Shown: piece by piece, positions 1 to 24,691 of the stretch
How positions within the stretch are numbered: the stretch's first letter is position 1
Layout of the letters: the number at the start of each line of letters is the position of its first letter
Virus record (IMG/VR): IMGVR_UViG_3300044716_000418
Span: 1-24,691 of that record
Strand: one strand, 5' to 3'
DNA: 24,691 nucleotides
Origin: a virus
The notes under the pieces: generated by a model
Databases searched by the model: none
What the model saw: the letters and a program-made list of their open reading frames with translations, nothing else
Told to the model about the DNA's origin: nothing
Program-made: the position numbers and the translations under genes

Positions 1-1509
1 CGTGGCCCTTCTTGTTTCGGTAGGTCGGTCTTTGATTGCGTGCCTCGCTCCGTTAGCTAAAACGGCGCAGGCTAGTAGGTCAATCTTTCGCGGAGAACCT
101 TTCTTCTCTTTGCGAAAGCTGCCGGCTTCGGTAGCGACGGCGTTTAGAACATGGCGTTCCAATCGTGGGTCGCCATCGTGTCCTATTTCATTGGCCACTA
201 AGTCGGCTAAAAATTGTTGAGCCATTGGTGCGATTCGATGATTCGTTGGCGGGATGCGTTCCACGCGTCTACGCCAGCGTTTGGACCATTCCAAAACATC
301 CGGTTCGTAAAAGCTCGGGTCTGCCCAAAGCATCTGAACGTTGTAGGTATCAAAAAGCTTCTCGATGGCAGCGTTTACATCTGCGCGGTCGACTGTCCAA
401 TCCGGGTTCTGCGGGTCTGGTTCCCAAACCGCGTGGACTTTGAAAGTACCGGTGCGAACGTCTTGAATGACAATGCCTGTTGCGTCGCCTGAAACGGAAC
501 CATCGAAACCAGCAACAACCTCGGCTCCGGGGGTGATTCCGTTTGGCCTTTTTGCGGCGGCCCAAAAGTGGGGGCTAATGAAATCCTCGCCCGCTAGTCT
601 AACCCATTGATTCAGGCGGAATCTTTGGAATCCTGCGAATCCGGCAGAACCGGCGCTCGCAATCGAAGCCTCAAAATCACTCAAATCCAAAAGACCCTCG
701 GCCAGATTCGGATTGGCCTCGCGCCAAACATCCGGGTCGGTCGGGTCCGCGTCTTGAGGCGCTTCCCACGACCAGAAACCAAATTGACGGTCGTCGACTT
801 CGCCAGCCGCTACGCGTCTGCCGTGTTCGTACAGCCGTCCAAGCAGGGTGTCTGTATGACCGCCGGCTGTCGTAATCCCGACCACGAGCGATTCAGGGCG
901 GTCGGCGCTTCCCTGCGTTAAGGCCTCCCAGAGTTCATCGCCTCGCGTATTGCTAGCCGAGCTTGGCCATGCGTGTAGCTCATCGGCTACCACGAGGGAT
1001 GGTGCTAAACCGTGGGCTCTCATAGCGTCCGCAGAGAGGGCCCGGTAAACCGAGCCTTTGGCGGGCACTTCGAGCGCGTCGCGATACACCTTGACGACCC
1101 GTGACAAAGACGGGGATGCCATTACCTGATTGCGCGCCTCGCCGAAAACAATGCGGGCTTGCGCACGGTCCGCGGCCGCTGAATAAATCTGCGCGCCGGG
1201 CGGTCCGTACATCAGGTGTTCGAGGGCCAATGCGGTTCCGAGAAGGGACTTGCCGTTCTTTCTCGGCAGTAGCACGATAGCCCTGCGAAATCTAAGAAGG
1301 TCTGTTTTGGGGTCGGTCTCTAATAACCGGTCAATCAACCATCGTTGCCAATCGGTGAATTCTAACCGTTGGCCTGCTCTAAATCCGCGTGATGCTTTTA
1401 GTAGTAGCGAAGCGAAATCGGCGGTGTTTGGCCCGCGAGACTTATCGTGTAAAGACGGAACGTAAAGCCGGGGAGCCCATGACGGGTCCGGCATAGGCAG
1501 AGTTGCCAA
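1..1509 (-). CDS. terL: Terminase large subunit (partial, runs off left edge)
   Basis: ATP-driven DNA packaging motor and nuclease that cuts concatemeric phage DNA and pumps it into the prohead. The frame stays open for about 503 codons to base 1, so the C-terminus is missing, probably only slightly. Visible are a Walker A-like LLPRKNGKS near residue 85, a Walker B LVVADE near 175, the ITTAGG coupling motif near 213, and nuclease-type acidic residues in GFDGS (about 336), WADP (about 397) and KIDLLACAV (about 476). This is the HK97/Terminase_1-like class. I chose the TTG at 1509 because a GGAGG lies 8 nt upstream; the ATG at 1494 has no ribosome binding site. It follows the HTH gene by a few bases. 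Confidence 0.93.
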   Translation of the reverse strand, partial: MATLPMPDPSWAPRLYVPSLHDKSRGPNTADFASLLLKASRGFRAGQRLEFTDWQRWLIDRLLETDPKTDLLRFRRAIVLLPRKNGKSLLGTALALEHLMYGPPGAQIYSAAADRAQARIVFGEARNQVMASPSLSRVVKVYRDALEVPAKGSVYRALSADAMRAHGLAPSLVVADELHAWPSSASNTRGDELWEALTQGSADRPESLVVGITTAGGHTDTLLGRLYEHGRRVAAGEVDDRQFGFWSWEAPQDADPTDPDVWREANPNLAEGLLDLSDFEASIASAGSAGFAGFQRFRLNQWVRLAGEDFISPHFWAAAKRPNGITPGAEVVAGFDGSVSGDATGIVIQDVRTGTFKVHAVWEPDPQNPDWTVDRADVNAAIEKLFDTYNVQMLWADPSFYEPDVLEWSKRWRRRVERIPPTNHRIAPMAQQFLADLVANEIGHDGDPRLERHVLNAVATEAGSFRKEKKGSPRKIDLLACAVLANGARHAIKDRPTETRRAT

Positions 1510-1512
1510 GCC

Positions 1513-1899
1513 TTATCCCTCCGCCTCGATTGCCGAGGCCGGCTTTCCCTCCACGCTAGATTGCTTTGGCGAGCGCTTCGAATAGGTTTCTGGAACCGTT
1601 CGTTCTAACCACCATGCGGCAGCTTGCCAATTTCCGTCCGATGCCGCGCGTTGAACGTATGTCACGTTTCTAACTATTGCGTCGGCCCGGGCCTTTTTCA
1701 TGTCATCCCAAAGTTGGAGAGCGATGGCATGAACGGGATTCGGTGCCTGCCCAACTGATACACGCTCGGCTTCGACCTTGCCTTGCTCTAGTAGCCGCAA
1801 AACCTCGGTGGATGAAAGGCCCGCATAGTGGCAAGCCGTTTCTAAGTCGGTTCCGTTTCGCAGGGCGGTAGCCATCTGCTCTATCTGCGCCTCATTCAT
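1513..1899 (-). CDS. HTH protein resembling a terminase small subunit
   Basis: 128-aa protein directly upstream of the large terminase. The N-terminus has a helix-turn-helix pattern, ETACHYAGLSSTEVLRLLEQG near residues 20-40. The rest is helical, with a WQAAAWWLERTVPETYSKR-like segment at about 93-112 that resembles phage small terminases with a homeodomain-like N-terminus (the phBC6A51 type, from memory). Its position next to terL suggests DNA recognition during packaging, but a P27-type small terminase is also present at 3314-3832, so its role is unclear. Start is either this ATG (TGATG overlap with the Mom gene) or a GTG three bases upstream; an AGAGG sits 7-10 nt away. Confidence 0.7.
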   Translation of the reverse strand: MNEAQIEQMATALRNGTDLETACHYAGLSSTEVLRLLEQGKVEAERVSVGQAPNPVHAIALQLWDDMKKARADAIVRNVTYVQRAASDGNWQAAAWWLERTVPETYSKRSPKQSSVEGKPASAIEAEG

Positions 1900-2696
1900 C
1901 ACGCCGGAACCTCTGAAAGGTGGAGCCCAGAAGTCGGAATTGCACCGCTCTCTGCTTCTTGGAAAGAAGCCGCATCGCTGTCTATGCTTTCGGGGCGTGA
2001 ACCTAGATACATTCTAGCGCCTGCTTCGTCAATAGCGCTGAATGGAAGTGTGGGAACCGCTAGGCGTGTCGCAGCCTCGGGGTCGATGAAGTAAATGTAG
2101 CGGAGCTGGAATCCCGGGACTACTTCTGCGCCGGCAGCGCGGCAGTAAGCCTTCCAATCGTACTTGCCGCCGGTTACGTCGTAGAACGTGCGGCCGCCTA
2201 ATTCTGGTCTAGGCGATAGAGGGTTCGATTGTAGGGTCATCGAGTGAATCACTACACCGTTGGGAAGTTTTGCTAGCTCGGCGTTTGGCTTGATTGCGGT
2301 TAGCTTGAAACCGCTTGCGCGATAGATAGTGCCATCTCCGCATTGTGCCCCATCGGCGAACGAGATAACCCATTGGACCGTTGGCGCGTGCTTCTTGAGT
2401 AGCTTCATCGCGATAGCAATCGCGCGAGATTCGGAATTCTTTGGGAGGGCATCGGAGAACGCCATCCGGTTAAGTTCGAGAAACCCGTTCCATGGGGTCT
2501 CTTTGACTAGCCCCTGAATTTTGCGCTTGTCGAGCGATGGGCCAAATTGTAAAGCGCCCTCTAGTTTTCCGGAATAATAAACGCCCATGTGAATCTGGGA
2601 GTTCATGACTACCTTGCCGGAGTAGTGGATGCGCTTAATAACGGCGTTAGCTTCCTGCGCCGAGATTGGCTTGATAATTAGGTCCTTGGCGCTCAT
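1899..2696 (-). CDS. Mom-like DNA adenine modification protein
   Basis: 265-aa protein of the Mom family. Phage Mu Mom, a GNAT-fold enzyme, hypermodifies adenines in DNA and protects it from restriction. Signature blocks seen are HYSG (24-27), SQIHMGVY (33-40), ALQFGPSLDKRKI (48-60), FLELNRMAF (72-80), NSESRAIAIAMKLL (87-100) and SFADGAQCGDGTIYRASGF (112-130). The C-terminal 60 residues look poorly conserved. The start is the ATG whose ATGA overlaps the ParB-like stop, indicating translational coupling. The ParB-like neighbour and the terminase context suggest DNA is modified before or during packaging (inference). Mu Com, the translational activator of mom, has no clear counterpart here. Confidence 0.87.
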   Translation of the reverse strand: MSAKDLIIKPISAQEANAVIKRIHYSGKVVMNSQIHMGVYYSGKLEGALQFGPSLDKRKIQGLVKETPWNGFLELNRMAFSDALPKNSESRAIAIAMKLLKKHAPTVQWVISFADGAQCGDGTIYRASGFKLTAIKPNAELAKLPNGVVIHSMTLQSNPLSPRPELGGRTFYDVTGGKYDWKAYCRAAGAEVVPGFQLRYIYFIDPEAATRLAVPTLPFSAIDEAGARMYLGSRPESIDSDAASFQEAESGAIPTSGLHLSEVPA

Positions 2697-3307
2697 ACCT
2701 GCGTCCCAAGAAAGAGTTCGCAAATTCGAGCGATGGCATTGCCGTTGTTGTTCGGGTTGCCGGTATCTCCAAAATCACCTAGAGCCTTAGCGGCCCTGAT
2801 AGCTTCCTTGACCGTTTCTACTTGGTCGTCATGGAAGGTGAAAGACATCTGCTGAATCGGCTCGCGGTCCCGGCTAGCGGCTTGGAAGGCATCGGCCCAA
2901 TCCTCGCCCGCGGGCAGGGATAGCGGCTCGAATCCGATGGCCTGAATCTCGAAGCCGGCTTCATCCAATTCGGAGAGAGTAGCGGCTAGCATGTCCGGGT
3001 CCCAATCGGCCAATTCTGCCGTTCGGTTATCCGCGAGCGCGAAGGCTTTAGCCTCGGCCTCGGCCCATTCATCCGGAACGCGGGTGATGCTGATTTCACG
3101 CCATCCGATAGATTTGGCCGCAACCATCGTTCCGTTGCCGGCGATGATTGTGTTCTGCCAAACGACCAACGGGCGGCGTTGGCCAAACTTCTCCAACGAT
3201 GAAGCGATGGCCTCAAGGTTTTTAGTTGGATGGCGGCGAGCGTTGTTTGGGTCGAGGGTAAGGGAATCTATGTCGACGGTTTCAACGGAAAGATTTTGAG
3301 CGGTCAT
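2693..3307 (-). CDS. ParB/Srx-fold nuclease-like protein
   Basis: 204-aa protein with an N-terminal ParB-like domain: DPNNARRHPTKNLEAIASSL (about 19-38), FGQRRPLVVW (41-50), the nucleotide-binding loop TIIAGNGTMVAAK (53-65), then VP and AEAKAFALADNRTAELADWD (about 84-103). Phage proteins of this kind are often fused to, or sit beside, DNA methyltransferases and other modification enzymes. Here the partner is the Mom-like gene, coupled by an ATGA overlap. The C-terminal half (about 110-204) is acidic and not recognised. An AGGA lies about 8 nt before the ATG. Whether it cuts DNA, hydrolyses nucleotide or only guides Mom cannot be read from sequence. Confidence 0.85.
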   Translation of the reverse strand: MTAQNLSVETVDIDSLTLDPNNARRHPTKNLEAIASSLEKFGQRRPLVVWQNTIIAGNGTMVAAKSIGWREISITRVPDEWAEAEAKAFALADNRTAELADWDPDMLAATLSELDEAGFEIQAIGFEPLSLPAGEDWADAFQAASRDREPIQQMSFTFHDDQVETVKEAIRAAKALGDFGDTGNPNNNGNAIARICELFLGTQV

Positions 3308-3313
3308 GCGGTC

Positions 3314-3832
3314 CTAACGTGTGGCGTTGAGGCGCTCCATGCGGCGGGCCTCTAGTTCATCCAAGGGGTCATACTCCCGGACCTCGCCAACGCCTAGGCG
3401 CGCGCGGTCTGCGGGTGAGAATCCAAGCGATGAAAGCCAAGACGTAATTTGCGTCCTTAACTCCCTTAGCTGGGAAACGTATGGGTGGGTCACGAAGGAC
3501 CCGTTTGGAAGTCTGTAGTAGCGAGGCACCTCGCCGATAGATAACGCTCGGCGCATCGATTCCGCTTCGTCTACGGTTTGGCAGAGCATCTTGATAACCG
3601 CGGCATCCGAATTCGGTGATAGCCAAAGGCGGCCGGCGGTCCAGATTTGCTCCCACAATTCCGCTCCATCGATTCCAAGGGTCGGAGGCGATGGGATGTC
3701 CTTTGCTGATAGCAAGCCCTCTCCGGGCAGCGGGGCATCGGGTAAAGATTTGTGCGACGGATTGCCGTTGAGGCGATGCTGCTCCGTCGGTTTCGGTGGC
3801 CGGCCATTCGGGCGGCCCGTGGGCGTGGCCAT
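3314..3832 (-). CDS. terS: Phage terminase small subunit, P27 family
   Basis: 172-aa small terminase, the DNA-recognition subunit of the packaging motor. Family features are the basic proline-rich N-terminus GRPNGRPPKPTEQHRLNGNP (6-25), the LWEQIWTAGRLWLSPNSD block (about 59-76), HPYVSQLRELRTQITSWLSSLG (about 116-137) and the ending SPADRARLGVGEV. AGGAGG sits 4 nt before the ATG. The gene follows a 212-bp non-coding region with phased repeats that could be its binding site. Five genes and domains of the usual actinophage order HNH, TerS, TerL are present, but here ParB, Mom and an HTH gene are inserted between the two terminase subunits. Confidence 0.87.
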   Translation of the reverse strand: MATPTGRPNGRPPKPTEQHRLNGNPSHKSLPDAPLPGEGLLSAKDIPSPPTLGIDGAELWEQIWTAGRLWLSPNSDAAVIKMLCQTVDEAESMRRALSIGEVPRYYRLPNGSFVTHPYVSQLRELRTQITSWLSSLGFSPADRARLGVGEVREYDPLDELEARRMERLNATR

Positions 3833-3904
3833 GCGGCCTCCTATTCTTTTGCCATGCGGCTAGGGCTCGAACATTTGTTCGAAAACATCTGTGGCCATGC
3901 GGCC
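3828..3904 (+). repeat. Three copies of GCCATGCGGC with helical phasing
   Basis: GCCATGCGGC(C) occurs at 3828-3838, 3851-3860 and 3894-3904, so starts are 23 and 43 bp apart, close to two and four helical turns. The first copy overlaps the terS start codon. Phased repeats next to a small terminase gene are the expected form of a TerS-binding (cosB or pac-like) element; that function is inferred. Confidence 0.45.
3867..3882. promoter_or_regulatory. SOS (LexA) box 1
   Basis: TCGAACATTTGTTCGA is a perfect 7-2-7 palindrome and matches the actinobacterial LexA operator TCGAAC-N4-GTTCGA at all twelve specified bases. It lies 35 bp upstream of the terS start. No clear promoter hexamers overlap it, so the regulated transcript is uncertain. 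Confidence 0.6.
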
Positions 3905-4004
3905 GAATCAAGGGGCTACCCCCCTGCGGGTTTCCCGAGCGCACGCATTGGCTCATCACGCCGGGCCCGGGTGGCCCCCTCCGGGGGGGCTCTCCCCCGG
4001 GTAC

Positions 4005-4020
4005 TCGAACACTTGTTCGA
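4005..4020. promoter_or_regulatory. SOS (LexA) box 2
   Basis: TCGAACACTTGTTCGA is a second perfect 7-2-7 palindrome with the same match to TCGAAC-N4-GTTCGA, 138 bp from box 1 and 25 bp beyond the HNH stop codon. Two sites could allow looping by one or two LexA dimers (inference). Confidence 0.6.
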
Positions 4021-4044
4021 AAGTCCAAAATTTGGGGAATCCCC

Positions 4045-4395
4045 CTAGAATCTCCGCTTTATTCGATTGTCACGCTGGGAATTCAACCCTTCGGTCGATG
4101 ATTTCGAGCGATGGCAATGCGGAGGAACGCGGTCATGGACGGCCGCTAGATTGGTCAACCCATGGTCATCGTTTGGAACGATGTGGTCGACCGTATCAGC
4201 GCCGGGTTCTCCGCAGAGGTAGCAGATTCCATTGTCGCGTTTCAAGACAATCATTCGTCTAGTCCTCCAATCGGAGGGCAGGCGCTTCCGCCTAGTGCTA
4301 CTCCCCCAGGGGGCTTTTTGGTGTGGCCCACATCTGCCTTGGTTGATAGCAGGGGAGGGGCATTTGTTTTCAAGACAGGGGGTAGGTGCTAGCAA
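4045..4395 (-). CDS. HNH endonuclease (packaging-associated type)
   Basis: 116-aa HNH nuclease. The N-terminus has a zinc-binding-like pattern, CLENKCPSP then GRCGPH (about 7-25), followed by SSTRRKRLPSDWRTRR, a CYLCG half-knuckle near 58-62, the catalytic VDHIVPNDDHGLTNL (about 69-83) and a C-terminal HCHRSKSS. Phage HNH proteins beside terminase assist cohesive-end cleavage in HK97-like packaging. The start is a TTG without a visible ribosome binding site, chosen because the residues after it match family N-termini. HDRVPPHCHR in place of a shorter HD..CHR hints at a small insertion. Confidence 0.82.
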   Translation of the reverse strand: MLAPTPCLENKCPSPAINQGRCGPHQKAPWGSSTRRKRLPSDWRTRRMIVLKRDNGICYLCGEPGADTVDHIVPNDDHGLTNLAAVHDRVPPHCHRSKSSTEGLNSQRDNRIKRRF

Positions 4396-4425
4396 GGGAG
4401 GGAGTTCTTTTTTACCGTCGGCCAG

Positions 4426-4605
4426 CTAGACCTTGGGCTCCGTCGATGCGAATCCGGTGCCTTTGAAGATTACGGGTGGGGCTTGAAATACGCGGGCCAT
4501 TGGGCGGTCGCATCCGCATACTGGCACGTTCTCTGGGTCTGTGATTGACCGGCATACATTGACGGTCTGGGGGCATGTGTCGCATCGGTACTCGTACGTT
4601 GGCAC
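4426..4605 (-). CDS. FmdB-type zinc ribbon protein
   Basis: 59-aa protein beginning PTYEYRCDTC and ending in FQAPPVIFKGTGFAST, the signature of the FmdB putative regulatory protein family (single zinc ribbon). Likely zinc ligands are Cys8, Cys11, Cys30 and Cys32, with an extra Cys18. It starts at a GTG whose G overlaps the TAG of the upstream gene (TAGTG), so it is probably translated by coupling. Function of the family is not established. Phage copies are common next to structural or packaging genes. Confidence 0.8.
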   Translation of the reverse strand: MPTYEYRCDTCPQTVNVCRSITDPENVPVCGCDRPMARVFQAPPVIFKGTGFASTEPKV

Positions 4606-4928
4606 TAGCTATCGCCCGGGAGCTTTATGTCCTTGGCCCATCGTCTACCCGGGTCGCCGCCCCATGCGTCCCACGCTACGCGGCCAGCGCTTGGGAATCC
4701 GGGCTCGCCCCTGTTGAATCCTGTGGCATCTCTGTCCGATTCGTGCCGGGCAAAATAGGAGCGCATCCGGCCAATCGTTTCATCTGATACAGCGCGGCCA
4801 TTGGCTAGCTGGGCAGCTCTCGCGCGGCCAACGCTAGTGAATCCGGACCCGGCTTTTCCGTCCGCTATCCATTCAAGCGCTCGCTGGGCGGCATCCTGAA
4901 CGGATTGTGGGGGTCTATAAGTAGCCAT
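4605..4928 (-). CDS. Conserved phage protein with GFPSAGRVAWDAWGGD motif
   Basis: 107-aa soluble protein. Residues 5-55 are helical (PPQSVQDAAQRALEW, then VGRARAAQLANG and VSDETIGRMRSYFARH), followed by RDATGFNRG and the strongly conserved-looking GFPSAGRVAWDAWGGDPGRRWA ending. I recall this C-terminal motif from actinophage proteins, sometimes as a domain of prohead or protease-linked proteins, but I do not know its function. AAAGGACC lies just before the ATG. It is the first gene after the 350-bp non-coding leader, so probably heads the packaging transcript. Confidence 0.75.
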   Translation of the reverse strand: MATYRPPQSVQDAAQRALEWIADGKAGSGFTSVGRARAAQLANGRAVSDETIGRMRSYFARHESDRDATGFNRGEPGFPSAGRVAWDAWGGDPGRRWAKDIKLPGDS

Positions 4929-5033
4929 GTGGTCCTTTGTGAAATCTAAGGAGATAAGAGCCCACCATCCGACCCCTCAACACGCGCCCGAAAGGCCGTT
5001 GGCTTGGACCGCGTGGAGCCTCCTAATTCTTCT

Positions 5034-5092
5034 CCTAATTAGAGTAAAGGGGTTTTGAGGGGCAAAAGTATACTGATTCCCGGATTTTTTTT
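5034..5092 (-). promoter_or_regulatory. Promoter-like element C for the packaging transcript
   Basis: Minus strand: an A8 tract (5085-5092), then a TTTTGCCCCTCAAAA block (5053-5067) and a TACTCT -10 candidate (5041-5046). The architecture of A8-ATC, about 17 nt and TTTGCCCC matches the element at 6746-6802, though the -35 hexamer is not clear. The leader to the first start codon would be about 105 nt. Confidence 0.4.
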
Positions 5093-5198
5093 GACTTCGG
5101 CCCCCTAGGATGCCCCAAATCGGCCGTTTAGCGGCTCGGGCAGGTAAAGATACCGGCGGCGGGAGGTAAAGCCGCCTATGGGGCGTCTAGGGCCGGAA

Positions 5199-5233
5199 AG
5201 GGAAACCCCGCCAATCGCGGTTGATTGACGGGG
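5199..5233 (-). terminator. Rho-independent terminator of the small-gene cluster
   Basis: On the minus strand CCCCGTCAATC and GATTGGCGGGG form an 11-bp stem with one G-U pair and a 6-nt loop, followed by TTTCCCTTT. It lies 46 bp after the last cluster gene. Confidence 0.75.
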
Positions 5234-5240
5234 CCGGCTA

Positions 5241-5266
5241 CCGGGCCCTGAAAGGGGGAGGCCCGG
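5241..5266 (-). other. GC-rich hairpin just after the last cluster gene
   Basis: CCGGGCC (5241-5247) and GGCCCGG (5260-5266) form a perfect 7-bp stem with a 12-nt loop, 12 bp past the stop codon of the 5279-5542 gene and upstream of the terminator. No U tract follows. It may protect the 3' end of the message. Confidence 0.4.
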
Positions 5267-5278
5267 AAGATTGTGGGG

Positions 5279-5542
5279 CTAGTCTTTGCCCTCCACTATT
5301 CGAACTACCCGTTCCAGCCATTCTACGGGCAACCCGGTAATGATTACCGCGTCCTCTTGAAGGTGCCGGATGATACGGGCCTGCTCCCAAATACGCCCGG
5401 AATCGAAAGCGATGCTTACAAAGCTGCCGGGCTTGGCCTTGGCTAGCAATAGGTCGCACTTTAGATTCGGGAATTCATGGTCGGCTTCGCATCCATCGCA
5501 TCGGCCGAAAGGCACCGAATCCATGGCCTCGCGGAGATTCAT
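5279..5542 (-). CDS. Hypothetical protein with Cys cluster
   Basis: 87-aa protein, not recognised. The N-terminus has FGRCDGCEADHEFPNLKCDL, with Cys15, Cys18 and Cys29 and a nearby His that could bind a metal. The C-terminal half is a mix of strand and helix (GSFVSIAFDSGRIWEQARII, then VEWLERVVRIV). It is the last gene of the cluster and starts in an ATGA overlap with the gene before it. Confidence 0.7.
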   Translation of the reverse strand: MNLREAMDSVPFGRCDGCEADHEFPNLKCDLLLAKAKPGSFVSIAFDSGRIWEQARIIRHLQEDAVIITGLPVEWLERVVRIVEGKD

Positions 5543-5739
5543 GCGCCAACCTCGCGCTCGACTAGATAGAGGGCATGTTCATAAGCGTCGCAATGGCAGG
5601 TTTCGCTTTCGTTGTGCTCGGCTAGCGGCTTGATTAGGGCGATGATTCGCTGGCGTTCGGCCTTCATCCCGTCCTCGTAAGCGCCGATTGCCATCTTTCG
5701 GGCGGCGGCCATGATGTCGTCTCTAAGGCTTTCGTTCAT
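5539..5739 (-). CDS. Hypothetical helical protein
   Basis: 66-aa protein, not recognised. It is predicted helical (MAAARKMAIGAYEDGMKAER, then RIIALIKPLAEH) with a CHCDAYEHALYLVE segment. The pattern of AYEDGMKAERQRI...L resembles the 6997-7230 protein (ARKELDRILALINHHRAELH), so the two may be distant paralogues. Start and stop both sit in ATGA overlaps. Confidence 0.7.
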   Translation of the reverse strand: MNESLRDDIMAAARKMAIGAYEDGMKAERQRIIALIKPLAEHNESETCHCDAYEHALYLVEREVGA

Positions 5740-5966
5740 CGTTCTAACTCCTCGTAAGCATCGAGCAAAATACGGTCCAAATCGGCATCGGCTACTTCGC
5801 CATCCTTGGCGAGCCCATCCACGAAGTCCGCGAGGTAAACCCGGTAGGCGATTGGGTCGAGCTTTTTTACTATTTTGCTTCGCTCGAATGTTAGGCCGGC
5901 AATCTTAACCGTTCCATCGCAATCGTACGTTTCGTCGTATCGCTCAAGTAGCTTCCTGCCGTTCAT
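5736..5966 (-). CDS. Hypothetical protein
   Basis: 76-aa acidic protein, not recognised. It has a short DGTVKIAGLTFERSKIVKKLDP strand/helix segment and an acidic C-terminal half, DGEVADADLDRILLDAYEELER. It starts in an ATGA overlap with the upstream gene; a longer frame extends upstream but would overlap that gene by 60 nt. Confidence 0.7.
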   Translation of the reverse strand: MNGRKLLERYDETYDCDGTVKIAGLTFERSKIVKKLDPIAYRVYLADFVDGLAKDGEVADADLDRILLDAYEELER

Positions 5967-6166
5967 CGAGGGCCCCCGACCGGCTTTAGCGTTGTGGCAA
6001 TGTAATCCTCTAGGATGCGCCACTCGGTTTGGCCGATGTCAATGAAATTCAGCGGCTCGCCATTGATTTCGGTCCGTAGCGTAATCACGCCGTCCTCGTT
6101 GATTGTTATGATTCCCTCGGCACCGGGGAAGGTGTCGATTTTGCTTCTGAATAGTTCGTCTTCCAT
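5963..6166 (-). CDS. Hypothetical protein
   Basis: 67-aa protein, not recognised, with a likely beta-rich core (GIITINEDGVITLRTEINGE) and a C-terminal helix (EWRILEDYIATTL). The ATG at 6166 has AAAGGG 6 nt upstream, following the stop-codon hairpin of the previous gene. The upstream-extended frame was rejected for that reason. Confidence 0.72.
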   Translation of the reverse strand: MEDELFRSKIDTFPGAEGIITINEDGVITLRTEINGEPLNFIDIGQTEWRILEDYIATTLKPVGGPR

Positions 6167-6188
6167 TTGTTTCCCTTTCTTTCCCGGG

Positions 6189-6204
6189 GGCCGCTTATGC
6201 GGCC
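6189..6204 (-). other. Hairpin with the stop codon in its loop (copy 1)
   Basis: GGCCGC-ATAA-GCGGCC on the minus strand: a 6-bp GC stem with loop AUAA, where UAA (6195-6197) is the stop codon of the 6195-6398 gene. It is followed by CCCGGGAAAGAAAGGGAAACAA and the next ATG. A near copy lies at 8838-8853. Confidence 0.6.
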
Positions 6205-6398
6205 GCCCCTTCATTTGCTCCGGATGCTTCCAGAATTTTTTGCTCAACCGCTGCGATAGCCCGGAGGTCCTTTTTGACCTCGTAGAATTTCAGGTCTTCG
6301 TCGGTCCAGCCGTCGTAAGAATCCTGATAAATCTGGATGGCATAGAGAAGCGTGTTGGCCTGCTGGTCGGTTAGCTGGATGCTTATCTTTTTGCTCAT
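6195..6398 (-). CDS. Hypothetical helical protein
   Basis: 67-aa protein, not recognised. A short strand-like start (KKISIQLTDQQ) leads into helices (ANTLLYAIQIYQDSYDGW and KDLRAIAAVEQKILEA). The ATG overlaps the upstream stop as TAATG, with GAGGAGG about 10 nt before it. The final codons lie within the stop-codon hairpin. Confidence 0.72.
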   Translation of the reverse strand: MSKKISIQLTDQQANTLLYAIQIYQDSYDGWTDEDLKFYEVKKDLRAIAAVEQKILEASGANEGAAA

Positions 6399-6706
6399 TA
6401 GATTCCAGCCTCCTCTAGCACTACCTCGATGGCGCGGAAGCGGCTTGCGTCCCATTCCCATTTGATTCCGTTCTTGTTGAAAACAACCATGACCTTCGCG
6501 GCTAGTTCGGTGTCTGCGATGTTCTGGTGGCTTAGGTATCCGCCGTCGCGTCCGGACCAGCGGCTGCGTAGTTGGTACATTGCTGGCTCCGCGTCATCGA
6601 TTGCGGAATTGTCTTGGCATCCTAAGCAGCAGCCCTTGATGCTGGTGTTGATTTTGATACCGAGGGCCTTTAGGTCCTTCTTTGCGTTCTTCCAATTTGC
6701 GTTCAT
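6398..6706 (-). CDS. Conserved phage protein (DUF6891-like in appearance)
   Basis: 102-aa protein. A CCLGCQ motif near residues 26-31 follows a GIKINTSIKG strand; then come SAIDDAEPAMYQLRSRW, GGYLSHQNI, AAKVMVVFNKNGIKWEWD and IEVVL. The order is reminiscent of small proteins in which a cysteine pair and a C-terminal alpha/beta segment recur (DUF6891-like, recalled only weakly), and of the 8844-9125 protein (GYAVYKDLG, AELETAGY). Function unknown. It is the first gene after the second copy of the duplicated promoter/leader, with AAAGGG 6 nt before the ATG. Confidence 0.7.
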   Translation of the reverse strand: MNANWKNAKKDLKALGIKINTSIKGCCLGCQDNSAIDDAEPAMYQLRSRWSGRDGGYLSHQNIADTELAAKVMVVFNKNGIKWEWDASRFRAIEVVLEEAGI

Positions 6707-6727
6707 TTGTTTCCCTTTCGTTTTACC

Positions 6728-6743
6728 CCGGGGCCTTCCCCGG
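6728..6743 (-). other. Leader hairpin (copy 2)
   Basis: CCGGGG-AAGG-CCCCGG on the minus strand is a 6-bp stem between promoter B and the ribosome binding site of the next gene. The equivalent leader hairpin at 9145-9159 has different stem bases but a related loop (AAAGG), so the fold seems kept. Confidence 0.5.
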
Positions 6744-6745
6744 AT

Positions 6746-6802
6746 AAGTCCCAAGTTACTCTTTTGGGGGCAAAGACAAGCTCATTTCCAAAGATTTTTT
6801 TT
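6746..6802 (-). promoter_or_regulatory. Promoter B (duplicated promoter/leader)
   Basis: Minus strand: A8 tract (6795-6802), GGAAATGAGC, TTGTCT as -35 (6774-6779), a 15-nt spacer and TAACTT as -10 (6753-6758), then GGGACTTATC. The block from GAAATGA to ACTTATC is nearly the same as in promoter A at 9160-9216. A 15-nt spacer is short for the housekeeping sigma. Confidence 0.6.
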
Positions 6803-6810
6803 GGCCCGTC

Positions 6811-6833
6811 AGCCCCGTATTTTCGGGCTTTTT
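6811..6833 (+). terminator. Possible plus-strand terminator hairpin
   Basis: AGCCC (6811-6815) pairs with GGGCT (6825-6829) around an AT-rich loop, with a T run after it on the plus strand. On the minus strand no U tract follows, so it would stop antisense, not gene-direction, transcription. It sits between the 6836-6994 stop codon and promoter B. Confidence 0.3.
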
Positions 6834-6835
6834 GG

Positions 6836-6994
6836 CTACTTTCCGGCCTCTAATCGGTCCAAAATCCGGCCAATTAGCTCCATAACATCGCCGCTCATGG
6901 GGTAGCCGGCTAGCTTGTGGCGCATGACCTCCGAGCGGACTACCTCGATGGCGCGCTCCCGTTCGCGGGCGATGGAATCGTTTTGTTCGCCCAT
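6836..6994 (-). CDS. Small hypothetical protein
   Basis: 52-aa helical protein (MGEQNDSIARERERAIEVV, then GYPMSGDVMELIGRILDRLE). Not recognised. It begins with ATG 2 bp after the previous stop codon, and AAGATAACG upstream gives at best a weak ribosome binding site. It is the last gene of the promoter A unit. Confidence 0.65.
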   Translation of the reverse strand: MGEQNDSIARERERAIEVVRSEVMRHKLAGYPMSGDVMELIGRILDRLEAGK

Positions 6995-6996
6995 CG

Positions 6997-7230
6997 TTAT
7001 CTTTCTAGTTCATCGGTCCCGGTAATTATTCGCGCGACCCAATCTAGCGAGCGCTCGCAATCGGTCTGCTCGGTTGTCAATCCATCGTGTAGTTCCGCGC
7101 GATGGTGATTGATAAGAGCAAGGATTCGGTCTAGTTCTTTGCGCGCCCCGGATTCGATTCCGGCTTTGCGTGCTTCCTCTAGGTCGCTCTCGGTGTAAAG
7201 AATTGGCTCGCGTCCGTCGTCGTCAATCAT
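6997..7230 (-). CDS. Hypothetical protein
   Basis: 77-aa protein, not recognised. The acidic N-terminus (MIDDDGREPILYTESDLEEA) precedes a long helix (ARKAGIESGARKELDRILAL). I chose the ATG at 7230, which overlaps the upstream gene by 8 nt and has GAGAG about 10 nt before it; an ATG at 7245 is possible. Confidence 0.68.
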   Translation of the reverse strand: MIDDDGREPILYTESDLEEARKAGIESGARKELDRILALINHHRAELHDGLTTEQTDCERSLDWVARIITGTDELER

Positions 7231-7549
7231 TAGGCCAACTCTCATCGATTACCATAAGAGCAATTACGGAGTAGTTCGCGAGGTCCATGAAAGAATCACG
7301 CAGGCTTTCATGGTCCGGCTGCTTCCCTGTATCGATTAGGTGATTGATACGCGCGACCTTGTCGTGGATTCGAACGCGTAGACCATTCAGCGGACCCCCG
7401 GGAGAGCGGCTGATGTTAGTCGGGCCGTAATCGCGGTGCTTAGTCAATAGCAACTCGGTTTGGGCTTCGAAGTAGCTCTCGACTAGAGAATCGAATTCCG
7501 GACCAATGTATCTCGCGCGGTCCGGTACTGCGCGAATGTTTTCGTTCAT
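7223..7549 (-). CDS. DUF1599 / nucleotide modification associated domain 1 protein
   Basis: 108-aa protein matching the DUF1599 (Nmad1) pattern: LLLTKHRDYGPTNI, then GLRVRIHDKVARINHLI and ESLRDSFMDLANYSVIALMV. These proteins are helical and recur in phages beside nucleotide- or DNA-modifying genes. Their reaction is not established to my knowledge; MazG-like all-alpha nucleotide pyrophosphatase folds are the nearest comparison. The start is in an ATGA overlap with the gene before it, with AAAGAAG upstream; a longer frame would overlap more deeply. Confidence 0.75.
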   Translation of the reverse strand: MNENIRAVPDRARYIGPEFDSLVESYFEAQTELLLTKHRDYGPTNISRSPGGPLNGLRVRIHDKVARINHLIDTGKQPDHESLRDSFMDLANYSVIALMVIDESWPND

Positions 7550-7695
7550 TTCGCTTCTTTCTTTGCGGCGGCAAGGATGGTCCACGCGCGCTCGCGGTTT
7601 AGGATTTCGTTTAGTTCATCCGGATTGAGCTTTAGCTTTGTCCGGTAGCTGATGTCGATACGCTCGGCCTCTAAGGCGTCGATTATCCACTTCAC
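7546..7695 (-). CDS. Small hypothetical protein
   Basis: 49-aa helical, charged protein (WIIDALEAERIDISYRTKLK, then ELNEILNRERAWTILAAAKK). Not recognised. It starts at a GTG that forms a GTGA overlap with the upstream stop, which I prefer to an ORF start 33 bp further upstream inside that gene. Confidence 0.62.
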   Translation of the reverse strand: MKWIIDALEAERIDISYRTKLKLNPDELNEILNRERAWTILAAAKKEAK

Positions 7696-7898
7696 TTTTT
7701 GACCGAGCCAACTAGTAGCGAGCGCCAAGCATCCTCGTAGCTAACGTCTAGTTCATGCGCTAGCGCTTTCATTGCGAACCGGAGCTTTGCTTCATGGATT
7801 ACCGGTGGGTCGCATAGGTAGCCGATTAGAGCGTCCCGAGCGGCGTTGCGGGCATCCATGAGGGTTGTTTGTGAATGGTTGCCTGATTTCGATGCCAT
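7692..7898 (-). CDS. Small hypothetical protein
   Basis: 68-aa protein, predicted helical (LMDARNAARDALIGYLCDPP, then LRFAMKALAHELDVSYEDAW). Not recognised. It follows the winged-helix gene by one base and runs into the next gene through a GTGA overlap. Confidence 0.68.
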   Translation of the reverse strand: MASKSGNHSQTTLMDARNAARDALIGYLCDPPVIHEAKLRFAMKALAHELDVSYEDAWRSLLVGSVKK

Positions 7899-7899
7899 G

Positions 7900-8202
7900 T
7901 TAGGCCCCCTGCTTTGTGCGCCATAGAATCGCGAACCGCCCGGAGCGTAGTTTTACGCGGCCCCCGGTGTCCTCGATTAGGCCTTTGGTGGTTAGCTCGG
8001 CCCTGCGGCTTCGGATGCCGGACGGGCTTGCGTGTTTCCATCCATTAGAATCGGCCATCTGATAATACACGTCCACTAGGTCCTCGTCCGTTTTTGGCCA
8101 TGTGAGCAGGGTTAGGATTGCCTGCTGCGTTTCGGTTATGTTGCTTACCGATGCGGCCGCTTCGTGGCTAGTCATCGGGTCGGTCTTTCTTGCTACTGCC
8201 AT
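7900..8202 (-). CDS. Winged helix-turn-helix protein
   Basis: 100-aa protein of a type common in actinophages: an N-terminal TDPMTSHEAAASV, then TETQQAILTLLTW, DLVDVYYQMAD, SPSGIRSRRAELTTKGLIED (recognition helix and wing, about 59-78) and a basic C-terminal strand RVKLRSGRFAILWR. It likely binds DNA, perhaps as a small regulator. The ATG lies 2 bp after the preceding stop codon. Confidence 0.75.
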   Translation of the reverse strand: MAVARKTDPMTSHEAAASVSNITETQQAILTLLTWPKTDEDLVDVYYQMADSNGWKHASPSGIRSRRAELTTKGLIEDTGGRVKLRSGRFAILWRTKQGA

Positions 8203-8204
8203 GG

Positions 8205-8372
8205 TTACTTTCCCTCTCTTGTTTGGCTATCGATGAAGATAGCGACGGCCCCGATTAGCACGCCCACCCCAATGATGGACCCGCCTAGGGGGTTTACTTC
8301 TTGAATTTGCCAAACCCCGCTCATCGCAAGGCCGGCTAGTGCGCCATAGGTTAGTGATTTTAGGATGTTCAT
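8205..8372 (-). CDS. Small membrane protein
   Basis: 55-aa protein with two hydrophobic stretches: SLTYGALAGLAMSGVW (about 6-21) and GGSIIGVGVLIGAVAIFI (about 30-47). It ends in a short charged tail, DSQTREGK. No family recognised. It starts in an ATGA overlap with the upstream gene, which supports it as real. Its position far from the lysis genes argues against it being the main holin. Confidence 0.68.
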   Translation of the reverse strand: MNILKSLTYGALAGLAMSGVWQIQEVNPLGGSIIGVGVLIGAVAIFIDSQTREGK

Positions 8373-8665
8373 GCTTTGGCCTCCATTACCTCTAAAACGC
8401 GGTCTACGGCGCTACCATTGCGGCCGCCGATGTGCCACTCGTAAAGGTCGAGCGGCGTTAGGTCCTCTTTGTAGTCATAGATTGTGGCGATTGTTCCGTC
8501 CTCAAAAATCAGCTGCCATTCAACGGTTGTCTTTCCATCGCCGGTGTATCCGCGGGTTGGCTCGCCGAATGTATCAACGAGGTCGCCGTATGTGGTCCGA
8601 ATGTGGCCCATGAGGCCGGTTCCAACAATGTAGTCGGAGGCTTGGACTAGGTGTTCGAATTTCAT
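8369..8665 (-). CDS. Conserved phage protein of unknown function
   Basis: 98-aa protein with a pattern I recall from many phages: GHIRTTYGDLVDTFGEPTRG, then DGKTTVEWQLIFEDGTIATI, YDYK and YEWHIGGRNGSAV. The core is a strand-rich fold with conserved FGEP, EW, DGT and WHIGG. Function is unknown. It is linked by ATGA overlaps on both sides. Confidence 0.75.
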   Translation of the reverse strand: MKFEHLVQASDYIVGTGLMGHIRTTYGDLVDTFGEPTRGYTGDGKTTVEWQLIFEDGTIATIYDYKEDLTPLDLYEWHIGGRNGSAVDRVLEVMEAKA

Positions 8666-8814
8666 GCGGGCACCACCGATGCGATTCCAACGTGCGGGCG
8701 GCCAATCTTGAATGTCGCGATACCTTGCTCCGCAATTTCGCGGGCATGTTCAACGCTAGCCGCGCGAAAGATAAGCGTGTTGCCGCTTAGGTAAGTCACC
8801 TTGAACTTCTTCAT
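8662..8814 (-). CDS. Small hypothetical protein
   Basis: 50-aa protein: MKKFKVTYLSGNTLIFRAAS, then a helix VEHAREIAEQG and a short strand. It looks like a compact beta-alpha-beta fold. Not recognised. GGAGGGAATCAA lies directly before the ATG, after the second stop-codon hairpin, and the end overlaps the next gene as ATGA. Confidence 0.7.
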   Translation of the reverse strand: MKKFKVTYLSGNTLIFRAASVEHAREIAEQGIATFKIGRPHVGIASVVPA

Positions 8815-8837
8815 TTGATTCCCTCCGATTCCCCGGG

Positions 8838-8853
8838 GGCCGCTTACGCGGCC
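8838..8853 (-). other. Hairpin with the stop codon in a GNRA tetraloop (copy 2)
   Basis: GGCCGC-GTAA-GCGGCC on the minus strand: same 6-bp stem as at 6189-6204, with a GUAA (GNRA) loop. UAA (8844-8846) is the stop codon of the upstream gene. CCCCGGGGAAT and a ribosome binding site follow. Confidence 0.6.
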
Positions 8854-9125
8854 ACCCTTCCGATTATGTGAAATACCTCAACCTTACGGTTGATGTGGGC
8901 CCAATCGTTTACGAAGCGGCCCTCGATTATGTAGCCGGCGGTTTCTAATTCCGCGGCGGCGGTTCCCTCGTAGTCATAGTTGGTGTGATTAACTACCATG
9001 ATGCTCCCGAGGTCTTTGTAAACCGCGTATCCCATCTGGGTTGTGTTGCTGTAGCGCTCGAATCCGAGGTTGCTTAGTTTGCGGCTTACGCCTGCGGTTG
9101 TGGTGCTTGTAATCGTTGCGTTCAT
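8844..9125 (-). CDS. Hypothetical protein
   Basis: 93-aa protein: a Thr/Ser-rich start (TITSTTTAGVSRKLSNLGFE), MGYAVYKDLGSIMVVNHTNY, EGTAAAELETAGYIIEG and DWAHINRKVEVFHIIGRV. It resembles phage proteins with a short alpha/beta core, but the family is not recognised. Its layout resembles the gene at 6398-6706, which occupies the same position after promoter B. The start has AAAGGG 6 nt upstream. Confidence 0.7.
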   Translation of the reverse strand: MNATITSTTTAGVSRKLSNLGFERYSNTTQMGYAVYKDLGSIMVVNHTNYDYEGTAAAELETAGYIIEGRFVNDWAHINRKVEVFHIIGRVAA

Positions 9126-9144
9126 TTGATTCCCTTTCATTCAT

Positions 9145-9159
9145 TCGGGCCTTTCCCGA
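9145..9159 (-). other. Leader hairpin (copy 1)
   Basis: TCGGG-AAAGG-CCCGA on the minus strand, 5-bp stem, lies between promoter A and the ribosome binding site of the 8844-9125 gene. The counterpart at 6728-6743 keeps the fold with a changed stem. Confidence 0.5.
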
Positions 9160-9216
9160 TAAGTCCAAGTTACGGGATTGGGGGCGAAGTCAAGGTCATT
9201 TCACTAAGAATTTTTA
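9160..9216 (-). promoter_or_regulatory. Promoter A (duplicated promoter/leader)
   Basis: Minus strand: GTGAAATGACC, TTGACT as -35 (9188-9193), a 15-nt spacer and TAACTT as -10 (9167-9172), then GGACTTATC. About 35 of 42 bases match promoter B by eye. It lies directly after rusA, part of it overlapping the end of that gene, and would drive the genes 9125-6836. Confidence 0.6.
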
Positions 9217-9650
9217 GGGGCCAAATTGGGCCCAAAAAGCCCGGAATCTAGGGGTTTTACAAGGATGTCGGCCCCGATTGGGCGGCCATCCGCGTAGCGT
9301 TTTTTGGCCCGGAGGATTACAACTAGTGAATCGTCCTTCAATGCCCCGCCTTGAACCAATCCATCGAGGGTGCTTCGACACAATTTGTCGATGTCCGGGG
9401 GGACCGTTGGTAGCTCGCGTTTTACCGTTGCCGGCCGCGGTAGCCAAAAAGTTATGTCCACCTGAACGGGGCCATCGAAAACGATGAAGCCGTGGTAATC
9501 GAGCCACGCCCGCTGGACCGCAATGGCGACGGCCGCACGCCAAGGCGCGACCTTCTTTGATGCCTCGATGAGGCGACCATTGCCAACGTGACGTTTCGAC
9601 CCTTGCGGACCGGGTTCCGTCCCGTGGACCAGCAGGCGTAGTTCGACCAT
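9204..9650 (-). CDS. rusA: RusA-family Holliday junction resolvase
   Basis: 148-aa RusA-like endodeoxyribonuclease, which cuts four-way junctions during phage recombination and replication. Features are GTEPGPQGSKRHVG (10-23), a basic helix KKVAPWRAAV, DITFWLPRP (65-73), and the catalytic block PPDIDKLCRSTLDGL (84-98) followed by DDSLV (106-110), giving the expected aspartates near 65, 86, 88 and 107. The ATG overlaps the SSB stop as TAATG. It belongs with the SSB, ERF and YqaJ genes upstream. Confidence 0.88.
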   Translation of the reverse strand: MVELRLLVHGTEPGPQGSKRHVGNGRLIEASKKVAPWRAAVAIAVQRAWLDYHGFIVFDGPVQVDITFWLPRPATVKRELPTVPPDIDKLCRSTLDGLVQGGALKDDSLVVILRAKKRYADGRPIGADILVKPLDSGLFGPNLAPKNS

Positions 9651-10036
9651 TAGAAGGGTTCAGCTCCGAAGTCGCGAAGCGCTGCTTCTCCACGTTGCGC
9701 GGTCTTTGGAAAGCTAGCGTCGTTAAAATTCGGTTCTGCGTACCCGATGGAATTCGCGCGAACCTTTAGTTCAACCGCGGTCGACCCGTCCTTTTTTTGG
9801 TAGGTCTTTCCGAGTTTGAATGTTCCGTTCACCGTTACTTGGTCGTCTACTTTGATGGGCCCGAGCTGGACACCATCGTTTAGAACGACGTCGTAATAAT
9901 CGCGGCTCGCGGTTTCCCATTCGCCGGTTGATTGGTTCTTGATTCGGTTGGCAACGCTTACGGTTAGCGTCGTTCCCCAATCAAACTCCTTAACCTGATT
10001 GACCCATCCGGTTAGGGTGATTTGTGTTGCTGCCAT
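9650..10036 (-). CDS. Single-stranded DNA-binding-like (OB-fold) protein
   Basis: 128-aa protein, predicted all-beta in residues 1-95: QITLTGWVNQVKEFDWGTTL, TVSVANRI, YYDVVLNDGV, DDQVTVNGTFKLGKTYQ and AVELKVRANSIGY. It then has a flexible tail ending DFGAEPF, resembling the acidic aromatic C-terminal tip of SSB proteins that recruits partners. Its place between the replication initiator and RusA supports a role in binding ssDNA. Sequence identity to classic SSB is weak, so the assignment rests on layout and tip. GAGAGAAACAA precedes the ATG. Confidence 0.68.
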   Translation of the reverse strand: MAATQITLTGWVNQVKEFDWGTTLTVSVANRIKNQSTGEWETASRDYYDVVLNDGVQLGPIKVDDQVTVNGTFKLGKTYQKKDGSTAVELKVRANSIGYAEPNFNDASFPKTAQRGEAALRDFGAEPF

Positions 10037-10070
10037 TTGTTTCTCTCTTTCTATTTGTGGTTTGGTCGAT

Positions 10071-10940
10071 TCAATTTTGGCATGTGCGGCATACAGCAGC
10101 GATTCTATCGTGTTCGCATCGCTTGGGTGGATTTGCGGCGGCGCGTTCCTCCGCTAGCCGGGTCTCCTCCAAGATTCGGATTGTCTGCTCTCGCGAGCGC
10201 TCCGATTGCGCGACGCTAATTTGTCGCCGGCGCTCGGCCGCCTCCTCGGGCGTAAGGCTTCGCTCCGGTAGCGGTTCGTCTAGCCATCGTTCCTGATTGA
10301 GCCATGTGGCCGGCCATGGAATAAATTCGGGCTCGGGTAGATTCGGGTCGTTCGCGTACCGATTCGCCGCCTCGATGATTACCTCGGCCGATGCTTTTTT
10401 GAGAGCGCCTTTGAAAGCTAACCGGGCTTTTCCGACCGCTTGCTTGCGAGGGTAGAGATTGTAAAATTCTGTGAAATTCGCCTCAAGGTTTCTTTTTTGG
10501 TTCTTGACTGGTTCTAAGTCTGGTTTGGATGACGTGGGTGTCGCCCCCCCCATGACGCCCGTGTCATCCCCCCATGACGCTAGTGTCATCCCCCCCGCGA
10601 CGCCCGCGTCGCCCCCTCGGAGCCTTCGATGATTGATTGAGCCGTCACATTCGGCCGGGCATTTGAGGAGCACCTGATAGAGGTTTGGGCGGCCGTTGGC
10701 TTGGTCACCATAGCTTCCACCGGCCCCTAGTTGGCAACTAATCTCCCCGGCCGCTTCCAGCTCGCGTAGGGCCCGCTGAACGCTTCTAGGTGTTACACCC
10801 CCGGCGTATTTGGCGAGCGTAGCCACCGCCGGCCATGCGCCGCCGTCGCCTTGGTGATTGGCTATTCCAAGGAGGACCAATTTTGCCGTCCCCTGCGCCT
10901 TTGAATGATGGAGGGCAACCGAAATCGCTTCAATACTCAA
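10071..10940 (-). CDS. O-like replication initiator with internal iterons
   Basis: 289-aa protein. Residues 1-75 form a winged HTH of the phage replication type (TAKLVLLGIANHQGDGG, WPAVATLAKYAG, VTPRSVQRALRELEAAGEI). A Gly-rich linker (about 105-140) is encoded by a four-unit DNA repeat. The C-terminal domain, FTEFYNLYPRKQAVGKARLA then IPWPATWLNQERWLDE (about 155-220), is found in many phage replication proteins, followed by a basic coiled tail and a CEHDRIAAVCRTC cysteine ending. Likely binds its own gene as origin, as lambda O does, and recruits host helicase. Starts at TTG with AAAGG 7 nt upstream. Confidence 0.78.
   Translation of the reverse strand: MSIEAISVALHHSKAQGTAKLVLLGIANHQGDGGAWPAVATLAKYAGGVTPRSVQRALRELEAAGEISCQLGAGGSYGDQANGRPNLYQVLLKCPAECDGSINHRRLRGGDAGVAGGMTLASWGDDTGVMGGATPTSSKPDLEPVKNQKRNLEANFTEFYNLYPRKQAVGKARLAFKGALKKASAEVIIEAANRYANDPNLPEPEFIPWPATWLNQERWLDEPLPERSLTPEEAAERRRQISVAQSERSREQTIRILEETRLAEERAAANPPKRCEHDRIAAVCRTCQN
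10455..10528. other. AT-rich stretch next to the iterons (candidate unwinding region)
   Basis: This part of the initiator gene is visibly richer in A/T than its surroundings, with T/A runs such as TTTCTTTTTTGG at 10488-10499. It borders the iterons on the side toward the gene's 3' end, as the AT-rich unwinding element does in the lambda O gene. Confidence 0.45.
10529..10612. repeat. Four 16-bp palindromic iterons (candidate replication origin)
   Basis: Units ATGACGTGGGTGTCGC (10529-10544), ATGACGCCCGTGTCAT (10552-10567), ATGACGCTAGTGTCAT (10574-10589) and GCGACGCCCGCGTCGC (10597-10612). Each is a 7-2-7 inverted repeat (unit 4 perfect), separated by C tracts of 6-7 bases. Starts are 23, 22 and 23 bp apart, so successive units lie in different codon phases and encode different peptides. 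Confidence 0.7.
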
Positions 10941-10963
10941 ATCTCTACCTTTCTAATCGACGG

Positions 10964-11308
10964 CTAGCTTAGTAAATTTTTGGGCTCGGTAATTTCGGCG
11001 CGCCCATAATCGTTGTCAATCAGATACCATTTGCCAGTCAATCTATCGTGGACCGGCGTAGATTCGGGGCTATCCCAGCTTTGTAGTTTCCAGCCGTATT
11101 GCCGGGCCATGAGGGCCGCGGCGCTATTGGATTCGATTAGCCCGTTGAATAGGGAGCAAATTAGGACTAGGTTTGCCGGGCGATGGCGGGCCTTACTTCC
11201 CCCCATGCCGCGATTGACGCGATGGTTTGGGGATACAGCCTCGACCTCTCCGCAATGTAGGCAATACCTGTCCCGCTCGACTAGCTTGCGGAATTCGGCC
11301 GGTTTCAA
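10964..11308 (-). CDS. HNH endonuclease-like protein
   Basis: 114-aa protein with CLHCG (about 16-20), SPNHRVNRGMGGSK (26-39) and NLVLICSLFNGLIESN (46-61): the HNH core with a GMGGS loop common in phage HNH proteins. The second cysteine pair is incomplete (one Cys at ICSLFN). The C-terminal part, HDRLTGKWYLID, is like other phage members. It starts at a TTG in a TTGA overlap, with AGGAGG 5 nt upstream. Likely role is in replication/recombination or as a homing-type nuclease; not certain to be active. Confidence 0.75.
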   Translation of the reverse strand: MKPAEFRKLVERDRYCLHCGEVEAVSPNHRVNRGMGGSKARHRPANLVLICSLFNGLIESNSAAALMARQYGWKLQSWDSPESTPVHDRLTGKWYLIDNDYGRAEITEPKNLLS

Positions 11309-11535
11309 TCGTCCTCCTCATCGTCCTCATTTGGTCTGAATCCAATGCGAAGCTCCGGAAACGTTGCGTCCTCGATTCGCTCAACTTGGGCGTTCATAGA
11401 CACGTCCCGCAGCTCGACAGATTCGGGTCTATCCGGACAGGTGTGCTTTTTGCGCCATTCCCGTAGCAACCGAACGGCTTGGTCACCTATTGCGCGGAAT
11501 TCGCTACCGCATGAACATAGCTCTCTAACGTTCAC
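11305..11535 (-). CDS. Small Cys-containing hypothetical protein
   Basis: 76-aa protein with LCSCGSEF near 6-13 and KKHTC near 29-33, a possible metal site of three cysteines and a histidine, and a strongly acidic C-terminus (NEDDEEDD). Similar short proteins occur in actinophage replication blocks. Function unknown. It starts at GTG overlapping the upstream gene by 11 bp; the ribosome binding site is weak. Confidence 0.65.
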   Translation of the reverse strand: MNVRELCSCGSEFRAIGDQAVRLLREWRKKHTCPDRPESVELRDVSMNAQVERIEDATFPELRIGFRPNEDDEEDD

Positions 11536-11881
11536 CGACGCCCGCTGTCCGCCATGTTACTTCGACCATACGCGCCTGCGTCTGGATGCTTGATTGGGCT
11601 AATTCTAGGTGGCGCATCTTTATCTTAATTCTTTGATACTCGGCGCGCGCGATGTCTGCGGCTAATCTCGCGTCGGCGCTTTTGAGCGTTGCGATTGCTT
11701 GCTTGTGCGCCACGTTTCCCTGCGCGTGTATCAACGCGACCGCTTGGGTCTTTTCGGCTTCTAATTGAAGCTCGGCTAGTTTTACTTCGGCTTCATACAG
11801 CGCGCGGATTCCCGCCTCGGCCTGCTGGCGGATGTCAACTAGGTTTTCGATTATTGCGTCGGGTGTGCTAATCGATGTCAC
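11525..11881 (-). CDS. Coiled-coil hypothetical protein
   Basis: 118-aa helical protein with a long heptad-like stretch rich in Ala, Glu, Lys and Gln, from about residue 12 (NLVDIRQQAEAGIRALYEAE) to about 95, then a strand-like end (ARMVEVTWRT). I recall similar proteins beside Erf/YqaJ genes in actinophages but no assigned role. The GTG at 11881 overlaps the preceding gene by 14 bp; the ATG further upstream would overlap by 56 bp. Confidence 0.65.
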   Translation of the reverse strand: MTSISTPDAIIENLVDIRQQAEAGIRALYEAEVKLAELQLEAEKTQAVALIHAQGNVAHKQAIATLKSADARLAADIARAEYQRIKIKMRHLELAQSSIQTQARMVEVTWRTAGVGER

Positions 11882-12059
11882 GCTTCTCAATCTCTTTCTG
11901 GACTTTCCATAGCTTCTCGGCAACTCGCAAAGCCTCTAGCAAGTAGCCGGTTTGGTCGATTCCCTCTAGACGTGCCCACCGGGCCACAGAGGTAATCTCC
12001 GTGACCGCGGCGGCAAGTACCGAGCGCTGATAAAGCAGCTCGTCATCGTCAATCGGCAA
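11868..12059 (-). CDS. Small helical hypothetical protein
   Basis: 63-aa helical protein (DDDELLYQRSVLAAAVTEIT, then TGYLLEALRVAEKLWKVQKE). Not recognised. I place the start at a TTG with AAAGG 8 nt upstream, overlapping the ERF stop by 11 bp; the longer frame has a basic, low-complexity front inside the ERF gene and is not credible. Confidence 0.6.
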   Translation of the reverse strand: MPIDDDELLYQRSVLAAAVTEITSVARWARLEGIDQTGYLLEALRVAEKLWKVQKEIEKRDID

Positions 12060-12636
12060 GCGTCTTCCCTTTAGCGGTGATGCGGTCCAATACCGCCTTC
12101 GGTGCCTTAGCGGCGGCCGCATCCGAATAGAGCGCAAGCAATTCGTCGCGGGTATTAGCCGCATCGATTACTTCCTGCCATTCGTTCTTGGCTACCGAAA
12201 CCTTGGCAGCAATTTCATAGGTAGACGCATCCGGGTCCGGCTCATCCGTTGGGAGGGCTAGTACTTGAAGCAAGAACGTTCTAAACGCCACGCTCATTGC
12301 TTTTGCCGTCGCCTTATCGCCGGAATCAAATGCCTCCGCAAAGACGGTTCCGCTGATTGGTTCGCCTTCCGGCCCGTAGACCGCATAGCTAACCGTCAAT
12401 CGAGCCACCGACATTGAGCCGCCGTTTCGACTTGGAAGGGTTTCGTATTGCGCGTCCAAAACATTAGGGACTATGAATCCCCCGGCGTTTCGAAGCGCAG
12501 GCCCGACCTTATTCACTACCGCATCGATACCGCGGAAATTGAACCGCTGGGCCTCGTTTCGGTCGTTCTTTGCTACCGCTTGAACCTCAAGCATCACCGC
12601 TGCGATTACCTCGCGCGCTGTTGTTATTTTTGTCAT
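12049..12636 (-). CDS. erf: ERF-family ssDNA annealing protein
   Basis: 195-aa recombinase of the ERF family, which anneals complementary strands during phage recombination. The signature FNFRGIDAVVNKVGPALRNAG (33-53) is followed by VARLTVSYAVYGPEGEP and FAEAFDSGDKATAKAMSVAF (about 99-118), then LPTDEPDPD. AAAGGATAACACC directly precedes the ATG, within the intergenic space after yqaJ. It pairs with the YqaJ exonuclease next to it, as in Red-like two-component systems. Confidence 0.88.
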   Translation of the reverse strand: MTKITTAREVIAAVMLEVQAVAKNDRNEAQRFNFRGIDAVVNKVGPALRNAGGFIVPNVLDAQYETLPSRNGGSMSVARLTVSYAVYGPEGEPISGTVFAEAFDSGDKATAKAMSVAFRTFLLQVLALPTDEPDPDASTYEIAAKVSVAKNEWQEVIDAANTRDELLALYSDAAAAKAPKAVLDRITAKGKTLAD

Positions 12637-12640
12637 GGTG

Positions 12641-13555
12641 TTATCCTTTCTTGTTTACTAAGTATGGAAGTCCGGTACCGCGGGCTTGACGGGTGACGGT
12701 CCAAGCGCCGGCAACTAGCCCGCGTTTTGCTTTGCCCATTGCGTCTAAAACGCGAGATTTTGATTCGTTGAATTTTGCTTGCGCATCCTCAAAATTTGCT
12801 TGAGCGGCAATGTAATCCGAGCCGGTTGCGCCTAATTCGACGTCGGGCAATTCGGGGTCTATTGCCGGGTGTATTGCCCGGATGGCGTTATAGGTGGATT
12901 CAGCGCCATCGTAATCCGGCTGCTTTTGATTCTCTAAATAATCGCGCCACAATTTTACACGCTCAAGATTTGCGGCGGCCTCGAATTCATCGGTGGCTAA
13001 CTCGAACTCGCGGTATTTGGACCCGCTAAATAGCGTCGCAACGTAAGCGCGTTGAAACTGGAAAGCGTCGAGATACCAAAGAACTTGTGCGCGATAGCTT
13101 GGTGGAATGTCCCCAGTATCTTCATTCCATTCGTCCTCGTATCGCGCCGTTTTTATTTCGATGACAAACCATTCGCCAGATTCGCGATGCCTTGCCAATC
13201 CGTCCGGGTTGGCGATTTGCCATGGTCGTTCGGCGTGGCTAAACGTTCCGGGGGATGGAAAGACTTCCAGCTCCGGATGCCGCTTTATGAATTCGGCAAT
13301 CACTACCGGTTCAAGAGTTGTGCCCCAATACATCGCCTCGGATTCGATGCGCTCATCGTCAATGAGTTTGAGTTTTTTTGCCCAAAGCGATAGTGGGCTC
13401 TCCCACTTATTCAACCCGCAAATTACACCAACCTCGCTGCCGCCGATTCCAGCCGCGCGAGCCTCATGCCATTCGGGCGACCCGGATTCGAACACGCCGA
13501 TAAGGCGGGCCGGACACGATGCCGGTAAAGATTGTGCTACGTTAGGACTAGTCAT
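12641..13555 (-). CDS. YqaJ-family recombination exonuclease
   Basis: 304-aa lambda-exonuclease-like nuclease that makes 3' ssDNA for the annealing protein. PEWHEARAAGIGGSEVGVICG (27-47), GTTLEPVVIAEF (78-89), ANPDGLARHRES (115-126) and WFVIEIKTA (129-137) give the catalytic Glu82, Asp118, Glu133 and Lys135, followed by YRAQVLWYL. The final third is helical and likely structural. The first gene of the replication block; its ATG is 143 bp from the divergent WhiB start, with GAAGG about 13 nt upstream. Confidence 0.88.
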   Translation of the reverse strand: MTSPNVAQSLPASCPARLIGVFESGSPEWHEARAAGIGGSEVGVICGLNKWESPLSLWAKKLKLIDDERIESEAMYWGTTLEPVVIAEFIKRHPELEVFPSPGTFSHAERPWQIANPDGLARHRESGEWFVIEIKTARYEDEWNEDTGDIPPSYRAQVLWYLDAFQFQRAYVATLFSGSKYREFELATDEFEAAANLERVKLWRDYLENQKQPDYDGAESTYNAIRAIHPAIDPELPDVELGATGSDYIAAQANFEDAQAKFNESKSRVLDAMGKAKRGLVAGAWTVTRQARGTGLPYLVNKKG

Positions 13556-13698
13556 CTAGTCTTGATTCCCTTCTACTAGGTGGCGCAAATTCCCTCGGAA
13601 TAAACCCCGGGGGATTTTTGCGTTTTCGCCTGTTGAGCGATTAGGATAATCTTATTGCTACCCGCCGACATGGGTGGATTTGACACGAAGGGAAAACA
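13556..13698. promoter_or_regulatory. Divergent intergenic region between yqaJ and whiB
   Basis: Only divergent gene pair in the window, so both promoters should lie here. On the plus strand a candidate is TTGCGT (13618-13623), 18-nt spacer and TAGGAT (13642-13647), leaving about 50 nt of leader before AAGGG and the WhiB ATG. Short inverted repeats (ATTCC-CTC-GGAAT at 13589-13601; AACCCCGGGG nearby) may bind a regulator. I cannot pick a convincing minus-strand -35/-10 pair. Confidence 0.45.
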
Positions 13699-13989
13699 AT
13701 GGAGGAGAAAGTATTTGCCAGCAACGGCGAGCAACTGAAAGATTGGCTCCAATTTCAGGATGAAATCTTTACAGCGCCGACGCAGACACCATGCGTTAGT
13801 TATCCGGAAGCGTACTTTGACGATGAGCCGGGGTTGCGCAATCTAGCCCGGGCCGGATGCGAATCCTGCCCCGTTCAGCTCCAATGCCTTCGGTACGCGT
13901 TGAAATGGGAACCATACGGGATGTGGGGCGGGTTGAGTGCCGCCGAGCGCAAGGCAATCCTAAAGGCGCGGCAATCCCGAGCATCCTAA
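13699..13989 (+). CDS. WhiB-family iron-sulfur transcriptional regulator
   Basis: 96-aa WhiB-like protein, the only plus-strand gene. Cys32, Cys54, Cys57 and Cys63 give the C-x21-CxxC-x5-C arrangement that holds a 4Fe-4S cluster, and GMWGGLSAAER (74-84) is the G-[VIM]-W-G-G turn and following helix. The C-terminus is short and basic (KARQSR). Such proteins exist only in actinobacteria and their phages and commonly bind region 4 of the sigma factor; phage TM4 WhiB is a repressor of a host whiB gene. AAGGG precedes the ATG. The stop TAA overlaps the convergent sigma-like stop. Confidence 0.9.
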   Translation: MEEKVFASNGEQLKDWLQFQDEIFTAPTQTPCVSYPEAYFDDEPGLRNLARAGCESCPVQLQCLRYALKWEPYGMWGGLSAAERKAILKARQSRAS

Positions 13990-14564
13990 TCCGTCCCCAA
14001 TGATTCGGCCAATCGCCTAACAGCTCGGCCGACGCGTTTTTTTGCGCCATCCTTTGTCATGCCTGCTAGTTCGCCAATCTCCTCATAAGTCAATCCGTCG
14101 CGGAATCGCCAACCAAGCACTTCTTTCATCTCGGAGGGCAACCCGTAAAAATTCCCCCGAATGTCAGCCATTAGGGTCAATGCCGCGCCGCTCTCGTATG
14201 AATAGTCCAGAGGTTGTTCCGTAGTTGGATTGACGCGCGATTCGGTTACGGGGGTCTCCTCCCATAAGAACGGCAACGCTCTCTCAATCACGTCTAGCGG
14301 GTAAGCGAGCTCGTTTATTGGTCGGTTGATTCTTGCGGCTGATTCATGCGCGCAGTATTTGGCAGCTTCGCGACGCAGGGAAACGTAGAGCTTTCCCTCA
14401 CCGCCGTCCTCTTTTCGCCATCGTTTTACTGTCGGGGCGTTATCGCAAAGCCATAGAAACAAATGGCCAATCAAGTCGTCGACCTCGATTGCCGCCCATC
14501 GCTTGCCGATGCGAATAGCTACCACCTCCGCCAGCTTTAGCTCCGCGGCGTTTAGGTCAATCAT
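13986..14564 (-). CDS. Sigma-70-like factor
   Basis: 192-aa protein. The C-terminal LPSEMKEVLGWRFRDGLTYE then EIGELAGMTKDGAKKRVGRA (about 142-185) is a sigma region 4 HTH, and EVDDLIGHLFLWLCDNAP (27-44) with LYVSLRREAAKYCAHES (about 59-75) is reminiscent of region 2. The linker between them (85-140) is not recognised. It may act as a phage sigma factor or as a region 4 DNA-binding regulator. The ATG is in an ATGA overlap with the metallophosphoesterase. Its tail-to-tail overlap with whiB is notable because WhiB proteins bind sigma region 4. Confidence 0.7.
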   Translation of the reverse strand: MIDLNAAELKLAEVVAIRIGKRWAAIEVDDLIGHLFLWLCDNAPTVKRWRKEDGGEGKLYVSLRREAAKYCAHESAARINRPINELAYPLDVIERALPFLWEETPVTESRVNPTTEQPLDYSYESGAALTLMADIRGNFYGLPSEMKEVLGWRFRDGLTYEEIGELAGMTKDGAKKRVGRAVRRLAESLGTD

Positions 14565-15820
14565 GCTTCAACCTGCCTCGATGCCACGCGGGTTCGCGGC
14601 CATCGGTGGGGCATCAGGCTCTCTATTTTTTGAGCCTTTGTGATTGTGCCTTTCATAACTAGGGGGTCATTGACTAGGCCCATCTGCTCAAACCAAGCGC
14701 TCGCATCGCATAGCGCTCCGCCCTGAATCCATTCGGTATCACCGACTAGCTGCGTCCAAATTCCGTGGTGGTAATGACCCGAGAACAGGATGTCGGCGTC
14801 TCCGATTGGGTCTCGCGCGACGGCCATGTTCTTAAACCAAGCCAAAATCTTTTGATAAGGCGTGCCGGATGTCCGGGCAATGTGGCCATGAGTAAGACCT
14901 GCTACCCAACCCAAAATTTCGACAGTCAACGACAGGCGTTCTTTTGAAGGGAAGCTAAAAGTGACGTTCTCTATGTTCGCGAGCGCAAAGGCCTCCGCAA
15001 TTTGTTCAACAACTGCCACGTCATCGTTATCTCCAAGCGTTGTGTATGCCTTTCCGTTTTGACGATTCTCGCCATGATTACCGGGCACAACCGCGACGTG
15101 AACCGGTAGCCCATGACTTGCGATTTGTAAAAGCACCTCGGTCAATAATCTACGGACTAGTTTTACTTGCTCCCTGCGGTCTAATGTGACGCTGAAAGTC
15201 TGCATCTCGTACCAACCGGAAACGCCTTCTACAAGGTCGCCTGTGATTGGGATAAAGATTCGGTCCGCTGGCCTGCCAGACTTCTTTAGAAACGCGAGGT
15301 CATTCTTTACAATCTCGGAAAGCTCTAGCGCCTTAGCAACCATGCCTTCGACGCCTTGGCCGTCTGCCTGCCCGGCCTGTAGGTCTGTAATCTGAACGAA
15401 ATACGCGCGCTCGGTTCCTAATTCTTTCGGTTCGGAACGCTTTGCCTTTCTAGCGGCGGCAATGATGTCCTCGAGGTCGATGCCCTCAAACTCGGCCACC
15501 CTTAGAATGATGCGGGCCTTGAAATAATAGAGGCGCTTTATTTCGCCGCCTCCAACATTGCCATCCCACGCGCGAAGCTCTACCGGCTGGCGGGTGTCAA
15601 TGTAGTACTTGCTCCGGTCTACTCCCGGCGGTAGCAACTGGTCAAGAATCTCATCCCAATTTGTCGGTTCCGATTCTAGGGGGTCGGTTACGACGTAGCC
15701 GCCGTCGGCTCGGATTGTGATACCCGGCTCGAATCCTTTTGGATGCGCCTTGCGAGGCTTGCGGATTTCCAAGCTAGCCCCATCGGTTCCGACTTGAAGT
15801 AATTTGTCTAGGTCGCTCAT
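14561..15820 (-). CDS. Metallophosphoesterase (phage DNA exonuclease-like)
   Basis: 419-aa calcineurin-like metallophosphoesterase. The five motifs are present in order: TDLQ (145-148), GDLVEG (194-199), GNHGEN (247-252), HGH (311-313) and GHYHH (348-352), all from the MSDL start. The N-terminal 135 residues are an unrecognised extension with a conserved-looking GGEIKRLYYFKARI. Homologues in actinophages are annotated as DNA exonuclease or phosphoesterase of the SbcD/Mre11 kind. No SbcC-like ATPase is next to it. The ATG at 15820 has AAAGGA upstream and an ATGA overlap with the previous gene. Confidence 0.85.
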   Translation of the reverse strand: MSDLDKLLQVGTDGASLEIRKPRKAHPKGFEPGITIRADGGYVVTDPLESEPTNWDEILDQLLPPGVDRSKYYIDTRQPVELRAWDGNVGGGEIKRLYYFKARIILRVAEFEGIDLEDIIAAARKAKRSEPKELGTERAYFVQITDLQAGQADGQGVEGMVAKALELSEIVKNDLAFLKKSGRPADRIFIPITGDLVEGVSGWYEMQTFSVTLDRREQVKLVRRLLTEVLLQIASHGLPVHVAVVPGNHGENRQNGKAYTTLGDNDDVAVVEQIAEAFALANIENVTFSFPSKERLSLTVEILGWVAGLTHGHIARTSGTPYQKILAWFKNMAVARDPIGDADILFSGHYHHGIWTQLVGDTEWIQGGALCDASAWFEQMGLVNDPLVMKGTITKAQKIESLMPHRWPRTRVASRQVEA

Positions 15821-16068
15821 GCTTGTCCTTTCGATGGGCATCCGCATAATCCGCGGCGATGAATTTGGATTGTTCGAACGGACCCGGAGAGGCCCGCCGA
15901 TTTTAGTTTGAAGCTAACGAAGTCCGCGGATAGCTCGCGATTGTTCAGCATCCCCTGAACCGCCCCGCTGTAGGGGTCCGGAAGTTCTTTGATTTGTCTA
16001 CCGAGGACGCAGGGTTTCATCCCTTCGATACTTGGTGCGCTTTCTAGCAGCGCTTCTAGGTTGGCCAC
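15817..16068 (-). CDS. Small HTH-like protein
   Basis: 83-aa protein. Residues about 38-75 (YSGAVQGMLNNRELSADFVS, then LKSAGLSGSVRTIQIHRRGL) match a small phage HTH type in which a recognition helix is followed by HRRGxCxC. It probably binds DNA. It starts at GTG 16068 with AAGAAGG 7 nt upstream; a longer frame exists but its front half has no start signal. First gene after promoter D and cotranscribed with the phosphoesterase and sigma-like genes. Confidence 0.68.
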   Translation of the reverse strand: MANLEALLESAPSIEGMKPCVLGRQIKELPDPYSGAVQGMLNNRELSADFVSFKLKSAGLSGSVRTIQIHRRGLCGCPSKGQA

Positions 16069-16111
16069 TTTGTCGCCTTCTTTCTCCGAGCTGATTGATT
16101 GGCCCGGGTTC

Positions 16112-16145
16112 ACCCTTAAGCGTAGTGCCGGCGAGCACATGTCAA
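16112..16145 (-). promoter_or_regulatory. Promoter D for the HTH / phosphoesterase / sigma operon
   Basis: Minus strand: TTGACA (16140-16145), a 15-nt spacer and TACGCT (16119-16124), then a 45-nt leader to the GTG. The -35 is a perfect consensus; a 15-nt spacer matches promoters A and B. A different -10 with standard spacing is possible (GCTTAA, 18 nt). Confidence 0.5.
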
Positions 16146-16191
16146 GTTCTTTTTAGATTCGGCGTGTCGTTTTTATTCTCCCGGGTAAAGC

Positions 16192-16226
16192 AAAACCCCC
16201 CAAAGCCCGAAAGCCTTGAGGGGTTG
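16192..16226 (-). terminator. Rho-independent terminator after the holin
   Basis: On the minus strand CAACCCCTCAAGGC pairs with GCTTTGGGGGGTT across a short loop (TTTCGG), with minor mismatches, followed by TTTTGCTTT. It ends the tail/lysis transcript 15 bp past the holin stop codon. Confidence 0.75.
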
Positions 16227-16240
16227 TAGTTTGCTTTTGT

Positions 16241-16444
16241 TTAGAGGTTTTCATCCTCGGTGGAGCGAGAAACGTTCGCATAAGCGAGCGCGGAGCTTCC
16301 AACGGAAAGAATCGCAGCAGCAATGGCCAAAACGTGGCCTGCTACTTCTCCGGTCAATACTCCAAGAGTGACTAGTAGTGGAACGATGGTGCCGACTACT
16401 CCGTAAATCCATGAACGGGTGTTGGGGCTGAATAGGTCCTTCAT
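16241..16444 (-). CDS. Holin
   Basis: 67-aa protein with two membrane segments: WIYGVVGTIVPLLVTLGVLT (about 12-31) and VAGHVLAIAAAILSVGSSAL (about 34-53). Both ends are charged (MKDLFSPNTR and SRSTEDENL). The size, two-TM layout and place after LysM and XhlA-like genes fit a small class II-like actinophage holin, which forms the membrane lesion for the endolysin. AAGGAGAAGCA precedes the ATG. No dual start is evident. Confidence 0.78.
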   Translation of the reverse strand: MKDLFSPNTRSWIYGVVGTIVPLLVTLGVLTGEVAGHVLAIAAAILSVGSSALAYANVSRSTEDENL

Positions 16445-16479
16445 TGCTTCTCCTTTTATTTTGATGTTTGGGTTTTGCT

Positions 16480-16791
16480 TTAGAGCAGAATTACCGCGCC
16501 GGGGCGTAATGGCTTGCCGGCGTTAGCTTCGTAAAGGTCCTTGGCGTAAGCGTGGCCTGATAATCCGGCAGGCTTGTAGATTTGCGCAATCCGGGCATAA
16601 GAATCCCCGGGCCTAACAACATGGGTCCTAGGGCGTTCTGGGGCTACGGGGGTCTCTACGGGGCTCACAGGGCTTTCTGGGGCCAATTCTGCCGGGGCCT
16701 CGAATAGCTCGCAGGCGTCGCAGGATTCATCGCCGCAGCAAGATTCGTCTAGGACGATGGGCTCCGGCTTAGGTGCTTTTTTGTTTGCCAA
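16480..16791 (-). CDS. Cys-rich LysM domain protein
   Basis: 103-aa protein. The C-terminus, THVVRPGDSYARIAQIYKPAGL through PGAVILL (about 55-103), is a LysM peptidoglycan-binding domain. The N-terminal half is an acidic, Pro-rich spacer with four cysteines within DESCCGDESCDACELF (15-30), a pattern that could bind metal or form disulfides. No signal peptide is visible, so it may be released on lysis or carried by the virion. It lies between the XhlA-like and holin genes, as an extra lysis component or tail-tip wall binder. Confidence 0.78.
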   Translation of the reverse strand: MANKKAPKPEPIVLDESCCGDESCDACELFEAPAELAPESPVSPVETPVAPERPRTHVVRPGDSYARIAQIYKPAGLSGHAYAKDLYEANAGKPLRPGAVILL

Positions 16792-16800
16792 TTTGTCTCC

Positions 16801-17040
16801 TTACAGGTTGCTTAACATCGTGGAAAGGGCGCTCGCGCCAGCGGCGGATGCCCCAGCAACTACCCACATGTGTTTCTCTAGTTTGCGGATGCGAATCTCA
16901 TGGTCAGCTATTTCGCGGTCTGTCTTCTCAATCTCGCTTGGGATGCGGTCGTTCAAGATTGCGACTTGGGTTTTGAGCTCCATAAGGGTCTCGTAAATTA
17001 CAGTTTGCGTCACGCGTACGCCCTCGTTATCTGCGGCCAA
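16801..17040 (-). CDS. XhlA-like membrane-associated protein
   Basis: 79-aa protein with an N-terminal coiled coil (TLMELKTQVAILNDRIPSEI and KTDREIADHEIRIRKLEKHM) and one C-terminal membrane segment (WVVAGASAAGASALSTML, 59-76). This is the haemolysin XhlA layout, found in lysis cassettes, where it works with a holin at the membrane. It begins with ATG 14 bp after the previous gene. Confidence 0.7.
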   Translation of the reverse strand: MAADNEGVRVTQTVIYETLMELKTQVAILNDRIPSEIEKTDREIADHEIRIRKLEKHMWVVAGASAAGASALSTMLSNL

Positions 17041-17054
17041 TTATCTAATCACTC

Positions 17055-18083
17055 TCACTTCGATTGAACAAAGGTCGTGCCATTCCATACACGAACGTCG
17101 AATGTGTCCTTGAATTGTGTGCCATCCCAAACGCGCATCCTGCCAGAAACAAATTGCGACCCGTTCCAAACACCAGCGGTGTTGTATGCGGTAATTGTGA
17201 GCTGGGCTGTGTTTACGTTTCCGGTCACGTTGCTTGCTCGGATTACAAAGCTAAACGGGCCGGATACTGTTGGCGTTCCTGTTATGGCTCCGGTCGATGT
17301 GTTTAGAGATAACCCTGTTGGGAGGTTTCCCGAAAAGACCGAATAGCTTGTTGCGTTGCTTGCTGATACACCGTCGGAATAAGCGGTTCCGACGTTAGCC
17401 GTGGGATTGACAGTTGAATCAGTAAATACTGGCGCGGGTGGATTGACCGCGAAAGTAAAGGTTCTATCGGCGGATGAGCTGTTGTTGAAAGCTCTAACTG
17501 TGAATGAAGCGGTTCCCTCTTGTGTAGGAGTTCCCGAAATTACGCCGTTAGTTCCAAGGGATAGCCCTCCGGTTGCTCCGCTTGAAGTAACTAATCCATA
17601 GCTAGTTACTGGGCTGGCTGATACGGTTGTCGAGTAAGAGGTTCCTCTTGTGGCGGTTGGAAGCGTGGTGCCCGTAGACCATGCCGGGGTTGGCCAAGGC
17701 TGCGTGGTAAACGTTCCGCTTGCGTTTGCGATTCCCATCGACCCCTTCGGGTCGTTAGTTCCGGAGAATGAAATTGCCGCGCCCGGGGTGACGTTGATTG
17801 TTCCAGACCCGATGAGCTTCGACATGTTCGCGCTTCCGCCAGAACGGAAGTCGTAGGTGTAATAAACAAGTCCGCCACCGAGAGTTGCGCCTCCAAGGGC
17901 AATGTCCATCCGAGGCGCGTTAGCGTTTCCAGCGGAGTTAATGTTGTAGCTTGTCCAACTGGTGCTTGAACGAACAAAATAGGCGACCCAGTTAACTTGG
18001 CCAACCGCGGCATCAGTAATCGTAATTTGGGTTGTGAAAACCGAGTTGCTAACGTGCGTGAATGTATAAGTTTGTGATGCCAT
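17055..18083 (-). CDS. Tail fibre-like protein with putative Ig (He_PIG) domains
   Basis: 342-aa beta-rich protein. Residues about 1-125 form an unrecognised head (QTYTFTHVSNSVFTTQITIT). Two He_PIG-type Ig domains follow, each with a LP..TRGTSYSTTVSAS-like start and a G-ISGTPTQEGTASFTVRA-like end (about 133-217 and 222-304). The tail carries three VWNGTxF repeats (308-340), as in phage receptor-binding and fibre proteins. It probably decorates the tail or binds the host surface. It lies between a fibre gene and the XhlA-like gene. Confidence 0.75.
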   Translation of the reverse strand: MASQTYTFTHVSNSVFTTQITITDAAVGQVNWVAYFVRSSTSWTSYNINSAGNANAPRMDIALGGATLGGGLVYYTYDFRSGGSANMSKLIGSGTINVTPGAAISFSGTNDPKGSMGIANASGTFTTQPWPTPAWSTGTTLPTATRGTSYSTTVSASPVTSYGLVTSSGATGGLSLGTNGVISGTPTQEGTASFTVRAFNNSSSADRTFTFAVNPPAPVFTDSTVNPTANVGTAYSDGVSASNATSYSVFSGNLPTGLSLNTSTGAITGTPTVSGPFSFVIRASNVTGNVNTAQLTITAYNTAGVWNGSQFVSGRMRVWDGTQFKDTFDVRVWNGTTFVQSK

Positions 18084-18103
18084 TTTTTAGCTAACCGCTT
18101 TCT

Positions 18104-18916
18104 CTAGTAGCTAATCCAAACGTCGCCGATACCCCAACCGCCGGCAGGAGTCGATGGCTGGGATGTTGATACAACAATTCTTTTACCGGAGACAAACGTA
18201 ATCGATGCGCTTGGCTCTAGCTTGCTCGTCGTGATTGATGCGTCGGCAATTTTTGCGCTAGTGATTGCGTTGTTAGCAACTTTTGCGTTTGTGACTGCGG
18301 TATCCGCCAATTTGATTGTTGTGATAGACGCGTCCGGAACGAAATTTGTCCACGCGGAACCGCTCCAATACTCGGGGGAACCAAGCGTGGTGTTCAATCC
18401 AAAAGTCGGAATTTCCGGAGACGTTGGTCTTGTGTCGGTTGTCCAAACGCGGAACTGCGTGCCCATGAATGTTCTGATGTCGGTCACGTTTGCCGGTGCG
18501 ATTGTGGTCGCATTAGCCGCAACGCTAACGTATGCGATTGCTAGTTCGAATGTTCCTTCGTCGGTTTGCGTCAATGTAGCCGGGACCGGTGAAGCCGCAG
18601 CGGTTCCAGCAACTACTGCGAGAACAATGCTGTTAATCGTTGGGTTAAGTCTTAGGACTACCGTGTCAATTCGTGGGTTAGTTGTGGCTGCCCCGATTGT
18701 GACGGTTTCGATTGCGTTGCTGTTGTAAAGGTGTCCGCGAACTAACGCGTAGCCGGCGGCAACCTTTACGTTCATGCCCGAGCTGTCACCCGTAGCCTTA
18801 AGAGAGGTATCGGCAGGATTACCCCAAACACCGCTCGATTGTAGCCGTCTAAATAGTTGCGAGTATTGTGCCTCGGTGGTGTTAGCGTTCTCGAACGGGT
18901 AGCTTGTTTGAGCCAT
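18104..18916 (-). CDS. Minor tail / fibre protein
   Basis: 270-aa protein with the actinophage minor-tail N-terminus: SYPFENANTTEAQYSQLFRR, then SGMNVKVAAGYALVRGHLYN and RIDTVVLRLN, up to about residue 150, ending ATNVTDIRTFM-like (TIAPANVTDIRTF). A stalk of short repeats (TIKLADTAVTNAKVANNAIT SAKIADASITTSKLE-type, about 198-235) should form a trimeric beta-helix or coil. The C-terminal end is short. AGAAGGATACTA precedes the ATG. Likely part of the tail tip or side fibre. Confidence 0.8.
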   Translation of the reverse strand: MAQTSYPFENANTTEAQYSQLFRRLQSSGVWGNPADTSLKATGDSSGMNVKVAAGYALVRGHLYNSNAIETVTIGAATTNPRIDTVVLRLNPTINSIVLAVVAGTAAASPVPATLTQTDEGTFELAIAYVSVAANATTIAPANVTDIRTFMGTQFRVWTTDTRPTSPEIPTFGLNTTLGSPEYWSGSAWTNFVPDASITTIKLADTAVTNAKVANNAITSAKIADASITTSKLEPSASITFVSGKRIVVSTSQPSTPAGGWGIGDVWISY

Positions 18917-18950
18917 TAGTATCCTTCTCTCTTAGTTATTTTTTGGCGAA

Positions 18951-19877
18951 TTAGAGCCGGCCCCAAGTAACGGGACCAACTACGCCATCGACCTTTATGC
19001 CTTGCGCTGCTTGAAAAGCTCTAACCGCCCTGTCGGTGATTGGTCCAAATTGACCGTCGGACTTGATTCCTAGCGCGGTTTGTAAATACCTAACGCTTGC
19101 GCCGGTCGAGCCAATTCTTAGCCAACCCGAAAGAGCAGGCTTTGATGGGCGTGGGGCAGCGGCGGGCGCAGGGGCCGGAACATTACCCTTTAGAATTTGA
19201 TTCACCATTGCTTGAACTTGAGCGGCATTGTGCCCGGCGTCGGTTAGCCTTTGGCGTCTAGTTGGACCGTTTCCCCACTTGCCGGCAATTACTTCGCGGG
19301 CAATAGTTTCGACGGAACTAACAACGGGTGCGGATGGCGCGGGCTTACTTGGCTGGATTGGGCTCGATGCTCTTTTATTACATTCGGCAACAATGTAATC
19401 AAGCTGCGAAGTAAGGAACGGGCCCGGGCACGCGGTGGCGACGTATTGCGAGTGCCATGCGATAAAGAACTCGTTTTGCTTTTGGGTCTTTATGTTTTTG
19501 GCGAATCCTTTGCCGGCTCGTGGTGATTGGCTGGCGTGGTAAACGATGACGTCAATTAGAGCGTCAAGCGATTCCGGAGATACCGGCCAGTCCCCGCCGG
19601 TGGATGAATTGTCAATCTCGAAAGTAACGGCGCTCGGGTCCGGTTGCCCGCCGGTAGAGTAAGGGCGACGCGATGGGTGAACTATTCCGGTGACGGCTCC
19701 GCTTTTTGAGATGTGGTAGGTCGGGTGAGAATTGCGAGCATTAGCATTAGCAACGTAAGCCAACCCATTAGTGCCGGCGACGTGATGAATCACTACCCCG
19801 TTGATTGAGTTGCCGTTGCGGCTGCCGCCGAATCCGTTGTCTTGAATTCCGGCCACGTTTGGATACCAGTTTGTCAT
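18951..19877 (-). CDS. Endolysin: amidase + CW_7 motif + peptidoglycan-binding domain
   Basis: 308-aa lysin. Residues 22-165 are an Amidase_2 N-acetylmuramoyl-L-alanine amidase with zinc ligands likely His31 or His32, His142 (IAWHSQY) and Cys150 (ACPGPF), and YHISKSGAV and TFEIDN motifs. Residues 189-229 (VETIAREVIAGKWGNGPTRR, AAQVQAMVNQIL) are a CW_7 (Cpl-7) cell-wall repeat. Residues 250-308 are a PG_binding_1 domain (LRIGSTGASVRYLQ, DGQFGPIT, FQAAQGIKVDG). Pro/Ala-rich linkers join the parts. AAAGG lies 8 nt before the ATG. Confidence 0.92.
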   Translation of the reverse strand: MTNWYPNVAGIQDNGFGGSRNGNSINGVVIHHVAGTNGLAYVANANARNSHPTYHISKSGAVTGIVHPSRRPYSTGGQPDPSAVTFEIDNSSTGGDWPVSPESLDALIDVIVYHASQSPRAGKGFAKNIKTQKQNEFFIAWHSQYVATACPGPFLTSQLDYIVAECNKRASSPIQPSKPAPSAPVVSSVETIAREVIAGKWGNGPTRRQRLTDAGHNAAQVQAMVNQILKGNVPAPAPAAAPRPSKPALSGWLRIGSTGASVRYLQTALGIKSDGQFGPITDRAVRAFQAAQGIKVDGVVGPVTWGRL

Positions 19878-19889
19878 GCTCGCCTTTCG

Positions 19890-20210
19890 TTAGTCGTTTA
19901 TTTTGGGATACTTTGCCTTTACAGCAAGGCAAGCGGCAACGTAAGCGTCAATTTGTTCTTGGTCCCCTTTTACTACACCGTCTAAGTAATCGGTGATTGG
20001 AGGGTACTCCGGGGCGCGAAGTCTTTGATACTCAAGGGCGTCATAGGCAGCCTGTAGTTTTTTAGCTTCGGCAAGACATTCTTTCTCCGATGGCTTTGAT
20101 TGCGATTTGTCGAGCCAATCAAGGCCTTCGTAACTTTCGCCGGTTAGACACCATTCAGCTCCGGGTCTTAGTGATGCGATTGCTTCTGGGATACCAAACG
20201 TTCTTTTCAT
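19890..20210 (-). CDS. Tail-accessory protein (XkdW-like)
   Basis: 106-aa helical protein. ALEYQRLRAPEYPPITDYLDGVVKGDQEQI (58-87) is a signature I know from phage tail-associated proteins, including the XkdW-like type, with AYVAACLAVKAKYPK at the end. The N-terminal 30 residues (RPGAEWCLTGESYEGLDWLD) form the usual chaperone-like or fibre-associated start. Function is not established. AAGGAG sits 4 nt before the ATG. Confidence 0.72.
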   Translation of the reverse strand: MKRTFGIPEAIASLRPGAEWCLTGESYEGLDWLDKSQSKPSEKECLAEAKKLQAAYDALEYQRLRAPEYPPITDYLDGVVKGDQEQIDAYVAACLAVKAKYPKIND

Positions 20211-20218
20211 GTTTCTCC

Positions 20219-20713
20219 TTATTGTGCGATTTCCAATAAAACTATAGACGTGTTAGGGCCGCCAGAGGCATCACCGTACCCCATCGAAATTGCGGCGTTT
20301 CCGGCAGAACTTAAGCCGACGTCATAGTTGTAAACCAAGGTCGTACCCGCGGCAACGTCCGGAGAATCAATTACGTTAAAAGTGTGGAGTTGAAAAATAG
20401 AAACCGGACTGTAAAAAGCGTACATGTCAGCGTTTATGTTGGTCCCGTTTCGAGTAAGCCTAGCTTTGCCTCTCAAGTTACCTCCGGCCGTGTATCCGGT
20501 TGCGGAACTCATCACAAGAATTTTTGAGTTAGGTTGCCTCGTCGTAATTGAGCAAGTCATGAAATTAGTGAAATTCGTACTTGAAATTGTGAGCAGGGTT
20601 GTTTTTGCGGCGTCAGCTTGACCCCTGTTAACAAATTGAACTTCTTGTAAAATTGTATCGTAAGGCTGCCCAAGGCTGTTTTCCCATTTGTCAAATCGCA
20701 TTGTTGAACTCAT
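20219..20713 (-). CDS. Tail fibre-like protein, paralogue 3
   Basis: 164-aa beta-rich protein. TILQEVQFVNRGQ, TTLLTISSTNFTN, TTRQPNSKILVMSSA (about 57-71) and the ending SIVLLEIAQ match the plan of the two genes upstream, but the first 20 residues differ (STMRFDKWENSLGQ). Proteins with the P-x-S-S-KILV block are common as distal fibre proteins in environmental phages. ATG in an ATGA overlap. Confidence 0.72.
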   Translation of the reverse strand: MSSTMRFDKWENSLGQPYDTILQEVQFVNRGQADAAKTTLLTISSTNFTNFMTCSITTRQPNSKILVMSSATGYTAGGNLRGKARLTRNGTNINADMYAFYSPVSIFQLHTFNVIDSPDVAAGTTLVYNYDVGLSSAGNAAISMGYGDASGGPNTSIVLLEIAQ

Positions 20714-21183
20714 TGCGCTATCTCCATCAGGGTAATGTAAGAAGGGTTTGAATTGTTTTGGACCTGAACCTGATTTGCTGCTGTAGCGTTGGCAAAAGTT
20801 GTTTTATAGGTAATAGCAGAAGTTGTATTTGGTGAATCTAAAATTTGTAAAAATTGATAGGTGTTTATTTCAACAGCGCTAGCGGTTCTTAACAAAGAAC
20901 TTGATTGAAGAATCTGCGTGGTCCCTCTAATAATTCTAAGCTGAACCGCGTTTTCAGTTGCTGATGAGCCTTTGAAGGTGTGCTGGTTAATAACAACCAA
21001 AATTTTTGAGGAGGCAGATTTTGGCGTTATTGTCGCGCTTAGACCGGTATCAACGTAGCTAGTGCTCGTACTCATAAGGCTTGTTGAAGTAGTCCCTTGA
21101 ACAATTTGAACAACATGACCTTTAGAATAACTTGAACCGTTTCCGCTAACGTCAGTAATGCTATTGACTCGTAGCTCGCTCAT
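20710..21183 (-). CDS. Tail fibre-like protein, paralogue 2
   Basis: 157-aa beta-rich fibre protein: MSELRVNSITDVSGNG, KGHVVQIVQ, TSYVDTGLSATITPKSASSK then ILVV, and the C-terminal SYITLMEIAQ. I chose the ATG in the ATGA overlap; an upstream frame would run inside the previous gene. It belongs to the same family as 21180-21761. This stretch is visibly richer in A/T than the genes around it. Confidence 0.74.
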   Translation of the reverse strand: MSELRVNSITDVSGNGSSYSKGHVVQIVQGTTSTSLMSTSTSYVDTGLSATITPKSASSKILVVINQHTFKGSSATENAVQLRIIRGTTQILQSSSLLRTASAVEINTYQFLQILDSPNTTSAITYKTTFANATAANQVQVQNNSNPSYITLMEIAQ

Positions 21184-21761
21184 TGAGCAACCTCCATCAA
21201 CATCAAAGACGATGTGCCGAGCTCGTAGCCGGAAACTTGACCAGTCCAAGCGGCAACTCTGTTGTTAAAAATTGTTCCGCCGCCGGAGGCAATAAAAGTG
21301 ACGCGGTAAACGATTTCCGAGGTTGTGCCCGGGGTATCGGAGATGAAAAGGCTCATTGATTCCGGTGTGCTTGCCGCGTCGTTTAGCCAATAGCTCAAAG
21401 CTGTAGTTGTGACACCGGTGATAACCGTCCCAGAAGGGTCAGGCTGCCCCCCAATTTGTGTTCCGTTTCTACTTACGCCCCACATTGAGTTATAGGTGAC
21501 GTCCTGCGCGCTTAGTTCTCCAAACCATCGGGCCTGAATTATTATTTTACTAGTTGCGCTTTTTGGAGTAATCCGAGCCTCTAGAGCTCCGACGTTAATA
21601 AAGGTGTTAACCGGAAGTCCTTGCGATGACCTTCCTCGGTCCTCAACATTCACTACTTGTATGACATGACCGGGCGCATAGAGCGTGTGTCCGGACGGAA
21701 CCGAAACAACGTTGCTGTTTACGGTTAGCCCGCGTAATTGGCCGACGCTTAGTTCGCTCAT
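21180..21761 (-). CDS. Tail fibre-like protein, paralogue 1
   Basis: 193-aa beta-rich fibre protein: MSELSVGQLRGLTVNSNVV, PGHVIQVVN, VGALEARITPKSATSKIIIQ, and the ending TSSLMLMEVAQ. Same family as the next two genes, with a longer middle containing a variable loop. ATG in an ATGA overlap. Confidence 0.74.
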   Translation of the reverse strand: MSELSVGQLRGLTVNSNVVSVPSGHTLYAPGHVIQVVNVEDRGRSSQGLPVNTFINVGALEARITPKSATSKIIIQARWFGELSAQDVTYNSMWGVSRNGTQIGGQPDPSGTVITGVTTTALSYWLNDAASTPESMSLFISDTPGTTSEIVYRVTFIASGGGTIFNNRVAAWTGQVSGYELGTSSLMLMEVAQ

Positions 21762-22099
21762 ACAATACTCCAAGAGGACCCGGATGGAATCGTAACAACG
21801 ACCCCGCTTGCTATTGTAATCGGTCCGGCGCTTACTCCGTTGAAACCCGCCGGAATCGAATAGTTAGCGGTGATGCTTTGTTCGTTTAGCTGAATCGCAA
21901 ACCGACCGCCGCCGTCTATCCATTCGAAGTCATAATCGGTGTTGGATGCCTTGCCTAGGACTTGACCTTCGGTGCCGCCATCCGGCACGCCAAAGCCTGC
22001 TGGGCCTTGTGGGCCAACATCGCCAGTTTCACCTTTAGCACCAACGAGAATTGTTTCCCATTGAGAAGTTGCTTGGTTGTAGTATTTTAGGTTAGCCAT
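21758..22099 (-). CDS. Collagen-like tail fibre protein
   Basis: 113-aa protein: an N-terminal YYNQATSQWETILVG segment, a short Gly-X-Y run (GAKGETGDVGPQGPAGFG, about 21-38), one GGTEGQVLGKASNTDYDFEW unit shared with the 799-aa protein upstream, then a beta-rich tail (SIPAGFNGVSAGPITIASGV). Typical of phage fibres or baseplate attachments that trimerise through collagen-like triple helices. It starts 15 bp after the preceding stop. Confidence 0.78.
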   Translation of the reverse strand: MANLKYYNQATSQWETILVGAKGETGDVGPQGPAGFGVPDGGTEGQVLGKASNTDYDFEWIDGGGRFAIQLNEQSITANYSIPAGFNGVSAGPITIASGVVVTIPSGSSWSIV

Positions 22100-22114
22100 T
22101 GCGCCGGTCTTTCA

Positions 22115-24514
22115 TTAAGTCGTGGGGATAAGCGTTGCCCAAATAGTAGCAAAATCGTTCACGTCCGTAGTTGCGTCGGTTGTTATTCGCGCGTTGTAAG
22201 TTCCCGCGTTCAAAGTAATTGTTCCAACACCGACAGGGCAAGCCATGTGAGTTGAGGCCGGGTTAAAGTAGTGCTTTGATTGGGCAACGGTTGTGGACCC
22301 AACAATCAAATTCCAGGTTCTTAGTGTATTAGCCCCCGAATAACCAGATGATGAAAACTGAAATTGACAAATAAATCTTTTGTTAAGAGTGAATGAATAG
22401 TTAGTTCCCACAGTACCCATGTTTACTACTTGAATAAATTCTGGAATAGCGCTTGTCCAAGCAGCGTTGTAGTTAGTGCTGTTTTGCTTAACTAAAATTT
22501 GACCAGCGGTTCCACCTGTAGGAACTAGCGTTTGCCATTGAGTATTGTAGTCGCTTGTCGATGTCTTAACTAAAGCCTGCCCGGTTGTTCCACCGTTTGG
22601 AACTAGCGTTCTCCATTCGGTAGCGTAATCAGTCGCGGATGTTTTAGTAAGAGCTTGACCAGACGTTCCTCCAATAGGAACACTTGGCGGAGTAATCCAC
22701 TGAGTATTGTAGTTAGTGCTGTCAATTTTGGTGAGCATTTGACCAGCGGTTCCGCCCGTTGGTACGGGAATGTCGGAGGGCTCGTCAGAATCTAGCCATA
22801 GAACTCCGGTTGATTCCGGCGGCTCCGGGGATACTACTAGCCCACTATTACCAACTTGCGTCGCGGTAAGAATGATAGAAGGAACGTCTGGATACACCGG
22901 TGATGCGCCTCCGGGGAGGGCTTCAATTTTTAGGTCTAAATTATCTCCGGCCCAAAGGATTTGAACGTAATCCGCGGCCGCCGCGGTAGCGACGTAATTG
23001 ATTGTTAAAACGGAACGATAAGGGACCCCCGCTGATTTGCGAGGTGCTAGGTCAATCTCCGTGGATGAATCCGGGTAATCAACGCCATTCTTTCGCACCC
23101 AAACAACAGCCTTAGCCAACACGTTTGCGAGGTTAGTTAGCTGAATCGAGAACGTCATGCTGTATGTGCCTGCGTTCGCAAAAAGAATCCTGTTGCCGCT
23201 TGCGATACTGATGCCGTTTGCTTCGGCTTCGACCCCGATTGCTATCGGCTGGGATGCGGTAGTCGAAACTAAAGGCTGGTCGGTCATGTCGTAAAACGAA
23301 CCATAATAGCCAACGGAACCGCCGCCCCCGCCACCCCCGCCGCCTCCGCCAGTTGCGTTGCGCTCAAGGTTGCTGATTCGACCTTCTTGATTTGACCGCG
23401 TGTCAGCAGCTTCGCTATCAGGGTCCGCCGTTGAAGGTTCACCAACGGTTGCGCCAATACGAACGCCATCCGCTGAAATTTGGAGGCCAACTTCGGTCAC
23501 GATTCGCGAGATTGTTGTATCCCCAACGACTACGCTTACGCGGTCGCCTAAATTCCAATCAATCCCATAAGCCATGTTTTGGTCATCGCTTGGGCTTGCC
23601 GAGATTCCCTCAATCGTCTTACCCTTTTCGGCGAGCGCCTCTTGTCCCGCTTGGGTTAGCTCGGTGGTGTTTGAGCTGCCTCTTTGGTCCTTGAATAGTT
23701 CGATGCGCCGGGCCCATGCTGCCTCCGCGGTAGTTGAATCCGATGTTGTAACTTCTACCATTGCGCGGCTTGCGCCTTCGCCTTGCCCGGCTACAATCGC
23801 GCGGGTTAGCGCTGGGGCGGTGTAGGTATACTCCGTGCGGGTAAGGCCATTGTTATCGATGTCCATGCGAACGGATGCCGAACGGTCGGTTGGCTGATAC
23901 ACGCGAAATTGTAGCGACGCCCCGGTTTGCTTTATGTCAAAGCCTAGGCCGTCAATTAGAGAGAGCCCGTTAAGTAATTCTCCTAGGCGGTCGAATCTCG
24001 CGTTACCGGTAACGGTTGAACCGGTGGCTGAATCAGCCGCAAGAGTAAGAGTTGGGATTTTACGAGCTGTCGGCGCGCTTGGGCCAATGTTTGCGTCAAC
24101 ATAGGCGTTCATAACGGTCGATGCTATTCCGGTGCGAATGTCATGAGCGTTTGTTTGGGCGGCAACGTCTGCGGTGGTTGGCGTTGGGTAGGCAAGCCTT
24201 TCGGAAAGAACAACGGAATCGTCTAGCCCGGAGATTAGCCATGTGCCAATCGGGTCGTCTTGAGATTGCGTGCGCTTTGCGGATGTTGTTGGCCCAGACA
24301 TAATAACGCCGTCGGGTCCGGTGACAATGATTCCAGCGCCGGGAGCGCGCAATGCCTCTGCCATTAGATTATTGGCCGGCAGCGGGATAGACCAGTTGCC
24401 GACGTTGTTGAATCGCAAGACCGCGGAGAATCCAACTAGGTCCCGCGGGAGTAGCTGGCCAACTCTTTCAAGGTTTGCGTTGCGGACCTCAACGGTTAGG
24501 TCTGTAATCAACAT
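22115..24514 (-). CDS. ReqiPepy6 Gp37-like tail protein with fused fibre domains
   Basis: 799-aa tail protein. Residues 1-375 match the Siphovirus ReqiPepy6 Gp37-like family (LTVEVRNANLERVGQLLPRD, FNNVGNWSIPLP, GPDGVIMSGP, WLISGLDDSVVLSERLAYPT). A coiled-coil-like link and an 11-Gly run (about 390-402) lead to a C1q/TNF-like beta-sandwich (about 403-560: YYGSFYDMTDQPL, AGTYSMTFSIQLTNLA). Four GGTxGQxLxKxxxxDYxTQW repeats (about 583-686) and a beta-rich tip follow. Acts at the tail tip after the distal tail protein. The ATG overlaps the upstream stop (TGATG). Confidence 0.85.
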   Translation of the reverse strand: MLITDLTVEVRNANLERVGQLLPRDLVGFSAVLRFNNVGNWSIPLPANNLMAEALRAPGAGIIVTGPDGVIMSGPTTSAKRTQSQDDPIGTWLISGLDDSVVLSERLAYPTPTTADVAAQTNAHDIRTGIASTVMNAYVDANIGPSAPTARKIPTLTLAADSATGSTVTGNARFDRLGELLNGLSLIDGLGFDIKQTGASLQFRVYQPTDRSASVRMDIDNNGLTRTEYTYTAPALTRAIVAGQGEGASRAMVEVTTSDSTTAEAAWARRIELFKDQRGSSNTTELTQAGQEALAEKGKTIEGISASPSDDQNMAYGIDWNLGDRVSVVVGDTTISRIVTEVGLQISADGVRIGATVGEPSTADPDSEAADTRSNQEGRISNLERNATGGGGGGGGGGGSVGYYGSFYDMTDQPLVSTTASQPIAIGVEAEANGISIASGNRILFANAGTYSMTFSIQLTNLANVLAKAVVWVRKNGVDYPDSSTEIDLAPRKSAGVPYRSVLTINYVATAAAADYVQILWAGDNLDLKIEALPGGASPVYPDVPSIILTATQVGNSGLVVSPEPPESTGVLWLDSDEPSDIPVPTGGTAGQMLTKIDSTNYNTQWITPPSVPIGGTSGQALTKTSATDYATEWRTLVPNGGTTGQALVKTSTSDYNTQWQTLVPTGGTAGQILVKQNSTNYNAAWTSAIPEFIQVVNMGTVGTNYSFTLNKRFICQFQFSSSGYSGANTLRTWNLIVGSTTVAQSKHYFNPASTHMACPVGVGTITLNAGTYNARITTDATTDVNDFATIWATLIPTT

Positions 24515-24691
24515 CAGTGAATAACCTCGCGCCTTGGGCTGTAGAAGCCGCTAATTCGGGTCTCGTTGTTTGCCCCGGTAGCAACTATGTCGATTGTCGA
24601 TTGGCCGGGTGGAATGTAAAAAAGTTTTGGTGCGGCAGCTAGATTAGCGTACACGTTTGCGCCTAACTGGTCAATAACTGTTCCAGCCTCT
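24514..24691 (-). CDS. Siphovirus tail protein, C-terminal end (partial)
   Basis: Only the last 58 residues are in the window, running off the right edge: EAGTVIDQLGANVYANLAAA, LFYIPPGQSTIDIVATG and ISGFYSPRREVIH. The PPG...I.V.ATG...T...F.Y...REVIH pattern is the usual end of a distal tail (Dit-like) or phage tail component protein, which normally precedes the Gp37-like gene. The TGA overlaps the next ATG. Confidence 0.6.
   Translation of the reverse strand, partial: EAGTVIDQLGANVYANLAAAPKLFYIPPGQSTIDIVATGANNETRISGFYSPRREVIH

Follow-up and report, generated by a model that had tools for sequence, protein, structure and literature searches.

Paired LexA-type boxes around a putative cos site in an uncultured actinophage family

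To our knowledge few phages are switched directly by host LexA, and those that are known to be have their boxes within a promoter. In phage GIL01 of Bacillus thuringiensis the promoters P1 and P3 are under the control of host LexA (PMC6182141, PMC4551915), with LexA silencing the late promoter P3 (PMC6182141). The phage described here is represented by record IMGVR_UViG_3300044716_000418, a contig of 24,691 bp that was analyzed in its entirety (the window). As in GIL01, its genome contains apparent boxes for host LexA, and GIL01 P3, which drives the late genes, has two boxes. However, GIL01 is a tectivirus-type phage that requires the phage protein gp7 as a co-factor, and its boxes are about two turns apart in one promoter, whereas the window phage belongs to a family of cos siphoviruses and its boxes lie on opposite sides of the putative cos.

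In Streptomyces venezuelae, a gene annotated as phage tail fiber has a LexA box and is induced by mitomycin C (SOS) (PMC9380542). The 16-bp LexA motif given in this source is identical to that of the window, but the part of the source used here describes a single box before the tail gene and no cos context (PMC9380542). The nearest cultured terminases are those of the Pontimonas phage phiPsal1 and the phiC31-type phages, with 35–37% identity in the large subunit (TerL). Phage phiPsal1 (MG835450.1), whose host is known, contains three SOS-like boxes, two of them perfect, within ~220 bp (at 8041, 8213, and 8246), but these are close to glycosyltransferase and methyltransferase gene ends and none is beside the terminase genes. 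In phiC31 the right end of the genome has an HNH gene nearby and the left end the terminase small subunit gene (TerS), which places the two genes on either side of cos, as in the window. Lambda-type cos sites contain sites for IHF and so use a host DNA-binding protein at cos, as the window cos may also do, although IHF is architectural whereas LexA is a damage-responsive repressor.

Two LexA-type boxes and a putative cos site

The window derives from a tailed phage. Its host is most likely an actinobacterium, since a WhiB gene is present and the closest terminases in cultured phages are from Pontimonas and Streptomyces phages. Nearly all of the recognized genes share one direction, and the order on the minus strand is HNH, a 212-bp gap (3833–4044), TerS (P27 type), a ParB-like gene, a Mom-like gene, a second small terminase-like protein (phrog_4102), and TerL. 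TerL follows TerS directly in many relatives, suggesting that the intervening segment in the window (1513–3307), in which the Mom-like gene is a DNA modification gene, is a variable cargo slot. When prophages of this family were sought in genomes no close relative was found. The features of the region are listed below, with box starts numbered on the TerS strand from the first base after the putative cut.

1..1509, minus strand: terminase large subunit, continuing past the contig edge (phrog_9, 1e-102)
3314..3832, minus strand: terminase small subunit, P27 / Terminase_4 type (phrog_83, 6e-24; PF05119)
3867..3882, no strand assigned: LexA-type box A, TCGAACATTTGTTCGA, terminase side of cos, +71 from the putative cut, exact motif match
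3928..3937, minus strand: conserved CGGGAAACCC element of cos, 13 bp past AGC, with equal spacing in relatives
3950..3963, minus strand: likely cosN core, CGGCGTGATG^AGCC, putative cut between 3954 and 3953, from the alignment of relatives, several of whose contigs begin at AGC
3981..4000, minus strand: inverted repeat of G/C runs in the cos region, CCGGGGGAGAGCCCCCCCGG, at -47; inverted repeats are at -44 to -48 in most relatives
4005..4020, no strand assigned: LexA-type box B, TCGAACACTTGTTCGA, HNH side of cos, -67 from the putative cut, exact motif match
4045..4395, minus strand: HNH endonuclease adjoining cos (phrog_333, 1.8e-20; PF01844 slightly below its cut-off)

A first-pass annotation had placed two perfect actinobacterial LexA operators in the HNH–TerS gap, and the two 16-mers are indeed there, 138 bp apart from start to start. 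Both are perfect by the criterion for this operator (the 16-bp palindrome tCGAAC-N4-GTTCGa), and an exact search of the window with TCGAACN4GTTCGA returned only TCGAACATTTGTTCGA and TCGAACACTTGTTCGA, in agreement with the earlier statement that there is no further full match in 24.7 kb. Chance had been considered a very unlikely source of two such sites, and 100 dinucleotide-preserving shuffles of the window yielded no perfect site, bearing this out. When up to three mismatches are allowed there are 11 sites in the window compared with 7.0 +/- 3.3 by chance, such that the two perfect boxes are the only exceptional ones; they score 14/14, and the best of the remaining sites 11/14.

The HNH–TerS gaps of relatives share a conserved core, CGGCGCGATT-AGC, with CGNGAAACCC located 13 bp beyond it and, in most, the inverted repeat of G/C runs at about -46. 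Several independent contigs begin exactly at AGC, in the way that assemblies stop at a physical genome end, and the core is therefore likely to be cosN. A direct pattern search for the cos core gave only one contig, without a recognized TerS or HNH gene. The boxes had also been proposed to be part of the packaging site, and this fits with their flanking the putative cosN on both sides at near-fixed distances in relatives.

Between cos and TerS there are one to three tiny hairpins of the form nnCC-GCAN-GGnn, and these are present in the gaps of relatives as well. In the window they are at 3893–3904, 3850–3861, and 3827–3838 on the minus strand, the last of which contains the TerS start codon. 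Of 78 distinct instances, 68 have pairing at one of the two variable flanking positions and 56 at the other, against ~21 expected, with many different base pairs being used, which argues for a real stem (RNA or single-stranded DNA) under selection. The hairpins perhaps act as a cosB-like element or allow TerS to autoregulate its translation. Two relatives (L054 and L055) lack SOS boxes and have a repeated CTAGATGTAGT motif upstream of cos, these repeats possibly being operators of another regulator.

Similarity to host lexA operators

The half-site derived from 20 sites of the phage family is tCGAACR, with RNNY at the centre, and it resembles the S. venezuelae LexA motif determined by ChIP-seq, tCGAAC-N4-GNNCGa (PMC9380542). 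A perfect box is present in 118 of 148 sampled actinomycete genomes, with the reversed control being mostly 0. Eight actinomycete genomes of 1.3–1.4 Mb contain exactly two perfect boxes each, with ~50% GC around the sites, and in each of the seven small genomes whose site on the lexA side was inspected, one box precedes lexA (PF01726 and PF00717). In four genomes (G112, G046, G166, and G083) the box before lexA is letter-for-letter the same as box B of the window (4005–4020), and the second box of the lexA promoter is one base off box A (3867–3882).

The case for the phage sites being made for host LexA rests most firmly on these identical or near-identical boxes at the lexA promoters of small-genome actinomycetes. 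Together with the motif and its class-wide use in actinomycete genomes, these boxes support the initial assignment well, and we regard the two palindromes as very probably operators of host LexA. The lexA-promoter match is also a possible clue to the host group. In the lexA promoters of the four genomes (L332, L337, L339, and L342) the two boxes are ~59 bp apart from start to start, and their variable centres equal those of the two window boxes.

Box pairs in related phages

A TerL search identified 43 contigs with TerL 71–81% identical, and alignments of HNH and TerS added others. TerS alone as a query against viral contigs returned nothing, and the gap DNA has no match in cultured phages. 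Relatives with both genes on the contig usually have the order HNH, a gap of ~200 bp, and TerS. The box positions, numbered as above, are as follows.

Window: -67 and +71
L018: -68 and +38
L028: -67 and +37
L029: -67 and +37
L030 and L034: -66 and +37, with an additional box at -87
L036: -67 and +48
L209 and L210: -77 and +48
L047: -68, downstream box degenerate (boxes are also degenerate in L049)
L020: downstream box at about +47; the contig begins at cos

Six lineages thus have the upstream box at -66 to -68 and one has it at -77; the downstream box is mostly at +37/38 or +47/48, with that of the window at +71. Among 25 comparable cos regions (~25 related contigs), seven lineages have boxes on both sides, one is partial, and 17 have none, and a box on one side accompanies a box on the other (Fisher p 1.7e-5, kinship ignored). 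Most contigs beginning at cos, in which the far genome end is out of view, were not scored as being without an upstream box. In whole records of four of the phages (L018, L036, L029, and L030) all or nearly all GAACN4GTTC sites are the cos boxes. The pair recurs at cos in diverged relatives; the first-pass annotation had proposed conservation in related phages as a check.

The boxes are patchily distributed on the TerS tree, where the two-sided state requires at least five changes. L041, the sister of L209 (TerS 78% identical), is without the downstream box. Two members of the L029 group, L043 and L195, have neither an upstream nor a downstream box. With this patchiness, and with 17 of the 25 cos regions being box-free, an obligatory signal for TerS or terminase is rejected. 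The same absences, and the turnover among close TerS relatives, run counter to the alternative raised at the outset that the palindromes are conserved as a part of cos irrespective of LexA.

Paired boxes in other phages are in varied contexts (replicative helicase, primase, tape measure, TerL), and the cos context is therefore specific to the family of the window phage rather than general. In an unrelated group of phages (L060, L102, L105, L108, and L111–L113) SOS-type boxes are present in sets of two or three, mostly at a spacing of 111 bp; those of L060 and L102 occupy a divergent intergenic region and precede a phrog_38-type TerL by ~0.5 kb.

Possible roles of the boxes

In five of eight phages a -10-like hexamer (TANNNT) is situated 0–1 nt past the downstream box (null 0.03 per site, p about 1e-6, kinship ignored), and the downstream box could therefore cover a terminase/late promoter. 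Such a hexamer is absent from this position in the window and in L018, and a sigma-70 promoter scan of the window gap returned nothing. Inspection by eye showed no TANNNT hexamer beside the upstream box, which is just past HNH, and this box has no adjoining promoter; because the recognized genes are nearly all in one direction, LexA at this box could block early-to-late read-through, or it could pair with the downstream box. We consider the best single function to be that the boxes hold the terminase/late operon off until SOS, to which we assign a probability of roughly 0.55. As long as there is no DNA damage, LexA would be bound as a dimer to the terminase-side box, covering the beginning of the terminase/late operon, and another dimer, at the HNH-side box, would stop read-through from the early genes or reinforce repression. 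Phage replication or host damage would activate RecA, leading to LexA cleavage and loss of the block, such that the terminase and late genes would be expressed.

A different role for borrowed LexA, as a silencer, was among the initial proposals. Tyrosine integrases are present in three of eleven relatives' records (L015, L018, and L028, the L018 match being below the family cut-off), and none of the eleven has an S24/LexA-like repressor gene, so LexA-based silencing of lysogens is possible for some relatives. In the window no integrase was recognized, and lysogenic silencing would then not be needed. Nor are there boxes at an early (lysogeny) promoter in the manner of GIL01, the only perfect boxes in the window being at cos. 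In two integrase-bearing relatives a gene for a small HTH-like protein is divergent from the tyrosine integrase (L170, 1922–2512; L171, 1940–2395), and is a candidate for a repressor or for excision control.

LexA, or a LexA-like dimer, might bind the boxes and act on cos rather than on transcription, with two dimers around cosN shaping or shielding the packaging complex, or lying close to each end of the linear genome once it is injected. The boxes are either paired or absent altogether, and their near-constant distances from cosN are what would be expected, although distances inside cos are conserved anyway and the window downstream box at +71 departs from the pattern, falling between hairpins. 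The centre spacings (103–106, 115, 125, and 138 bp) come close to integral numbers of helical turns (R 0.78, p 0.008); the phasing is suggestive only, however, with p 0.06 on the four different spacing classes. The conserved cos core is also retained in the many cos regions without boxes, and box presence changes between relatives as close as L209 and L041. We treat action on cos as the main rival reading, possible but not favored. A specific form of it, in which LexA dimers on both sides of cosN would delay terminase cutting, or mark incoming genome ends, until SOS, such that packaging itself is damage-gated, is rather doubtful. The near-fixed distance between the upstream box and cosN is nonetheless unexplained by a pure promoter operator, and transcriptional control and action on cos are compatible, such that both can be true.

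The position of the boxes inside cos and beside the TerS and HNH genes, together with the other repeated motif upstream of cos in L054 and L055, could reflect a phage-encoded protein, whether TerS, HNH, or some other regulator, with coincidentally the same motif as LexA. This is improbable, as the agreement with lexA operators covers the motif, its RNNY centre, and even the four variable bases, and box-bearing and box-less TerS relatives are intermixed. An S24 repressor as the owner of the boxes is rejected, there being none in the eleven relatives' records, and no S24/LexA-like gene was recognized in the window. The boxes are high-quality, lexA-grade sites, and copies would presumably multiply along with the phage DNA, so they might act as decoys, titrating LexA while the phage replicates and thereby inducing or sustaining SOS; for decoys, however, there would be no need of pairing across cos or of a near-constant location there, and this role seems very unlikely. 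That the palindromes arose by chance and have no function is scarcely credible given the shuffles and the reuse of the same two places in diverged relatives, although the degenerate boxes of L047 and L049 show that decay is possible.

LexA control of phage late genes is already known from GIL01, and it is the cos-flanking arrangement of the boxes that appears to be new. An uncultured actinophage family has a pair of lexA-grade operators around its packaging origin, at near-constant distance and gained or lost as a unit. The pair is a sequence signature with which such phages can be found and the LexA specificity of their hosts guessed. If the boxes are bound by LexA, the SOS state would be coupled either to DNA cutting or to expression of the late genes, suggesting that the virus may tie its packaging genes, or the site at which its DNA is cut, to the damage alarm of its host.

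Follow-up and report, generated by a model that had tools for sequence, protein, structure and literature searches.

A candidate replication origin of the lambda plan, followed by a widely shared second repeat, within the gene of an HTH_36 phage initiator

The window, that is, the whole 24,691-nt stretch of viral DNA analyzed here (IMG/VR record IMGVR_UViG_3300044716_000418, positions 1 to 24,691), carries a minus-strand replication initiator gene at positions 10071-10940. Four repeat units (iterons), read directly from the sequence, occupy positions 10529-10612 inside this gene, and they are followed on its 3′ side by an A-rich stretch with a second, shorter repeat. The features, with coordinates in the window, are:

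10071-10940, minus strand: replication initiator gene (289 aa, TTG start)
10597-10612, minus strand: iteron, GCGACGC-GG-GCGTCGC, GCGACGCGGGCGTCGC, perfect arms (7/7 pairs)
10574-10589, minus strand: iteron, ATGACAC-TA-GCGTCAT, ATGACACTAGCGTCAT, 6/7 pairs
10552-10567, minus strand: iteron, ATGACAC-GG-GCGTCAT, ATGACACGGGCGTCAT, 6/7 pairs
10529-10544, minus strand: iteron adjoining the A-rich flank, GCGACAC-CC-ACGTCAT, GCGACACCCACGTCAT, weak palindrome (3/7 pairs)
10544-10551, 10568-10573 and 10590-10596: C-runs between the units, which are G-runs on the gene strand, one beside each unit
10459-10528, minus strand: A-rich 3′ flank, candidate unwinding element, 37% GC over 70 nt
10522-10525, 10510-10513, 10499-10502 and 10487-10490, minus strand: second repeat, AACC, at a spacing of 12, 11 and 12

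The start of the gene product, MSIEAIS, resembles the starts of its homologues, and the protein matched two PHROGs replication initiation families, phrog_270 (5e-33) and the 'O-like' phrog_8540 (9e-28). Its Pfam match was HTH_36 (2e-10), a winged-helix domain at residues 17-65, and a conserved TWLNQERW C-terminal domain was located at about residues 154-222. With both domains present, the protein is an HTH_36 phage initiator (phrog_270 / phrog_8540), and the array is located in the linker between them. In an AlphaFold model built from 31 sequences both domains were confident, and pLDDT values <50 were confined to residues 98-140, the stretch encoded by the array. A PDB sequence search with the protein gave no match, and a PDB fold search with the model gave generic winged-helix matches only (best: MarR and Fur regulators), none of them with E <0.001.

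The neighbouring genes encode RusA, HNH, ERF and YqaJ proteins, an early DNA-metabolism cluster. A WhiB-like regulator is encoded on the plus strand at 13699-13989, amid minus-strand genes, and points to an actinobacterial host. Farther away, a Mom-like DNA modification gene (1899-2723; phrog_1384, 7e-47) overlaps a ParB-like gene (2693-3307; phrog_620, 1e-34), and this pair sits between two different genes (1513-1902 and 3314-3832) that match terminase small subunit families (phrog_4102, 1e-20; phrog_83, 6e-24).

A preliminary description of the locus had proposed four 16-bp imperfect palindromes of the form 7-2-7. This holds for three units (7, 6 and 6 of 7 pairs), but the unit at 10529 pairs at 3 of 7 positions; GAC-N6-GTC is kept in all four. 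The start-to-start spacing of 23, 22 and 23 bp and the joining C tracts agreed with the coordinates. No further copy of the iteron pattern was detected in the 24.7-kb record with up to one mismatch allowed. The claim that each unit is read in a different frame was overstated: the copies lie in frames 0, 2, 0 and 2, only two frames being used because the spacing alternates 23/22/23. The argument for selection on the DNA, which this claim served, stands nonetheless.

The self-match score of the window gene was 23.0, a value reached by 0 of 2000 synonymous-codon shuffles (maximum 19), and local base shuffles attained 13.5 at most (n = 2000). A cruder 12-mer repeat caller, hampered by the G-rich linker, separated the window poorly from its shuffles, 2/40 of which reached the window value; separation was achieved with the self-match score. 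By the same statistic the array of phage lambda scored 13.5, barely above its shuffles (reached in 1/50), so the score can understate real origins.

Homologous loci were collected from viral contigs (80), bacterial genomes (32) and named phages; a second viral scan, with the alignment as query, returned largely the same contigs. For a core set of 37 proteins (<80% identity), the 210 nt preceding the C-terminal domain were compared with 40 synonymous shuffles each. The linker self-repeat was above all 40 shuffles in 35/37 homologues and did not surpass them in the other two. Among the controls, this level was attained by 0/37 N-terminal parts, 2/37 C-terminal parts and 5/150 unrelated long ORFs of the same loci. 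In a wider set of 60 representatives (<70% identity), which includes proteins with other N-terminal domains, 48 passed the comparison.

Spacings of 23 bp (31 times), 22 bp (28 times) and 18 bp (12 times) were recorded in 38 representatives, lambda included, with the copies in shifting frames; the array of L039 was weak in this analysis. A subgroup (L022, L023, L025, L033 and L064) has iteron steps of 18, 18 and 23 bp or of 18, 23 and 23 bp. In every homologue the sites are found some 330-410 nt into the gene, and their sequence varies by phage: GGGGTGAAACCCACTTCACCC in L008, CAGGGTGGAACT in L013 and GACCCCGTGTCA in L019, both recurring every 22 bp, and AACGGGGTGCAA in Pseudomonas phage D14B. 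The repeat words are private to the initiator genes, with 96 matches inside and 2 elsewhere in the fetched loci. Dyad symmetry is absent from many homologous iterons, and their G-runs are only 3-5 long.

Mean pairwise identity was 0.11 for the linker peptide, 0.33 for the HTH and 0.49 for the C-terminal domain. The repeats of 35/37 linkers, the 11% peptide identity and the varied repeat words together indicate that repetition is maintained in the DNA, whereas the linker peptide and the sequence of the repeat both change. This is the outcome that the preliminary description had anticipated from an alignment of homologues, and the case that it had named as contrary, homologues with a conserved linker peptide and no repeats, was not seen. 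The winged-helix domain is the likely reader of the iterons. We infer this role, since co-variation of HTH residues with the repeat sequence was weak and not significant (Mantel test, p 0.11 to 0.16, with a rank correlation of 0.06 at p 0.11 and a noisy automatic iteron consensus).

An AT-rich stretch had also been placed toward the 3′ end of the gene, and the 70 nt found there have a GC content of 37%, the 1.3rd percentile of the window and the 0.3rd percentile of the 8-14 kb region, vs. 57% in the 5′ flank. Within it, AACC recurs at gene positions 415, 427, 438 and 450. AACC[AG] was then counted in the 84 nt that immediately precede the C-terminal domain in the 37 genes and compared with synonymous shuffles: 85 occurrences were observed vs. 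32.6 expected, in 35/37 genes and at least twice in 34/37. All three frames are used (43/23/19), the spacing is mostly 11 to 15 nt, and the longer word AGAACCA is present in 17/37 genes vs. 2.6 expected. An excess over synonymous shuffles that extends to three frames indicates that the AACC element, too, is kept at the DNA level.

Unlike that of the iterons, the sequence of the AACC element recurs from group to group, among them Pseudomonas and Vibrio phages and alphaproteobacterial prophages; this shared element is the less expected part of the finding. By analogy with two known cases, it may serve as an unwinding element or as a single-strand signal: repeats within unwinding elements bind initiators as single strands (PMC10797057), and the AT-rich region of the lambda origin is bound by lambda O in single-stranded form (PMC7466680). 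Homologues that have the same C-terminal domain and another N-terminal domain (L094, L095, L096, L097, L098, L100; L049, L061, L074, L077, L078; L116-L118) have short DNA repeats in tandem immediately 5′ of the codons for the C-terminal domain, with units of 8 bp (GGGGAACA) or 6 bp (GAGACA, CCCATA or GAAAAT). These tandem repeats may stand in for the AACC element.

The window thus combines the components of the lambda plan: an initiator gene, a repeat array in its linker, an adjoining AT-rich element and upkeep at the DNA level. These data suggest that the array is very probably the binding-site half of a phage replication origin, located inside the gene of its own initiator, with an initiator outside Phage_rep_O. 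Each 22-23-bp unit would be bound by the winged-helix domain of the initiator, probably in dimeric form. With about two helical turns from one to the next, the four bound copies would face nearly the same side of the helix, and the DNA would be bent or wrapped by them. Next, the A-rich DNA that adjoins the array on its 3′ side and contains AACC every 11-12 nt would melt; the initiator or a different replication protein would hold the exposed strand, and the replicative helicase would be recruited to the melted site by the conserved C-terminal domain. GC skew had been suggested as a further indicator of the origin. Its sign does change near the array (~10 kb), but in the sense opposite to the usual leading-strand G excess; the record is a fragment, and GC skew was set aside as origin evidence.

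The array could instead be an operator, through which the initiator or a phage repressor controls transcription of the replication operon, with the origin elsewhere. Palindromic sites for a winged-helix protein would also fit a repressor, and the MarR and Fur regulators are the best solved-structure matches of the model, though as generic winged helices. The sites, however, are placed deep within the gene, not at its promoter, in every homologue, they are private to it in this record and in most of the loci, and they are always trailed by the AT-rich flank with its second DNA-level repeat. For these reasons we consider an operator improbable.

An RNA feature, either mRNA hairpins with a regulatory role in translation or termination, or else a G-quadruplex formed by the G-runs, is less probable still. 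The RNA of the window does fold more stably than its shuffles (z -2.84), and the G-runs between its units are long, but stability is not conserved in the arrays of L013, L014, L015 and L019 (z -0.3, 0.4, 0.7 and -1.2), so the folding signal is confined to the window among the arrays tested. The short G-runs and frequent lack of dyad symmetry in the homologues point the same way, spacing being what is kept.

Finally, the repeats might be kept because the protein needs a flexible linker of repetitive sequence, the DNA repeat being a by-product or recent slippage. This reading would suit a low-complexity, G-rich linker whose length varies among homologues, but it deserves almost no weight, since synonymous shuffles of the window gene and of its homologues keep the peptide and lose the repeat, copies 22-23 bp apart encode different peptides in shifting frames, and the linker peptide is barely conserved.

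With the array read as an origin, a broader proposal can be advanced tentatively, as a possibility that we would rate below even chances. HTH_36 initiators might share a two-part intragenic origin code, which would consist of fast-changing, phage-private 22-23-bp iterons read by the winged helix, and then of slow-changing (AG)AACC every 11-15 nt, which phages and prophages of phyla that include Actinobacteria and Proteobacteria have in common. In this scheme AACC would act as a general signal for unwinding or for single strands, recognized either by the conserved C-terminal domain or by a replication protein of the host, in a role comparable to that of the DnaA-trio.

In the literature searched, which comprised few of the subscription journals, neither such arrays, as the preliminary description had supposed for this phage type, nor a two-part code of iterons and shared AACC is described, and no binding or replication data on the HTH_36 initiator family were found. 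The origins of phages with these initiators appear unmapped there, though the initiators are common (179 named phage records and at least 559 candidate stretches in viral contigs). If the array is indeed an origin, the origin can be read from sequence, in the linker of the HTH_36 initiator gene, and many actinobacteriophages would gain predicted origins from which test constructs and plasmid replicons could be made. Fast iteron turnover vs. a stable AACC element offers a natural experiment on the co-evolution of initiator and site inside one gene, in which the linker peptide has to accommodate any demand of the origin DNA.

The comparison with phage lambda, already drawn in the preliminary description, is borne out at the level of the plan: iterons and 3′ A-rich DNA lie inside the initiator gene at a similar relative place. 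The lambda origin has four dyad-symmetric repeats with G/C-runs and a start spacing of 20-24 bp (PMC7466680). These occupy 0.39-0.48 of gene O (0.38-0.47 of the length in the window gene), between the N- and C-terminal parts of the initiator, and the A-rich stretch is 3′ of them. In contrast, the repeat sequence of lambda is unrelated, its AT-rich part is without the AACC element, and no lambda P-like loader was detected among the window proteins tested. Lambda O belongs to Phage_rep_O (PF04492, 6e-36), whereas the HTH_36 protein of the window has no match to this family, and profile comparison of the two proteins returned nothing (hhalign probability 0.4%, E 0.15). Membership of the lambda O family was rejected on these grounds, the sole link being shared matches to broad PHROGs such as phrog_391 and phrog_678. 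Of the earlier wording, an array in the linker of an O-like initiator with an N-terminal winged HTH, the linker, the initiator and the HTH were confirmed, but membership of the lambda O family was not detectable for this protein.

Homologous initiators are encoded by Arthrobacter phages Chickaboom, Abidatro and Decurro, Pseudomonas phage vB_PaeS-D14B and Vibrio phage 219E41.1. Identity to the window protein is 43% over the first 161 residues for Decurro and 37% over 250 for Chickaboom. Four copies at 22-bp spacing are present in Chickaboom and D14B, and other or weaker arrays in Decurro and 219E41.1. AACC-type repeats follow the arrays in these phages, which differ from the window in their repeat sequences. 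Their initiators carry the annotation HTH protein or replication initiation protein, and in the regions inspected no origin feature is annotated.

The nearest actinophage study concerns RepA-type prophage origins of the cluster A mycobacteriophages Miko, Rachaly and Jeeves, for which an initiator gene encoding an N-terminal HTH is enough to sustain plasmid replication; its authors presume cis-acting ori sequences within or beside repA, the sites being unmapped there (PMC7157519). We liken this RepA to the window initiator by description. The same applies to three Firmicute phages, which have other initiators. In SPP1 oriL the direct repeats lie within gene 38, which encodes the protein that binds them, and an AT-rich unwinding element is present as well (PMC6316719). 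In the lactococcal phages TP901-1 and Tuc2009, too, the origin has direct repeats located in the gene for their own binding protein (PMC8965321). As these cases show, the placement of an origin inside an initiator gene is a recurrent arrangement.
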